This document shows, piece after piece, positions 1 through 64,000 of a stretch of DNA of 64,000 nucleotides. Positions within the stretch are counted from its first letter, which is position 1; every line of letters begins with the position of its first letter. Origin of the DNA: Synechococcus sp. CBW1107 (GTDB lineage Bacteria > Cyanobacteriota > Cyanobacteriia > PCC-6307 > Cyanobiaceae); contig NZ_CP064908.1 of NCBI RefSeq assembly GCF_015841355.1, positions 2,046,001 to 2,110,000 of the forward strand. The letters are read 5' to 3'. Below the pieces are notes generated by a model that searched no databases, had not been told where the DNA came from, and saw only the letters and a list, made by a program, of their open reading frames with translations. The translations under genes were made by a program, and so were the position numbers.

Positions 1-1
1 C

Positions 2-1018
2 AAGTTGATCTGCGGGGCCAGCAACCAGGACCTCGCCTCCATCGAAGATCTCTGCGGCCTCTATGCCCTCGCAGGAGTCCACTGCATCGACATGGCCGCC
101 GATGAAGCCGTGGTGGCCGCTGCCCGCCGAGGTCTGCGCTGGGCCCTCGCTCAGCGCCCTCAGCTGCGTCTCCCCTGGCTGATGCTCAGCCTCAGTGACG
201 GCGAGGATCCCCACTTCCGCAAAGCCTGGTTTGACCCCAGCCGCTGTCCGGCGGACTGCCCCAGGCCCTGCGCCCGCGTCTGTCCGGCCGAGGCGATCCC
301 GCCCGGAACCGGCGTGATCAGAGAGCGCTGCTATGGCTGTGGCCGCTGCCTGCCCGCCTGTCCCCACGGGCTGATCGAGGCCCAGACCCATGGGCTCGAG
401 GATGCGGCCGTACCGGAGCTTCTCGCCCGCCTGCGCCCGGATGCCGTGGAGATCCACACCGGTCTGGGCCGGGGAGAGGCCTTCGCCCGCAGGCTGGAGC
501 AGGTGGTGGCCTCGGGCCTGCCCTTGCGGCGTCTGGCCGTGAGTTGTGGCCTCGAGGCCGGTGCCGGTGCTGGCGGGGCCCACCCCGGTGCGACCCCGGC
601 GGCTCTGGCCAGAGAGCTCTGGCAGCGGTTCGTCCTGCTGCGCCGCCATCGCTTCCGGCCCCTCTGGCAACTCGATGGCCGCCCGATGAGCGGGGATGTG
701 GGCGATGGCACGGCCCATGCCGCCGTGAACCTGCTGCTCGCCCTGCGCCAGCAGGCCCCCCCGGGACCTCTGCAACTGGCTGGCGGTACCAACGGCCGCA
801 GCCTGGAGCTGCTGCGCCAGCGCAGCGGCGGCTCCCGGATGGCCCGCAGGGCCGCCGCCGGGGTGGCCTTCGGTGGCCTGGCCCGCCGCCGGCTCTCCCC
901 CCTGGTGCTGGAGGCGGAGAGTCGCGGCCGGCGTCTGCTCGATGAACCGGCCCTCTGGCCCAGGGCCCTGGCGCTGGCGCAGGAACTCGTCTCACCCTGG
1001 CTGGCCGCCGATGGCTAG
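2..1018 (+). CDS. ldpA: LdpA, iron-sulfur circadian input protein (5' end cut by window)
   Basis: LdpA is a cyanobacterial Fe-S protein that senses redox state and feeds light information into the circadian clock (known family role). The frame is open to the left edge and begins mid-gene with K-L-I-C-G-A-S-N, so only a few N-terminal residues are likely missing. A cysteine-rich stretch at about residues 79-116 has two 4Fe-4S ferredoxin-type motifs (C-x3-C-x3-C-x3-C and C-x2-C-x2-C-x3-C). The C-terminal half is the LdpA-specific domain. It lies directly upstream of the Ycf45/R3H ATPase gene, 20 bp away, an arrangement common in cyanobacteria. Confidence 0.9.
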
Positions 1019-1038
1019 AACGTCGAAGCAGAGGGGCC

Positions 1039-2745
1039 ATGTCCATGCCCAGTCCAAGCGTTGCCTCCATTGCCGACGCTGCCCGGCCGATCACGCCCCA
1101 GCGGATCACCGACGATCTCGACCGTCTGCTGGAAGTGCTGCCCGAGCGGGTGGGTGAAGCGCTGGCGAGCCCCTTCAGCCGTGAGCAGCTGCTGGAGGTG
1201 GTGCTCGACCTGGGCCGTGCCCCAGAAGCGCGCTACCCGGGCCGTGCCCAGCTGCTGGACCAGCGGCCCATTGACCGGGCCGATCTGGCGGCGGTGGTGC
1301 AACGGCTCGGGTCCTTCGGTGGCGATAACCGGGCCGGCATCGAGCGCACCCTCCACCGCATCAGTGCGATCCGCAACCGCGGCGGGGAGGTGGTCGGACT
1401 CACCTGCCGGGTCGGCCGGGCGGTCTTCGGCACGGTGGCGATGGTGCGCGACCTGCTCGACAGCGGCCAGTCACTGCTGCTGATGGGCCGCCCCGGTGTG
1501 GGCAAGACCACGGCCCTGCGGGAGATCGCCCGGGTCCTGGCCGATGACCTGGAGCGCCGTGTGGTGGTGATCGACACCAGCAACGAGATCGCCGGGGATG
1601 GCGATATCCCCCATCCCGCCATCGGCCGGGCCCGGCGCATGCAGGTGGCACGGCCTGAGCACCAGCACCAGGTGATGATCGAGGCGGTCGAGAACCACAT
1701 GCCCGAGGTCATCGTGATCGATGAGATCGGCACCGAACTCGAGGCCCAGGCCGCCCGCACCATTGCCGAGCGCGGCGTGATGCTGGTGGCCACGGCCCAC
1801 GGCAACGAGCTGGCCAACCTGATCAAGAATCCCACCCTGGCGGATCTGATCGGGGGCATTCAGTCGGTCACCCTGGGGGATGAGGAGGCCCGCCGGCGCG
1901 GCTCCCAGAAGACGGTGCTGGAGCGCTGCTCCGACCCCACCTTCCCCCTGGCGGTGGAGATGCACAGCCGCAGCCGCTGGCTGGTGCACCGCGATGTGGC
2001 CCGCACTGTCGACCAGCAGCTGCGGGGTCAGCCGGTCCGACCTCAGGTCCGCGAACTGGGCAGCGACGGCCTCCTGCGCCTCAATGATCCCGAGCCCGGT
2101 CCTGCTTCCCCCCGGATGCCGCGACGTGGTCTGGTGGCGGCCGGGGATCGGCCTCCCCCAGGGCCGTCCCTGGCGCCGGTTCCGCTGCCCGACCCGGAGC
2201 TGCTTCCGCCCCATCGCCGTTCGGCACCACCGGCTCCTGCGGCCCCGCCCCTGCGCCTCTACTGCTGTGGGGTCAGCCCCCAGTTGCTGGAGCAGGTGGT
2301 GCGCAGCCGCCAGCTGCCGGTGGAGCGCGCCAGCCTGGTGGAGGACGCCGATGCGGTGCTCAGCCTGCGTCAGCAGCTGGGCCGTGAACCCCAGGTGCGC
2401 AGCCAGGCCCTTGAGCGGCATGTGCCCATCCTGGTGATCAAGGCCGACACCCTTCCCCAGATCCAGCGGGGTGTGGAGCGACTGTTGCGTCGTCGCGGTG
2501 GTGACGGGGACAGGGAAGCAGGCGCCACGGGCCCTGCCAGCGCCCCCGATGACGCCCATGGCGCCATGGAGGAATGCCGTCTGGCGGTGGAGCAGGTGGT
2601 GCTTCCCCAGGGGCGGCCGGTGGAGCTCCTGCCCCGCAGTCCGTCGGTGCGCCGCATCCAGGCCGATCAGGTGAACGGGTACGGGCTGCGCAGTGCCGAA
2701 TTCGGCAGCGGCGACCAGCAGCGGCTGCGGGTCTTTCCCCCCTGA
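1039..2745 (+). CDS. Ycf45/SpoIIIAA-like AAA ATPase with R3H-type C-terminus
   Basis: A 568-residue protein of the cyanobacterial/plastid Ycf45 family, described as single-stranded nucleic-acid-binding R3H-domain ATPases; its cellular role is not settled. The P-loop GRPGVGKTT is at residues 150-158 and the Walker B strand VIVIDEIG follows about 75 residues later, then an ATAHGN sensor-like motif. A proline-rich, variable linker (about 350-400) separates the ATPase from a C-terminal region with the family-typical [10 protein letters not shown] motif. The ATG is 20 bp after ldpA, so the two are probably cotranscribed. Confidence 0.87.
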
Positions 2746-2902
2746 ATCGCTCCGAGCGGGGGCAGGCGGTTCGCCTCGGCCACCCAGAGATTGACGAAGG
2801 ACGTCCCGCTGTGGGTAACTATCAGGGCAACCGGTCAAGCGCCCGACCAACCCGGATCCAACCGCATGGATCGCCTGGGTTTGTAGGCCGCCGCTGGAGC
2901 TT

Positions 2903-2974
2903 TGGGCCGTCGCCAAGTGGTAAGGCAGCGGGTTTTGGTCCCGCCATTCCTAGGTTCGAATCCTAGCGGCCCAG
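2903..2974 (+). tRNA. tRNA-Gln (anticodon TTG)
   Basis: The acceptor stem TGGGCCG pairs perfectly with CGGCCCA and is followed by discriminator G. The anticodon stem GCGGG/CCCGC encloses the loop TTTTGGT with anticodon TTG (reads CAA, glutamine). The TTCGAAT T-loop is present and the CCA end is not encoded. The next gene begins 17 bp downstream. Confidence 0.96.
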
Positions 2975-2991
2975 TTCTGAGAGATCCCTGC

Positions 2992-3741
2992 GTGACCCCC
3001 AGCCCTCTGCTGGTGTTCGATTTTGATGGTGTCCTCGTCGACGGCATGGCGGAGTACTGGTGGGCGGCCCGCCAGGCGGCCCAGAGGCTGCGGCCGGATC
3101 TCAACCTGCCCGAGCAGGCGCCCGCCGCGTTCGTCCGGTTGCGCCCGCTGATCCACAAGGGCTGGGAGATGGTCCTGGTGGCCGCGGAGCTGGCCCGCAG
3201 CTCCAGTCAGCTCACCGCTCCGGGGGTGGCCTACGACCAGTCCCTGGCTGCGGCGCTGGCGCACTGGGGCTGGAGTCCCGAGACCTTGCAGGCCGGCCTT
3301 GAAGCGGTGCGTCGGGAGGCCATTGCGGCCGATCGTCACCACTGGCTGGCCCTGCATCGCCCCTATCCCCACGTCCCGCAGCGGCTGCGGGCCCTGGCGG
3401 CCGAGGGGGCCGACTGGGCCGTGCTCACCACCAAGGGCGGTGCCTTCGCCCGGGAGCTGCTGGAGGCCCAGGGCCTCACCCCTCTGCACACCTACGGCCA
3501 CGAGGATGGGAGCAAGCCCGAGGTGCTGCTGCGCCTGTGTGCCATGCAGCGGCCGCTCTGGTTCATCGAGGACCGCCGACCCACCCTCGAGGCGGTGCGC
3601 GCCACGGCCGGACTGGAGGCGGTGCGCTGCTTCCTGGTGAGTTGGGGCTATCTGGGGCCCCACGACCTGATCGACCTGCCCGAGGGCCTGGCCCTGCTGG
3701 AGCCGGCGACCTTCTCGGCCCCCTTGGCGGCGTGGCCCTGA
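2992..3741 (+). CDS. HAD-superfamily hydrolase
   Basis: A 249-residue haloacid-dehalogenase-type phosphatase. Motif I is FDFDGVLVDG at residues 8-17 with the nucleophile Asp and the acid/base Asp two residues on; motif II is the VLTTKGG stretch near residue 143; motif III/IV is FIEDRRPT near residue 190. The substrate cannot be told from sequence. The GTG at this position is chosen because the open frame upstream runs through tRNA-Gln and motif I should lie near the N-terminus. Cyanobacterial genomes often carry this HAD gene next to recA. Confidence 0.85.
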   Translation: MTPSPLLVFDFDGVLVDGMAEYWWAARQAAQRLRPDLNLPEQAPAAFVRLRPLIHKGWEMVLVAAELARSSSQLTAPGVAYDQSLAAALAHWGWSPETLQAGLEAVRREAIAADRHHWLALHRPYPHVPQRLRALAAEGADWAVLTTKGGAFARELLEAQGLTPLHTYGHEDGSKPEVLLRLCAMQRPLWFIEDRRPTLEAVRATAGLEAVRCFLVSWGYLGPHDLIDLPEGLALLEPATFSAPLAAWP

Positions 3742-3749
3742 TCCGCTAG

Positions 3750-3763
3750 CGTACGCCTGTACT
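3750..3763 (+). promoter_or_regulatory. Probable LexA (SOS) box upstream of recA
   Basis: The sequence CGTACGCCTGTACT matches the cyanobacterial LexA consensus RGTACNNNDGTWCB at every defined position except the first (C instead of a purine). It is about 160 bp upstream of the recA start, which is the expected SOS target. No other match was found by eye near a promoter in this window. Confidence 0.65.
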
Positions 3764-3921
3764 AATTCTGGGTTGCCCGGCGCCAGGTGGCGCTGCCGCT
3801 GTTTCGCCACCGCCTTGATACATGCAGCGGCTTTGGTGGCACCTGTAGCTCTGAGGCCGCACGGCGACATCCCCACCCAGGGTCCGTCCCTTCCGGTCCA
3901 TTCCTTCGTTCTCTTCTGACC

Positions 3922-5121
3922 ATGCCTGCCGACTCCAAGAGCACCGACCTCAGGGCTGCCCAGCCCCGCTCCTCGAGCGCAACGGCGGCCGGGGCGGCCG
4001 AGCGCGACAAGGCCCTCAACCTCGTCCTGGGCCAGATCGAGCGCAACTTCGGCAAGGGCTCCATCATGCGCCTGGGGGATGCCTCCCGGATGCGGGTGGA
4101 AACCATGCCCACCGGTGCCCTCACCCTGGATCTGGCCCTGGGCGGCGGGTATCCCAAGGGCCGGGTGGTGGAGGTCTATGGGCCGGAGAGTTCCGGCAAG
4201 ACCACCCTCACCCTCCATGCCATCGCCGAGGCGCAGCGCCGCGGCGGTGTGGCCGCCTTCGTGGATGCCGAGCATGCGCTCGATCCGGTCTACGCCGCGG
4301 CTCTGGGGGTCGATGTGGAGAACCTGCTGGTTTCCCAGCCCGACACCGGTGAAATGGCCCTGGAGATCGTTGATCAGCTGGTGCGCTCCGCCGCGGTCGA
4401 CATCGTTGTGGTCGACTCGGTCGCAGCCCTGACTCCCCGCGCCGAGATCGAGGGGGAGATGGGGGACCTTGCGGTGGGCAGCCAGGCACGGCTGATGAGC
4501 CAGGCGATGCGCAAGATCACCGGCAATATCGGCAAGTCTGGCTGCACGGTGATCTTCCTCAACCAGCTGCGTCAGAAAATCGGCGTCACCTACGGCAATC
4601 CCGAAACCACCACTGGCGGCAACGCCCTCAAGTTTTATGCCTCGGTGCGGCTCGACATCCGCCGCATTCAGACCCTCAAGCGCGGCACAGAGGAATACGG
4701 CATTCGCGCCAAGGTCAAGGTGGCGAAGAACAAGGTGGCGCCGCCCTTTCGCATCGCTGAGTTCGACATTCTTTTCGGTCGTGGCATCAGCACCCTGGGC
4801 TGTGTGATCGATCTGGCGGAGGAAACCGGTGTGGTGATCCGCAAAGGTGCCTGGTACAGCTACGGCGGGGACAACATCGGTCAGGGCCGCGACAACACGA
4901 TCAACTGGCTGGAGCAGAACCCGGAGCAGAAGGAGCAGATCGAGGCCGAGGTTCGGCGGAGGCTCACTGAGGGAGCTGATGTGACGGCCAATTCGCTCAA
5001 GCCACTGGCGGCAGCTGCCGCCAAGCTGGCCGCCAGCAGTTCCGCCGCTTCGTCGGCATCGGAATCAGGCGAGTCAGTGCTGGACTCCGAGGCTGCCTCT
5101 CTGGAATCTGCCGCCAGCTGA
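3922..5121 (+). CDS. recA: Recombinase RecA
   Basis: A 399-residue ATP-dependent strand-exchange protein of homologous recombination and the SOS response. The Walker A motif GPESSGKTT is at residues 87-95, the Walker B region [10 protein letters not shown] follows about 60 residues later, and the DNA-binding L2 region contains NQLRQKIGV and [12 protein letters not shown]. The C-terminus is an Ala/Ser/Glu-rich tail typical of cyanobacterial RecA. The frame is open 45 codons further upstream, but the ATG giving MPADSKSTD is preferred because it matches usual family length. A LexA-like box lies about 160 bp upstream. Confidence 0.97.
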
Positions 5122-5137
5122 GATCAGCTCAGCGGGC

Positions 5138-5518
5138 TCAGATCAGAGGCGCTTCCAGTCTGCTGGCCTCGGGCTCGTGCCCGGGGGCAGTAGGACCTCG
5201 CGCGGGTGGCTGGGCCTGTTGCAGGAAGGTGGCGACCCGCTGAAGTTCCTGGATGGCCTCGGCGCCTTCAAGTTTCACCAGTTCGCAGCCGTTGCGTGAT
5301 TCCACCCAGCTGATTCCGAAATCGGAGACCAGAAAGCGCACCATGTGGGCATCCCCGAGGTCGGCCACGAAAGAAGCTCCGTGGCCATCACGGCCATCAC
5401 CGCAGACGTAGCAGGTGGCCACGAGGCCTTTGCGCTGCAGACTGTTGGCCAGGGCCTGCAGGCTCATCACCAGGTCCAGCACCACGGAGCGGTACTGCTC
5501 AGCGAGGCGGGGAAACAT
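5138..5518 (-). CDS. DUF1815 family conserved cyanobacterial protein
   Basis: A 126-residue protein I match to DUF1815, a small family known almost only from cyanobacteria and without an assigned function. It starts MFPRLAEQYRSVVLDLVMSL, has a CYVCGDG motif and no membrane segment or signal peptide. It is convergent with recA, the two stop codons being about 16 bp apart. Confidence 0.78.
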   Translation of the reverse strand: MFPRLAEQYRSVVLDLVMSLQALANSLQRKGLVATCYVCGDGRDGHGASFVADLGDAHMVRFLVSDFGISWVESRNGCELVKLEGAEAIQELQRVATFLQQAQPPARGPTAPGHEPEASRLEAPLI

Positions 5519-5612
5519 CGTCCAGCTCAGAATGTGGGTTGATCCTAAGGTTTTCTTCCACTTTCTGCCACGGCTTCAGGCCGGTGTGGTCAAAGGCGCA
5601 CCGGCCACCCGC

Positions 5613-5858
5613 TCAATCAGAGAGCGTCCACCAGCCGACGGCCGGCCCGATGAAGCGCACGGTGATCCAGAACAGCACCAGGGCTGCGATTCCCACCCAT
5701 GCTCCCTGGGTGGAGACCTGAACGAAGCGGTCGGCCTGGTGGCGGGTCAGGGGCAGCCAGGGGGCCAGCCGCGGAGACTGATCCTTGGCCGAACTGGGTT
5801 TCTTCTGGGGACCGCGGGGCGGCAATCCCTGGTCCGAGCGGCGTTTGGCCTCTCCCAT
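5613..5858 (-). CDS. DUF2839 family small membrane protein
   Basis: An 81-residue cyanobacterial protein with the basic start MGEAKRR typical of DUF2839, a polar middle and one C-terminal transmembrane segment (about residues 52-75, GAWVGIAALVLFWITVRFIG). Function is unknown. It lies downstream of the helicase-like gene on the same strand and may be cotranscribed with it. Confidence 0.78.
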   Translation of the reverse strand: MGEAKRRSDQGLPPRGPQKKPSSAKDQSPRLAPWLPLTRHQADRFVQVSTQGAWVGIAALVLFWITVRFIGPAVGWWTLSD

Positions 5859-5928
5859 GCGTCCCGGCGATGTCCTGGCGGCAACCAGGCTACGGGCTCC
5901 CCTTCGGCTGGTTGATCCGGGCCGTTGC

Positions 5929-7362
5929 TCAGAGCGGCAGCAACCTGTTCAGGGCCACCCATGGCTCCAGGGCGCTGAGGACCTGGTGCCCCCAGCTGCG
6001 GCTGCGCAGGCGTCCGTCCAGCACCGCCAGCCGCCCCCCGCTCCGGCGCAGCCCCGCCAGCGCCAGCTGGAGACGGGTCATGGCCTCCGGCAGAAGCAGC
6101 TCCCGGAACCAGTCGCGGCCGGCCTGGCGCAGCCGGTTGACCCGGGCGGCCGTGAGCGGGTCTTCGAGGCTGGCGATCGGCAGTGGACCGACGATCACCT
6201 GGCGCGGCAGGGGCAGTCGACCCTGGTGATCCAGCCACCATTGCCAGCCGCAGCAGATCACCCCATTGCTCTCCGGTGCGGTGGTTTCGTGGCCCACCCG
6301 GCGGCCGAACTCCGCCGCCAGGGAGCTGGCGAGGCTGAGCCGCTGGGAGTGTTCATCCACCAGCACGATCGTCAGGCCGCTCTGGCCCAGCACCAGCCTC
6401 CGGCTGTGATCGAGCAGATGGGTGCCGAAGTGCGGACTGTTGGGGAAGGGCTGGCCCAGGGGCGCGTACAGGGGCATCGGATCGGAGAGGGGCGGATCCG
6501 AGAGGTTCACGCTCACCTGAGGGTTGATGCCGGCCAGGGCGGCACTGCGCCCGAACTGGCCCACCAGCACGGCGCCGCGGTTGTGGAGCAGGCCCTCCAT
6601 GGCCTCCAGCGGCTCGAGTGGCTGGCGGTGCAGGCGCCACTGCAGCAGCTCCCGGTCGACGCTGGCCCAGCTGGCCCAGCCTGGTCCGACGGCTGACCGC
6701 CAGAGTTGCCAGACCTCCGGCAACGGCCCAAGCAGCGCCAGCAGGTGCCGCAGAGGAGCTTCCTCCTCGGGACTGATCGGCACCAGTCCGGAAGGGGTGG
6801 CGGGATGAGCGAAGATTCTTCGGCTCATACGCTCATGCAGGACCAGCAGGCTGGGTTCGGCGCTCGGCAACACCCGGCGCAGCCGCTCCCAGTCGCCGAT
6901 CTCGATCGGACGATCGAGGGCCTGGCGCAACTGCTGGTGCAGCCGTTCGGCCTCCGGAACGACGAGTTGCCGCTCCCCCAGCTGGCCCTGGCGCCAGGCC
7001 AGCTCCAGCTCCGCGTGATTGAGCAGCCAGAGGGGGGCCTCGGCGGGGGCGCCGGTGGATCCTTCCCAGCAGGGCAGTTGCAGGCCCACGGCCTTCAGCC
7101 TGGGTATCTCCACCTGCTGCAGGCGGCGGCGCAGGGGGTCACTCACCACCAGGGCGATCGCCGCTTCCCCGAGGGCCAGGGGGACCAGCAGCCCCACCAG
7201 CCAGTCGGGGTCGCTGCCCGGGGCCAGGCGCACCAGGGTGTGATCGGCGCGCCGCAGGCTGCGTGCCACCAGCCGACTCATGGTCAGGTGGTGCGGCCAG
7301 CGGATGCCGCCCTCCTTGAGCAGGAGCTGCTTGAGCTGCTGGTGGGCGCGGGCTTCCAACAT
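5929..7362 (-). CDS. Cyanobacterial DinG-like helicase-related protein, ATPase motifs degenerate
   Basis: A 477-residue protein resembling the cyanobacterial family annotated as ATP-dependent DNA helicase (N-terminus MLEARAHQQLKQLL, then WPHHLTMSRLVARSL). Where the Walker A would be expected the sequence is LVRLAPGSDPDWLVG, with no GKT/GKS, and where a DEAH-type motif is expected it reads LLNHAELEL. Helicase activity is therefore doubtful. The start is the ATG giving MLEARAHQ, 42 bp from the divergent tyrA; the longer open frame upstream is antisense to tyrA and rejected. Confidence 0.7.
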   Translation of the reverse strand: MLEARAHQQLKQLLLKEGGIRWPHHLTMSRLVARSLRRADHTLVRLAPGSDPDWLVGLLVPLALGEAAIALVVSDPLRRRLQQVEIPRLKAVGLQLPCWEGSTGAPAEAPLWLLNHAELELAWRQGQLGERQLVVPEAERLHQQLRQALDRPIEIGDWERLRRVLPSAEPSLLVLHERMSRRIFAHPATPSGLVPISPEEEAPLRHLLALLGPLPEVWQLWRSAVGPGWASWASVDRELLQWRLHRQPLEPLEAMEGLLHNRGAVLVGQFGRSAALAGINPQVSVNLSDPPLSDPMPLYAPLGQPFPNSPHFGTHLLDHSRRLVLGQSGLTIVLVDEHSQRLSLASSLAAEFGRRVGHETTAPESNGVICCGWQWWLDHQGRLPLPRQVIVGPLPIASLEDPLTAARVNRLRQAGRDWFRELLLPEAMTRLQLALAGLRRSGGRLAVLDGRLRSRSWGHQVLSALEPWVALNRLLPL

Positions 7363-7404
7363 CGCGGAATCGTAGGAAGGTGGGGCCAGTGGGCCGTACC
7401 AGCG

Positions 7405-8274
7405 ATGACAACCCTCTGGCGTGAGCGACCGGTGGGAGTGGTGGGTCTGGGCCTGATCGGTGGCTCGATCGGGCTTGACCTGATGGCCCTTGACGTGGAT
7501 GTGCGTGGACTCGTTCACCGCCAGGCCACGGTGGAGCGGGCCCGGCAGCGGGGCCTGGCCCGCCAGGTGAGCACGGATCCGGCGGTGCTCACGGGCTGTG
7601 CGCTCGTGCTGCTGGCCCTGCCGCTCGATCAGCTGCTGGCGCCCTCGCCGGAGCTGCTGGCGGCTTTGCCGAAGCAGGCGGTGATCGCTGATCTGGCCTC
7701 GGTGAAGGCGCCGGTGCTGGCGGCCTGGGAGCCGCTTGTTCCGCGCTTCGTGGCCACCCACCCGATGGCCGGCACAGCCGCGGCCGGTGTGGAGGCGGGC
7801 CAGCCGAACCTGTTTCGCGGCCGCCCCTGGGTGGCCACCCCCACGCTTCATACCGACCCGGAGGCCATGGCACAGATCCGCGACCTGGCGCGCGACCTCG
7901 GGGCCCGATGGCTGGAGTGCGACGCCCAGGACCATGACCGGGCCGTGGCCCTGATCTCCCACCTGCCGGTGCTGGTGAGCGCCGCCCTGTTGCGGGCTGC
8001 GGAGCAGGGCGCGGAGGCGGCACCCAGGGCGGCCATGCCTCAGCTGGTGCGTGCTCTGGCCTCCAGCGGCTTCGCGGACACCACCCGGGTGGGTGGCGGC
8101 AATCCCGAGCTGGGCACCCTGATGGCACGGAGCAACAGGGCCGCCGTGGTCGAGGCCCTCGGGCAGTACCGCCAGGCCCTTGACGGCCTTGAGGGCCTGC
8201 TCGAGCGGCACGACTGGGAGGGGCTGGCCAGGGAGCTGGAGAGCTGCCGGGCTCTGCGGCCGGAGTTTCTCTGA
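7405..8274 (+). CDS. tyrA: Prephenate/arogenate dehydrogenase
   Basis: A 289-residue NAD(P)-dependent dehydrogenase of tyrosine synthesis; cyanobacterial TyrA usually uses arogenate with NADP. The N-terminal Rossmann motif is VGLGLIGGSIG (residues 12-22). The family signatures THPMAG and ISHLP are both present, the latter with the His used for catalysis or binding. It is divergent from the helicase-like gene and convergent with crtD, whose stop is 8 bp past its own. Confidence 0.93.
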   Translation: MTTLWRERPVGVVGLGLIGGSIGLDLMALDVDVRGLVHRQATVERARQRGLARQVSTDPAVLTGCALVLLALPLDQLLAPSPELLAALPKQAVIADLASVKAPVLAAWEPLVPRFVATHPMAGTAAAGVEAGQPNLFRGRPWVATPTLHTDPEAMAQIRDLARDLGARWLECDAQDHDRAVALISHLPVLVSAALLRAAEQGAEAAPRAAMPQLVRALASSGFADTTRVGGGNPELGTLMARSNRAAVVEALGQYRQALDGLEGLLERHDWEGLARELESCRALRPEFL

Positions 8275-8282
8275 ATCCCGGC

Positions 8283-9851
8283 CTAGGGCAGGGCCAGGCT
8301 TCTGCCACGAGCCTGCAGCAGTTGCCTGCTGGCCATCAATGCTGAAAGGGTCACCCCCGCGGTGCCCTCGCCGGGGTGGATGCTGTCGCCGCAGAGCCAC
8401 AGCCCCGGGAGGGGGGTGCGACTGGCCAGGCCGAAGGGGCCGAAGCGGGAGGGATGCTGCCCCAGCCCGCCCACGAACCCGTAGGGCCGCCCGGTCCAGC
8501 GGGCGAATCCCCGGGGAGTCGCCAGTTCCCTGTGGCGCCAGGCCGCGGTGTCGAGCCCCAGGTTCCGCTCCAGGCCGTCCTGAATCCCGGCCATGGCCTT
8601 CGCCTTGGCCTTTGCATAGGCCTCCCTTTCCAGCTCCAGCCAGGGGCGTGCCTGGGTGAAGACGCTGGCGATCACCGTGGCCTGACCCGCCGGCGCCCGC
8701 CCATCTCCCTCGCGGCTCACCGACACGAACAACGATCCCGGGTCCGCCCAGTCGATCTGCAGATGGGCCGGACACTCCGCTGGCAGCAGGGAGCGCTCGA
8801 CTGCGCCATAGAACACCAGCGCCCCGCTGGGGTCGGGGAAGCCGCTGACCCGCTCGCGGTAGGTCTCGGGCATCGCCTCCCCCAGCAGACCGGCCAGAGC
8901 CTGGGGGGGGAGTGTCACGACCACATCACGGCTGAGGCTGGTGAAGGCTCCCCCGTCCGGCCCCTCCCCCCTCACGCACCAGCCCTTCGGTTGCGCCGGT
9001 TGAAGACTCGTCACCCGATGGCGGAGGTGCAGGTGACCACCCCGGGCGGCCAGGGCGGTTTCGAGCGTGGCGCTGAGGGCTTGCATCGAACCCTGGAGGT
9101 GCCACAGGCCCAGGGGCGCCTGGGCCATGGTCAGCACGCTGGCGCCGTAGAGGGCGGCGGTTCCCTCGGCCGGTTCCTGGGAGTACAGGCGCAGTTGGAG
9201 ATCCAGGAAGCGCCGCAGGCGAGGATTGCCTCCACAGCCGCTCAAGCGCAGCAGATCGGCCACGCTGGCGAGGGCCAGGGCCCCGCTGGCGAGATTGGCG
9301 GGCCTCAGTGCCCTCAGCAGCTGGCCCAGGTCCCAGAGGGTGCGGGGAGGCAGCACCGGATGGCGCCCCGCGAAGGACCAGTTGGCCGCATGCAGGGCGG
9401 CGCACAGGCTCCAGAAGGGCTCACTGCCGGGGAACTGCCGCTGCCGCTCCTGGCGCCAGCGCTCAGGGTCCCGCCACAGGCGGACGGGGGCCTGGCCGTC
9501 GCAGAGATCCACCACGCAGCCTGGATCGAGCGGGGTGGCCGCCGGTGCTTCGACCCCCAGATGGCGGAACAGTCGGTCATGGATGCCACCAGGCTCCAGC
9601 CCCGCCACCTGGGTGGCCCCGACATCGAAGACATAGGGCCCACGTCGAAAGGTGCCGGCGCAGCCCCCCGTCTGGCTGTGGGCTTCCAGCAGCTGCACCG
9701 AGAGACCGTCCCGGGCCAGCAGCGCGGCGGCGCTCAGCCCGGCGATGCCGCCGCCGATGACCGTCACATCCAGTCGCGCGGCATCCGTGGCAGGGGAGAT
9801 GGCGGCGGAGGAGCTGACGGCCAAGCGCTGGGCGGCGGGTGCGGCCGGCAT
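8283..9851 (-). CDS. crtD: FAD-dependent carotenoid desaturase (CrtD-like)
   Basis: A 522-residue member of the phytoene-desaturase/CrtISO flavoprotein family. The dinucleotide-binding motif VIGGGIAGLSAAALLARDG is near residues 31-49 with the acidic residue LLEAH ending the second strand; the family C-terminal FAD motif reads LWLCGDSIHPGEGTAGV. The neighbourhood (tyrA on one side, fructosamine-kinase-like gene on the other) is the one I associate with the C-3',4' desaturase CrtD, but a carotene isomerase (CrtH) cannot be excluded by eye. Its start lies only 25 bp from the divergent kinase gene. Confidence 0.75.
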   Translation of the reverse strand: MPAAPAAQRLAVSSSAAISPATDAARLDVTVIGGGIAGLSAAALLARDGLSVQLLEAHSQTGGCAGTFRRGPYVFDVGATQVAGLEPGGIHDRLFRHLGVEAPAATPLDPGCVVDLCDGQAPVRLWRDPERWRQERQRQFPGSEPFWSLCAALHAANWSFAGRHPVLPPRTLWDLGQLLRALRPANLASGALALASVADLLRLSGCGGNPRLRRFLDLQLRLYSQEPAEGTAALYGASVLTMAQAPLGLWHLQGSMQALSATLETALAARGGHLHLRHRVTSLQPAQPKGWCVRGEGPDGGAFTSLSRDVVVTLPPQALAGLLGEAMPETYRERVSGFPDPSGALVFYGAVERSLLPAECPAHLQIDWADPGSLFVSVSREGDGRAPAGQATVIASVFTQARPWLELEREAYAKAKAKAMAGIQDGLERNLGLDTAAWRHRELATPRGFARWTGRPYGFVGGLGQHPSRFGPFGLASRTPLPGLWLCGDSIHPGEGTAGVTLSALMASRQLLQARGRSLALP

Positions 9852-9876
9852 GCTGGCAGGCGTGGCATGGCCTGCG

Positions 9877-10812
9877 ATGCGCGAAGCCTGGGTGCGTTGG
9901 CTGGAGGAGACCCTTGGCGAGGAGGTGGAGCGCTGCCGGCCCGTGGGCGGCGGCTGCAGTCACAGCGCCTGGGCCCTGGAGCTCGCCGGTGGCGGTCGGG
10001 TGTTTGTCAAGACGAACCAGGCCCGGCTCCTGCCTGTGCTGGAGGCGGAGATGGAGGGCCTGCTGGCCCTGGGCGAGGCAGCCGCAGCGGAGCTGGTGGT
10101 GCCCAGGCCTCTGCACTGCGCGCTGGCGGGCTCCCAGTCCCTGCTGGTGATCGACTGGCTGGACCTGAACCCTGGTGGAGCCGGCTCAGGTGCTGCCGGA
10201 GCAGCGGCCGATGAGTCTGATCTGGCCTGGGAGGCCGCCGGGGCGGCCCTGGCCCGCTTGCACCGTCGCAGTGCCTCCTCCGGCTCCCAGGGTTTCGGTT
10301 GGCCGCGGGACAACTACATCGGCAGCACCCCTCAGCCCAATCGCTGGAGCCAGGACTGGGGGCGCTTCTTTGCCGAGCAGCGCCTGGGACCGCAGCTGAA
10401 GTTCGCCGAGAGCTCGGGCCGGCGTCTGAAGGGAAGCCGGAAGCTGCTGGAGTTCACCCCGCAGTGGCTGAATGGCCATGGCGCCGTTCCCTGTCTGGTC
10501 CACGGTGACCTCTGGGGTGGCAATGCCGCCCGGATGGCCCCCGGCTCGATCGCCCCGGGCTCGGCAGGGGTGGCTCTGTTTGATCCAGCGGTCTACCGGG
10601 GGGACAGGGAAGTCGATCTGGCCATGGCCCAGCTCTTCGGTGGGTTCCCGCCTGCCTTCTTCAGCGGCTACGAGGGGGAATGGCCCAGGCCTGCCGGCCA
10701 TTCCCGGCGTCGCCGCCTCTACGACCTCTATCACCTGCTGAACCACGCCAACCTGTTCGGCGGGGGGTACTGGGGACAGGCCCAGGCCCTGATCGACGAG
10801 CTGGTGGCCTGA
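9877..10812 (+). CDS. Fructosamine kinase / ketosamine-3-kinase family protein
   Basis: A 311-residue protein of the fructosamine-kinase family, which phosphorylates sugar adducts on proteins so that they break down. The phosphotransferase signature HGDLWGGN is near residue 209 and the metal-binding DPAVYRGDREVDLAM follows, as in the family. The ATG giving MREAWVRW is chosen; an ATG 27 bp upstream is also possible but would collide with the divergent crtD start. Confidence 0.85.
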   Translation: MREAWVRWLEETLGEEVERCRPVGGGCSHSAWALELAGGGRVFVKTNQARLLPVLEAEMEGLLALGEAAAAELVVPRPLHCALAGSQSLLVIDWLDLNPGGAGSGAAGAAADESDLAWEAAGAALARLHRRSASSGSQGFGWPRDNYIGSTPQPNRWSQDWGRFFAEQRLGPQLKFAESSGRRLKGSRKLLEFTPQWLNGHGAVPCLVHGDLWGGNAARMAPGSIAPGSAGVALFDPAVYRGDREVDLAMAQLFGGFPPAFFSGYEGEWPRPAGHSRRRRLYDLYHLLNHANLFGGGYWGQAQALIDELVA

Positions 10813-10842
10813 ACGGCCTGTCTCCTGGATGGGCCCCTGTTC

Positions 10843-11223
10843 TCAGCCCAGGTATTCCTGACGCAGGGTCTGGAACTGGGAGACAACACCAGCGCGCTTC
10901 TCGCTGGTGCTGAGGTTCTTCCAGCTCCATTGGCCGACCACCACCAGACCGAGAAGTTCAAGCAGGCCTGGCACCACTGGCAGCAGGTTGATGGTGTCGA
11001 GCACCCCCTTGATCAGCACCTGGGCCACGATCACCGCCAGCAGGATGCCGACACCCTTGCCGATCCGGCTGACCTGCGACCAGTCCACCTGATCCAGGGT
11101 CGTGTTGACCTTGGAGAGGATCTCGCCGTAGCGCTCGCTGAAGTTGGTGCCAGCTTCGCTCTCCGCCCATGAAGTGCCGGCCTCGCTGGTCGTCGGCTCC
11201 TGTTCGGTGGTTGCGTCGCTCAT
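10843..11223 (-). CDS. CAAD-domain membrane protein (CURT1-like)
   Basis: A 126-residue protein with an acidic, Ser/Thr/Glu-rich N-terminus, an amphipathic helix (about 30-52) and two transmembrane helices (about 58-75 and 80-97). This is the layout of the CAAD domain found in cyanobacterial aminoacyl-tRNA synthetases and in the thylakoid-curvature protein CURT1. It probably acts in thylakoid membranes. The ATG giving MSDATTEQ is preferred over a TTG one codon upstream. Confidence 0.83.
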   Translation of the reverse strand: MSDATTEQEPTTSEAGTSWAESEAGTNFSERYGEILSKVNTTLDQVDWSQVSRIGKGVGILLAVIVAQVLIKGVLDTINLLPVVPGLLELLGLVVVGQWSWKNLSTSEKRAGVVSQFQTLRQEYLG

Positions 11224-11269
11224 CAATGGAGTGGCGATGGTGTGAGAGTCAAGGGCTCAAGGTATCGGC

Positions 11270-11779
11270 ATGGGCAGCGGCTGGCCAGAGAGGTTTGCGG
11301 TTGATTGGCATCAGCTGACCGTTCTGCGGGCCGTGCTGGCTGCCGTGGCGCCCCAGGAGGGCTGTGCTCTGCTTCTGGGGGACCCCGCGCCCTCGGCCCC
11401 CGGAGTGCCGGCTCCCGCCCGTCTGCGGCTGATCTGGCCTTGCCTGAACGTCTGGCCGGAAAGCGAGCAGCGTGTCGAGCGTTTCGCCATTGACCCCCGC
11501 GAGCAGTTGCTGGCCCAGAAGTGGGGTCGGCGGCGTGGCTGGCAGGTGCTCGGCTCGGCCCACAGCCATCCCAGTACGGCGGCGGTCCCCTCCGTCACCG
11601 ATCGCGCCTGGGCCTTCCCTCCGGCCTTGATGCTGATCCTCGGCTCCTCCGGGGAGGTGCGGGCCTGGTGGATCTCGGAGTCGGCCGCTGATCCCTCCGC
11701 CCTGCCGGCTGCGCGGGAACTGGCCCTGATCACGCCGGTTGCCCCTCCAGCAGAGGGGGGCGAGGATTTGGGAGAGTAG
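11270..11779 (+). CDS. JAMM/MPN metalloprotease family protein
   Basis: A 169-residue protein with the zinc-peptidase motif SAHSHPSTAAVPSVTD (residues about 97-112), matching HxHPxxxxxPSxxD, plus an upstream Glu in QEGCALLLG as expected for the catalytic acid. Stand-alone bacterial members trim the C-terminus of ubiquitin-like sulfur carriers. It is 51 bp upstream of moeB on the same strand, so the pair may handle a ThiS/MoaD-type carrier; that link is inferred and no carrier gene is seen here. Confidence 0.85.
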   Translation: MGSGWPERFAVDWHQLTVLRAVLAAVAPQEGCALLLGDPAPSAPGVPAPARLRLIWPCLNVWPESEQRVERFAIDPREQLLAQKWGRRRGWQVLGSAHSHPSTAAVPSVTDRAWAFPPALMLILGSSGEVRAWWISESAADPSALPAARELALITPVAPPAEGGEDLGE

Positions 11780-11830
11780 GGAGAGGGCCGCCGCTCGCGG
11801 TCCCTTCTGCGGCCCACGGCCTTCTCGCCC

Positions 11831-13003
11831 ATGCTTCCCCCTGACATCAGCGGCGTTCACCTCAGTCCCGACGAGGTGGCGCGTTTTTCCCGTCATCTGA
11901 TCCTGCCGGAAGTGGGCATGGCGGGGCAGAAGCGTCTCAAGGCCGCCTCCGTGCTCTGCGTAGGCACCGGCGGGCTGGGTTCCCCACTCCTGCTTTATCT
12001 GGCCGCAGCCGGAGTGGGCCGACTCGGCATCGTCGACTTCGACGTGGTGGATCACTCCAACCTGCAGCGCCAGGTGATCCACGGCACCAGCTGGGTGGGC
12101 AAGCCCAAGATCGAATCGGCGAAGGCGCGCATCCTCGAGATCAACCCCCACTGCCAGGTGGATCTCTATGAAACGGCACTCACCAGCGAGAACGCGCTCG
12201 AGATCATCGAGCCCTACGACCTGGTCTGCGACGGGACCGACAACTTCCCCACCCGCTACCTGGTCAACGATGCCTGCGTCCTGCTGGGCAAGCCCAATGT
12301 CTATGGCTCGATTTTCCGCTTCGAGGGGCAGGCCACGGTCTTCAACCTCGATGCTGAAAGTCCCAACTACCGCGATCTCTTCCCCGAACCGCCGCCGCCG
12401 GGGATGGTGCCCTCCTGCGCCGAAGGCGGTGTGGTCGGGGTACTGCCCGGCATCATCGGCGTGATCCAGGCCACCGAGGCCGTGAAGATCATCACGGGCA
12501 TCGGCACCACCCTCAGCGGCCGTCTGCTGCTCTTCGATGCCCTGGCCATGAAGTTCCGCGAGCTGAAGCTGCGGCCCAATCCCGAGCGGCCGGTGATCGA
12601 CAGGCTCATCGACTACCAGGAGTTCTGCGGAGTGGGCGGCACGGCGCCGGGCCAGGAGGAGGCCGGCAGTGTGCCCAGTATCACCGTGGCCGAACTCAAG
12701 ACCGTGATCGACGGCCAGCTGGAGGAGATCCTGCTGCTGGATGTGCGCAACCCCCCGGAAGCCGACATCGCCGTGATCCCGGGTTCCGTGTTGATGCCTC
12801 TCGACCGGATCGAGAGCGGTGAGGCCATCGAGGATGTGCGCCGGCTGGCCGAGGGCAAACGGCTCTACGTGCACTGCAAGCTGGGCGGGCGCAGCGCCAA
12901 GGCCCTGCTGGCCCTGGGACGCCATGGCATCGAAGGGGTGAATGTGACTGGGGGCATTCAGGCGTGGAGTGAGCAGGTGGACCCTGCCGTGCCGCTCTAC
13001 TGA
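11831..13003 (+). CDS. moeB: MoeB/ThiF adenylyltransferase with C-terminal rhodanese domain
   Basis: A 390-residue E1-like enzyme that adenylates the C-terminal Gly of sulfur carriers such as MoaD. The nucleotide-binding motif GTGGLGSPLLLYLAAAGVG is near residues 42-60, followed by the acidic IVDFDVVDHSNLQRQ. The C-terminal rhodanese domain (about 285-388) keeps its active-site Cys in VHCKLGGRSAKA. The two zinc-binding CxxC pairs of classical MoeB were not seen, which is usual for the longer rhodanese-fused cyanobacterial type. Convergent with the gene that follows. Confidence 0.92.
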   Translation: MLPPDISGVHLSPDEVARFSRHLILPEVGMAGQKRLKAASVLCVGTGGLGSPLLLYLAAAGVGRLGIVDFDVVDHSNLQRQVIHGTSWVGKPKIESAKARILEINPHCQVDLYETALTSENALEIIEPYDLVCDGTDNFPTRYLVNDACVLLGKPNVYGSIFRFEGQATVFNLDAESPNYRDLFPEPPPPGMVPSCAEGGVVGVLPGIIGVIQATEAVKIITGIGTTLSGRLLLFDALAMKFRELKLRPNPERPVIDRLIDYQEFCGVGGTAPGQEEAGSVPSITVAELKTVIDGQLEEILLLDVRNPPEADIAVIPGSVLMPLDRIESGEAIEDVRRLAEGKRLYVHCKLGGRSAKALLALGRHGIEGVNVTGGIQAWSEQVDPAVPLY

Positions 13004-13024
13004 GTGCCTGGGTGATTCACGCCC

Positions 13025-14188
13025 TCAGTAGTCCACCCCCCGCTTGAGGTCGACGCCCCGCTCGGCGTAGTGCTTGTGGCAGACCATCTCGGAGTGCACA
13101 CTGGCCAGATCGAAATAGGCGGGGGGATTCTTGCAGCGTCCGGTGATGATCACCTCCGTTTCCGCTGGTTTGCGCAGCAGGGTCTGCATGATCGGTTCAA
13201 CGGGCAGCAGCTCCAGATCCACGGTGGGATTGAGCTCATCGAGGATCACAGTTTTATAGAGACCACTGGAAATGGCAGCTCTGGCGATTTCCCAGGCCCT
13301 CTCCGCTTCGACATAATCAATAGGCTGCTGTTGTCCTCTCCAGACGATGGCATCTCGACCGGAGCGGAGATGATCCACCAGGTGGGGATAGCTTTCGCGC
13401 AGGGCCGCGATTGCCGCATCTTCGGTGTAACCGCTTCCGCCCTTGAGCCACTGCAGGATCAGCACACGGTGGCTCTTGTCCTGGCTGATGCCCCGGCCGA
13501 TCGCCTGCAGGGCCTTGCCAAGGGCACTGGTGGATTTCCCCTTGCCTTCGCCGGTGTAGATCTCGATGCCGGCGATGCCGGTGCTGTCGTTGGCCTCGCG
13601 CCGGTGGGCCCTCATCTCGGAGTGCAGATCGGCGAGCTGCACCAGCGACCGCGGCGCGCCACGGCCGGTGACGATCACTTCCATGCCCGCCGGTTTGTCG
13701 GCGAGGGTGCGCACCACCTCGTCCACCTCCAGCAGGCCGAGGTCGAGCACCGGGCTGAGTTCATCCAGGACCACCACCGAATACAGGGCACTGGCGATGG
13801 CGCCCTTGGCGATATCCCAGCCTCGCTGGGCTTCCTGGCGATCGAAGCGGGTGGCCTCCTGGGCGCTGAAAAAGTCGCCCCGACCGGTGCGCACCTGATC
13901 GATCAGGTGGGGGAAGCCCTGTTGCAGGGCTTCGATTGCCGCGTCTTCGTCGTAAGCGCGGCCGGGTCCCTTGAGGAAGCGCAGCAGCAGCACCCGGGTG
14001 CGCTTGCGCTCGCAGATCCCCAGGCCGATGGTGCGCAGCACCACACCGAGGGCCGCCTGGCTCTTGCCTTTGCCGTCGCCGTCGTAGACGTGCAGCTGGC
14101 CGTGGCTGCGCTCGTGGCTGTCGGAGGCCGTGCGGATGCCGATCGCCCGGGACGACGCACCGGAGGCCGCGCTTGAGGTCGGTGCCAT
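13025..14188 (-). CDS. Tandem-duplicated CobA/CobO-type cob(I)alamin adenosyltransferase
   Basis: A 387-residue protein made of two copies of the roughly 170-residue CobA/CobO/BtuR fold. The first P-loop GDGKGKSQ is at about 37-44 and the second GEGKGKST at about 213-220; each is followed by a VLDEL Walker-B-like motif and a VTGRG/ITGRC segment. The family adds the adenosyl group to corrinoids. Whether both halves are active is unknown, but both keep their P-loop. Divergent from larE. Confidence 0.85.
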   Translation of the reverse strand: MAPTSSAASGASSRAIGIRTASDSHERSHGQLHVYDGDGKGKSQAALGVVLRTIGLGICERKRTRVLLLRFLKGPGRAYDEDAAIEALQQGFPHLIDQVRTGRGDFFSAQEATRFDRQEAQRGWDIAKGAIASALYSVVVLDELSPVLDLGLLEVDEVVRTLADKPAGMEVIVTGRGAPRSLVQLADLHSEMRAHRREANDSTGIAGIEIYTGEGKGKSTSALGKALQAIGRGISQDKSHRVLILQWLKGGSGYTEDAAIAALRESYPHLVDHLRSGRDAIVWRGQQQPIDYVEAERAWEIARAAISSGLYKTVILDELNPTVDLELLPVEPIMQTLLRKPAETEVIITGRCKNPPAYFDLASVHSEMVCHKHYAERGVDLKRGVDY

Positions 14189-14234
14189 GGCCTGGCCTTC
14201 TACCGTTGGATCCTAACGACCCCTGTCCGAGGCC

Positions 14235-15143
14235 ATGACCCCACCGGCCCTCCATCCGCTGGTGGAATTCCTGCCAGCTCCGCTGGAGCAGGCCCTCGGC
14301 CAGCTGCGCCAGAGCGTCAGGGACCTGGGGGCCGTTCTGGTGGCCTACTCCGGTGGCGTCGACAGTGCCCTGGTGGCGGCGATCTCCGCTGAGCAACTCG
14401 GCGCCGGCGCCGAAGCCGTGACGGGAGTCTCGCCGGCCCTGGCACCCCATCTGCTGCGGGAAGCCCGCTCCCAGGCGGCCTGGATGGGAATCCGCCACCG
14501 GGAAGTGACGACCCGCGAACTGGAGGATCCCGCTTACAGCAGCAATCCCACCGACCGCTGCTACGCCTGCAAGCGCGAGCTGCACGGATTGCTCGCATCC
14601 CTCACGGGCGGAGTGAGCCAGGTGCTGGACGGGGTGAACCGGGATGATCTCACCGATCACCGGCCTGGCATCCAGGCCGCCCGCGAGCGGGGTGTGCGCT
14701 CGCCCCTGGCCGAGCACGGCATCGACAAGGCGGCCGTGCGCCAGATCTCCAGAGCCCTGGGCTTCCCCTGGTGGGACAAACCGGCCCAGCCCTGCCTGGC
14801 CTCACGTTTTCCCTACGGCGAGCCGGTCACGGCCTCACGCCTGCAGCGGGTCGCCGCGGCCGAGGACTGGCTGCGTCAGCGCGGAGTGAGACAGCTGCGG
14901 GTGCGCTGTCAGGGGGCGACGGCTCGTGTGGAGGTCCCTGCCGAGCAACTCGACGATCTGTTCAGCTGGCTGCCGCGCCAGGAGCTAGTGGAGGCGTTCA
15001 GAAGCCTCGGCTTCGCCGCTGTGAGCCTGGATCTGGAGGGGTTGATCAGCGGCAGGCTCAACCGTGAGGCGAGCCTGAAGCCAGCAGCGCCGGGGCCACT
15101 GGCTTCACCCGGCCTCAGGCGGCCAGATCCAGTGGTTCCCTGA
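14235..15143 (+). CDS. larE: LarE-type ATP-dependent sacrificial sulfur transferase
   Basis: A 302-residue PP-loop ATP pyrophosphatase. The PP-loop YSGGVDS is at residues 38-44. The motif [10 protein letters not shown] with Cys187 matches the sacrificial cysteine position of LarE, and a DRCYACK motif precedes it. LarE makes the nickel-pincer cofactor of lactate racemase in some bacteria; no larB or larC is visible here, so its job in cyanobacteria is uncertain. The 3' end overlaps the convergent speD by 29 bp. Confidence 0.87.
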
Positions 15144-15501
15144 TCTGCTCGCTGATCGAATCCGGGGTTTCCCGGCGGAAACTCTTGAGATTGCGGCTGG
15201 CCGCCTCGAGTTCGTCGGCCAGTACCTGACAGGCCCGCTCCGGCATGGTGTGGTCGCCGCAGGTGAACACATCAACGGCCGCGTAGCCCGACTCGGGCCA
15301 GGTATGGATCGAGATGTGGGACTCAGCCAGCAGAGCGAGACCCGTGACCCCCTGCGGTTCAAACCGGTGGGTGATCAGATTGAGGAGGGTGGCGCCTGCA
15401 CGTTTCGCTGCAATCGTGATGGCGTTCCTGAGAAATGCTTCGTCGTCGAGCTTCTTTGAATCGCAGTTGTAAAGCTCGAGAATGCAGTGTTTCCCCACCA
15501 T
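15115..15501 (-). CDS. speD: S-adenosylmethionine decarboxylase proenzyme
   Basis: A 128-residue SpeD that makes decarboxylated SAM for polyamine synthesis. The self-cleavage and pyruvoyl-forming site is Glu60-Ser61 in [13 protein letters not shown], and the CGDHTMPE catalytic region is present. The ATG giving [11 protein letters not shown] is used as it fits the common family length; an ATG at 15603 would add a 34-residue low-complexity leader and cannot be excluded. Confidence 0.92.
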
Positions 15502-15650
15502 GTCGGTGGTCGTCGTCGTGGGGGGGTGGCTCTGAAGGCTCTGAGGACTTTGAGCTCCACTCCATCCCGGGTTGGGGTGGAGGCAGGGCAGGGTCTGGGT
15601 CATCGAATGCGTGCAAACAAGCCCCCATCCTACGCATCCCTTCAGGTTTC

Positions 15651-16820
15651 CTACGGGTGACCGCCCGAATCCACCACCTCCCCCTGGCAGATCCGCACCA
15701 CCTGGGAGTCCCCCCCTTGCCAGGCGGAGCTGAACGACGTCAGGTGGGTGGCGCTCACCAGGCACTGGTGGCCCGTGCCCACCACCTCCAGCAGCAACTC
15801 CTGCCGCTTCGGGTCGAGCTCTGCCAGAACGTCGTCGAGCAGCAGCAACGGGGGCTCACCCCAGAGCTGCTGCACCAGCTCCAGTTCCGCCAGTTTCAGG
15901 GCCAGCACGAGCGTGCGCTGCTGGCCGGCGGAGCCGAAGCGGCGGGCGGGCTCCTCCCCCAGCAGCAGTGCCACCTCGTCGCGCTGGGGGCCCACCTGAC
16001 AGGCTCCCAGGCGGCTTTCCTCCGGCCGCTGCCGCTGGAGTTGCTCCAGCAGAGCTTCGCGCCAGGGGGCCTCCGCTTCTTCCCCCTCCAGCTGGCTGCC
16101 GGCCTGGTAGCGCAACTCCAGTTGCTCGCGGCCGCCACTGAGCCTCTCCTGCCAGGCGGCGGCCAAGGGTTGCAGGCGGGCCAGGGCACGGCGGCGGCGG
16201 CGGTGCAGGCGCGTGCCGATCAGGGCCATCTGCTGATCGAAGGCGTCGAGCAGTGAGTGCAGCTGCTGCTCCCCCTGGCCCAGCCCCCGGCGCAGCAACT
16301 GGCTGCGCTGGCGCAGCAAGCGGCCGTAGCGGGCCAGCAGTTCCCCATACACCGGTTCCAGCTGCAGCACCACTCGATCGAGCCACTGGCGCCGCAGGGC
16401 CGGCTCCCCCCGCACCAGCTCCAGGTCGAGGGCACTGAACCCCACGCAGCGCAGGGGGCCCACCAGATCGAGCTGGCGCTCCAGGGTCCTGCCGTTGCGT
16501 CGGGCCTGGCGTCCCCCCTGCTGTCTCAGCTCGAGTTCCAGTCCCAGCTGATCGGGCCCCGGCGCTGCCGCTCCACCCCCTGAGGGGTCGCCGTCGCCGC
16601 ACCAGCCACGCACCAGCGCCCGGCTCTGGCCATGGCGGATCAGATCCCGGTCGTGACCGCTGCGGTGGGAGCGCAGGCTGCCGAGAAGTTCCACAGCCTC
16701 AAGCAGGTTCGACTTGCCTTCCCCGTTGGCGCCGATCACGAGCAGACGCGGCTCAGCGACCTCGAGCGAGAGCTGGGCGTAGTTGCGAAAATCGAGCAGC
16801 TCCAGGCGATGCAGCCGAAT
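15651..16820 (-). CDS. recF: RecF recombination mediator, start codon non-canonical
   Basis: RecF binds ATP and gapped DNA and helps load RecA. The Walker A is [14 protein letters not shown], the signature region reads [11 protein letters not shown] then [15 protein letters not shown], and Walker B is [12 protein letters not shown]. The conserved N-terminal strand [19 protein letters not shown] lies upstream of the only GTG (16739), which would begin inside the Walker A strand. Between that GTG and an in-frame TGA at 16824-16826 there is no ATG, GTG or TTG, so ATT (16820) or CTG (16814) is the probable start. Confidence 0.88.
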
Positions 16821-16880
16821 GGGTCAGGAGCGACGTGCGGGTAAGCTACGACCACCGGGACAGGGATGACCTCCCCGCTC

Positions 16881-16954
16881 GGGCATGTAGCTCAGTTGGA
16901 TAGAGCGTCAGATTCCGGTTCTGAATGTCGGGGGTTCGAGTCCCTCCATGCTCG
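16881..16954 (+). tRNA. tRNA-Arg (anticodon CCG)
   Basis: The acceptor stem GGGCATG pairs with CATGCTC (one G-T pair) and is followed by discriminator G. The anticodon stem TCAGA/TCTGA holds the loop TTCCGGT with anticodon CCG (reads CGG, arginine). The GGGGGTTCGAGTCCCTC T-arm is present. Its 3' part is antisense to the end of the acetyltransferase gene. Confidence 0.96.
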
Positions 16955-17441
16955 TTTCATTCGGCTCCCCCGGCCGGCTCGCCTCGGTTGCGGCGAGCAC
17001 CAGCCCCATGGCACGGATTCCGCCTGGGTCCACCATGAAGCCGTGCTGCTGTAGGGCCGAAAGCGCCTCCGGTGGTGCCGCCACCGAGATGCTGCAGCCA
17101 CTCAGTTCACGGCGCAGGCGGGTGAGGGCACTGTGCACCAGCACCGCCAGCACGGTCGATCGCTGCGGATCCCGTGGCGAGGCCGAGAGATCCCAGAGAT
17201 TGGCGTTGAGGGCCTGATCGCTGGTGGCTCGCACGAAGCCCACCAGGCGCCCCTGTGGATCACGCACGCAGAACTGCCAGGCGCTGCGCTCCAGCACCAG
17301 AGCCAGGCGCTGCTCATCCCGGCGCGACTCTCCGCAGGCCATCAGCAGGACGTTCAACTCCCCGGGCTGGGGGGGCTCGGTCTCCGTTCGGTAGCCCTCG
17401 GGCAGGCGTGGGGCGGGCGGTTGGCTGCGGAAGGGAATCAA
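16908..17441 (-). CDS. GNAT-family N-acetyltransferase, 3' end antisense to tRNA-Arg
   Basis: A roughly 177-residue protein with a GNAT core: FCVRDPQGRLVGFVRATSD (strands 2-3), then a helix-rich CoA-binding region and a last strand with ALQQHGFMVDPGGIRAMGLVL. The substrate is unknown. The start is taken as TTG 8 bp after the ppc stop; an internal ATG giving MACGESRR is an alternative. The last 14 or so residues (SMEGLEPPTFRTGI) are read from the reverse complement of tRNA-Arg, so the true tail has no selective meaning or the gene genuinely runs into the tRNA. Confidence 0.72.
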   Translation of the reverse strand: MIPFRSQPPAPRLPEGYRTETEPPQPGELNVLLMACGESRRDEQRLALVLERSAWQFCVRDPQGRLVGFVRATSDQALNANLWDLSASPRDPQRSTVLAVLVHSALTRLRRELSGCSISVAAPPEALSALQQHGFMVDPGGIRAMGLVLAATEASRPGEPNETSMEGLEPPTFRTGI

Positions 17442-17448
17442 GCGGGGT

Positions 17449-20400
17449 TCAACCGGTGTTGCGCATGCCAGCGGCGATGCCGTTGATGGTGAGCAGGGCA
17501 CCGCGCAGCAGTTCGCTGCGGCTGTAGGTGCGGCCATCCTGGCCATCACCGCTGCCGGCTTCGCTCATCGGCGGCTGCCGGTTCTGGTCGCGCAGGCGTC
17601 GCAACAGGGCCACCTGCAGATAGCCCAGAGGCACGATCGTCTGATTGCGGAGATCGACCGAGAGCTGCAGGGCCGGATCACCGTCGAGCAGGCGGGCGTG
17701 GCCCGAGATCTTCAGCACAAGATCACGGGTGAGCTCGAACTCGGCCGCGATCACCTGGAAGATCTCCTCGAAGGCTTCACGGTGGCTGGGGCGACCCAGG
17801 GCCTGCACATAGTGATGAGCCAGGTCGAGATCCACCTTCGAGAGGGTCATCTCCACCTTGGAGATCAGCATCCGGAAGAAGGGCCAGCGCTGGTAGAGAA
17901 GACGCAGCAACTCGAGCTGGCCGGGATCGTCGTCGAGTTCCTCCTGCAGGGCTGCTCCCACGCCGAACCAGCTGGGCAGGAGGAAGCGACTCTGGGTCCA
18001 GCCGAACACCCAGGGGATCGCCCGCAGGCTGGAAAGGTCCTTGGCTCCACTCTTGCGGCGGGCGGGGCGGCTGGAGATCTGCAGCTTGCTGATCTCCTCG
18101 ATCGGTGTGACCTGCTGGAAGAAGGCCACCAGATCGGGATTTTCATGCACCAGCCGCCGGTAGTGCACCCGGGAGCGGGCCGCCAGGCGGCCCATGAGGT
18201 CGTTCCAGACGGGTGTGTCATCGACGTTGGTGCTCACCAGGCTGTTCTGCAGCACGGCGGTGGTGACCGTTTCGAGGTTGTAGAGCGCCAGCTCCGGCAG
18301 GGAGTACTTCGAGGCCAGCACCTCGCCCTGCTCGGTGATCTTGATGCGGCCGTTGAGGGTGCCACTGGGCTGGGCCAGGATCGCCTGGTAGGCCGGGCCG
18401 CCGCCCCGTCCCACCGAGCCGCCCCGGCCGTGGAAGATGCACAACGCCACATCGTGCTCGCTGGCCAGCCGCTGCAGCGCGATCTGGGCCTTGTGGATCT
18501 CCCAGTTGCTGGAGAGGAAGCCGGAATCCTTGTTGCTGTCGGAGTAGCCGAGCATCACCTCCTGCAGGGGTTTGTCGGCTTCGGCGCTGCTGGCCAGCAG
18601 GGTCCGGTAGAAAGGCTCCGAGAACAGGCGCTGCATCACCGCCGGCGCCCGCTGCAGATCCTCCACCGTTTCGAACAGGGGGACCACCAGCAACTGGGTC
18701 TGGACCGCCTTGGGGTCCACCAGACCGGCCTCCTTGGCCAGCAGCAGCACCTCCAGCAGGTCGGAGACCGTGTGCGCCATCGAGATGATGTAGCTGCGGC
18801 AGATCCGGGAGCCGAATTCCTGCTGCAGCCGCTGCAGCATGCGGAACACCGCGAAGGTTTCGTCCGTGGCCGGGCTCCAGCGGGCTGCGGGCGGCAGCAT
18901 GGGCCGGCGGGTCTGCAGTTCCTGGAGCAACCATTCCACGCGCTGCTCCTCCTCCATCTCCCCGTAGGGCGTGGGGAGCTGCAGGTAGCGGGTCAGTTCA
19001 TCGAGGGCATCGCTGTGGCGGGTGCTCTCCTGGCGGATGTCGAGGCTGGCCAGGCAGAACGCGAAGATGTGCACCTGGCTCAGCAGGGTCTGCAGTGGTT
19101 CACAGCTGAGTCCCGTGGTCTGGAGACTGTCGCGCAGGAGTTCGAGATCCTGGCGCAGCTCGTTCACCGAGCCGTAGTGCAGTTCGGGCGGGGCGGCCGC
19201 CATCGGTCCGGTGCCCGTGCTCAGCACCGCCGGACCGGCATTCTCGCAGGGGGATTCCCAGCCGGCCTCCGCCAGCTGCTGATTGCGCTGGTGGGTGAGG
19301 CGTAACCGTTCGACGATGTAGCTGAGCTTGAGGCGATAAGGCTCGAGTCGGTAGCGGGCGGCCCGCTCCTCGTAGATCTCCGGGAAGCGCAGCCGGTCCA
19401 TCTCCAGGGACTCGAGCAGCGGGGCACTCACCTGCGACCACTGCATCGAGATGCTGAGCTGGTCGCGCAGTCCCTGCACGGCCGTGATGTAGCGCTCGAT
19501 CATCAGCTGGCGCTGATAACAGGCGGTCCGCCAGGTGATGTCGGGGGTGACGGAGGGGTTGCCATCCCGGTCGGAGCCCACCCAGGAGCCGAAGGTGCAG
19601 AAGGCATCCCGGGGCGGCTCCACATCCGGGTAACTGCTGGCGAGGGCATTGATGATGCGCTGCCGCAACAGGGGCATCGCGTCGAAGAGCACCTGCTGGA
19701 AGTAATGGAGGGCGTAGTCGACCTCATCGAGCACCGAGGGCTTGAACTGGTGCAGCTCGTCGGTGCGCCACCACAGCCGGATCTCCTCCTCCAGCTGCAG
19801 GCGCAGGCTGCGTTCGTCCTGCAGCTCCGTGGGGCTGTCCTGCTGCAGGCGGTGGATCAGGGCCGCCACCCGACGCTGTTTGTGCCGCACGGTGTGGCGC
19901 ACGATCTCGGTGGGGTGGGCCGTGAACACGAGCCGGATGTCGAGTTCCCGCAGCAGGTTCTCGATCTGGGCGGGGGGAACGTTCAGTCCCCGCAGGCGGG
20001 TGAACAGCTCACGGAAGGTGGCAGGATCGGTCTGACTGGCCAGCGGTGGAGCGAAGGGATCAGGGCTGGCGGGAGTGGAGGATTCCTGAAGGCTGGCCAG
20101 GTAGCTGTCTTCCTCGATGTGCTGCTCGAGGATGTTCACCAGCTGGAAGTAGAGCGAGAAGGCGCGGGCCGCAGCGATCGCCTCCGAGAGGTCCATCTCC
20201 CGGATCAGCTGCACGATGGCGGCCGTGGTGTCGATCTCTCCGCCTGCGGCTTCCAGGGGGTCGCTCAGCCGCTTGAGTCGCAGCAGGCGCTCGGCCTGAT
20301 CGGGCGGACACTCGCTGAGCAGGACTGTTTTCCAGAGATCCTCCACCAGTTCGAGCCGCTCTCCGAGCAGCCGGGTGACGCGGGGGGCTGGAGCCGTGGG

Positions 20401-20493
20401 TACTGCCTGGGGGGCTTGGGCCAGAACGGCGGATGGGGCGGACAGGGGCTGCCGCATGGGAGCCGGCGCAGGCGAGGAAGGCTCCATGATCAT
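17449..20493 (-). CDS. ppc: Phosphoenolpyruvate carboxylase
   Basis: A 1014-residue enzyme making oxaloacetate from phosphoenolpyruvate and bicarbonate, feeding C4 acids to amino-acid synthesis. Visible signatures are [33 protein letters not shown], the [13 protein letters not shown] catalytic motif, [14 protein letters not shown] and the C-terminal RNTG. A Pro/Ala-rich N-terminal leader precedes the catalytic body. It overlaps gshA by 4 bp (ATGA), pointing to a trpE-gshA-ppc-acetyltransferase operon. Confidence 0.97.
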
Positions 20494-21644
20494 CCCAAAG
20501 GGTGAGAAGCCGCTGTGTTGCGTGGTGCCGGTTCCACTTCGGCCAGCTGCATGGCTGTGGCTCCATCGGCCAGGATCTCGCGCAGCGGCACTCCGGCGTC
20601 ATGCCGCTCCAGCCAGCGCATCGCCTCATTGCCCTCGCGCAGGATGGTGTGCATCGGCTCCAGCCAGGAGCTCAGGCCTAGTCTGGAGGCGAGCGGCGCC
20701 ATGTCGTCCAGCTCCCGCTGAATCCAGACACCGGCTTCGATCTCCTCTCCCGTACGCCAGTCGCTGAGCGTGGCCCTCAGGCTCCTTCGGGCAGCGGCGC
20801 GGTCGTTGCTGTCGGCCAGCTCGGCGAGCTGATCCGGCCCCAGCCGGCTGGCTCGCAGTGGATCGTGGGTCTGGGGATCCTCCAGCAGCTGCAGCAGGCG
20901 CAGCTCCGCGAAGACCGTCAGGGCCAGAAGCTGACGGGGCTGGCTGATCAGGTCACAGATCCGGATCTCGAGCCGGTTCAGGTCGTGGGGCCGGTTCTCC
21001 CCGTTGGGCCGCACGGAGGTCCAGAGATGGCGGACGTTGCGCATGGCCCCGGCCGCCAGCTGGGCATCCATCCAGTGGATGTAGTGCTGATGATCGAGAA
21101 ACAGCGGCACGGTCGGCGGGGTGAGCGGGAACTGCAGCCAGCGCTGGGAGTGTGCGCCGGTGGCGACCCCATCGAGGAATGGTGAACTGGCACTCAGCGC
21201 CAGCAGCAGAGCGCCTTCGCAGCGCAACAGCCTGCAGCCGGCGAACAGGGCACCCATCTCGGTGAGCCCGAGGTTGATGTGCACGCTGGCGGTCACCACC
21301 CGGGTCCCATAGGTGGTCTCGATGAAGCCGTGATACGGGTTCGAAGGGTCGGAGCGCTCGAAGCGGCGGCTGTCCCCCAGGCTGAGGGTGCTCCCCGGGA
21401 GCAGGGTCAGCTGCCGCTCGCCCAGCCAGCGGCGCAGGCGTCGCCTCGGCTCCAGCAGCAGCTCCAGCTGGTGGGCATAGTCGGCATCCGGTGGAGTGAT
21501 GTATTCCAGGTTGCGATGGTCCGGTTCGGTGACGAACCCCTCCAGCTGGGCCGCGGCCTGCTCCGCCACTCCAACCACGGTGCCATCGGCCCGGCCGGTG
21601 AACAGCTCCACCTCGAAGCCCTTGAGCAACAGTTGATCGCTCAT
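20490..21644 (-). CDS. gshA: Glutamate-cysteine ligase, cyanobacterial type
   Basis: A 384-residue enzyme for the first step of glutathione synthesis. It begins [17 protein letters not shown], has the [13 protein letters not shown] and [10 protein letters not shown] motifs of the cyanobacterial GshA family, and the [10 protein letters not shown] segment typical of the glutamate-cysteine ligase fold. It overlaps trpE upstream and ppc downstream by 4 bp each, so translational coupling is likely. Confidence 0.92.
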
Positions 21645-23164
21645 GTGCCGCTCCCCTGCAGGCAGGCCAGGGCCTTGAGCAGTCCACGGGCCTTGTTGAG
21701 AGTTTCCTGGTATTCCGCGGCCGGCTGGGAGTCGGCCACCAGGCCCGCGCCCGCCTGCACCTGCACCCGCCAGCCCCCCTCTCCGTCGGGAAGCACCACC
21801 ATGGTGCGGATCGTGATGGCGGTGTTGAGAGCGCCGGCCAGATCCACCGCCCCGTAGACACCGGAGTAGGGGCCTCGGGCATCCGGCTCATGCTCATGGA
21901 TCAGCTGCATCGCCCGGATCTTGGGCGCGCCGCTGACCGTGCCGGCGGGGAAGGAGGCCTTGAGCAGATCCCAGACGTCGTGGCTGGAATCGAGCAGGCC
22001 CTCCACCTGGCTGACGATGTGCATCACATGGGAATAGCGCTCGACCACCATCAGTTCGGTCACCTCGACGCTGCCTGGACGGCAGACCCGGCCCAGGTCA
22101 TTGCGGCCCAGATCCACCAGCATCACGTGTTCGGCACGCTCCTTGGGGTCGGCCAGCAGCTCCCGCTCCAGGGCCAGGTCGCTGACTTCATCGGATCCGC
22201 GTGGGCGGGTGCCGGCGATCGGACGCAGGGAGGCCCGGATACCGCCGGCCACCGGCTCCGCCTTGACCATCACCTCGGGGCTGGAGCCGATCAGATACCA
22301 GCCACCGAAGTTGAAGAAGGCCATGTAGGGCGAGGGGTTGACCATCCGCAGGCTGCGGTACAGCTCGAAGGGATCCCGTTGGATGCGGGTTTCCAGGCGC
22401 TGGCTGAGCACCAGCTGGAACACATCACCGGCGGCGATGTGTTCCCGGGCCGCCACCACCGCGGCTTCGAAATCGGCCTGGGTGCGGTTGCTGCGGGTCT
22501 CCAGGTCCACGCTGGGCTCAGCGTCCCAGCGCAGGGGGGTGACGCCGGCCGGCAGCGGGCCGTGCATGCGGTCCTCCAGCGACTGGATCCGGGCACAGGC
22601 CTCGGCATAGGCACTGAGGGGATCGGCATCGCCACTGAGGTCGGCGTAGGCCACGGCTGTGATCTGGCGCTTCACCTGGTCGAACACCAGGAGGCTGTCG
22701 GCCAGCATCCAGCAGCCGTCCGGCGGGCCTTCCGGGTCGCTGGGGTGGACGGGGACGCTTGGCTCGATCCAGCGGATCAGTTCGTAGCCCCAGAAGCCGA
22801 AGAGCTGTCCAAGGGGCGGCAGGCCGGGAATGGTGCTGGGCCGAAGCGAGGCCAGGCAGCCGGCCAGCAGCTCGAAGGGGTTGCCCCGCAACTGGGCCTG
22901 ACGGCCATCGCGCCAGCATTGAACGCCGTCTTCGCCGCGCACCGTGAGGGTCCAGGCCGGATCAGCCACCACGAAGCTCCAGCGCCCCAGGCGCTCGCCC
23001 CCCTCCACAGACTCCAGCAGCACGCCATGGTGGCTGTCGGCACCCACCTTCAGCCAGGTGGTGAGCGGGGTTTCCAGATCAGCGGGCCAGCGCTTCCAGA
23101 GGGGGACGTAGGTGCTGCCGTCCGCCGCCTGGGCGAGGAACGCGTCGCGATCGGGTAAGGGCAT
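21641..23164 (-). CDS. trpE: Anthranilate synthase component I
   Basis: A 507-residue chorismate-using enzyme of tryptophan synthesis. The C-terminal chorismate-binding domain contains AGDVFQLVLSQR, IAGTRPRG, HVMLVDLGRNDLGRV, FPAGTVSGAPKIRAM and VQAGAGLVADS. The N-terminal part holds the feedback-inhibition region (LLESVEGGERLGRWSF). The ATG giving MPLPDRD is preferred over one 33 bp upstream, which would sit inside the psaD terminator. Anthranilate synthase component II (trpG) is not in the window. Confidence 0.95.
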   Translation of the reverse strand: MPLPDRDAFLAQAADGSTYVPLWKRWPADLETPLTTWLKVGADSHHGVLLESVEGGERLGRWSFVVADPAWTLTVRGEDGVQCWRDGRQAQLRGNPFELLAGCLASLRPSTIPGLPPLGQLFGFWGYELIRWIEPSVPVHPSDPEGPPDGCWMLADSLLVFDQVKRQITAVAYADLSGDADPLSAYAEACARIQSLEDRMHGPLPAGVTPLRWDAEPSVDLETRSNRTQADFEAAVVAAREHIAAGDVFQLVLSQRLETRIQRDPFELYRSLRMVNPSPYMAFFNFGGWYLIGSSPEVMVKAEPVAGGIRASLRPIAGTRPRGSDEVSDLALERELLADPKERAEHVMLVDLGRNDLGRVCRPGSVEVTELMVVERYSHVMHIVSQVEGLLDSSHDVWDLLKASFPAGTVSGAPKIRAMQLIHEHEPDARGPYSGVYGAVDLAGALNTAITIRTMVVLPDGEGGWRVQVQAGAGLVADSQPAAEYQETLNKARGLLKALACLQGSGT

Positions 23165-23181
23165 CACGGCAACGGGCAGGC

Positions 23182-23206
23182 AAAAAAAACGGGGCACCCG
23201 GCCCCG
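23182..23206 (-). terminator. Intrinsic terminator of psaD
   Basis: Read on the minus strand, a CGGGGC/GCCCCG hairpin with a 5-base loop is followed by eight T residues. It lies about 90 bp past the psaD stop and just before the trpE start, so it separates the highly expressed psaD from the trpE operon. Confidence 0.88.
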
Positions 23207-23297
23207 CCTTTCTAAAGGTTGGAGGAATCAGGCCCAGGAGCTGATTCCCTCAGAGGATTCCAGGCTGGTCCCAGGTGCGACTCCCGGGAGCTGAACC

Positions 23298-23729
23298 TCA
23301 GGAATCGAAGGTGTTGCGTCCGGAGAACTTGAGGGTGGATGGATCGGGGTTCTGGCCGATGCTGCGGGGGTTGTGGCCCACGATCGGACGGCCTTCGTTC
23401 ACTTTCTCGGGGAATACACCATCTTTCGGGTGCAGGTATTCGGTGTCACCGCCAGGGAAGATGCGGTAGATCTTGTAATCCTCGATCCGGGGCTTGAACT
23501 TGGTGCGCAGCTGGGTGCCGAGCGCAAGGCACTGCTCCTTCCGGGAGAAGTACATGATGTTCTCGCCTTCGTTCATCTCTGCAGCTCCACCGGTGGGAAG
23601 CTCGAACACCTGATCCTTGCCACTGGTCCAGGTGATGGCGTACTTCTCCTCGGTTTCGGCGGAGTTGAGCAGACCGCCCGTGCTGCCGATGGACTTGGGA
23701 AGTTGACCGCTCAGCGCCGTTGCTGTCAT
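23298..23729 (-). CDS. psaD: Photosystem I subunit II (PsaD)
   Basis: A 143-residue stromal subunit of photosystem I that docks ferredoxin and holds PsaC. The typical sequence is seen throughout: [72 protein letters not shown] and [12 protein letters not shown]-like C-terminus ([17 protein letters not shown]). A strong terminator follows and a direct repeat lies in the leader. Confidence 0.97.
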
Positions 23730-23743
23730 GGCTGTTGGGGATG

Positions 23744-23778
23744 GTGAGTCGGCGGACCCATCAGTGAGTCGGCGGACC
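23744..23778. repeat. 15-bp direct repeat in the psaD leader
   Basis: The 15-mer GTGAGTCGGCGGACC occurs at 23744-23758 and again at 23764-23778, with a 20-bp period (two helical turns). It is 15-50 bp upstream of the psaD start. It does not resemble the HLR1 element of RpaB-controlled photosystem I genes. It could be an operator or a local duplication. Confidence 0.7.
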
Positions 23779-23845
23779 ATGTCGGCTGGAAGCTAGCACT
23801 GCAATCTGGGGGGTCCTCCCTGGCGGAGAGCTCTCTTCACACCCG

Positions 23846-25237
23846 TCAACAAACGTCCCCGTCGGCGCCTGTGTTGTGGCCCGCCACAGGAAAGAACACC
23901 GTCAGTCCCTGACCGGCCCGTTCCGTGAAACGCCCCCCCAGACTGTGGAACAGGCGCTGGGTGGCCTGGCGGCTCAACTGAAGGCTGCCCGTGAGCGGAT
24001 TCCAGCGCAGCACGGGGCCCACATCGGCGCCGGTGTCGTCCTCGGGGGTGCTGGGGAGCGCCGTTTCCCTTCCGGGCGGATTGGCGCAGCGCAGTTGCAG
24101 TTTCAGGCGCGACCCTGCCGGCTGCAGCCGGATCAGCACCGTGCTGCCCGATGGAAGGCTGCGGATGAAGCGATCCACCAGGCCACCCAGCATCGTCTCT
24201 AGCCGGTTCGGGTCGCTCAGCACAGCCGGCAGCTGAGCGCTGATCTCCAGCTGCAGCTTCAGACCCCGGCGTTCCAGCTGTCGTTGCCAGAGCTCCTCAA
24301 ATCCCTGCAGCAGCTGGGCCAGGTCGGTGCGGGCCAGGGTCTGGCGCGGCCTTGGCTGCCGCTGGAGCTCGGCCGCATGGAAGATCAGGCCGAAGCGGTC
24401 GATCTGTTCGCTGCATTCCCCGTCGATCTGCTCCAGCCGCTGACGGACCACCGCCGGGAGGTCAGCGCGCCGCAGCAGCGAACGGATCAGTGTGCGGATC
24501 GTCGCCAGGGGGGTGCGCACCTCGTGGGTGAGGGCCTCGAGCAGGGCCAGTTCGCCGCTGCTCTCCGCCTGGTCGCCCTCATGGCCGTGAATCAGGGGCT
24601 GCAGGGTCAGGCTCGGGGCCATCGCCGCCAGTCGCTCCGCCAGCTTCGGCCAGAACTGCAGTGCCATGCTCTCCTCACTGCGCAGTGGACCGAGCGCCTG
24701 CAGGGCCTGGCGCAGGCGCAGGGCGGCCTGGGGGGCGGTGGCCTGCAGGCGCTCATCCACCAGAGCCAGCGTTTCCGAGAGGGTGGTGGGATCGAAGCGC
24801 AGCACCAGCTGCCGCTGCTGTGGACTGCCCTCCAGGGTCATGGCCAGCTGCAGCCTGGGTGTGATCAGCACCAGCAGGGGGTCGGTGCCGTCCTCAGGCT
24901 CCAGCGCCAGACGTTCGAAGGGGCTGGTGCGGCCTGGGGCCTCGTCAGTGTCGGCTGTGCCCGTACCAGGCAGCAGGGGGCCTGAGGGGCTGAGGCCACC
25001 GGCGATCTGCGGAGGCGCCCAGACCCAGCCCTGCAGTGGCTCCAGCAGCTCCGGCTCGTAGAGCGCCGGCAGAGGCGAGGCCAGCCAGACCCCCCGCAGT
25101 GGTTGCAGAGGCGGCAGGAAGTCATCCTGAAGGGTGGCCAGAGCTGCCCACCACTGCCGTCTTGCGGTGTCTTCATCGCTCCGGCCTGCCGGGACCCCCT
25201 CGGCCAGCCGAGCTCTCAGGACGGCCAGGCTCACCAT
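23846..25237 (-). CDS. Sensor histidine kinase-like protein with degenerate ATPase domain
   Basis: A 463-residue soluble protein without transmembrane helices. The dimerization/H-box is clear (ALTHEVRTPLATIRTLIRSLLR, His near residue 247). In the ATP-binding domain the N-box is replaced by ETMLGGLVDRFIRSLP, with no Asn in the usual place, and a DxGxG G1 box is not found; the end AGQGLTVFFPV keeps a G2-like motif. The N-terminal half may be a sensory domain. It overlaps rodA by 7 bp. It may be a pseudokinase, or an unusual kinase needing experimental proof. Confidence 0.75.
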   Translation of the reverse strand: MVSLAVLRARLAEGVPAGRSDEDTARRQWWAALATLQDDFLPPLQPLRGVWLASPLPALYEPELLEPLQGWVWAPPQIAGGLSPSGPLLPGTGTADTDEAPGRTSPFERLALEPEDGTDPLLVLITPRLQLAMTLEGSPQQRQLVLRFDPTTLSETLALVDERLQATAPQAALRLRQALQALGPLRSEESMALQFWPKLAERLAAMAPSLTLQPLIHGHEGDQAESSGELALLEALTHEVRTPLATIRTLIRSLLRRADLPAVVRQRLEQIDGECSEQIDRFGLIFHAAELQRQPRPRQTLARTDLAQLLQGFEELWQRQLERRGLKLQLEISAQLPAVLSDPNRLETMLGGLVDRFIRSLPSGSTVLIRLQPAGSRLKLQLRCANPPGRETALPSTPEDDTGADVGPVLRWNPLTGSLQLSRQATQRLFHSLGGRFTERAGQGLTVFFPVAGHNTGADGDVC

Positions 25238-26505
25238 CGCCGCTGGGGCGGGCGGCCGTGGCGGGACACCGAGGCGCACAGCCCCAGGGAGATGAAGTTC
25301 ACGAGCATCGCCGAGCGGCCGTAGCTCAGCCAGGGAAGCGGAATGCCTGTGATCGGCCCCAGTCCGATGGTCATGTTGATGTTCACCACCACCTGGAACA
25401 TCAGCATCGCGCCGATGCCCACCACCACGAGCGATTCGTAATCCGTGCGGGCCCGTCCGGCGATCTGGAGCAGGCGCCACATCAGCACCACGAAGCCCAC
25501 CACCACCAGGGTGGTGCCGATGAAGCCGGTTTCCTCTCCCAGAGCGCTGAAGATGAAATCCGTGTGCTGCTCGGGAATGAAGCGCAGCAGGGTGAGATGG
25601 CCCTGCATCAGGCCGGTGCCCCAGAGCCCACCCGAGCCGATCCCCACCGTGCTCTGCAGCAGGTGATACCCCCCGCCGAGAGGATCCTGGGAGGGGTCGA
25701 GAAACATGGTCAGGCGGGCTCGCTGGTGGTCCTTGAGGCCGTGGGACCAGAGCCAGGGAGTGCCCAAAGCGAAGACGCCCTGAATGGCCAGGGTCAAGGA
25801 CGTGGCCAGGGCCTTCCAGGGCAGGGAACGCCAGGCGATCAGTCCCATGGCCGGAATCCAGGCCACCAGGGCCCAGGGGATGGTGCCCGCCAGGATGGCG
25901 GTGAACAGTGGCGACAGCAGGAGCATCAGCCAGGCTCCAGGCATGCCCGACCAGAACATCATCACCAGCAGGACGGCCCCGAACACGAGCGAGGTGCCCA
26001 GGTCGGGCTGCACGAACACCAGCAGCCAGGGCACGCTGATCATCGCCACGGGCCGGATCAGGTCCACCGGTCGCTCCACAGGATGGCGGGCGAGCACACC
26101 CGCCAGCAGCAGGATGGCCGCCACCTTGGCGAACTCGGAGGGCTGCACGTTGAAGCCGGCGATGTTGATCCAGCTCTGGGCGCCGAGTGCGCTGACCCCC
26201 ACCACCCGTACCGCCACCAGGCTCGCCACCATGACCCCGTAGATCAGCCAGCGGAACGGCTGGTACCGCTCCAGCGGGATCCGGGCCAGCACCAGGGCGA
26301 GGCCCATCCCCACAGCCGCGGTGATCCAGTGCTGATACCAGACGGCATAAGGGGCCTGGCGCTGGGTGCTGGCGATCAGAATCCCAGCCACCACCACCAT
26401 CGCCAGGGGGATGCCCCAGAGCACCAGATCCACCCCTTCGAGCGGGCGCCGCCTGGCCGGCCGCGCCGCCGAGAACATGCTGCGCCGGCTGCCCAGCAAG
26501 GCCAT
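25231..26505 (-). CDS. rodA: Rod-shape protein RodA (SEDS peptidoglycan glycosyltransferase)
   Basis: A 424-residue polytopic membrane protein of the FtsW/RodA/SpoVE family, which polymerizes lipid II for side-wall growth. At least nine hydrophobic helices are visible. Conserved loops are NIAGFNVQPSEFAKVA, FVQPDLGTSLVF, QSTVGIGSGGLWGTGL, PEQHTDFIFSALGEETGF and GIPLPWLSYG. The operon order mrp-rodA-sensor kinase on one strand is tight: 5 bp to mrp, 7-bp overlap with the kinase gene. Confidence 0.94.
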   Translation of the reverse strand: MALLGSRRSMFSAARPARRRPLEGVDLVLWGIPLAMVVVAGILIASTQRQAPYAVWYQHWITAAVGMGLALVLARIPLERYQPFRWLIYGVMVASLVAVRVVGVSALGAQSWINIAGFNVQPSEFAKVAAILLLAGVLARHPVERPVDLIRPVAMISVPWLLVFVQPDLGTSLVFGAVLLVMMFWSGMPGAWLMLLLSPLFTAILAGTIPWALVAWIPAMGLIAWRSLPWKALATSLTLAIQGVFALGTPWLWSHGLKDHQRARLTMFLDPSQDPLGGGYHLLQSTVGIGSGGLWGTGLMQGHLTLLRFIPEQHTDFIFSALGEETGFIGTTLVVVGFVVLMWRLLQIAGRARTDYESLVVVGIGAMLMFQVVVNINMTIGLGPITGIPLPWLSYGRSAMLVNFISLGLCASVSRHGRPPQRRW

Positions 26506-26510
26506 TGCGA

Positions 26511-27617
26511 TCAGGTTGTGGCCAGGGTGAGGCTGCTGATGCGCTGGGCCAGGGTCTGGAAGGCGCGGGCCGTGGCGGACTCCGGTCTGGCGATCACCAC
26601 CGGGCAGCCCTGGTCCCCCCCATCGACCACCGCCATCTCCAGGGGCAGCTCGGCCAGCAGGGGCACTCCGGCCTCGGCCGCCAGGGTGGCCCCGCCGCCA
26701 CTGCCGAAGATGGCGTAACTGGCGTCAGGCCGGTCGGGGGGGATGAAGATGCTCATGTTCTCGACCACGCCCAGCACAGGAACCCCCATCTGCAGGAACA
26801 TCGCCAGGCCACGGCGGGCGTCCTGCAGCGACACCCGCTGGGGGGTGGTGACGATCACCACGCCAGCCATCGGGACCGCCTGGGCCAGGGTGAGCTGGGC
26901 ATCACCGGTGCCGGGGGGCAGGTCCACCACCAGCACGTCTCGCTCACCCCAGTCGGCCTGGTACAGGAACTGGCGGATGATGCCGTTGAGCATCGGCCCC
27001 CGCCAGACCACAGGCTGGTTCTCCTGGATCAGCAGCCCCATCGACACCATGCCGATGCCGCAGGTCTCGATCGGCACCAGCACCTGCTCATTGCCGCTGC
27101 CGCGCACTTCGGGGGTGCGATCGGCCACCCCGAGCATGGTCGGGGCATTCGGGCCGTAAATGTCGGCGTCGAGCAGTCCCACCCGCAGGCCGCTCTGGGC
27201 CAGGGCGCAGGCCAGGTTCACCGCCACGGTGCTCTTGCCCACGCCGCCCTTGCCGCTGCTCACGGCGATGATCCGACCCACGCCGGGGATGCCCTGGCGC
27301 TCGGGCAGGTTGCCGCCGCCACCGGGACCGTGCCCCGCACCGCCGATCGGTGATCCCTCGGACCTGCCGCCACCGCTGGGCTGGGCCAGCTCGATCTGCA
27401 CATCGTTGATGCTCTCCAGGGCCATCAGCGCCTCGCGGGCTTCGGCGGCGATCCGCTCCCGCTGGCTGGTGGCGTAGCCCGGAAGCGCCAGGCTGAAGAC
27501 CACGCGGCTCCCCTGGGGACGCACCTGCTGGATCCAGCCCAGTTCGAGCAGACTTCGTCCCGTGCCCGCGTCGCAGAGGGGCTCGAGGGCGGCGAGAGCC
27601 TGTTCAGCTGTGGCCAT
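26511..27617 (-). CDS. Mrp/ApbC/NBP35-type Fe-S carrier ATPase
   Basis: A 368-residue protein with an N-terminal MIP18/DUF59-like domain (about residues 1-85) and a MinD-like P-loop ATPase. The deviant Walker A is SSGKGGVGKSTVAVNLA (near residue 120), followed by DADIYGPNAPTML and VDLPPGTGDAQLTL. The family carries or transfers Fe-S clusters. The C-terminal CxxC motif often found in this family was not seen here. Confidence 0.92.
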   Translation of the reverse strand: MATAEQALAALEPLCDAGTGRSLLELGWIQQVRPQGSRVVFSLALPGYATSQRERIAAEAREALMALESINDVQIELAQPSGGGRSEGSPIGGAGHGPGGGGNLPERQGIPGVGRIIAVSSGKGGVGKSTVAVNLACALAQSGLRVGLLDADIYGPNAPTMLGVADRTPEVRGSGNEQVLVPIETCGIGMVSMGLLIQENQPVVWRGPMLNGIIRQFLYQADWGERDVLVVDLPPGTGDAQLTLAQAVPMAGVVIVTTPQRVSLQDARRGLAMFLQMGVPVLGVVENMSIFIPPDRPDASYAIFGSGGGATLAAEAGVPLLAELPLEMAVVDGGDQGCPVVIARPESATARAFQTLAQRISSLTLATT

Positions 27618-27747
27618 CCGTGGGTGCCGGCATCAGGGTCGATCCTAGGGGCCACCCCCATGACAGAGGCTCTCGAGGGGTTGTGCGCCGGTTCGACGGG
27701 CTGGAATGGTGGAGAGGTTTCGAGCGTCCGGCGGGGCGTGATCGTCA

Positions 27748-28836
27748 GTGGCGGAGCAGGGACAGACGGGCGTGGCCGACGGGGAGAAGGGCCCGGGGGG
27801 AGCCCGGCTCCTGGAGCATCCTCCGGCCGACTCCCGCGCCCGTGCCCGCAACCTGCTGATGGGTCTCCAGGACAGCATCTGCGCCGGCCTGCAGGCCCTT
27901 GATGGCGAAGGGGTGTTCCAAGAGGAGAGCTGGGAGCGGCCGGAGGGGGGAGGCGGCCGCTCGCGGGTGATGAAGGCCGGCCGGATCTTCGAGCAGGGCG
28001 GGGTGAATTTCTCCGAGGTGGAGGGCGATCAGCTGCCCCCCTCGATCCTCAGCCAGCGGCCTGAGGCCGCCGGCCAGCGCTGGTTTGCCACAGGCACGTC
28101 GATGGTGCTCCATCCCCGCAACCCTTATGTGCCCACGGTGCACCTCAACTACCGCTATTTCGAGGCGGGGCCGGTCTGGTGGTTCGGCGGCGGCGCCGAT
28201 CTCACCCCTTACTACCCCTTCCTGGTGGATACCCGCCACTTTCACAGCAGCCTGCAGGGGGCCTGTGACAGCGTCGATCCTGCGCTGTATCCCGTCTTCA
28301 AGCCCTGGTGCGATGAATACTTCTTTCTGAAGCACCGGAGTGAAACCCGGGGTGTCGGCGGCATCTTCTACGACTACCAGGATCCTGCCGGAGCGCTCTA
28401 CAAAGGTCAGGACCCCGGCGGCCCGGCCGCGGCCGTGGCGGCTGCCACAGGCGCGGTGCCCCGCACCTGGGAGCAGCTGTTTCAGCTGGCAGGCGCTTGC
28501 GGCAATGCCTTTCTGCCCAGCTATGTGCCCATCGTGGAGAAGCGCCATGGCATCGCCTACGGGGAGCGGGAGCGCCAGTTCCAGCTCTACCGCCGTGGCC
28601 GCTATGTCGAGTTCAATCTGGTGTTTGATCGCGGCACGATCTTCGGTCTGCAGACCAACGGCCGCACCGAGTCGATCCTGATGTCGCTGCCGCCGCTGGT
28701 GCGCTGGGAGTACGGCTACAGCCCCGAGCCCGGCAGCCGCGAAGCCCTGGTCACCGAGGTGTTCACCAAGCCCCAGGACTGGTTCGGGGATGCAGCCCTG
28801 GAGGAGATCTGCCGATCCCGGGGTGCGTTCGACTGA
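27748..28836 (+). CDS. hemF: Oxygen-dependent coproporphyrinogen III oxidase
   Basis: A 362-residue enzyme converting coproporphyrinogen III to protoporphyrinogen IX for heme and chlorophyll. Family motifs are seen: [51 protein letters not shown] and [25 protein letters not shown]. The start is a GTG; the preceding frame is not conserved. The heme product line leads to the ferrochelatase and heme oxygenase genes further right. Confidence 0.95.
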
Positions 28837-28876
28837 CTACTCCCGGATCCCCTGCCTGAGAATGCCGTCCCGTTGC

Positions 28877-29710
28877 TCAGGGGAGCGTTGCGGGAGGGCC
28901 CAGGGAGGTGGCCGGCAGTTGTCCTGTTCGGGGGCTGACTCCCTGTTCCAGGGCCAGCACTACCCGCTCGGCGATGGCGTTGAGTGCGGCATCCCGGCTG
29001 CCTGGATCCCTCAGGGCCGATTCCAGTGGACTCTCCAGCTTGCCGATCTCGAGGATGGCGATGCCCCGGCGAGGTGCGCCCAGCCCGCCGCGGAACTGAA
29101 CAGGGAAGGCGCCGAAGGAGGCGGCCAGACTTTCGTCGAGGAGGCTCGGGGCCTGGTGCAGCGGCGGAATCAGTCCCGAGCCGAAGCCGTCAGGTCCATA
29201 GGCGTCGTAGTGGATCTCCATGGCATACCCTCCCCGGCGCACATGCTCCCTGCCAACGCTCCAGTTGGTGCGGGGGTCATCGCCGTCGGCGATGCTGCGC
29301 TGGGCCGGCACATAGAGGCTGATCGGCAACCCGCGCTGGCGTCCGAGCATCACCACCCTCTCGGCGGTGAGCAGATTCCAGTACAGCTCATCGCGGATGC
29401 CGGCCAGCATCGGCTGGGCTCCGAAGCGATCCACCGCTTCACCGCTGGTGCCTGATCCGGCCATGCCCTGGGAATCGGCGTGGCCGGCCATCACCAGGAT
29501 CGGTGTGCCCGGTGCCAGCGATCGGCGGCCGATCCAGTCCTTGTTGAGTGGCGTGCGGGGCCCGGTGAGTGGATCGATGGCGAGCCTCGCCGGGGCCTCG
29601 GCGGTGCTGCCCAGCACAAGCACCAGGCCCAGCCCCAGCAGAGCCCAGCCCAGGGGGCGCGGGCGCGTCGAGGACCGTTGTGAAGATGGGCTGTTGATAC
29701 GGTGCGCCAT
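28877..29710 (-). CDS. Exported N-acetylmuramoyl-L-alanine amidase-like protein
   Basis: A 277-residue protein with an N-terminal hydrophobic segment (about 19-38, a signal anchor). Putative zinc-binding and catalytic residues fit the Amidase_3 pattern: MAGHADSQGM, an AERVVML Glu, AMEIHYDAYG and AILEIGKLE near the end. The function is inferred by pattern only. The stop codon lies 10 bp before the next minus-strand gene's end, so it follows the CCB-type gene in the same direction. Confidence 0.6.
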   Translation of the reverse strand: MAHRINSPSSQRSSTRPRPLGWALLGLGLVLVLGSTAEAPARLAIDPLTGPRTPLNKDWIGRRSLAPGTPILVMAGHADSQGMAGSGTSGEAVDRFGAQPMLAGIRDELYWNLLTAERVVMLGRQRGLPISLYVPAQRSIADGDDPRTNWSVGREHVRRGGYAMEIHYDAYGPDGFGSGLIPPLHQAPSLLDESLAASFGAFPVQFRGGLGAPRRGIAILEIGKLESPLESALRDPGSRDAALNAIAERVVLALEQGVSPRTGQLPATSLGPPATLP

Positions 29711-29720
29711 GGTCTCAGGT

Positions 29721-30287
29721 TCAGATGGGGGAACTCAGCAGGGTTCCGTCACTGGCCAGTTGCAGGCGGGGCCCGAGTTCGAGTTCCAGGGCGATCAGCT
29801 CGTCGCGGTGGGCCCGCAGCCGCAGCTGACTGAGGGGAGCGTCATCGTCGCTGATCAGACGCAGTTCCACCAGTTCCTGGCGGGCTGCTCTCCGCCGGTA
29901 GATCAGCCCGGCGAGCGGCCCGAGCAGGGCCAGCAGCAGTGGCCACCAGCCCAGCACCGGCAGCAGCTGGCGCAGCACCAGGCCCAGACAGGCCGCCCCG
30001 ACCGTTCCCAGAAACGAGAGCAGCAGTGCCAGGCTGCCACTGGCTCCCACCTGGCCGCGGAAGCGCAGGACCCGCCGCTCGGGATCCCCTGCCTCCGCCT
30101 GCCAGCCCCGCTGCCTCAACCACTGGCTGAGGCCGTCAAGCACCTCCAGGGCCGGCCGCGGTGACTGCACATCCACCACCGTGGTGCGGTCCTTGCTGGC
30201 GGCGCGCAGGAAGAACACCAGGCCGATGGCCAGCAGCAGGGTGAGCAGGAGGGTGGAGCCCAGGGCGGGGGACAGGGGCAACGGCAC
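29721..30287 (-). CDS. CCB2/CCB4-type cofactor assembly of complex C protein
   Basis: About 188 residues with two to three transmembrane segments (STLLLTLLLAIGLVFFLRA near the N-terminus, then LLLSFLGTVGAACLGLVL and GWWPLLLALLGPLAGLIY). This layout and the KDRTTVV motif after helix one match the CCB family that attaches heme ci to cytochrome b6. The GTG giving VPLPLSPALGST is chosen because the longer frame runs into the divergent exonuclease gene. Family assignment is from memory of the pattern. Confidence 0.65.
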   Translation of the reverse strand: MPLPLSPALGSTLLLTLLLAIGLVFFLRAASKDRTTVVDVQSPRPALEVLDGLSQWLRQRGWQAEAGDPERRVLRFRGQVGASGSLALLLSFLGTVGAACLGLVLRQLLPVLGWWPLLLALLGPLAGLIYRRRAARQELVELRLISDDDAPLSQLRLRAHRDELIALELELGPRLQLASDGTLLSSPI

Positions 30288-30334
30288 GCGGGCGATCCAG
30301 GGCGGAAGCGCCCCATTCTCCCCCTTTCGGCACG

Positions 30335-31021
30335 ATGGCGTTGGTTGCTCCTGCGCACATGCCCCCGGCCCTTGCCTCAACCCCCCATCGTTTTGCAGTG
30401 TTCGAGGGGGATCTCGACGCCGAATGGCTCAGCCTGCTGGCCCAGGCTCCGGCCCTGGCGGTCGACACCGAGGCGATGGGGCTGGTCCATGGACGCGACC
30501 GTCTCTGCCTGGTGCAGATCGCCGACCACCTCGACAACGTCTGCTGCATCCGCATTGCCCGGGGCCAGCAGGAGGCGCCGCGTCTGCGCGAACTGATGGA
30601 GAGTCCTGCGATCGAGAAGGTGTTCCACTTCGCCCGCTTCGATCTGGCGGCTCTGGGGGAAGGCCTCGGCATCGCCGTGGCGCCCCTGTTCTGCACCAAG
30701 GTGGCCAGCCGCCTGGCCCGCACCTACAGCTCCCGTCACGGACTCAAGGAGGTGGTGCAGGAGTTGGTGGGGGTGGAACTCGACAAGCAGTCGCAGAGCA
30801 GCGATTGGGGGCGGGTTGAAGACCTGGGCGAGGCCCAGCTGGTGTATGCCGCCAACGATGTCCGCTACCTGCTGGCCGCTCGTCACGCATTGGCCGCCAT
30901 CCTCGAGCGGGAGGAGCGCCTTGATCTGGCCCGCCGCTGCTTCGCCTGTCTGCCGGTGTTTGCCGATCTCGACCGCAGTCGTTTCGGCTCGGTGTTCGAG
31001 CATTCCTCGCAGTCCCGCTGA
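30335..31021 (+). CDS. RNase D-like 3'-5' exonuclease
   Basis: A 228-residue DEDD-family exonuclease without the HRDC domains of E. coli RNase D. Exo I is VDTEAMGL (Asp and Glu), Exo II is VFHFARFDLAAL with Asp, and Exo III is YAANDVRYL with Tyr and Asp, so all four acidic residues are present. Substrates are probably structured RNA or tRNA ends (family knowledge). Confidence 0.88.
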   Translation: MALVAPAHMPPALASTPHRFAVFEGDLDAEWLSLLAQAPALAVDTEAMGLVHGRDRLCLVQIADHLDNVCCIRIARGQQEAPRLRELMESPAIEKVFHFARFDLAALGEGLGIAVAPLFCTKVASRLARTYSSRHGLKEVVQELVGVELDKQSQSSDWGRVEDLGEAQLVYAANDVRYLLAARHALAAILEREERLDLARRCFACLPVFADLDRSRFGSVFEHSSQSR

Positions 31022-31049
31022 CGGTCCAGGCGATCAGTGATGCCGAGGA

Positions 31050-31307
31050 TCAGTCCTCGACCATGAAGCCGCTTTCGTCGTCTTCGGCGACCAGAAGCGC
31101 ATCCAGCAGCTGACCCTGGGCCCTGGCCCCCCCCTGGGCCTCCTGGATCATGCGTTCAGCGATGGTGATGCGTTCGCCTGGCGCCCGGGTCCCTTCCCGG
31201 GCAGCCTGCTGGTCGACCCGGCGCCGGGCTGCGGCGATGCTCACCCCCAGCAGGGTGGCCAGCTGACCGGTGACGGTGGCGTAGGCCCGGTCGATCGGTG
31301 CTGGCAT
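31050..31307 (-). CDS. Small conserved cyanobacterial protein
   Basis: An 85-residue acidic protein with an N-terminal helix (RAYATVTGQLATLLGVSIAAARRRV) and a C-terminal helix (LLDALLVAEDDESGFMVED). No membrane segment or known motif. It is downstream of the LpxB-like gene on the same strand, 31 bp apart. I do not recognise a function. Confidence 0.6.
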   Translation of the reverse strand: MPAPIDRAYATVTGQLATLLGVSIAAARRRVDQQAAREGTRAPGERITIAERMIQEAQGGARAQGQLLDALLVAEDDESGFMVED

Positions 31308-31338
31308 CGGGGACGCGCCTGAGTGAGGAGAAGCCCCA

Positions 31339-32625
31339 TCATCCCTGGGACGGGGCCAGCAGCTGCCGGTCCACCAGGGCCGCCAGCCGCTCGCTGCCGC
31401 CTGGGTGCCCCATCCGTCGCCGGCCGATGGCCCCCAGGTGCTGGCGGAGCTGGGCATCCCCCAGCAGTCGCTCCAGTTCGACGGCCATGGCCTGCGTTGA
31501 GGTGCAGGTCCGCACCGCTCCCCCGAGCAAGCGGCTCTGGCGCCGCGCAAACCCGCGCTTGAACTGCGGACCCGGCCCCGGCAGTGAGAGCACGGGCACC
31601 CCGAGACCGACCAGTTGCTCGGTGGCGGTGCCCGCAGTGGCCAGGCCCACCTCCCCCCAGCCGGCCCAACGATCGAAGCAGCCAGTCCCCAGCAGCAGCA
31701 GCCGCTGCTGGAGCTGCCAGGCCGAGCTGCCGCCGCAACCCTCCGGCAGGGCCACCTCGCGGTAGCCCTGGGCGGCCAGGATCGGCTCCAGGTCGTGGCG
31801 GCTGGGGCGGGAGCCGGTGGGGCAGAGCACCACCTGGGGCTCTCTTGCCGGCAAGAGAGCCAGGGCCGCCAGCAGCCGATGGGCGTTGGCGAGGGCTTCC
31901 GGCAGACGGCTGCCGCAGAGCAGCACGATCCGCCGCCGCTGCCCCAACGGCTCGGGCAGGGGCAACCGTTCAAGCTGATCCATCATCGGGTTGCCCGGCG
32001 CCAGCGCCGCCACCCCATGGCGCCTCAGCCCCCTGGCGGTGAGCTCGTCGCGCACCGCCACCAGTCGGGCGCGGCGATCAGCCATCAGGGCCCACTCCCA
32101 TGGATCCCATTCGCTGCCCTTGCAGCGGTGGTAGCGGTCGGCGAAGGGGGCGCGGCCGGGTCCACTCCTCCAGGTGTAATCACTCTTGGGTGTGCCCAGG
32201 AAGCCGTAGGGCGCACCGCTGGCCCAGGCCAGCAGCAGTGGCAGCAGATCCCCTACCGCCAGGATCGGTGCGCCACCGGCACCCCAGCGGCGCACCAGCT
32301 GCCACTGGCGCCAGCTCAGGCCACCCAGCCCAGCCCCCAGGTCGCGCAGGAGTGCGGAGACGCTCTGGTTGCTGAAGCCGCCGCTGGGCAGCCTCTGGCG
32401 GGGACCCACCCGCTGCAGCCAGCCGTTCTGCTCCGCCTCCCGGTAGGTCTCCCCCTCCCCCACCAGCGGCAGGACCCTGAGGAGCAACTGCGGTTGCCTC
32501 TGGTGCAGTGCCTGCAGGATGCGCAGACCGATCAGATCTTCGCCATGGCCATTGCTCAGCAGCAGCAGCCGGGAGTGTCGAGGACGGCTGATACGATCCG
32601 CAGCAAGGGGGTTCGCCCCTGACAT
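31339..32625 (-). CDS. Lipid-A-disaccharide synthase-related protein
   Basis: A 428-residue GT-B-like protein of the cyanobacterial LpxB-related family. The N-terminus LLLLSNGHGEDLIGLRIL carries the family signature and the C-terminal domain has GTGCFDRWAGWGEVGLATAGTATEQLVGLGVPVLSLPGPGPQF, a donor-binding pattern. The true substrate is unknown, as the family is separate from genuine LpxB. The start is next to tRNA-Cys on the opposite strand (its ATG and the tRNA 5' end touch). Confidence 0.82.
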   Translation of the reverse strand: MSGANPLAADRISRPRHSRLLLLSNGHGEDLIGLRILQALHQRQPQLLLRVLPLVGEGETYREAEQNGWLQRVGPRQRLPSGGFSNQSVSALLRDLGAGLGGLSWRQWQLVRRWGAGGAPILAVGDLLPLLLAWASGAPYGFLGTPKSDYTWRSGPGRAPFADRYHRCKGSEWDPWEWALMADRRARLVAVRDELTARGLRRHGVAALAPGNPMMDQLERLPLPEPLGQRRRIVLLCGSRLPEALANAHRLLAALALLPAREPQVVLCPTGSRPSRHDLEPILAAQGYREVALPEGCGGSSAWQLQQRLLLLGTGCFDRWAGWGEVGLATAGTATEQLVGLGVPVLSLPGPGPQFKRGFARRQSRLLGGAVRTCTSTQAMAVELERLLGDAQLRQHLGAIGRRRMGHPGGSERLAALVDRQLLAPSQG

Positions 32626-32696
32626 GGCGGCATGGCCAAGTGGTAAGGCAGAGGATTGCAAATCCTTTACCCCCAGTTCGAATCTGGGTGCCGCCT
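32626..32696 (+). tRNA. tRNA-Cys (anticodon GCA)
   Basis: The acceptor stem GGCGGCA pairs with TGCCGCC and is followed by discriminator T, as expected for tRNA-Cys. The anticodon loop TTGCAAA holds GCA. The T-arm CCCAGTTCGAATCTGGG is intact. CCA is not encoded. Confidence 0.96.
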
Positions 32697-32735
32697 CTGA
32701 TCTTCCTCCTGCCGGCGGGCTGCCGGAGGGTTCAT

Positions 32736-33248
32736 TCACAGTTCGGCGGTGGCTGCCCAGCGCTCGCCTGAGAGTGCCTTGGCTTCGCAGCGCACGTCGT
32801 TCTTCTGCACCGTGCAGGTGCCATCGGCGGGCCAGGCGCTGGGCAGGCTGGTGGGCAGTCCCCGCTGATCGAAGCCCACTTCACTCACGCTGATGATCTC
32901 GGTGCTGAGCGGACCCTCCAGGCGGCAGTGTCCCTCGCGGCAGAGCAGCCCGGGGGCACCGTCCTTGACCACCCCCACGAAGGTGACGAGGTTGCTGGTG
33001 ATCTCGCCGCTGCCGGGTCCGACAAAGCGGATGTTCAGCAGTCCCTTCTGGTTCTGCTCGAAGCGCAACTCCGAGCAGGGACCTGGGGAGGCCGCAGCGA
33101 GGTTGCGTTCGCAGCTGCGGGTGGCGCGATGCATCCGCCCGAAGTCGGTGGGCTGATTCTGATCCGCCTGCACGCCTGGTGCCGGGATCAGCAGGCTGAG
33201 CAGGGCTCCGGCCAGCACGATGCCCGCGTGGGGGGGACCAGACCCCAC
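32736..33248 (-). CDS. Exported cyanobacterial protein of unknown function
   Basis: About 170 residues beginning with a hydrophobic signal-like segment (IVLAGALLSLLIPAPGVQA, Ala-x-Ala-like cleavage). The mature part has six cysteines in pairs (SCERN, PCSEL, LLCREGHC, GTCTV, VRCEA), suggesting disulfides after export. GTG at 33248 is used; a second GTG at 33218 starts just before the hydrophobic core. No recognisable domain. Confidence 0.6.
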   Translation of the reverse strand: MGSGPPHAGIVLAGALLSLLIPAPGVQADQNQPTDFGRMHRATRSCERNLAAASPGPCSELRFEQNQKGLLNIRFVGPGSGEITSNLVTFVGVVKDGAPGLLCREGHCRLEGPLSTEIISVSEVGFDQRGLPTSLPSAWPADGTCTVQKNDVRCEAKALSGERWAATAEL

Positions 33249-33364
33249 GCAAGCATGGCTTCTGAATGGGCTGGAAGTGGTTCTGACGGCCAAGGGAACC
33301 CACGCGCAGGCCCTCCATTGTGGAACCGTCTGGCCCCTGAAGCCCACGGCCGGGAGACGCGGGT

Positions 33365-33541
33365 TCAGTAGTCCGAATCAGCCACACAAAAGCCCTGACA
33401 GCTGATGCCGTTGCTGGAGGTGCGGCCGCAGTGGTTGCACAGCACCGGATCAGCTTGCGGCGGCGGGGTGGTCTGCGGCACCAGTGATGCCGGTTGTGTC
33501 ACGGGTGCCGGCGACTGGCTCCGGGGCGGCGGTGTCGTCAT
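33365..33541 (-). CDS. Small Pro-rich zinc-ribbon-like protein
   Basis: A 58-residue protein with a Pro/Thr-rich N-terminus and a C-terminal CNHCGRTSSNGISCQGFC motif with two cysteine pairs, ending ADSDY. This ending is shared by small proteins of other picocyanobacteria as far as I recall. Possibly metal binding; function unknown. Confidence 0.55.
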   Translation of the reverse strand: MTTPPPRSQSPAPVTQPASLVPQTTPPPQADPVLCNHCGRTSSNGISCQGFCVADSDY

Positions 33542-33581
33542 GCTCCGATCATGGCGAGGTCGCCCATAGCCCGGAGATTCC

Positions 33582-34544
33582 ATGGCGCAGTCCGTCTCGA
33601 TCGGCGTGGGCACCTGGGCCTGGGGTAACCAGTTGCTCTGGGGTTACCGGCCCGATCTCCACGACATCGCCCTGGAGGCCACCTTCAACAGGGCGGTGGC
33701 CCTGGGGCTTCGCTTCTTCGACACGGCCGACTCCTATGGCACCGGCCGCTTCACCGGCCGCAGCGAACAGTTGCTCGGTGGTTTTCTTCAGACCCTGTCC
33801 CCTCAGCAACGCGATCACCTGTGCGTGGCCACCAAGTTGGCTCCTTTTCCCTGGCGCCTGGGCCGCCGGGGCTACGAGCGTGCCTTCCAGGCTTCCCGCC
33901 AGCGACTGGGCGGCCGACTCGATCGGGTGCAGCTGCACTGGAGTACGGCCCGTTACGCCCCCTGGCAGGAGTGGCCCCTGTTGGAAGGGCTGGCGGATCT
34001 CGTGGTGGCCGGTGAGGTGAAGAGCCTGGGAGTCTCGAATATGGGACCCCGACGCCTGAGGCAGGTGCAGCGTCGCCTGGCCGAGCGAGGGGTGCGTCTG
34101 GACAGCCTCCAGGTGCAGGTGTCGCTGCTGGCTCCCGAGGCGGTGACCACTGGGGAACTGGCAGCCAGTTGCCGGGAGCTGGGAGTGGATCTGATCGCCT
34201 ACAGCCCCCTGGCCCTGGGTCTGCTGAGCGACCGGGCCGATCAAGGCTCGCCCAAGGGGCCCCGGGGGCTGCTGTTCAGGCGGCTGCGGCCGAGGATCGG
34301 GCCGTTGCTGGCGCTGATGCGGGACATCGCGGCCGAGCACGGCGCCCAGGTGTCTGAGGTGGCCTTGAACTGGTGCAGGGCCCATGGGGCCATGCCGATT
34401 CCCGGCCTGCGCACCCCCGAGCAGGCCGAGGCGGCGGCGGCGGCGCTGGCCTGGCAACTCGACGAGCAGGAGCGCCTCGCCCTCGACCGGCAGGCCCTGG
34501 ACCTGGCGGTGAGGATGCCCGCCAACCCCTTTCTCAGTGATTGA
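33582..34544 (+). CDS. Aldo/keto reductase
   Basis: A 320-residue NADPH-dependent reductase with the AKR barrel. The catalytic tetrad is visible: Asp and Tyr in FFDTADSYGTG, Lys in VATKLAPFPWR, His in VQLHWST. NADPH-binding residues are in IPGLRTPEQAEAAAAAL. The physiological substrate is unknown. Its end overlaps the convergent gene by 11 bp. Confidence 0.92.
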   Translation: MAQSVSIGVGTWAWGNQLLWGYRPDLHDIALEATFNRAVALGLRFFDTADSYGTGRFTGRSEQLLGGFLQTLSPQQRDHLCVATKLAPFPWRLGRRGYERAFQASRQRLGGRLDRVQLHWSTARYAPWQEWPLLEGLADLVVAGEVKSLGVSNMGPRRLRQVQRRLAERGVRLDSLQVQVSLLAPEAVTTGELAASCRELGVDLIAYSPLALGLLSDRADQGSPKGPRGLLFRRLRPRIGPLLALMRDIAAEHGAQVSEVALNWCRAHGAMPIPGLRTPEQAEAAAAALAWQLDEQERLALDRQALDLAVRMPANPFLSD

Positions 34545-35247
34545 GTGGAGCTGGATCGTGAGAAGGGATCGGGGACCAGGCGGGTTTCGCCGCTGCAGAG
34601 GCGCCTGTGGGGTCGGGGGAGAGCACCACAGGCAGAGCACCTGGCCTGATGACGGGAATGCTCACCATCACCGGAGGAGTCGCGCTCAGGGAGCCGCTGG
34701 ATCCGCTGCCGGCTCCGGCATCCGTGTCACGGCCGTCTGCTCCGGAGCTGTGCTCATCGCAGGCGCTCAGGGCTTCCTGCAGGAGAGAGTCGAATGTGGC
34801 ACCCGGCAGGCGATGGCGTGAGATTTCCAGGAAGGCCCGGGCCAGCGATTCCCCTGCCGCGGCGAGCAGGGCCGGGTTGTTGCGCCGCTCGCTCTGCTCC
34901 TGTTCGATGGCCTGCAGGAAGCGTTCGGTGACGTCCCGCTTCGTGCTGGCCTTGATCTGGGTCTCCTGCTCGGCAGGCTGAAGCGTGGGTAGTTGGTCCA
35001 GCTCCTCCAGACGCCGGTTGAGGCTGTCCAGCACCTCCTTCGCTTCTGTGGCCACCCGCGAGAGCTGACCCTCGGACAGCCGGGGCAGATCGGCCAGAAA
35101 GACTTTGCCGTGGTCGCGCAGCGTGAGATACGTGGGCCGACTCACGTTTCGCCCCTGGGGGGGAAGGTTCATCCGCCGCGGCGGCTGAACCGGCTGGGGA
35201 CCCGCTGAACTGCGCCGTCGGGTGATGCGGGTGCTGGAGGTGTGCAT
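34534..35247 (-). CDS. Conserved hypothetical protein
   Basis: A 237-residue protein, mostly helical in its centre (about 45-155) and with disordered Ser/Pro/Ala-rich ends. No signal peptide, membrane helix or known motif could be seen. Convergent with the aldo/keto reductase, overlapping it by 11 bp. I do not recognise it. Confidence 0.65.
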   Translation of the reverse strand: MHTSSTRITRRRSSAGPQPVQPPRRMNLPPQGRNVSRPTYLTLRDHGKVFLADLPRLSEGQLSRVATEAKEVLDSLNRRLEELDQLPTLQPAEQETQIKASTKRDVTERFLQAIEQEQSERRNNPALLAAAGESLARAFLEISRHRLPGATFDSLLQEALSACDEHSSGADGRDTDAGAGSGSSGSLSATPPVMVSIPVIRPGALPVVLSPDPTGASAAAKPAWSPIPSHDPAPLNH

Positions 35248-35335
35248 GGTTAGGGACGTATGAATTTCCGGGTGCGCTGCCAGCGGTCAAGGCAGCGAAG
35301 CCTGGTGCAATCTGCCAGGAGCGGGTATGGGCTGG

Positions 35336-36370
35336 TCAGTACGGCAAACCCGCCAGGGGCTCCGCTCCGGGGGAGCCGGCCTCCACCAGCCCAAGGGGCC
35401 AGGCCTGATGAGCCAGGCGTTCGCACACCTCCAGGGCCAGGGAGACGGCAGTCTCCGGCACCACCAGGCAGAAGCCGACCCCCAGGTTGAAGGTGTTCCA
35501 GAGATCGGCTTCCGGCACCTCGCCTTCCTCCTGCAGCCAGCGGAACAGCTCGGGCCGCTCCCAGCTGCTGGCCTCGATCCGGCCATGGGTTCCGGCCGGC
35601 AGGCAGCGGGGCAGGTTCTCGGGCAGTCCGCCGCCGGTGATGTGGGCCATCGCATGAAGGGGAACAGCCTGCTGGCGCAGGGCCTTCACCAGGTCGCCGT
35701 AGAGGCGGGTGGGTTCCAGCAGCGCCTCAATGACCGGCCGGTCATCGCCGTTCAGGTGTGTTCTCTCGGAGGCGCCGCTGCTGTCAAGAATCCGCCTCAC
35801 CAGGCTGAACCCATTGCTGTGAACACCACTGCTGGCCACGGCCAGGATCCGGTCGCCAGGCTGCACCAGCCGGCCATCGATCAGGTCCTCCTCCTCCACT
35901 ACGGCCACGCAGAAGCCCGCCAGGTCGTAGCGGCCGGGTGCGTAGAAGCCCGGCATCTCCGCCGTCTCGCCCCCCAGCAGGGCGCAGCCGCTCTGGCGAC
36001 AGCCGTCGGCGATGCCTTCCACCACCAGGGCCATGGCCTCGGGCGCGAGCCTACCGGTGGCGATGTAATCGAGGAAGAACAGGGGTTCGGCTCCGCTGGT
36101 GATCACGTCGTTGACGCACATCGCCACCAGATCGATGCCGACGGCGTGGTGTCGCCCGTAGGTCTGGGCCAGCTCCAGCTTGGTGCCCACTCCGTCACTG
36201 CCGGCAACCAGCAACGGGCGCCGCAACCCCTCGGGCAGCCGGCACAGACCACCGAATCCCCCCAGGCCTCCGAGCACCTCCGGCCGGCGGGTGCTCTCGA
36301 CGCTGGAGCGGATCCGCTCGACGAAGGCCCTGCCGGCGGCCACATCCACTCCGGCCGTTCGGTAATCCAT
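35336..36370 (-). CDS. purM: Phosphoribosylformylglycinamidine cyclo-ligase
   Basis: A 344-residue AIR synthetase of purine synthesis. Family motifs: [13 protein letters not shown] at the start, [56 protein letters not shown] and [14 protein letters not shown]. Length matches the family. It has its own long upstream region shared with rlpA on the other strand. Confidence 0.96.
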
Positions 36371-36816
36371 GGCGATGCTCCTGCTGGGCTGATCCTCATC
36401 GCCGCTGATCCTCCGACGCCAGCCGACCGGAGGACGTTCCTGCCGCCATCCGTCTGAAGCGCCGTCCAGCCAACCGGGGGCCTGGCAGGGGCCGCCTGAT
36501 CGATTGTCACAAGATTTGATCAGTCCTGCTGATGGCAGTCATTGGTGTCACTGATCAATATCCATGGTTCAAGCGGTTCTCTGCACTGTGGCTGACAGGG
36601 ATTTCTCCGTAGATGACTATTTCTGATCAATTCTTGTGCCCAAGCTGCTCATCGCACTTCCTCGGACTTCCTGTAAGTTTCCGGGGTCGTGATTTTTCAT
36701 CAGGGACTCCACCACCGGTTTCGCGCTTTCAGCTCTTCCAATCGTCAGCGCGATCCATCAAGTAACGACCCTTCATTCCGAAGACCGTTGCCTACTCGTG
36801 GTGGGTTTCGACTGTT
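36371..36816. other. Divergent intergenic region between purM and rlpA
   Basis: About 446 bp without a credible gene. It is visibly AT-richer than its neighbours, especially 36500-36720, and must hold the promoters of both purM (minus) and rlpA (plus). No clear operator, repeat or small RNA was recognised. Confidence 0.6.
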
Positions 36817-37374
36817 ATGCGTCGCACTTTCCCCCTGGGGGCCCTTGCCCTCCTGCTTTCTGGCAGCGGCGTTGCCGTTCCTGTGCTTGCCGACTCGGCT
36901 CGCTCGGAGTCCGATTCCCGCATGGCCATGGCCCTTCAGTCTGCTCCGGTGTCTGCCCAGCAGTCACCTGAGCCGGTTCAGCCTCCCCAGTCCGTTGCCA
37001 TCCGCCAGCAGGAAAGCGAGGCACCGGCCACGGAGGCACCCGTCGCACCCACCGCACCGGCCCCCACTCCCCGCCGCTTCAAGCTGGCAGGCACCGGTGA
37101 AGCCAGCTGGTACGGCCCCGGTTTCTTTGGCAACCGCACCGCTAATGGCGAGGTCTTCCGCCCCGGCACCATGACTGCGGCTCATCGCACCCTCCCTTTC
37201 GGCACGAAGGTGAAGGTCACCAATCTCTGGAACGGGCGCAGTGCCATCGTCCGCATCAATGACCGCGGTCCGTTCCACGGCAATCGCATCATCGACCTGG
37301 CCCATGGCGCTGCCCAGAGCCTGGGTCTTGTCGCCAGTGGCGTCGCTCAGGTCCGCCTGGAAGTGGTTCAGTAA
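36817..37374 (+). CDS. rlpA: RlpA-like septal ring protein (DPBB domain)
   Basis: A 185-residue exported protein. The N-terminus is a signal peptide (RRTFPLGALALLLSGSGVAVPVLADS), then an Ala/Pro/Gln-rich linker, then a double-psi beta-barrel (about 88-183) with GEASWYGPGFFGNRTANGE, AAHRTLPFGTKVKVTN and VRINDRGPF. RlpA proteins cut glycan strands lacking stem peptides. No SPOR domain is present. Confidence 0.9.
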   Translation: MRRTFPLGALALLLSGSGVAVPVLADSARSESDSRMAMALQSAPVSAQQSPEPVQPPQSVAIRQQESEAPATEAPVAPTAPAPTPRRFKLAGTGEASWYGPGFFGNRTANGEVFRPGTMTAAHRTLPFGTKVKVTNLWNGRSAIVRINDRGPFHGNRIIDLAHGAAQSLGLVASGVAQVRLEVVQ

Positions 37375-37408
37375 GGGCTGAAGGCCTGCACCCCGTCCAC
37401 CAGGTTCA

Positions 37409-37438
37409 GCCCATCCGGCATTCTGCCGGGTGGGCTTT
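37409..37438 (+). terminator. Intrinsic terminator after rlpA
   Basis: A 12-bp stem GCCCATCCGGCA/TGCCGGGTGGGC (one T-G pair) with a 3-base loop is followed by a short T run. It lies 34 bp past the rlpA stop and ends 15 bp before the panC-cmk start. Confidence 0.75.
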
Positions 37439-37452
37439 CCTCTGCCGCCACC

Positions 37453-39045
37453 ATGCAGCTGCTGCACACCTGTGATGAGTTGCTGCGTTGGTGCAGGCCT
37501 GCCGCAGGGGTTCCGGCCCCGGCTCTTCACTTCGTGCCCACCATGGGCGCGCTTCATCAGGGCCACCGCCGTCTGATCGAGCGGGCTTTCGCCCCCCTCT
37601 TCCCCTCCGGGCCGCAGCCGCGGGTGCTGGTGAGCGTGTTCGTCAATCCGCTGCAGTTCGGCCCAGGGGAAGACTTCGAGCGCTACCCCCGCGATCCTGG
37701 TGCGGATGCTGCTCTCGCTGCTGCGGCAGGAGCATCGGCCCTGTTCGTCCCCAGCGTCGAGGAGCTGTTTCCCGGCGGTGAAGCCGAGCTGACCCGGGTC
37801 CTGCCTCCGCCCGCTCTCCTCCAGGGCCTCTGTGCCCGCTCCCGAACGGGCCACTTCGAAGGGGTGGCGACGGTGGTCGCCAGGCTCCTGGCCCTCGTCC
37901 GTCCTGACCGTTTGCTGCTCGGCGAGAAGGACTGGCAGCAACTGGTGATCCTCAGGCGGATCGTGGCGGATCTGGCCCTGCCGCTGCGCGTCCAGGGTTG
38001 CGCCACCTGGCGGGAGAGCGATGGTCTGGCGGCCAGCTCCCGCAACCGCTACCTCTCCGGGCCGGAGCGACGGCGGGCGGCCTCCCTGCCTGCAGCCCTG
38101 GCCCTGGGGCGGAGAGCCTGGGAGAAGGGAGAGAGGAATGCCTCCCGCCTGGAACAGTTGGTTCAGACGGAGCTGGAGCGAGCCAATCTGCCAGTGGAGT
38201 ATGTGGAGATGGTGGAGGCCCGGCGGCTGCGTCCTCTGGATTCCTCATCGCCATCCAAGGGTCCGCTGCTGCTGGCGGCAGCCGTCCGCTGTGGCCCCAG
38301 CCGCCTGATCGATCACCTCGTTCTCATGACCCGTCCCCCGATCGTCGCCATCGATGGCCCCGCCGGGGCTGGCAAGAGCACAGTCACCCGGATCCTGGCC
38401 CGTCGCCTCGGCCTGATCTATCTCGACACCGGCGCCATGTACCGGGCCGTGACCTGGTGGGTGCTTCACCACGGGGCGAATCCAGCCGTGGCGGCTGAGG
38501 TGGAGCCGCTGCTGGAGGGGCTGGAGCTGAACCTCGACCTGGAGGCCAGCGGCGATCAACAGGTGAGCGTCAATGGCCACGACGTGAGCCAGGCGATCCG
38601 TCATCCCGAGGTCACGGCCCAGGTGTCCCAGGTGGCGGCCCACGCCTGCGTGCGCGAGGCGCTCACCCAGCAGCAGCGGGCCCTCGGCGCCCGGGGCCGG
38701 CTGGTGGCCGAGGGCCGCGACATCGGCACGGCCGTGTTCCCCGACGCGGATCTCAAGGTCTTCCTCACCGCCACGGTGGCAGAGCGGGCCCGACGCCGGG
38801 CCCAGGACCTGGAGCTGAGGGGGTTTGCCGTGCCGCCCCTGGAGGAGCTGGAGGCCCTGATCGCCGAGCGCGACCATCAGGACTCCACCCGGGAGGTGGC
38901 CCCCCTGCTCCAGGCCGAGGATGCCGTGGAGCTGATCACCGATGGCCTGACCATCGAGGAGGTGATCACGAGCCTGGTGGATCTGTTCCGTGAGCGCGTT
39001 CCCGAGGAGGCCTGGCCAGCACCGGAGGCGGGCACAGCAGCCTGA
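37453..39045 (+). CDS. panC/cmk: Bifunctional pantoate-beta-alanine ligase / cytidylate kinase
   Basis: A 530-residue fusion. The N-terminal half (about 1-285) is PanC, with FVPTMGALHQGHRRLIERA, FVNPLQFGPGEDFERYPR and GEKDWQQLVI motifs; it makes pantothenate for CoA. The C-terminal half (about 297-520) is CMP kinase with the P-loop IDGPAGAGKSTVTRILA, LDTGAMYRA and GRDIGTAVFPDADLKVFLTA. This fusion is characteristic of cyanobacteria. Confidence 0.96.
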   Translation: MQLLHTCDELLRWCRPAAGVPAPALHFVPTMGALHQGHRRLIERAFAPLFPSGPQPRVLVSVFVNPLQFGPGEDFERYPRDPGADAALAAAAGASALFVPSVEELFPGGEAELTRVLPPPALLQGLCARSRTGHFEGVATVVARLLALVRPDRLLLGEKDWQQLVILRRIVADLALPLRVQGCATWRESDGLAASSRNRYLSGPERRRAASLPAALALGRRAWEKGERNASRLEQLVQTELERANLPVEYVEMVEARRLRPLDSSSPSKGPLLLAAAVRCGPSRLIDHLVLMTRPPIVAIDGPAGAGKSTVTRILARRLGLIYLDTGAMYRAVTWWVLHHGANPAVAAEVEPLLEGLELNLDLEASGDQQVSVNGHDVSQAIRHPEVTAQVSQVAAHACVREALTQQQRALGARGRLVAEGRDIGTAVFPDADLKVFLTATVAERARRRAQDLELRGFAVPPLEELEALIAERDHQDSTREVAPLLQAEDAVELITDGLTIEEVITSLVDLFRERVPEEAWPAPEAGTAA

Positions 39046-39084
39046 GTGGCGGAGACCGGTGCTGGGCTCCAGCCAGCCGTCGGC

Positions 39085-39585
39085 TCATCGTTCCGCTGGC
39101 TTCGAGGGGGAGCTGGTGGCCAGCAGGTCGTCGAGCAGGCCGGTGCAGGCATCCTCGAGCAGATCCAGCACCCCCTCGAAGCCAGCGGCGCCCCCGTAGT
39201 AGGGATCGGGTACCTCACGAACCCGGTGCTTGCGGCAGTGCTGGGTGATCGGTCTGATCTGGGCCCTGGATCTACGGCCCCGGGTCATGGCCTGGACCGC
39301 CGCCAGGTTGTCGTCATCCATGGTGAGGATGTGATCAAACTGATCAAGGTCGGCGACCACGATCTGGCGGGCACGGCTGGGCAGGTGGATGCCGCGCCCG
39401 GCAGCCGCGGCTCGCATGCGGGCATCGGCCAGCTGACCGGCATGCCAGTTGCCCGTGCCGGCCGAATCGACACTGAAGGATTTTTCCAGACCACGCAGCT
39501 GCAGGTGGTGCAGGAACACCCCTTCTGCGGCCGGGGAGCGGCAGATATTGCCCAGGCAGACGAACAACAGACGGGAGCGCTCCAT
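39085..39585 (-). CDS. Low-molecular-weight protein-tyrosine phosphatase
   Basis: A 166-residue LMW-PTP. The active-site loop CLGNICRS has Cys10 and Arg16, and the general acid Asp is in VPDPYYGG near the C-terminus. Its start overlaps the cpcF stop by 1 bp, so it may be read with the cpcE-cpcF unit. Confidence 0.9.
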   Translation of the reverse strand: MERSRLLFVCLGNICRSPAAEGVFLHHLQLRGLEKSFSVDSAGTGNWHAGQLADARMRAAAAGRGIHLPSRARQIVVADLDQFDHILTMDDDNLAAVQAMTRGRRSRAQIRPITQHCRKHRVREVPDPYYGGAAGFEGVLDLLEDACTGLLDDLLATSSPSKPAER

Positions 39586-40307
39586 CAGCCCCCCACCCCG
39601 CCAGCGAGGCGGCTCAGGGCAAGCCCGGCCCGCAGTCGCACCACCGGGGTGTCGTCCCCGGGCTCGCCGGCCAGCTTCTGCAGGGCCTGCAGTCCGGAGC
39701 GATGCCCAGGCTCTGCTCTGCCCATGCCGAGCAGCAGTCGCTCCAGTCCCACCGCCACGGCGTAGCGGACCACCCATTCGCCATCGCCGCGACCGCCCAG
39801 AAGGGCGTCGAGGCAACGCTGCCTTACGTTGATTTGATCGATCTGGGGCAGGGCCTCAAGGCGGAGCTGACCCAGGCCCCGGGCCGCGGCTCGCCGCACG
39901 CTGGTCCCGATGTCGCAGGCCAGGGCGCTCTCGAGTAGGTCGAGTCCACGCACGTCGCCGATACCTGCGAGGGCACGCACCGCCCAGGCCCGAGCTCCGT
40001 AGTTCCGTTCATCGAGGCTGCCCAGTAGCGGCTCCACAGCAGGGGGGCCGATCGCGATCAACCCATCCACAGCCGCCACAGCGGCGCCAGGATTGTTGAA
40101 TCCAAGCACTTGGAGCAGGCAATCAATCGCGTCCAGGCCCTCGGGATCGCAGGACGATTCACCCTGATGATCTGCCTTCGCCAGAGCAGCGAGGGCTCCA
40201 GCCAGATTTTCGGTCGCCTTCTGCAACCCTTCCGCGCTGTCGGCGCGCTCCACGGCTCTGATCCAGGGCCTGATCAAGCCCAGCCCATCGGCTGCTGTCT
40301 TACTCAA
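39585..40307 (-). CDS. cpcF: Phycocyanin alpha-subunit bilin lyase, CpcF subunit
   Basis: A 240-residue HEAT-repeat protein of the E/F lyase clan. Repeats are seen as AVDGLIAIGPPAVEPLL, ARAWAVRALAGIGDVRGLDLL and VRRAAARGLGQLRLEA. With CpcE it forms the heterodimer that attaches bilin to the Cys84-type site of CpcA. The start overlaps the cpcE stop by 4 bp. It is unfused to cpcE, unlike RpcG, which suggests phycocyanobilin at this site. Confidence 0.85.
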   Translation of the reverse strand: MSKTAADGLGLIRPWIRAVERADSAEGLQKATENLAGALAALAKADHQGESSCDPEGLDAIDCLLQVLGFNNPGAAVAAVDGLIAIGPPAVEPLLGSLDERNYGARAWAVRALAGIGDVRGLDLLESALACDIGTSVRRAAARGLGQLRLEALPQIDQINVRQRCLDALLGGRGDGEWVVRYAVAVGLERLLLGMGRAEPGHRSGLQALQKLAGEPGDDTPVVRLRAGLALSRLAGGVGG

Positions 40308-41128
40308 AGCAAGTCGTCCATCGCCCGGAGCACAGTCTCGGTGTCAGGGGGGGCTTGGCCCCGTTCCACCAGCCCCCGCAGGGCGATCAGTTTGAGGCTG
40401 TTTTCCGCAAAGGTGTCCCGGATCGGCTCGAGCGCCGCTCGCCAACCCACGGCGCCCAGGTCCATCAGGGCGGAACGTCGGACCTGCAGCTGGGGATGTT
40501 CAAGCAGTTCGATCAGGTTGTTTCCCCAGCGCCGATCCTGTGTGAGCTGGAACAGGGCCCTCGCGGCGGCGCTGCGGATCAGGGGCCGCTCGTGGGTGGC
40601 GAAAGGCTGGATCGCGGCCACCACATCGGCAGCGGCTACGCCGATGTCCCCGAGGGCCTCGATCAGGGCCTCGCAGGGTTCTCGTAACCTCAGGCTGCTG
40701 GGAAGGGGTTGCCCGGCCTGATCGCTGGCCAGGCGGGCACAGATCGGCGAAACGGCCTCGCTTGCACGGAGTTCCCCAAGAGCTCGCGCCGCCGCTTCCC
40801 TCAGCCCGTCGTCCTCGTCCTCAAGGGCAGCAAGCAGATCGGGGATTGCCTGTGGATCCCCCAGCTTCCCCAGCGCCCGGGCAGCATTGCGGGCCACGGC
40901 GTTCTCTTCCACACCGGACGAAACCGCACGGGGCTGACGCCGACGCAAGGCCGCCCGAAGCAGGGGCACTGTCTCTGGATGGCGGCTGCGCATTCGGCCC
41001 AGCCACCAGGCGGCGTAGTACTGATGGGATTGATCCTCGCTCTGGCGTAGGCGCTGCAACGCTTCCTCCTCCGAGATGGGTTCGCCGGCTGTGGCCATGG
41101 CGGAATCCAGATCAGCAGTGCCAGCCAT
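40304..41128 (-). CDS. cpcE: Phycocyanin alpha-subunit bilin lyase, CpcE subunit
   Basis: A 274-residue partner of CpcF. The N-terminal EEALQRLRQSEDQSHQYYAAWWLGRMRS and HEAT repeats (NAARALGKLGDPQAIPDLLAALED and following) match CpcE. ATG 41128 is chosen to give the family length; the frame stays open for 96 more codons upstream with a basic, low-conservation sequence. Confidence 0.87.
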   Translation of the reverse strand: MAGTADLDSAMATAGEPISEEEALQRLRQSEDQSHQYYAAWWLGRMRSRHPETVPLLRAALRRRQPRAVSSGVEENAVARNAARALGKLGDPQAIPDLLAALEDEDDGLREAAARALGELRASEAVSPICARLASDQAGQPLPSSLRLREPCEALIEALGDIGVAAADVVAAIQPFATHERPLIRSAAARALFQLTQDRRWGNNLIELLEHPQLQVRRSALMDLGAVGWRAALEPIRDTFAENSLKLIALRGLVERGQAPPDTETVLRAMDDLL

Positions 41129-41854
41129 GGCCCGCACGGTGGAGAGGGGAGCCCTTGATGTTGCCACTGCATCCACCCGGTGGGCCCGATCTCCCCATGC
41201 CCTGATGAGCACTCGGCGGCGGGATCGCTTCTTTGGAGCTGGGTCTTGGGAGAAACCGCCGGTATCCGGCTTTTCCAGGCCCATGCTCTCCCTCCCAGCC
41301 ACTGGGTCAGCAGACGCCTGCTTCGAGGGGCACTGCTTCAACACCTGCCGGGAGAGGGTGCAGATCGCCATTGATGCGAAGACATCCATGCAGACAAACA
41401 TAGTGGAGAACAGCACTTCGTCTGTAATTGTGGCTTGGTATTGTGGCTACTTACTTGGCTGAACATAGGTGTTTCCGCTTGCTGGCGAGGCTTATGCTCT
41501 TGCGGGTAGAAAGGTCAAAGTCTTCTCCTGAATTGCCTGGTCTATCAGCGATCTGGTGAGCATCTTATGCGTTAGGCGCCCCCTACTCGGAATCAGTACC
41601 TTTTATAATCTGATGACCATTCTTGTCTAAGACCACCAGCGGGTGGGCCCCACCCAGCCCTTCCAAAAACTGCGTCTACGGGCACTGCAGGCTGATCTGA
41701 GCAAGGGGCTTCTCGCCTGCTCAGACATGAGAAGCAGCTCCGCCACCCCAAGCCGGTAGTGCCGAACGTCACCTCCAAAGGTCCACCTTCAGCTGGGCGT
41801 TCCTGCGTCCTGAGAGAATCAGGCGATGGGGATCCTGATTCTGGGCTGAGCACC
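41129..41854. other. Intergenic region between cpcE and the DUF3598-like gene
   Basis: Bases 41129-41416 are open in frame with cpcE but do not look conserved. Bases 41417-41600 are clearly AT-richer. Small inverted repeats occur (GGGTGG/CCACCC at 41641-41655 and GCTTCTC/GAGAAGC at 41708-41735) without T runs. No gene is supported; promoters of both flanking genes probably lie here. Confidence 0.5.
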
Positions 41855-42685
41855 ATGGCAAGCACGACCAACCAGAGCAACGCAGGAGCTGAGCATCAGT
41901 GGGATCTGATGCGAGCCAGCTTCGATGGCGACTGGCAGGGGGTGACGACCTGGTACGGGCGAGAGAGCGCTGGAATGGATCTGACCCGTGGACAATCAGA
42001 TCCAGCTGGGTCGATGTATGCAATATCATTTTCAGATGCCAACACGGGACTTTGGCATGGAACAGGCTTGCGATTTGCTTCTAACGGGGAACGCAAGTTT
42101 CCTTTGCAGAAACATAATTACAACTTAAGCAACAACTGTTGGCATTTTCAAGATACAGCTGGTCAGTCAAGTCTGGAAATGGACGGAAGTGCGGGCCGTG
42201 CAGGGCATGAAATTAATTTTTTTACCTCCCGCTCCCGCTCCATGATCATTGCTCTGTACCAATGGCAGGAAGAATATGGTATGGTCTTGCAATCCTTGGC
42301 CGCGACACCCTTTCGCTGCCAGCGAGCTTGTGTAGATCCCGTTCGGGACGGTCCAGATTCTCAGCAAAATCTATTCCAGGCCATAGCAGGCTGGCCTGGT
42401 ATGGAGCAGGAATTAAGACCCGGCAAGTGGCCTGAGAACGCACCTCCAAAACGTCCGATCGCGGGGTTCGCTTCCAGAAGCTTTCAAAAGCATGATGTCA
42501 ACGGCTATTTTGCTGACAACCTAATGTGTAGTGTGCCAGGAAGCTTGCATCAAGGACCATTTGATCTGAATTTTGGATGCATGTTAAGTGCCAAGAGCTT
42601 TGTACATCTGATCATTGAATACGATGAGAAGCATCAGCTGACTCGTTGGGTTGAACGGCGTTATCAGCCCACCATGGAAGGTTGA
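41855..42685 (+). CDS. DUF3598-like protein of the phycobilisome region
   Basis: A 276-residue soluble protein that I match tentatively to the cyanobacterial DUF3598 family (lipocalin-like beta barrels), by EHQWDLMRASFDGDWQGVTTWYGR at the start and FPLQKHNYNLSNNCWHFQDTA in the middle. The S- and T-type bilin lyases have a related fold, so a role in pigment handling is possible but inferred. The gene is lower in GC than the housekeeping genes. Confidence 0.6.
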   Translation: MASTTNQSNAGAEHQWDLMRASFDGDWQGVTTWYGRESAGMDLTRGQSDPAGSMYAISFSDANTGLWHGTGLRFASNGERKFPLQKHNYNLSNNCWHFQDTAGQSSLEMDGSAGRAGHEINFFTSRSRSMIIALYQWQEEYGMVLQSLAATPFRCQRACVDPVRDGPDSQQNLFQAIAGWPGMEQELRPGKWPENAPPKRPIAGFASRSFQKHDVNGYFADNLMCSVPGSLHQGPFDLNFGCMLSAKSFVHLIIEYDEKHQLTRWVERRYQPTMEG

Positions 42686-43581
42686 GTCAACGTGAAGCCG
42701 AGTCGCTTGAGTTTGGCATTACTCACTCTCGCATTGAGCACTCGATCGGTCGTGTCCACCGACAGCCATTTTGCTGTAGGCAGGCCAGCCAGTTCGCACA
42801 AGCGATCGGTAAGCTCCTGACCGGTGTACTGAGTATCATTCACCAAATTGTAAATTTCGTTGAGTTTGTGCTCGAAAGCAAAATTTATTCCACGAACAAT
42901 ATCATCAAGATGGACCCAGCACGGCACATTCTGGCCATTGCGCTGAATCGTGCTGCCAGCGGCTGAAAGGAGCATGCCGGGAATATCACGGCCTGGGCCA
43001 TAGATACCGCCTAGTCTTAGAATGCAGACGTTGACTGTCTTTGAGCGGACTGATTGAATCATTTCTTCGGCTCTTGCCAGAACCTCATTGACGGGGTGAA
43101 GACAGTCGAGCTGGGCGTTTTCGTCAGTCATTGCTCCGCGTCGATTTCCATAAACGCCACAACTGCTCAAGTGGACTAATTGAAGCGGTGTTTCGCTTGA
43201 CCGCCGCTTTAACGCATCAATTAATAATTCTAAACCTCCAAGGAACGTATTCCGATATTGATTAATGTCAACATGAGCACTCTTTGAGGGAGCGAAGGAC
43301 ACTAGTACTCCATCAAGGTTTTTGGTAAAATCTAAGCTACTGCTGGAGTCCGAGGAATCAAAAACAACCGGCGTATCAACAAGTTCAGCCAATTCATTCA
43401 AGCGTTCACGACGGGTTGTGGTTCCCCAGAGTTCATGTCCCTGCTGCCTCCAGGTCTTGGCGACCGCTTCACCCACGTAGCCACAGCCCAGGATGGCCCT
43501 TTGCTCACCTGAGGGCAGGATGGGACGCTGCTTCTTGGCCAGCAGCTGGTAAAGCGAGGCCAGGTCTGGAGAGGAAGTCAC
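42664..43581 (-). CDS. NAD-dependent epimerase/dehydratase (atypical SDR)
   Basis: A 305-residue extended SDR-type protein. The Rossmann motif is AILGCGYVGEAVAKTW (near residues 29-44), and HLSSCGVYGNRRG and LRLGGIYGPGRD resemble the active-site and substrate regions of YeeZ-like epimerases; the usual YxxxK is not evident. It overlaps the convergent DUF3598-like gene by 22 bp. Lower GC than the window average. Confidence 0.8.
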   Translation of the reverse strand: MTSSPDLASLYQLLAKKQRPILPSGEQRAILGCGYVGEAVAKTWRQQGHELWGTTTRRERLNELAELVDTPVVFDSSDSSSSLDFTKNLDGVLVSFAPSKSAHVDINQYRNTFLGGLELLIDALKRRSSETPLQLVHLSSCGVYGNRRGAMTDENAQLDCLHPVNEVLARAEEMIQSVRSKTVNVCILRLGGIYGPGRDIPGMLLSAAGSTIQRNGQNVPCWVHLDDIVRGINFAFEHKLNEIYNLVNDTQYTGQELTDRLCELAGLPTAKWLSVDTTDRVLNARVSNAKLKRLGFTLTQPSMVG

Positions 43582-43712
43582 GCGACTGTTGCATTTCGTA
43601 AAGTTTAGCTTAGAGTTGTTGAGGACGTGTGGCGAAGGCTACTGTTTGTCACCATGCAGGTGGTCTGCTGGTCGGCCTCACTTGAGATGATGGTTTGAGG
43701 TGTGCCGTTCCA

Positions 43713-43955
43713 ATGCCCAGCTACCGGATCACTGCGGAGGGACTTGAGGAACTTCAGGTGACCTGTTCAGGTTGCAGTGGCGACGCCCTCGTTCTGGCCC
43801 TCAAGGACCAGGAGATGCGGAGCTATAAGGTGAAGCGGCGCAGCGATGACTGTCGCCAATGGTGGTTTCAGGTGACCTTGGGCCCTGCAGGAACTGGAGC
43901 CAGCGAAGACAGGTCTGTCACCAAGGAGTTCAGCGTCTATCGAATCGAAGATTGA
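43713..43955 (+). CDS. Small conserved protein of the phycobilisome region
   Basis: An 80-residue soluble protein rich in beta strands by eye (PSYRITAEGLEELQVTC, SYKVKRRSDDCRQWWFQVTLG) with three cysteines. I do not recognise a function. The ATG giving MPSYRITAEG is preferred over a TTG 18 bp upstream. Its position within the phycobilisome region suggests a rod-related accessory role (inference only). Confidence 0.6.
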   Translation: MPSYRITAEGLEELQVTCSGCSGDALVLALKDQEMRSYKVKRRSDDCRQWWFQVTLGPAGTGASEDRSVTKEFSVYRIED

Positions 43956-44440
43956 TGGTGCGATTGACACCACTGATCACTCACACGACTCCTGATGACG
44001 GAAATCCCTGCTGGTTCCCAGCAACCAGCCGTTGAGCGAGTGAGACAACGTCCTCCCCGTCAGCGCCATGCCGGTGGCTCCGGCCTGCCGATTGGTGGAC
44101 CGCAGCATGAGCATCCTGATCAAAGGCGAGAGCTGCCGGCGTAAGCGCGAATGGCGAGCAGGCAGCTGCGCTTCGGCCAAGTTGATTTCGCCGCCACTCC
44201 GCATGATCCAGCACCCTTCGGTGCGAGGAGTGGCCTGACCCGCGAACAGGCTCATGGCATGCCCTGGCGGTGGTGCATCAGGCCAAGGAGCATGCCCGAA
44301 GTGAAGTCCTGTCCCGGTGATAGGGCTACGGGGATGCAGCCATTGAGCGATCGAGCCCGAACCAGACAAACGATCCCGCAATCGCATGGGTGGGATGTGG
44401 GGGCTGACACGGCCGCCCCTTTCTGCCGGCAGGGCTGACC
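43956..44440. other. Non-coding stretch downstream of pebB
   Basis: About 485 bp. Open frames on both strands are present (for example minus strand 43981-44214, 77 residues) but have no recognisable family, no clear start signal and read like GC-rich shadows. No terminator hairpin with a T run was found. Confidence 0.45.
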
Positions 44441-45966
<1,526 letters not shown>

Positions 45967-46575
45967 TCAGTGGCCAGTCGCTGGGGTGGAGAGGTGGAAA
46001 CGACTCTGGGCGTTAGCAGACATGGCTTCCAGCTGATCGGTGCTGGGGCAGCGCAGCTCTGTGCAATAGGTTGTCATGCTGACGCCATCGAGAAACTGCA
46101 CACTGCTGACACGGATTCGTACCCCCTCGGTCACAAACCAGCAACGCTCCACGCCGACATTTGTGTCATAGCGGGTGGTAATCGTCAACAGGCCGTCATC
46201 GGCAAAGGAGTAGGTGCTCATCACCGGCTGCTTCTCGATGTAGCCCTTGTCGCGCAGTAGAAATCCCTGGCGGGGATTCTGGTCATCCACCACATCGACC
46301 AGCACGGCCGCCTGCTCGTCACTGCGGCTCCCCTCCTTGAGGTTGCTTTCCCACCAGAAGCGAGCTCCGCCCGCCACTTGGGCTGAGGCCAGCCCAAGGC
46401 TGTCGCAGACCCGCTGAACCACCGCATCGGAGGCCTCGAATGGCTCGATTGTGAGGTTGGAATCGCCGGCTTCATCGTCCTGATGATCGAGATGGTGAAC
46501 GGCGCGGCGCGTCAACCAGGTACCGGCACTGGCGGCCAGGAACTCCGCCATGGTCAACGGTGGTGCGGTCTGCAT
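45967..46575 (-). CDS. CpcS/CpeS-family phycobiliprotein lyase (S/U type)
   Basis: A 202-residue lipocalin-fold lyase. The N-terminal FLAASAGTWLTRRAVHHLD matches the FxxxSxGxWxxxRxxHHL motif of the S/U clan; FWWESN and SMTTYCTELRCPS near the C-terminus also fit. S/U lyases attach bilin to Cys82 of beta subunits. Which target this one serves cannot be told; the second S-type gene is cpeS at 54044. It sits between ho1 (4 bp) and pebA. Confidence 0.85.
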   Translation of the reverse strand: MQTAPPLTMAEFLAASAGTWLTRRAVHHLDHQDDEAGDSNLTIEPFEASDAVVQRVCDSLGLASAQVAGGARFWWESNLKEGSRSDEQAAVLVDVVDDQNPRQGFLLRDKGYIEKQPVMSTYSFADDGLLTITTRYDTNVGVERCWFVTEGVRIRVSSVQFLDGVSMTTYCTELRCPSTDQLEAMSANAQSRFHLSTPATGH

Positions 46576-46579
46576 CGAA

Positions 46580-47293
46580 TCAGGCGGCGACAGCCTCGGT
46601 GCTGCCGGCCCGCTGGCGACGGGTGAGGAAGCCGAAGAGCACCTTTCCGATGGCCGCCACCAGGTTGCCTTCCAGTTCCTGGAACATCCTCATGTTGCAG
46701 TGGAAGGCCTCGTTGGCCTCGGCCACGATGCGATCAGCGGTGGCCTGGTCGATCGGCAGTGCGTCGAGGGTGGCGCGGTAGGTGGTCTTGAACGCCTTCT
46801 CGTCGGCGATGGCGTCGAACTCGTAGAAGCGCAGGCCGTCGTGCTCGCTCAGGTTCATCGCCTTCTGGGCGATGTTCTTGAGAATGATGCCGCCGGAGAG
46901 ATCGCCGATGTAGCGGGTGTAGTGATGGCCCACCAGCAGCTCTGGGGCGTCCTTGGCCACCTGATGCAGACGGGCCACATAGGACTGAGCTCCAGGTGTG
47001 GCCTGGATCTTCTGGCGCCAGTCGCCTCCGTAGTAAAAGGTGAGATCCTGCTCAAGGGCCTCGCGGCGGTTGAGCTCGGCGAAGGCGATCGGCCCGACCA
47101 CTGGATGAGAGGTGAGCTTGCCGATCGCCTCTTCCATGGCGCTGTACACATACCAGAGGTCGGCCACCAGGGTGCGGTAGCTGGCCTTGTCCACCACCCC
47201 CTTGAGGAAGCAGCTCACAAAACCGGTGTTCTCGGCCATCGTGTGGGCTTTTTTGGTTCCCTCCCTCAATTGGGAAGCAAGTGCGACAGGCAT
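46580..47293 (-). CDS. ho1: Heme oxygenase
   Basis: A 237-residue biliverdin-forming heme oxygenase. The proximal His is in REGTKKAHTMAEN (His17) and the distal helix reads GHHYTRYIGDLSGGIILKNIA. The C-terminal tail has no membrane anchor, as usual for cyanobacterial Ho1. It heads the pathway ho1-lyase-pebA-pebB, all on one strand with gaps under 20 bp. Confidence 0.96.
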   Translation of the reverse strand: MPVALASQLREGTKKAHTMAENTGFVSCFLKGVVDKASYRTLVADLWYVYSAMEEAIGKLTSHPVVGPIAFAELNRREALEQDLTFYYGGDWRQKIQATPGAQSYVARLHQVAKDAPELLVGHHYTRYIGDLSGGIILKNIAQKAMNLSEHDGLRFYEFDAIADEKAFKTTYRATLDALPIDQATADRIVAEANEAFHCNMRMFQELEGNLVAAIGKVLFGFLTRRQRAGSTEAVAA

Positions 47294-47448
47294 GGGGAGG
47301 GAGGCGGAAGAGGGCAGTCTTGAACGCTACAAGTGCCCACCCCCTGAATACGTCCATCAGCCGGAGGGCCTTAAGGAAACTCTTGAAAACAATCGGTGGC
47401 GATGTGTCGCGACTGATCCAGCCACCGCCGGCTGAGCCCAGGGTTGGA

Positions 47449-47664
47449 TCAGGTGGAAGAGCTGGTGTCCCGTTGGCTGAGCAGTTGTGTCAGGACGGCC
47501 TCGATGCGCTGCAGTTCGGCGTGGGAGGCGAGGGTGGCATCCACCTTCTTCTGGGGGAGCTTGAGACGCTGGCCCATGGCCGTGACATCAGCCACTAGGC
47601 GATCCCTGTAGGCGGCAAGGACCTCGATGGAGTCGTTCAGTTCCTGAAGGCTGGGTTCTGACAT
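47449..47664 (-). CDS. Small coiled-coil protein of the phycobilisome region
   Basis: A 71-residue, highly helical protein (PSLQELNDSIEVLAAYRDRL and QKKVDATLASHAELQRIEAVL). I recall similar short proteins in phycobilisome regions of other marine Synechococcus, but no function. It is 155 bp upstream of ho1 on the same strand and may share its transcript. Confidence 0.62.
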   Translation of the reverse strand: MSEPSLQELNDSIEVLAAYRDRLVADVTAMGQRLKLPQKKVDATLASHAELQRIEAVLTQLLSQRDTSSST

Positions 47665-48635
<971 letters not shown>

Positions 48636-48643
48636 TCGGCTGA

Positions 48644-49183
<540 letters not shown>

Positions 49184-49203
49184 GGTCGGTCTGATCTGCA
49201 GTG

Positions 49204-49230
49204 GGGAGGCCTTTGGGCCTCCCTTTTTTT
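49204..49230 (+). terminator. Intrinsic terminator between cpeA and cpeZ
   Basis: A perfect 8-bp stem GGGAGGCC/GGCCTCCC with a 4-base loop is followed by seven T residues. It ends only 6 bp before the cpeZ ATG, so cpeZ is expressed by read-through or from a promoter inside cpeBA. Confidence 0.92.
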
Positions 49231-49236
49231 CTGTTT

Positions 49237-49908
49237 ATGGCTACTCCTTCCTCCCAACGCCTCCTCTCGATGGCTCCTGCCACCAGCGCCACCGCGCTTG
49301 ATCAGCTGTTCGTCGATCTCGCGCATCCCAATCCCTACGTGCAGACCGAGGCCTTCCTGGCCATGGTCCGCCACCACTCCGAGGCTTCCCTGCCGCGTCT
49401 TATCCTCCTGCTCGATCATGAGGACGTTGTTCGACGGCGGGCTGCCGTGCGAGCCCTGGGTGCTTTCGGGGAGAAGGCGATGCTGCCGCTGGCACAGAAA
49501 TATCAGACCAGCTGCGATGGCACCGTTCGTGCCAGTTGCGTGAAGGCCTATGCCCAGATCGCCTCCAATCTCCCCGGCCTTCAATTCCATAGCGAGGCCA
49601 TGGCTGTCCTCAAGACCGCCCTGGATGACGAGTCCCCTGTGGTGGCCATTGCAGCAGTGATGGCCCTCGGCCAGGTAGGGGTACAGGCCCTTCCGCTGTT
49701 GATCCAAGTCTGCCGGGGAAGCAACGAGGCTCAAGCTGTGGCAGCGGTGAATGCCCTCGCCAACATCGATCATCCCGATGTTTCGATCTGCCTGACCCAG
49801 TTGGCAGCCTGTGAGGGCACCGACGCGTATGTACGGGAGTCTGTGTCCTCCGCACTGGTAAGGGTTGAGGATCTGCGTGGGCGTCAGCCTTCCTTGCTGT
49901 CCTCTTGA
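49237..49908 (+). CDS. cpeZ: HEAT-repeat phycoerythrin lyase/chaperone CpeZ
   Basis: A 223-residue E/F-clan protein with HEAT repeats (HPNPYVQTEAFLAMVRHHSE, EDVVRRRAAVRALGAFGEKA and three more). Size and place directly after cpeBA match CpeZ, which helps CpeY attach phycoerythrobilin to CpeA Cys82 and acts as a chaperone. The 3' end overlaps the convergent cpeF by 25 bp. A second ATG (residue 11) could also serve. Confidence 0.82.
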   Translation: MATPSSQRLLSMAPATSATALDQLFVDLAHPNPYVQTEAFLAMVRHHSEASLPRLILLLDHEDVVRRRAAVRALGAFGEKAMLPLAQKYQTSCDGTVRASCVKAYAQIASNLPGLQFHSEAMAVLKTALDDESPVVAIAAVMALGQVGVQALPLLIQVCRGSNEAQAVAAVNALANIDHPDVSICLTQLAACEGTDAYVRESVSSALVRVEDLRGRQPSLLSS

Positions 49909-50819
49909 TGCTGCCTCAGTTGCTGAATAGAGAGGTTCAGGATGGGTTTCACTTCAGGGCTGGCTTCGCTGCCTGCAGCTGACTCCAGATCTGGTAGGGC
50001 GTCAATCGCCCCTAGTTTCATCAGAGAGAGGGCCGTGTTCTTGCGCACCTGAGCCGAGTTGTCACCGAGCAAGGGTTTCAGTAAAGGAGTTGCCCAGGTC
50101 GGCTCGTGGAGTTTCCCGAGCAGGATGACGGCTTCGGCTCGTACGAGTTCAGCGGAATCGCCAAGAGCCTCGATCACCAGCTCTCGGGCTTCCTGGTCAT
50201 TGAGAGACTGAATTTGCTCACCAAGAGCAGCAATGGCTGCGATCCTCACCTCGGTGTGGGAGGACCGTGCGGCGCGTCGCAGGGCAGCGGGTGCCTGGGC
50301 GCCAACGAAGGCAAGCCCCCAACTGGCCAGGCCCAGATGCATGGAGCTACTCTCGCTGCTGGAGAGAACAGCAATGAGCGCATCCACGGCACACTCTCCG
50401 GTGGCGGCCATTGCGCCGACAGCCGATCCCTGCACCACTGGATCCCCATCGTTCAGCAGGGCATCAACCAGAACAGGCAGAGCTTCAGGATCAGCGATCA
50501 GAGTGAGGGTTTTCGCGGCTGCACGGCGAACCGTCACATTCTCATGGGTGCGCAGTGCGTGGCAGAGAGCCGGTACGGCTGCTGTGCCGATCGCACCAAG
50601 GCTTTCGGCGAACGTGAGACGCATCAGGCCACGTGGATCTCCCAGCCCTGCCACCATTTTTTCGATCAGAATCTCGTCGCCTTGGGGGCGTTCACCTGAA
50701 CGAAGTTGCTTCTTGAGATCTGCGGCCAGCATGGAGGCCTCTGACTCGCTGAGGAAGACGGCTGGAGGTGTGGCTGGAACGCCGGTGGGCTCGCTGCTCA
50801 AGGCTTCTGGGAGGAGCAT
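49884..50819 (-). CDS. cpeF: HEAT-repeat bilin lyase CpeF (MpeV-like)
   Basis: A 311-residue E/F-clan protein. ILIEKMVAGLGDPRGLMRLTFAESLG and VTVRRAAAKTLTLIADPEALPVLVDALLNDGDPVVQGSAVGA match my memory of CpeF/MpeV, the lyase for the doubly linked phycoerythrobilin of CpeB Cys50/61. About seven HEAT repeats span the protein. Divergent from the DUF2656 gene with 78 bp between. The exact bilin site is inferred from family. Confidence 0.75.
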   Translation of the reverse strand: MLLPEALSSEPTGVPATPPAVFLSESEASMLAADLKKQLRSGERPQGDEILIEKMVAGLGDPRGLMRLTFAESLGAIGTAAVPALCHALRTHENVTVRRAAAKTLTLIADPEALPVLVDALLNDGDPVVQGSAVGAMAATGECAVDALIAVLSSSESSSMHLGLASWGLAFVGAQAPAALRRAARSSHTEVRIAAIAALGEQIQSLNDQEARELVIEALGDSAELVRAEAVILLGKLHEPTWATPLLKPLLGDNSAQVRKNTALSLMKLGAIDALPDLESAAGSEASPEVKPILNLSIQQLRQHQEDSKEG

Positions 50820-50897
50820 GGGTCATTGTCTCAGCATGGAAGCCATCGTGGTGACTGGTGACGTGGCAAGTAACATGCCAAGCTTCCAAGCACTCCC

Positions 50898-51341
50898 ATG
50901 ACCACATTTCTGCTGTCCCACAACCTGCAGGTTCAGAGTGGATCTGTGCCGCCATGGGATGCCAAACAACTGGCTGAGGGGCTGCCGCTTCACTGCGCCA
51001 GCATCACCAAGGCCGAGGCTCTGTCCCATCCTCACTGGTTGATCAGGATCGAGAGCCCAGCAGACTCGACGGCGCTGGCCAGGGAACTCTTGAAGGGCTG
51101 GGCCTTGCTGCGGCAGCACCACGGACACGATACGAACCATACGATTCTGGCTCTGGGCGGCCGCAAGGACATGCCAGCTGCACCCGGATCTCCACTGGAG
51201 CTGGGTGCCTGGGGGGTTGACATCGTGGAGACGGTGGATGCCGATGCTTTTCTTGCGTCCATCAACTGGCAAGCCCTGAAGGCGGGCCGACCTGCCGATG
51301 GTGTCTTCGAGCTGCTGCTTGATCCTGCAGAGGGCTTGTGA
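50898..51341 (+). CDS. DUF2656 family protein
   Basis: A 147-residue cyanobacterial protein I match to DUF2656, found in phycobilisome gene regions. Typical stretches are TFLLSHNLQVQSGSVPPWDA, LALGGRKDMPAAPGSPLELG and GVDIVETVDADAFLASINW. No signal peptide or membrane helix. Function unknown. Confidence 0.72.
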   Translation: MTTFLLSHNLQVQSGSVPPWDAKQLAEGLPLHCASITKAEALSHPHWLIRIESPADSTALARELLKGWALLRQHHGHDTNHTILALGGRKDMPAAPGSPLELGAWGVDIVETVDADAFLASINWQALKAGRPADGVFELLLDPAEGL

Positions 51342-51371
51342 GTGGCCAGGGGCTCGCTTGAAGAGCCCCCC

Positions 51372-51626
51372 TCACCCCTTCTTGTTGCTGGCACGTTTAC
51401 GTGATGGCCTGTCCTCCGGGGTGTTCTCTGCGGCTGTGGGAGCAGAGTCCGAATGTTCGGCGATGGATGCGCCCACATGGGTGACGACGGCACCTTGCTG
51501 GTGGAGGCCATTCATCATGCTGCTGAGGCTTTGCAGTGGAATCCTCAGAACTCTGGTGGAGAGGCGTTGGGCAGTCTGCGGATAGGCCACGGTGACGACG
51601 AGTGCGTCGGTGAGAGATGGTCCCAT
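51372..51626 (-). CDS. Small protein with CpcD-like domain only
   Basis: An 84-residue protein whose central part, TVAYPQTAQRLSTRVLRIPL then QSLSSMMNGLHQQGAVVTHVG, follows the CpcD-domain pattern seen at the C-termini of the rod linkers in this window (e.g. VPFNKLSQTYKEIHREGGVIAS). It has no Pfam00427-type linker domain and a basic, disordered tail (RPSRKRASNKKG). Classical CpcD caps rod ends; this one is divergent from cpeY with about 150 bp between. Confidence 0.6.
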   Translation of the reverse strand: MGPSLTDALVVTVAYPQTAQRLSTRVLRIPLQSLSSMMNGLHQQGAVVTHVGASIAEHSDSAPTAAENTPEDRPSRKRASNKKG

Positions 51627-51777
51627 GGCATGTTGTGCGAGAGGATCGCATCATGCCGAAAAGTCTCGTTGGTTCCTCCTTTCGCAATGATCGTATACAA
51701 CACGCTTCTTTAGGGGACAAACCGGGGAAAGGGAACGCGTAAATGGGACAATGGAGTATCGCTAGATCTGGGTGACA

Positions 51778-53121
51778 ATGATGGGCGATTCCGGTCGCTT
51801 CAACAACCTCCATCCCGGCCTCAGTCACGATGAGGCATTGCGCATTCTTGCCTTGCCGGTGGAGCAGCTTGAGTCAGGCAGCGATCGCTACATGGCGGCA
51901 GCCCACATGATCAATTTTCCCGGTCAGCGTTCCGAGCAGGCATTGCTGAATCTACTTGATGACGACGACGACGACAGTCAACCCACTCGTTTGGCCAGGC
52001 GTAAGGCTGTGGAGGTGCTGGCGCGCCTTGGCTGTAAGGATGCCATTCCAAGCATCGGCAGTTGTCTCCTGAGTGAGGATCACTATCTGGTAGAAAATGC
52101 AGCGTGGGCCCTGCAACAACTGGGTTGCCGGGATCAACATATCCTGAACCAGATGATCATGTTGTTGTCAGATACCGGGCAGAACCGGCGCATACTGGCT
52201 CAGAGTCTGGCCGGCTTAGGGGTGATTGAGGCCCTTCCGGCGATCGAACTCCTTCAGGATGATGAAGTACCAGGAGTGCGTGGGGCTGCTCTGGCGGCCG
52301 TCGCCACCCTCTCGGGAAGCCATGAGAGAGTCAGTGAGCTGGCAGAGCACTTGTTTCTTGCCAACCAGATGGATCGACAGTCGGCGATCCAGGATGTGAT
52401 CAATTCCAGGGCCGCAGAGCTGCTTCCCCAGGTTCTGCAGGCGCCGGTCTCCTCAGTCTTTCGGCTTCGAGCTCTGCGGCTGCTTTGGCCGGAAGCTGAG
52501 CCACTTCATCAGGGCCTGTCGCTTCTGGAAACGCTGGATAGGTTGCTCTTGGATCAGCCGGAAGATGTCCAGGTTGTTCATCGCTATGACGAAGTACCAG
52601 AGATTTCCTTTCTGATCAATGAGTTGTTTGGTACCGACTTCAGTCGTTGCTATCTTGCTCTTCAAGCCGTGAGCACTCATTCTGGGATGTCACTCTGGCA
52701 TCTCCTAGAACAGCGTTGGCTGGAGGAAGCTCATAACGATTATGGAGCCCACTATTTCTTCCTGCGGCTGTTCGGGCGGATTGCAGGCTGGGGAGATGCG
52801 CAGGATAGAGTGGAGGACCTTTGTGAAAGCGCCATTCAAAATTATAGGCCACAATTTGTGAAGTCTCGTCCTGCCGCTATTCTCTCACTGTTGCGTTTAA
52901 ATCCTGAACGTCTGTCATCACATCTACCAGATTTGTTGGATGCGCAGGAGGAATCCAGTTGGGAGTGTAGATATACTGCCTTGATGGCTATGCAGGAATT
53001 AGTCAAGCAGGGATCCGTCAATGGCGTTTCCGGCTTAGCGGAAATGATCCTGAGTCCTGATCCTGATCTCTACGTAGAAAGCAAAAGAAAGCAAGTCCGT
53101 GCGCTACTGGCTGATCTCTGA
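51778..53121 (+). CDS. cpeY: HEAT-repeat phycoerythrin alpha lyase CpeY
   Basis: A 447-residue E/F-clan lyase. The N-terminal FNNLHPGLSHDEALRILALPVEQLESGSDRY region and the HRYDEVPEISFLINELFGTDFSRCYLAL and EEAHNDYGAHYFFLRLFGRIAG stretches are typical of CpeY. CpeY attaches phycoerythrobilin to CpeA Cys82, assisted by CpeZ. It ends 18 bp inside the convergent cpeR. The second half is lower in GC. Confidence 0.86.
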   Translation: MMGDSGRFNNLHPGLSHDEALRILALPVEQLESGSDRYMAAAHMINFPGQRSEQALLNLLDDDDDDSQPTRLARRKAVEVLARLGCKDAIPSIGSCLLSEDHYLVENAAWALQQLGCRDQHILNQMIMLLSDTGQNRRILAQSLAGLGVIEALPAIELLQDDEVPGVRGAALAAVATLSGSHERVSELAEHLFLANQMDRQSAIQDVINSRAAELLPQVLQAPVSSVFRLRALRLLWPEAEPLHQGLSLLETLDRLLLDQPEDVQVVHRYDEVPEISFLINELFGTDFSRCYLALQAVSTHSGMSLWHLLEQRWLEEAHNDYGAHYFFLRLFGRIAGWGDAQDRVEDLCESAIQNYRPQFVKSRPAAILSLLRLNPERLSSHLPDLLDAQEESSWECRYTALMAMQELVKQGSVNGVSGLAEMILSPDPDLYVESKRKQVRALLADL

Positions 53122-53415
53122 ATAGCGGGTTCTGTTGCTTCCATGGTTTGCCCAGTAGCTGACAGTTTCATTGCACATAGGCCGTGGGACTCTCGCAACG
53201 GCTCTGAGGATTTTGAAGCTCCGGCGTGGGCCCATAGGCCATTGGCCAACATCCTTGACAGACAGGACCTGTCCACCAAGTGCTGTCAAGCACGATTCAA
53301 ATCGATCAATCAAGCTCTGATCAACCGTTTCAAAAATGAAGTCTGTGCCATTGCAGATCAAGTGTTGGGAGCGAATCCAGGTTTGAAGTTGCTTTTCTGG
53401 GCTGTGCTTGCTCAT
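53104..53415 (-). CDS. cpeR: CpeR-like regulator of phycoerythrin expression
   Basis: A 103-residue protein with WIRSQHLICNGTDFIFETVD and ARVPRPMCNETVSYWANHGSNRTRYSEI, which agree with CpeR. In Fremyella diplosiphon CpeR is encoded last in the cpeCDESTR operon and activates cpeBA. The same order is seen here, with a 4-bp overlap to cpeT. Confidence 0.8.
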   Translation of the reverse strand: MSKHSPEKQLQTWIRSQHLICNGTDFIFETVDQSLIDRFESCLTALGGQVLSVKDVGQWPMGPRRSFKILRAVARVPRPMCNETVSYWANHGSNRTRYSEISQ

Positions 53416-54047
53416 GCCGTTTCGATTTGAGCAGCTTGATTGTCCCTCAGCCAGTCAGCGCCGAGATGATCAGCGTAACGTTCCAGCCGCTTGAAGCGGA
53501 GTGGGCCATGTTCGGAGCCCCAGCGATAGGTATGGGTGGCAGGGTCGAAGCCGCGATCTCTGCTGATCCAATGGTAATCATCAAACTCAACTTCACTCAC
53601 AAGATAGGTCATTTGACCTCCTCGCGGAATAAGACATTGGCAGCCCGGCTCGACTTCACCGCAGTAACGATCGTTAGTCGTGGCACGGAATTCCATCGCG
53701 CAGCCGGGTCGAGGCAGCAGATCCTCCCGTTCTAACCCATTCAAGAGATCGGGTTTTGAACCACCGCCAGCACAACGTAAGCCGTTGCGGAGCCCAAAAT
53801 TGAGCATGAGAATATGATCGGCGGATACCACCATGTGATGAATCCCTTGTCGGTATGGCCTCCAAGGATCGTAATCGTAACTTTGCTCGGAGTAAAACCA
53901 AGGGCCCTGAAAAAGATTCCAAGCAAGGGGCCTAAAAAAAATATTGATGTGGGAAAACTTTGTAGGCTCTGCTTGGGCCTGTTCATGATTGCTAAATCGG
54001 CCTGAGAGAGTCTTTACGAAGTGGACAGCTTGTGTGGCATCTATCAT
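53412..54047 (-). CDS. cpeT: T-type phycobiliprotein lyase CpeT
   Basis: A 211-residue lyase of the CpcT/CpeT family. The N-terminal AVHFVKTLSGRFSNHEQAQAEPTKFSHINIFFRPL and the GPWFYSEQSYDYDPWRPYRQG stretch identify it. T lyases attach bilin to the Cys153/165-type site of beta subunits. Overlaps cpeS and cpeR by 4 bp each. Confidence 0.92.
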   Translation of the reverse strand: MIDATQAVHFVKTLSGRFSNHEQAQAEPTKFSHINIFFRPLAWNLFQGPWFYSEQSYDYDPWRPYRQGIHHMVVSADHILMLNFGLRNGLRCAGGGSKPDLLNGLEREDLLPRPGCAMEFRATTNDRYCGEVEPGCQCLIPRGGQMTYLVSEVEFDDYHWISRDRGFDPATHTYRWGSEHGPLRFKRLERYADHLGADWLRDNQAAQIETA

Positions 54048-54580
54048 TCTGTTGCTATCCGCCTTACCTCAGAAGCAAAGGATGTTTGCAGCACTCCAGA
54101 CCCGGCTGATGTACGCAGAACAGAGGAGCGACAGCGGACGTGTTCGGATATAAACCAGATTCGTTCTTCGGCAATGGATTGGCCATAAGCAGTGTGGAGG
54201 ACGAAGGTATCGTCGTCAAGAAAGTGATAGGTTGAAGCCGCGCTCTCTGTTTCAGCATAGCCAACGCTACGGATCAGCTTTCCAGCCCGATCATTTTCAG
54301 GGATGGGAATCAGAATACAGGATCCCTTGGATGTAGCGGAAGGGTCGTCTGGTTCCCAGTCCGATTCTGCCTCCCATGACATCTGGAATGGAGAGAAGAT
54401 AGTGGCGGGGTCTATGGATTCTCGGATTAGGATGTCGCTTACATCTGGATGGTCTGCCGATAACAGTACAATATCGATATGACTGAGCACATCTTCAAAC
54501 TGTCGAAAGGCAAGCGAATGGGCTGAACGCATCGACCGCCACTGGCCTTGCGATCGAGTTAAAAAACGCTCAATGGTCAT
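54044..54580 (-). CDS. cpeS: S-type phycobiliprotein lyase CpeS
   Basis: A 178-residue S-type lyase. ERFLTRSQGQWRSMRSAHSLAFRQFEDVLSHI is the CpeS N-terminal pattern, and the C-terminal RTSAGSGVLQTSFASEVRR fits the family. CpeS attaches phycoerythrobilin to Cys82 of CpeB. The ATG giving MTIERFL is preferred to a TTG two codons upstream. A 276-bp gap separates it from the linker gene upstream. Confidence 0.9.
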   Translation of the reverse strand: MTIERFLTRSQGQWRSMRSAHSLAFRQFEDVLSHIDIVLLSADHPDVSDILIRESIDPATIFSPFQMSWEAESDWEPDDPSATSKGSCILIPIPENDRAGKLIRSVGYAETESAASTYHFLDDDTFVLHTAYGQSIAEERIWFISEHVRCRSSVLRTSAGSGVLQTSFASEVRRIATE

Positions 54581-54856
54581 GAACAAGGAGACCCGATCCG
54601 TGACTTGCGGAAGGTTTTGGTCTGCCTGCCTGGACCATGCTCACCAGGCTATGAATCATCATGTCAATGGAAGAACCTTGGTGAGAGGGTTGTCGCTCTA
54701 CAGGGGCTGACTGGCGATTCAACTGCTGTTCCATGCGAGAAGGTTGAGCGCACGAATGGGGGGGAAGGTGGCGTGATTCGGAGCTGCATGCTCACATGGC
54801 ACTTGGGCACAGAGCCGCCGCCACCATCTATTCTAGCCAGAGGCGGGGGTTGTCAT

Positions 54857-55603
54857 TTAATCATTTGTAACAGATACAATGGAACCTCCACGTCGCTGCA
54901 GGCTTTGCAGCGTTGAAGTGAGACTGCTAAACGGAACAATGGAGACCTGCACAGCCCTGCGGTTGAGTCCGCTAGGCGAGGCGGTAGTCCAGTTGATCCG
55001 AAAGCGTCTGTCATTCCGGTTCGTGCTGCCGCCTCTGCCGCCGCGAACGGCAACGGAAGGGGCGTCACCTGTGGCAAGACTGACCTGAAGCTTGGAAGAG
55101 GAGCTACCGTCAAAGGAAGCTTCTCCCCCCTTGAGTTTTAATGAACGCGTATAGGTGAGGTTGCTTTCCCCGGTTTGGGTATGAGTTGTGCGCCAGTAAG
55201 GCACCGTGTCGAAGCCGAAGGCTCCTATGTATTCCGGGGAGTAAACATAGCTGGCTATCTCGGCTTCATAGCCCTCGTTGGCTAAGCGTTGAACATGTTC
55301 GCTCACTTCGGCCTGATCGCGGGGAGCCCTTCCCAGCAGATGCTTGAAATTGAGCTCCACAAAGCGGTAGGGCCCATTCTTGTCGAGGAAGAGCCGGCGG
55401 TAGGTGTCTGAGCAGGCCAAGGCTGCAACCAGTCCCTGGACTGCGAGGTCCCCTTGGAGGAAGAGACTTTCAGCAGTTGATACCAGCTCCTCATCCATCA
55501 GATGGGCATTGCCGAAGACCTGGCGGTAGGCGGAGCGCAGCACCATCTGTGCATGGGCATAATCTTGCACTGAAGTTGTTGCTTGTCTGGTGATCACTGG
55601 CAT
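54857..55603 (-). CDS. Phycoerythrin rod linker, CpeD/CpeE type
   Basis: A 248-residue linker with one phycobilisome linker domain (about 15-150: LRSAYRQVFGNAHLMDEE, YRFVELNFKHLLGRAPRDQAEVSEH) and a C-terminal CpcD domain (about 190-247, RFRINWT to VPFSSLTSTLQSLQRRGGSIVS). Length fits CpeD or CpeE; I cannot separate these. It is the third linker of the operon, 88 bp after the fused linker. Confidence 0.88.
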   Translation of the reverse strand: MPVITRQATTSVQDYAHAQMVLRSAYRQVFGNAHLMDEELVSTAESLFLQGDLAVQGLVAALACSDTYRRLFLDKNGPYRFVELNFKHLLGRAPRDQAEVSEHVQRLANEGYEAEIASYVYSPEYIGAFGFDTVPYWRTTHTQTGESNLTYTRSLKLKGGEASFDGSSSSKLQVSLATGDAPSVAVRGGRGGSTNRNDRRFRINWTTASPSGLNRRAVQVSIVPFSSLTSTLQSLQRRGGSIVSVTND

Positions 55604-55691
55604 GGCAAAGAGAAAACAGTTGAAGTCAGGGGAGAGAAAGGAATGGACAGGTTGCTCAGCGAGCCAGCCGGGCAGACGGCCCCTGCTTGGA

Positions 55692-57221
55692 TCAGGCCAC
55701 TTCCGTGATTGAGACAATTCGGCCTCCACGGCGATGGATATAACCCAGCTGGGTCGTCATGTCCTTGCCGGATACCAAATAGCTGGCATTCGGGGTGCGC
55801 TGGCGCCCTCCAGCTGGTTGCGCTTGTACAACGATCCGATACCTTTTTGTGGTGGGATCGACAGAGCCGCTGAAGACACTCGAGCGATTGATCCGCACGG
55901 TTGTGTTGCTCCATCCGGCAGGGAGCGCTTTGGCCGCCAGTGAATTCACCAGACTTGAGGAATTCTGAATGGTGTCACTGCTTGAATATCCCGCCACCAG
56001 AGACAGTTGGCGATTGAATCCGATCTGCTCGCGGCCATTCTCCGTCTGGATACGGGGGAAGGGAACTGTATCTTCACCGAAGTACGTCTGATATTCGGTG
56101 CTATCGAGGTAGCTGCTGATGTCTGCCTCATAGCCTTTTTCAGCCAGCAGACGGATGTGTTCACTCACTTCCGCCTGGGAGTTTGGTGCGCGGCCGAGCA
56201 GGTGCTTGAAGTTGAGCTCTACGAAACGATAGGGAGCGTTGGATTCAAAAAAGCGGCGACGGTATTCCTGGGAGCAGGCAATGGAACGCACGAACTCACG
56301 GGTGCTCAGATAACCCTCGATGAACTTGCTTTCTGAGGTGAGCACGCGCTCGCTTTCCATCAGGTGAGGGTTACCCATCACCTGCCGGTAGGTGGCACGG
56401 ATCAGTGCCTGGATCTGGTCGGCAGTGTCTCCCTGGCAACGCTGGAAGACCTCCTGACTGCGCTGGCCAAGACCGAAGCCCACATACAGATCACCTCTCA
56501 GGCTTGTGCTATCACCGCCATCGCTGCTGTTGCGGCGCACAGGAGCGAAGGCTCCTCTACTGCTCATACCCGAGCCAGAAAGGCTTCTTCCGGACTGGGT
56601 AAGGTAAGCATGTGCCGGCAGACGAATGGTGATTGGCTGTCCCATTGCGAGGCTGGTCAGCAACTGGCTACGTGACCCCATTGCGTTATCGCTGCCAGCG
56701 AAGTTCTGCTCCAGCGAGGCGATGCGATTGAAGGACGACTGTGCTGCCCCTTCTGGGCTGTTCCAGGAACGGATATGCGGCGCCGTGTGTTCTCCGAAGG
56801 CCGAGGCGTACTCGTCGGAATCGATCAGGGCGTCGACATCCGCTTCGAAGCCTTCTTTGGCGACTATCGCTACGTGCGTGCCCACTTCAGCTTCGTCGAT
56901 GGGAGGACGCCCCAGCAGGTGCTTGATGGCCAGTTCAACCGAACGGTGAGGCGTAACTGCTTCGTAAAAGCGTGCACGATAGAAGGGTGACTTGGCCAGG
57001 CAGCGGACAAAATCGCGTACGGAGATTGTGCCGTTGCGTAGTTGCGATTCGGCAGCGTCAAGACGCTCGCTTTCCATGGGCATGGTGTTGCCGAACACAT
57101 GCCGGTAAGAGGCGCTGATCACGAGGTTGAGGCTCGTCTCATCGGCGCCGGGCTTGTAAGAAGCAGGTGCATCGAGGAGAGTGGTGGCACCAAAGCTCAG
57201 GGCTACGGACTGGGAAGACAT
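55692..57221 (-). CDS. Fused double-domain phycobilisome rod linker
   Basis: A 509-residue linker with two phycobilisome linker domains in tandem and one CpcD domain. Domain 1 spans about 28-160 (SASYRHVFGNTMPMESERLD, HRSVELAIKHLLGRPPIDEAE), domain 2 about 265-400 (RATYRQVMGNPHLMESERVL, YRFVELNFKHLLGRAPNSQAEVSEH), and the CpcD domain about 440-508 (YRIVVQAQPAG to IHRRGGRIVS). A Ser/Gly-rich spacer of roughly 70 residues separates the linker domains. Its second half resembles the adjacent CpeD/CpeE-type linker, so it may have arisen by fusion of neighbouring genes. Confidence 0.9.
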   Translation of the reverse strand: MSSQSVALSFGATTLLDAPASYKPGADETSLNLVISASYRHVFGNTMPMESERLDAAESQLRNGTISVRDFVRCLAKSPFYRARFYEAVTPHRSVELAIKHLLGRPPIDEAEVGTHVAIVAKEGFEADVDALIDSDEYASAFGEHTAPHIRSWNSPEGAAQSSFNRIASLEQNFAGSDNAMGSRSQLLTSLAMGQPITIRLPAHAYLTQSGRSLSGSGMSSRGAFAPVRRNSSDGGDSTSLRGDLYVGFGLGQRSQEVFQRCQGDTADQIQALIRATYRQVMGNPHLMESERVLTSESKFIEGYLSTREFVRSIACSQEYRRRFFESNAPYRFVELNFKHLLGRAPNSQAEVSEHIRLLAEKGYEADISSYLDSTEYQTYFGEDTVPFPRIQTENGREQIGFNRQLSLVAGYSSSDTIQNSSSLVNSLAAKALPAGWSNTTVRINRSSVFSGSVDPTTKRYRIVVQAQPAGGRQRTPNASYLVSGKDMTTQLGYIHRRGGRIVSITEVA

Positions 57222-57273
57222 GGTTTTGCAGTGGCGAGGGAGTCGGCAAAGAGAAAACAAAGTAGTCCGTTAA

Positions 57274-58149
57274 TTAGGCCGGAGTGATACTGGCAATCAC
57301 CCCTCCTTCACGGTGAATTTCCTTATAGGTTTGGGACAGTTTGTTAAAGGGGACGAAATAAGTCCGATTGGACTTTTTGTAGCGTGAAATCGGCCGAATT
57401 GAGTTGGCCCTGTAGGCCGTTACCTCAACCCGATAGATACGACCCTCCTGGCCGGCGCCGACGCCCAGTCGCGTTGCGGCGTCTTGGAAATTGGCAGAAG
57501 GCCTGAAGCTCCATCCTTGTGTATCCGTGGAGGAGGGAGGGACGACTGGGAGTGGGCGATTCACATAGACATTGCCACCTAGTCGTGCTGCCTTGCCGGA
57601 AAGATTGCCTTTGAAGCTACTGCTGCTGGCACCACGGAGCAGTTGGAAGCTCCAAGTGAATTCCTGCATGGTTTTGCAGCTTTCGGTCTTCCAGCCACGG
57701 TGGTAGGGGACTGTCCACTCACCGAAGGTGTCCTGATACTCCGTTGAATCTATGAAACTGTCGATATCCGCTTCATATCCTTTGCTATCGAGAAGTTCGG
57801 CATGGACGCGCATCTCGGCAAAGTCGGCTGGGGCCCGACCCAGGAGGTGGCGGAAGGCCAGCTCGATGTAGCGGTAGCGAGGGCAGGAATCAAAAAAACG
57901 AGCACGATACAGGTCACTTTTGGCAACGCTGCGTACGAACTCGCGCAGGCTCAGCTCCCCCAGCTTGAACTGGGATTCGGGGACCAGCTGCTGCTCGCTT
58001 TCCATCACATAGGAGTTTCCGAGAACCTGCCGGTACACGGCACGGATGAGCTGCTCTTTCTTGGCGTCCGTATCGTTTGGTAGCAGTTCAAGTGGGTCCT
58101 GGCTGTCAAACCGTTCGACGCCGAGGAGCGAGGCGGGACCAAAAGCCAT
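57274..58149 (-). CDS. cpeC: Phycoerythrin rod linker CpeC
   Basis: A 291-residue linker: MAFGPASLLGVERF start, linker domain about 30-165 (RAVYRQVLGNSYVMESEQ, YRYIELAFRHLLGRAPADFAEMRVH), then a CpcD domain about 228-290 (YRVEVTAYRANSIRPISRYKKS to IHREGGVIASITPA). This pattern matches CpeC of phycoerythrin rods. It is first in the operon with two further linkers, cpeS, cpeT and cpeR. Confidence 0.88.
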   Translation of the reverse strand: MAFGPASLLGVERFDSQDPLELLPNDTDAKKEQLIRAVYRQVLGNSYVMESEQQLVPESQFKLGELSLREFVRSVAKSDLYRARFFDSCPRYRYIELAFRHLLGRAPADFAEMRVHAELLDSKGYEADIDSFIDSTEYQDTFGEWTVPYHRGWKTESCKTMQEFTWSFQLLRGASSSSFKGNLSGKAARLGGNVYVNRPLPVVPPSSTDTQGWSFRPSANFQDAATRLGVGAGQEGRIYRVEVTAYRANSIRPISRYKKSNRTYFVPFNKLSQTYKEIHREGGVIASITPA

Positions 58150-58263
58150 TGTGAACGCAGAACTTGAGTGACCCTGTTATGATCAAACACCATTGCAGGC
58201 TCCCACTGAGTTCTTAATAAAGCTAAACTATGTAGTTAAAATTGAGAGTAGTGATGCCCTACC

Positions 58264-59463
58264 TCAAAGCAGTCTGATGGCGTGGAGAGGTCCATTGCCG
58301 CTCAATAATTCCATCAGGATTGCCAAGAATCCCAGCATAGCAAGCCGCCCGTTCCACACTTCCGATCTGTTGTTCCAGCCCCAGGCCCACCTGTCCTGTG
58401 GATACAGCTTCACCTTGGTGGGAAGTGTGGCTGCCTGGTCAAGGTTTATCTCCGGTCCGGCCAGGGCTTGCTGTACCAGATCGGCCAAGCCGTGGATGAA
58501 GGAGGGGGTGGTGTCGAGGGCCGGTACACGGCGGAAGTTAAGGATGCCGACCTGTGTGGCGATCTCCCGGTATTCGATGTCGATTTCCTCGAGAGTCTCG
58601 ATGTGCTCGCTCACGAAGCTGATAGGCACCACCACCAGATCCTTCACGCCTGCTTCACCAAGCTCATGTAGGGCTTCATCGGTGTATGGCTTCAGCCACT
58701 CCACTGGGCCCACACGGCTCTGGTAGGCCAGGGTGTAGGGGTTGGAGTGGCCCAGGTCGCCGGCCAGTCTTTCCATGATCAGGCGGGCGCAGGTCTCGAT
58801 CTCGTTCTGATAGGGGTCGCCCGCCTCTTCCACGTAGCTCTTGGGCACGCCATGGGCGCTGAAGAACACATGGGCGCTGCCGGGCTCGGGACAGGCCTGA
58901 ATCTCCCGAGAGATCAGTTCGGCCATGGCCCCTAGGTAGCCGGGGTCGTCGTAGTAACCGCGGATGCAGTGAATCGGAAGCTTTGCGAAGCCTGGATCGG
59001 CCAGGCGCAGGCGCTGCAGTTCTCGAAAGCTGGATCCGCTTGTGCTGATCGAAAAGTGGGGGTAGAGAGGCAACACCACCACCTGATCTATCCCGTCCGC
59101 TTTGATATCGGCCACGGCCGACTCGGTGAATGGATGCCAATAACGCATGGCTACGTAGCTGGTGGCCTCGATGCCTCGCCCCCGCAGTTCGCTCTGCAGT
59201 TCGCGGGCCTGCTGCTCGGTGATGCGGCGTAGGGGGGACCCGCCGCCGATGGAGCGGTAAGCCTCCTTGGACTTGTTGCTGCGCAGGCTGCTGATCAGCC
59301 AAGCGAGGGGCTTCTGCAACACCGGGGTCGGCAGTCGGATGATCTCCGGATCGGAGAACAGGTTGTAGAGGAACGGGGCGACATCCTCGATCCGCTCAGG
59401 GCCTCCGAGGTTCAGGAGAACCACGCCGACCTTGACATGGTCTGTGGGAGGGTGATGGTCCAT
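58264..59463 (-). CDS. hemH: Ferrochelatase with C-terminal chlorophyll-binding (HLIP-like) domain
   Basis: A 399-residue ferrochelatase inserting Fe2+ into protoporphyrin IX. Core motifs: [49 protein letters not shown] and [15 protein letters not shown] with the catalytic His. The tail has the light-harvesting-like motif [22 protein letters not shown] after a Trp-rich linker, as in cyanobacterial FC2-type enzymes. The ATG giving MDHHPPTDH is chosen. It lies upstream of cpeC on the same strand. Confidence 0.96.
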
Positions 59464-59481
59464 ACATGCAGGCGGCAATGT

Positions 59482-60183
59482 TTAGGTCATCAGGCTGTCG
59501 CGGGTCGTACGGCGAGTGAGCGGGTTCCAACAGTCCAGCTCCTGGAACGGCCGTCCGATCAAGGTCTCTCGAATAGAGTCCAGCCCTGATGAGCTCGTGA
59601 AGTCGGAACCACGGATCGATTCGGCTGCGGAAAGGTCAGCATCGGTCAGATTCGCCCCGCGAAAATCGGCATAATCCAGCTGGCAACCTGAGAAACGCAC
59701 CCCTTCGCAAAGAGCACCGCGCAGCACAGCATGACGCAGATCTGCTCCTGCCAGGCGCACTCCTCTGAGGCAAGCACCGCTGAGATCTGCACCGCTGAGG
59801 TATGCACCCATCAATAGGGAGCCGCTCAGGTCCATGCCGGAAAGATCGGCGCTATTGAGAAAGTGGCCGCTTAACTTGGCCTTGGGTCCTACTGCACCGG
59901 AACCTCGAAACTCGTAGTTGTCTGGCCAGATGGTCATGCCGTCATATCGAGCCAGTCGCAGATCGGCTCCATCGAGTGTGCATCTACTCAGATTCGTTCC
60001 CCTTAAATCGACACGACAAAGGCGTGCTTCTGTGAGATCAGTAGCACCGAGATCCAGCTCACGCCAATCAGCTCCTCTAGCGTCGAAAGCACGACCGATG
60101 GCCTGGTTGGAAGGGAGTTTGGATTCCGGAGGAAGCCAACCAGGCACTAAGGAGGATTGCGATGCGCTATGCACGAGGCCCAC
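59482..60183 (-). CDS. Pentapeptide-repeat protein
   Basis: A 233-residue protein built mainly of A(D/N)Lxx pentapeptide repeats from about residue 38 to 200 (e.g. GADLRLARYDG, SADLSGMDLSGS, GADLSGACLRG, RGANLTDADLSAA), giving a right-handed beta helix. Role unknown. The start is a GTG close to the end of the next minus-strand gene; no better ATG exists. It ends 18 bp before hemH. Confidence 0.83.
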   Translation of the reverse strand: MGLVHSASQSSLVPGWLPPESKLPSNQAIGRAFDARGADWRELDLGATDLTEARLCRVDLRGTNLSRCTLDGADLRLARYDGMTIWPDNYEFRGSGAVGPKAKLSGHFLNSADLSGMDLSGSLLMGAYLSGADLSGACLRGVRLAGADLRHAVLRGALCEGVRFSGCQLDYADFRGANLTDADLSAAESIRGSDFTSSSGLDSIRETLIGRPFQELDCWNPLTRRTTRDSLMT

Positions 60184-60293
60184 GAATACTTAGAAACAAT
60201 CTGCAAAGATGGAACTCTCCCAGTTCAGGTTACTGCTGGGGAGCCCTGTGGACCCCCTAGGAAGAGTGCGCTCCACGATGGAGAAATAAAACA

Positions 60294-60893
60294 TCACAGA
60301 ACAGGGGCTCCTACCTCTCCAGCTTGGCAGGAGAACTCCCTGATCATCTCCTCCAGATGGCGAATGACCATTTCAAGGCGCCAGGTATCCTTGCTTCCGC
60401 CGAGCGATCCGTAGTGAATAGATGAGACTTCACGCAGGTAGCATAAAGCCTTCGCCATGCTGTCGATAGGAACGGCCAGTTCTCGATAAAGTTCACGCAA
60501 GCCGCTGACTCCTGGTGGGTGCGTGAACGATTGCCGATCAGCGGCCACGGCATAGATGGCAATGCGGAGAAAATGCCAGCAGTCGCGCCAGCATGCCTCG
60601 GAGCGACTTTCCGGGAAAAGTGATCCACCGGGCTTGATCAGGCCAGGATCCTCTGCCACCAATCTTCTCTTGACATCTGCTACTACTTGTGAGGCGTTCT
60701 CTTGAAGCAGGCGTAGGGGTTCGGAATCAATGGAGGAGAACTGGCAAATCTCATCGAATTCCTTTGTGGTCAAAGGCCTGCTCTCATCATCAGCATGCCG
60801 GAAAATTGCACGAACATTCGCCGGGAGGGTCTTGTCATGAGCAAGACCAAGGATGCGAGCCCCTGCAATCATCTCAGGCAAGTTTTTCGCCAT
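60294..60893 (-). CDS. AplA-like phycobiliprotein-superfamily protein
   Basis: A 199-residue protein resembling phycobiliproteins. The middle reads LIKPGGSLFPESRSEACWRDCWHFLRIAIYAVAAD, which aligns with the beta/alpha-subunit region [23 protein letters not shown], placing Cys101 at the bilin-binding position (CxRD) and a second Cys at 105. The remainder (GVSGLRELYRELAVPIDSMAKALCYLREV) matches helices F-H. AplA of Fremyella is a divergent allophycocyanin-like protein outside the light-harvesting rods. A GTG at 60959 could give a longer N-terminus. Confidence 0.72.
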   Translation of the reverse strand: MAKNLPEMIAGARILGLAHDKTLPANVRAIFRHADDESRPLTTKEFDEICQFSSIDSEPLRLLQENASQVVADVKRRLVAEDPGLIKPGGSLFPESRSEACWRDCWHFLRIAIYAVAADRQSFTHPPGVSGLRELYRELAVPIDSMAKALCYLREVSSIHYGSLGGSKDTWRLEMVIRHLEEMIREFSCQAGEVGAPVL

Positions 60894-60921
60894 CACTTCT
60901 GCAGCATCGATGATTTTGCCT

Positions 60922-61386
60922 TCATGAGGAGATCGAGGAGAACCTGGCCATTGCCTCACGTCCCAACCCTGCAGAGACCACAGGAGTTGCGACTAGATGT
61001 CCATGTCGTTCATTATACAAGGCCCAGATGGCTCCATTTGCTATGCCAGGACAATGACGGACGATCGCATCTGCCAAGCTAGGTCGCAGCCCGAGCGCAT
61101 GAAAGAGCTGCCAACACTCATCCTCACTGCTAACGTGAACATGGCGGATTGCGGATCCGACAACCCAGGTCAATGTCGTATCCTCAATGGGTCCGCTTGA
61201 ACTGGAGCAGGCAAGTAGAAGATTGTTGTCTGGATTGTCTGCCTGAGAGTAAGTGGCTCCCCATAGATCAATGGTCTCGGGGAGAAGGTTTAGGCGTAGA
61301 TCAGTTTGCCCTTCGTCAACGAGAATGTCATGCTGACCATATGCTGACTTCAGCATGGTGAGAAATCTTTGAAAAGAATCACTCAT
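60922..61386 (-). CDS. Unknown protein upstream of the AplA-like gene
   Basis: A 154-residue soluble protein (MSDSFQRFLTMLKSAYGQHD start) with no recognisable motif. Its stop lies 28 bp before the AplA-like start on the same strand, so the two are probably cotranscribed. No function can be assigned. Confidence 0.6.
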   Translation of the reverse strand: MSDSFQRFLTMLKSAYGQHDILVDEGQTDLRLNLLPETIDLWGATYSQADNPDNNLLLACSSSSGPIEDTTLTWVVGSAIRHVHVSSEDECWQLFHALGLRPSLADAIVRHCPGIANGAIWALYNERHGHLVATPVVSAGLGREAMARFSSISS

Positions 61387-61467
61387 GACAATCTCTCCCT
61401 GTGGTGTGCTCCCCCTTCCCCTTAGCGTTTTTTCCAGGAACTCGGACCATTCCCAACCTCTTGAACA

Positions 61468-62244
61468 CTAGCCCCGTCCAGCAGTGCTGAGCATGGAGAT
61501 GGCGATCCAAAGCACCAGTCCAGTGATTACGAAGCCCCCCGCAGCAACGGTGTTCAACCAGAGCTTGCGGGCCCATGGAGCAGGGGCATTGGCCAGCCAG
61601 GCAGGCCGTTGACCCATGGTGCTGTTCTGCCACAGCATCGATTGTGCGGGAGTTCGCTTGGCGATGCTGTCCCGCCAGTAGGCCTGATAGCGGGGCGCTT
61701 GCTGGTTGAAGGGCATCGTGCCCACCGCCTGTCCAGGCAGAACACGGGACCGCTGGAAGGGTACTGTATCGTAGCCAAAGTTTTGCATGTACTCCTCAGA
61801 CTCCAGGAGTGTATCCACCAGGGAAGCCAGGCCACCCTGGGCGATCAGAATCGAATAGGCGATGCGTTCCCGCTCGCCGTAGACGGGCCTTCCAAGCACC
61901 CGGCCGATGGTCTGCTCGACCATCCGATAGTTGCTGTTGCAGCGGTAGAAGTCGTCGCGGAACTTCTGCGACAACAGCAGGCCACGCACGAAGTCCCTCA
62001 TGGTGATCTGACCCTCGCGCAACTGGGATTCGAGCATGGGATCGCGGTCCACCTTGAAGGCGTGGAAGTAGATCTGTCGATAGGCCTGCTCGATTTGGAT
62101 ATCCAGGTCACGTCGATCGCAGGTCCCGTTGATGCTGCGCGCAGCCGACTGAGACTGCCGACTGCCTTCCTCGCCGGCCAGGGTGAAGCTGGCGACCCGC
62201 GCATTCATGGTGAGCGGCTTAACAGAAAGCAAAGGCAGTGCCAT
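61468..62244 (-). CDS. cpcL: Membrane-anchored rod linker CpcL (CpcG2-type)
   Basis: A 258-residue linker with one CpcG-type phycobilisome linker domain (about 45-185: EQAYRQIYFHAFKVDRDPMLESQLREGQITMRDFVRGLL, FYRCNSNYRMVEQTIGRVLGRP). The C-terminus is a hydrophobic helix (about 231-251, NTVAAGGFVITGLVLWIAISM) instead of the core-binding region of CpcG1. CpcL links phycocyanin rods to the thylakoid membrane in core-less complexes near photosystem I and NDH (family knowledge). It is downstream of cpcBA past a terminator. Confidence 0.88.
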   Translation of the reverse strand: MALPLLSVKPLTMNARVASFTLAGEEGSRQSQSAARSINGTCDRRDLDIQIEQAYRQIYFHAFKVDRDPMLESQLREGQITMRDFVRGLLLSQKFRDDFYRCNSNYRMVEQTIGRVLGRPVYGERERIAYSILIAQGGLASLVDTLLESEEYMQNFGYDTVPFQRSRVLPGQAVGTMPFNQQAPRYQAYWRDSIAKRTPAQSMLWQNSTMGQRPAWLANAPAPWARKLWLNTVAAGGFVITGLVLWIAISMLSTAGRG

Positions 62245-62412
62245 GGTGACTTGATAGCTTGAACGAAATCTTCCCCTGGATCAATGGGCCTGTGCGGGCG
62301 GGAGGAAGGGATCCACACCAATCGTCACTTCCCCTGCTCGCGGATCGAGGTTCCTTGAACAGAGGGTAAAAGCTGTGGCTGTGAAGTGATCCCAATTGGC
62401 TAGCCCAAACAT

Positions 62413-62436
62413 AAAGAAGGCCCCCCGAAGGAGGCC
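62413..62436 (-). terminator. Intrinsic terminator after cpcA
   Basis: On the minus strand GGCCTCC-TTCG-GGGGGCC (7-bp stem, one T-G pair, stable tetraloop) is followed by TTCTTT. It is about 43 bp past the cpcA stop and separates cpcBA from cpcL. Confidence 0.75.
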
Positions 62437-62478
62437 AGCATCATTGAAAACTGGCGATCTCAGGTCGCCTTGCCTGCT

Positions 62479-62970
62479 TCAGACAAGCGCGTTGATGGCA
62501 TAGTCGATGTAGTTGTTCGCCTCGGTTCCAGGCTCTCCACTCATGCCGTGGTTGGCCTTGATGTATTTCAGGGCCTCCACGTACCAGGAGGGAGAAAGTT
62601 CAAAGGTACGATTGATCTCATCGATGCCAGCGATCAGATATTCGTCCATTGGACCGGTGCCACCAGCCACAAGACAGTAGGTGACCATGCGCAGGTAGTA
62701 ACCGATATCACGGGCGCACTTGTCCTTCCCGCGTTGGTCGGCAGCGTACGTGGGCCCCTGCATCTGGGTGGTGTAGGGGAACTTGCTGTAGACGGCTTGC
62801 GCGGCGCCATTCACAAGGGTGTCTGCTTTGGCTGTCAATCCTTTAGCAGCCTCAAGAGCCGACTTGGCTCGAGTGAAGCGTCCGAAGGCGGCATTGATTT
62901 CGGTGTTGCTGAGAAAGCGGCCTTGGGAGTCGGCAGCTGCGACAGCCTCGGTCAGCGGAGTCTTCGACAT
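62479..62970 (-). CDS. cpcA: Phycocyanin alpha subunit
   Basis: A 163-residue alpha subunit with bilin Cys85 (Cys84 without the initiator Met) in [15 protein letters not shown] and the typical [21 protein letters not shown] start. CpcE/CpcF, encoded at 39585-41128, would attach bilin here. It is 45 bp downstream of cpcB in the usual cpcBA order. Confidence 0.96.
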
Positions 62971-63015
62971 GGGTGAAGGGGGGAGCGGAAGGATTGTCCT
63001 GAAAGGGAATGCTGA

Positions 63016-63534
63016 TCAGGCCACGGCGGCGGCGGCGCGATCAAAGTAGGTGCCGATTTCGGAGATCAAATTGCTGCAATCGCCCGATGTGATGCCGCCG
63101 CGATCGTTGACGATGGCAATGGAGGCATCCTTCATTTTGCGTACACCTTCGGCGACAGAAGCGCCAGGAGTGCCAAGGGCAAGATAGGTTTCCCGCAGGC
63201 CGTTGAGGCAACGATCTTCGAGAATGGATGTGTCTCCGGTGAAAATGGAATACGTGATGTAGCGGAGGATGATCTCCATGTCACGAAGGCATGCGGCCAT
63301 CCTGCGGCTTGTGTAAGCGTTGCCCCCGGGTGCGATCAGCGCCGGTTGCTGAGCGAACAGATCGCGGGCTGCATTGGCAACGATCATGGAAGCGTTGGAG
63401 GTGATCCGGTTGACGGCATCCATCCGCTTGTTGCTGTCTGCGACGACCGACGCCAAGGCATCGATCTGGGCAGAGCTGAGGAATTCGCCGCGGGCATCAG
63501 CCTGAGCAACGACCTTGGTGAAGGCGTCGAACAT
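63016..63534 (-). CDS. cpcB: Phycocyanin beta subunit
   Basis: A 172-residue beta subunit. Bilin cysteines are Cys82 ([16 protein letters not shown]) and Cys153 (TSGDCSNL), and the methylated Asn72 is in [10 protein letters not shown]. An AGGAGC ribosome binding site precedes the ATG. Cys50/61 are absent (Met50), as expected for phycocyanin rather than phycoerythrin. Confidence 0.97.
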
Positions 63535-63543
63535 GTAAATAAA

Positions 63544-63549
63544 GCTCCT
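63544..63549 (-). promoter_or_regulatory. Ribosome binding site of cpcB
   Basis: AGGAGC on the minus strand lies 9 bases upstream of the cpcB ATG, a good Shine-Dalgarno for a highly expressed gene. Confidence 0.75.
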
Positions 63550-63879
63550 GTTCTCGACGGGTGGGGGTCGGGAGTTGGGTATTCCAGAGCGAGAGCGCCC
63601 AAGGCGAACTCGCGAGCCAAGGGGTGGGTATCTGGTGCTCACCGGCAAAACCGGCTGCACCGACCGATGACCAGAAAGCCCTCGACTGGACCTAGGTATT
63701 TTCAACCCTTGGGCCGTCGACTTGCTCGATGATTCACAAACGGTCATCCCCTTGACGACGGTTCTGCCCCCCGGGGGGGGGCTCAGGCTCGCAGAGGCGG
63801 TCTCGGCTTTGGCGCAGCCCCGGCAGGGGACACTTGTGTAGCGGGCTGAACAGTCAGATTCAGGAGGGTGGCGGCCATG

Positions 63880-63904
63880 AAAAAAGCCCCCACGTTGAGG
63901 GGGC
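63880..63904 (-). terminator. Intrinsic terminator of the linker gene at the right edge
   Basis: On the minus strand a GCCCCC/GGGGGC stem (7-base loop) is followed by six T residues. It lies 27 bp past the stop of the partial linker gene. Confidence 0.85.
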
Positions 63905-63931
63905 TGCAGCTGGATCAGGTCTGCCTTGCGC

Positions 63932-64000
63932 TCAGGAGTCAGAGTTGTCGCCGGAGCCGCTCACATTCACGCCGGTGATGGTTCCACCCAGGCGATGAAC
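63932..64000 (-). CDS. C-terminal end of a CpcD-domain rod linker (cut by window)
   Basis: The last 22 codons end in [21 protein letters not shown] followed by TGA. The RLGGTITGV motif is the last strand of a CpcD domain, as in the phycocyanin rod linkers. The gene continues beyond the right edge; by position (before cpcBA) it may be a phycocyanin linker such as CpcC, but that is inferred. Confidence 0.75.

Follow-up and report, generated by a model that had tools for sequence, protein, structure and literature searches.

Two of the closest described systems to the locus examined here, CpcD and long-form FNR, act at the outer end of phycobilisome rods. According to the accessible portions of the published accounts, CpcD is the outermost rod linker and contacts CpcB (PMC9205905); CpcD caps rods, and FNR with a CpcD-like domain was bound at core-distal rod ends (PMC10696076). 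None of the phycoerythrin (PE)-containing strains in the accessible text of PMC2246261 has cpcC and cpcD homologues, and the gels of that study were unable to show ApcC or CpcD. The PE-I sub-region of marine Synechococcus also holds a gene named unk11, which adjoins unk12 (orf140) and is very variable in length and at its 3' end (PMC2246261, Six et al. 2007). The Red Sea transcriptome of 2016 maps the unk11 transcription start site (TSS) of strain CC9605 to position 425184 on the reverse strand and ranks it, alongside those of cpeBA, mpeBA and rpcBA, with the cluster's most active start sites in the sea (PMC5069720). The accessible text of these two papers gives no domain or function for unk11; the subscription literature may hold an earlier assignment.

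The original prediction described an 84-residue reading frame in Synechococcus sp. CBW1107, and we recovered it as described in the window, which is the whole stretch of 64,000 nucleotides that was analyzed (Table 1). This frame is very probably the unk11 of marine Synechococcus, based on its position and one coordinate match. In genome G215 the start codon of the orthologue lies at 425167 (-), 17 nt downstream of the CC9605 unk11 TSS, and from this match and the genome length we infer that G215 is CC9605. The place beside unk12 in the PE-I region and the variable 3' end both agree with the published unk11; unk12/orf140 itself is probably the DUF2656 gene, judging from size and place. Our analysis extends the published picture by a predicted CpcD fold and by a basic tail that is conserved, and it places orthologues beyond the marine strains. 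For cpeY, the NCBIfam CpeY model is the top match with 332 bits, the equivalog cut-off being 600 bits. The HEAT-repeat gene we take to be cpeZ-like, going by its position. The PE linker genes are found at 54857-58149 and the unk11 orthologue lies outside them, as had been predicted, 3.2 kb from the linker operon and on the same strand of the window. A 143-aa ORF (51397-51828) overlaps the orthologue on the same strand, and a cpcD-type gene adjoins cpcC in CBW1107, straddling the window end.

Table 1 Coordinates of the unk11 orthologue, its parts and its conserved neighbours in the window.
Feature	Position	Strand	Basis or remark
unk11 orthologue, 84 aa: CpcD-fold domain (predicted), tether, basic tail	51372..51626	-	ATG start
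CpcD-like domain, residues 1-55, MGP start	51462..51626	-	AlphaFold2, hhalign, Foldseek, VIA-align
PF01383 match inside the unk11 orthologue	51474-51569	-	profile search of genome
Short acidic low-confidence tether, residues 56-69	51420..51461	-	pLDDT, charge count, alignment
Basic tail PEDRPSRKRASNKKG, residues 70-84, net +4	51375..51419	-	charge count
DUF2656 protein, convergent neighbour	50898..51341	+	PF10847, 125.8 bits
cpeY, phycoerythrin alpha lyase, divergent neighbour	51772..53121	+	NCBIfam CpeY
HEAT-repeat protein, cpeZ-like, next conserved neighbour	49884..50819	-	profile match

The gene is not an isolated oddity: comparison with related picocyanobacterial regions showed that it occupies a conserved position. 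A search of 300 family genomes with the single protein gave matches in 27. In 25 of these the match is flanked by DUF2656 and cpeY; in the remaining two (G280, G211) it falls on FNR, in the CpcD-like domain at the N-terminus. We then used a profile of 38 orthologues (alignment A3) on the same genomes, scoring up to 16 candidates per genome and listing matches to E ~3e-6. Among the matches listed, an unk11 orthologue stands beside DUF2656, between it and cpeY, in 71 of the 81 DUF2656-bearing genomes. This placement used 72 matches and left out longer frames, which at 295-641 aa have the length of FNR; the sole short-frame match left out, in G286, is an FNR cut by the contig end. Alignment A3 omits the near copies L038, L039, L041, L059 and L060, as well as L045, which lacks an MG start. 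Orthologue starts were set at an MG codon, and the invariant MG start is partly our choice.

A scan for DUF2656 yielded 80 named loci, the best 80 of 173 confirmed. Using a 21-orthologue profile, to which some of these genomes had themselves contributed, we found unk11 at the expected place in 36 of the 40 loci L036-L075; L065 ends at a contig edge, L046 holds pieces, and L047 and L051 have none. No unk11 was found at the DUF2656-cpeY place in any of the 40 loci L076-L115. The ten DUF2656 genomes without a syntenic copy showed no unk11-like match elsewhere with all candidates scored. Eight of these (G002, G025, G083, G084, G128, G186, G266 and G272) have DUF2656 and a nearby cpeY with no recognizable gene between them; in G114 the region falls at a contig start and in G049 DUF2656 has no adjoining cpeY. 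The pieces in L046 (6449-6686, -) lie in different frames and represent either a decayed gene or an assembly error. DUF2656 occurs in 81 of the 300 family genomes, and other cyanobacteria likewise have it close to their PE genes; our literature search on DUF2656 found no paper.

It is hardly conceivable that the frame is a chance ORF, lying without function as a gene between a convergent and a divergent neighbour. Such a reading could draw on unk11 being un-annotated in CC9605, as far as the accessible text of PMC5069720 goes, and on a search of 50800-51900 that found no consensus promoter or terminator, although such a scan says little for cyanobacteria. It could also draw on pN/pS, which is 1.00 in one of four close pairs and 0.25-0.34 in the others, but with 4-8 differences this test is too thin to carry weight. 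Against it stand the synteny in 71 of 81 genomes, the conservation of predicted fold and tail, and a mapped TSS that precedes the start codon of the orthologue by 17 nt, and we rejected it on these grounds.

Similarity to CpcD is weak for the single protein but clear in the sequences of the family as a whole. PF01383 matched the protein alone with 15.5 bits (E 0.022), below its cut-off of 27 and from profile position 22 on. In a search of the genome the same frame scored 15.2 bits (E 0.094), but the threshold there, E 10, was permissive enough to give matches in 7 of 14 control genomes as well, and at E <= 0.001 PF01383 matched at unk11 in none of 20 sampled carrier genomes. Across the 38 members, in turn, PF01383 is the commonest Pfam match (15 members at E <= 1, best 5.4e-6), and hhalign aligned the family to ten CpcD-type domains with 95.3% and E 2.1e-8 over 43 columns. 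The PF01383 similarity expected by the original prediction thus holds for the family and not above cut-off for the single sequence; its stand-alone CpcD-like domain is borne out by hhalign and by the predicted fold. In a profile search of the PDB (E 0.026-1.1), six of nine matches, including the top four, fall on the C-terminal CpcD domain of CpcC rod linkers. On the target alone the Pfam family Nuc_recep-AF1 equals CpcD in score (15.7 bits); it was rejected, matching just 3 of the 38 members. NCBIfam and PHROGs searches gave nothing useful for the target.

A profile of the domain only was compared with 12 CpcD-type domains and with 2,400 shuffles, of which 2,303 were reported with a maximum of 12.5 bits. 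Nine of the 12 domains scored above this maximum: three from FNR (31.1, 25.3 and 20.6), CpeE (23.2), CpeC (22.5), two Pleurocapsales proteins (21.7 and 21.3), CpcD (21.6) and a CpcC-CpcD chimera (17.0). CpcC (11.2), CpeD (3.7) and ApcC (-0.1) fell below it. Two of the three FNR domains score best of all 12, a result favored by their having been found through the target; CBW1107's own FNR, with 20.6 bits, ranks eighth. The GG pair before the last strand is invariant in the ten aligned CpcD-type domains, where the target has QG; its single retained G is invariant in 21 orthologues and variable in 38. The chimeric CpcC-CpcD linker lies outside the rod cluster (G000:C1:466962-467099, L004), and a similar chimera is cpcCIII of WH5701, described in the accessible text of PMC2246261.

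AlphaFold2 predicts a beta-beta-alpha-beta arrangement for residues 8-53, with strands at 8-18 and 21-30, a helix at 31-43 and a last strand at 47-53, which in the model corresponds to the fold of CpcD/ApcC. For residues 11-50 the pLDDT, taken in blocks of ten residues, is 80-90. It drops to 60 and then 43 in the two blocks of residues 51-70, which include the tether, and the model outside residues 11-50 is of low confidence (mean 69.4, pTM 0.49). Comparison of the model with known structures points in the same direction. Foldseek ranks 1-21 are all phycobilisome linkers or caps at weak E-values of 0.08 to 0.29. The same holds for VIA-align ranks 1-23 with Z 6.6-5.5, a level that proves little alone, and other folds appear from rank 24 on (Z <= 5.3).

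The basic tail that had been noted in CBW1107 is present throughout the family. In all 29 dereplicated members (of the 38), on which the tail statistics were computed, the last 15 residues have a surplus of K/R over D/E of +3 to +8, with a mean of 6.21; 2,000 shuffles of residues 56 to the end reached a maximum of 2.83. The stretch between domain and tail has a mean charge of -0.86 (-3 for the target's tether) and the domain one of +3.59. Since the tail is basic in every one of them while total length varies from 84 to 143 residues, the basic end is conserved and the tether is not. Phycobilisome linkers are generally basic and seated in acidic phycobiliprotein discs. The classical-type CpcD of CBW1107 has no such basic tail, and a tail so conserved calls for a binding partner.

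How does the protein compare with the known small CpcD domains? Like CpcD it is a small stand-alone domain, predicted as beta-beta-alpha-beta, in a phycobilisome gene cluster. Unlike CpcD it falls below the Pfam cut-off, keeps a single glycine of the GG pair and carries the basic tail, and its gene stands beside PE lyase genes and DUF2656 where classical CpcD stands beside cpcC/cpcBA in the PC operon. Long-form FNR (PetH) begins with a CpcD-like docking domain and continues in a flexible tether; unk11 has the same order, with a putative docking domain, but its tether leads to a basic tail and, at 84 aa, to no enzyme domain. A third comparison is offered by the Pleurocapsales-type PE linker operons (L079, L082, L095, L097 and L114), in which a CpcD domain likewise stands alone in a PE cluster. 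Four of these five small CpcD proteins have a basic tail too, and the earlier view that such a tail is unlike any known CpcD did not hold. All five are clear members of PF01383 (43.5-55.3 bits), whereas unk11 stays below the cut-off; these scores are the independent test, as the CpcD profile that found the proteins included two of them. Their genes lie between the linkers and cpeS, and the likeness to unk11 is one of build and does not imply kinship.

To relate unk11 to the antenna we used its occurrence. CpeB matched at E <= 1e-60 in 168 of the 300 genomes, and the 90 with E 6e-89 or better were, by our reading, of the phycobilisome type. Among the matches listed, 71 of these 90 have unk11, and all 71 placed genes are found there. 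The 19 without it comprise nine of genus g9, ten DUF2656-bearing genomes (G114 belonging to both) and G274, and showed no unk11-like match with all candidates scored. A full re-score of these 19 and G286 returned frames of at least 236 aa, the length of FNR or linkers, except in G286 (a 137-aa frame) and G049 (short partial CpcD/ApcC-type matches of 91 and 84 aa); G266 matched only with all candidates scored, in a frame of 433 aa. In a further 78 genomes the CpeB match is weaker; of these we chose 16 of high completeness, judged Prochlorococcus-like by size and PE. All 16 keep CpeB (E about 1e-72 to 1e-77) and CpeY, and they gave no DUF2656 and no CpcD domain over the cut-off, with one match of 14.2 bits in G039. 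When every candidate was scored, none of them matched the unk11 profile at E <= 0.1, whereas the same profile does match in the other genome searches. They have 0-1 linker domains, compared with 12-13 in four phycobilisome genomes. On this evidence unk11 follows the rods and not PE, CpeY or PE chromophore attachment.

At E <= 0.001, PF01383 matched an ApcC-like protein in all 20 sampled unk11 genomes; another PF01383 protein in a frame below 130 aa was found in G204 alone, and G092 has a 175-residue frame. G186 and G272 have neither unk11 nor a short CpcD-type protein besides the ApcC-like one. Since 19 of the 90 CpeB genomes, these two included, are without unk11, the gene is not essential, and it is dispensable in at least eight genomes with PE, DUF2656 and cpeY. 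A rule by which Unk11 replaces CpcD wherever CpcD is missing was rejected, as CBW1107 has both and G186 and G272 have neither. Stretches weakly similar to the PE alpha subunit (28-33% identity) were seen near DUF2656 in two genomes without unk11, at L148:5616-6017 (-) and L149:2297-2512 (+).

Judged by homology and occurrence, Unk11 most likely serves PE rods as a small linker at their end. We think it probable that Unk11 docks at the core-distal rod end and uses its tail as a second contact. The CpcD-fold domain would dock in the core-distal face of the terminal rod hexamer, like CpcD or the N-terminus of long-form FNR, and the docked protein would end or stabilize rods that contain PE. Through the flexible tether of variable length, the cationic C-terminus would make a further contact, electrostatic in nature; its simplest partners would be a neighboring linker or the acidic phycobiliprotein disc, at its surface or inner channel. 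Rod-end docking and capping are inferred here, as is what the tail binds. The capping proposed by the original prediction is thus plausible as a rod-end role by homology and occurrence, but the protein is not classical CpcD, whose cpcD-type gene adjoins cpcC; that CBW1107 also has this classical-type CpcD counts against a role as rod cap. The strong activity of the unk11 TSS fits a structural part, though transcription does not prove protein abundance, and we found no protein-level evidence for Unk11 in phycobilisomes. A role at the rod end would give a likely job to a long-unexplained gene of the light-harvesting cluster of red-pigmented picocyanobacteria and make Unk11 a candidate for how PE rods end in strains without CpcD.

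The same docking could serve regulation. Free Unk11, not a fixed structural part, would compete with the CpcD C-termini of PE linkers or with FNR and so set the number of PE discs, controlling rod length or composition. The match of the domain-only profile to CpeE, CpeC and FNR domains, the short distance to the linker operon on the same strand and the strong TSS of its own in CC9605 (accessible text of PMC5069720) would suit this, yet expression like that of a structural gene fits a stoichiometric part at least equally; we hold regulation to be unlikely. The fixed place among lyase genes and DUF2656 could instead indicate an assembly factor in PE maturation, working with DUF2656, CpeY and CpeZ to hold apo-PE or pass chromophorylated PE to linkers and absent from the finished antenna. 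This we regard as rather unlikely, because all 16 Prochlorococcus-like genomes lack unk11, which is therefore not needed for PE with CpeY; these genomes lack DUF2656 as well, and eight PE genomes with DUF2656 and cpeY also do without unk11. The original prediction had further suggested that the tail binds nucleic acid or membrane. As an adaptor, the protein would sit with its domain on rods while the cationic tail grips either RNA or ribosomes or the anionic lipids of the thylakoid, and would so tie rods or sites of assembly to mRNA or membrane. The combination of docking domain, variable tether and a cationic end kept in all dereplicated members invites such a reading, as does the similar tail that four of the five small Pleurocapsales-type CpcD proteins carry. 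No result here points to RNA or lipid, however, and with linkers being generally basic and the unk11 domain itself positive on average, we consider an adaptor quite improbable. Tentatively, the rod-end linker might be extended to a two-ended organizer, a doubtful but possible arrangement in which the head plugs the outer end of a PE rod and the cationic hook reaches a second body through the tether. That body may be another rod or phycobilisome nearby, the anionic lipid of the thylakoid, or the mRNA and ribosomes making PE. If true, Unk11 would organize antenna packing or on-site assembly beyond capping and would represent a new class of phycobilisome organizer in abundant marine phototrophs.

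Besides its syntenic copy, G147 has a second, unlinked unk11-like gene at L155:5413-5733 (-), with E 7.8e-20. It lies near ORFs resembling ruvC and chlI, named by eye, and its sequence resembles the type of another lineage. Finally, the intergenic region between cpeY and unk11 in CBW1107 contains TACGATCATTGCGA at 51682-51695 (-), which recurs in 15 of 157 loci, corresponding to six genomes. Five of these are near relatives and the sixth is the more distant G256, in which the remaining intergenic region has diverged, and TACGATCATTGCGA is a possible regulatory site.
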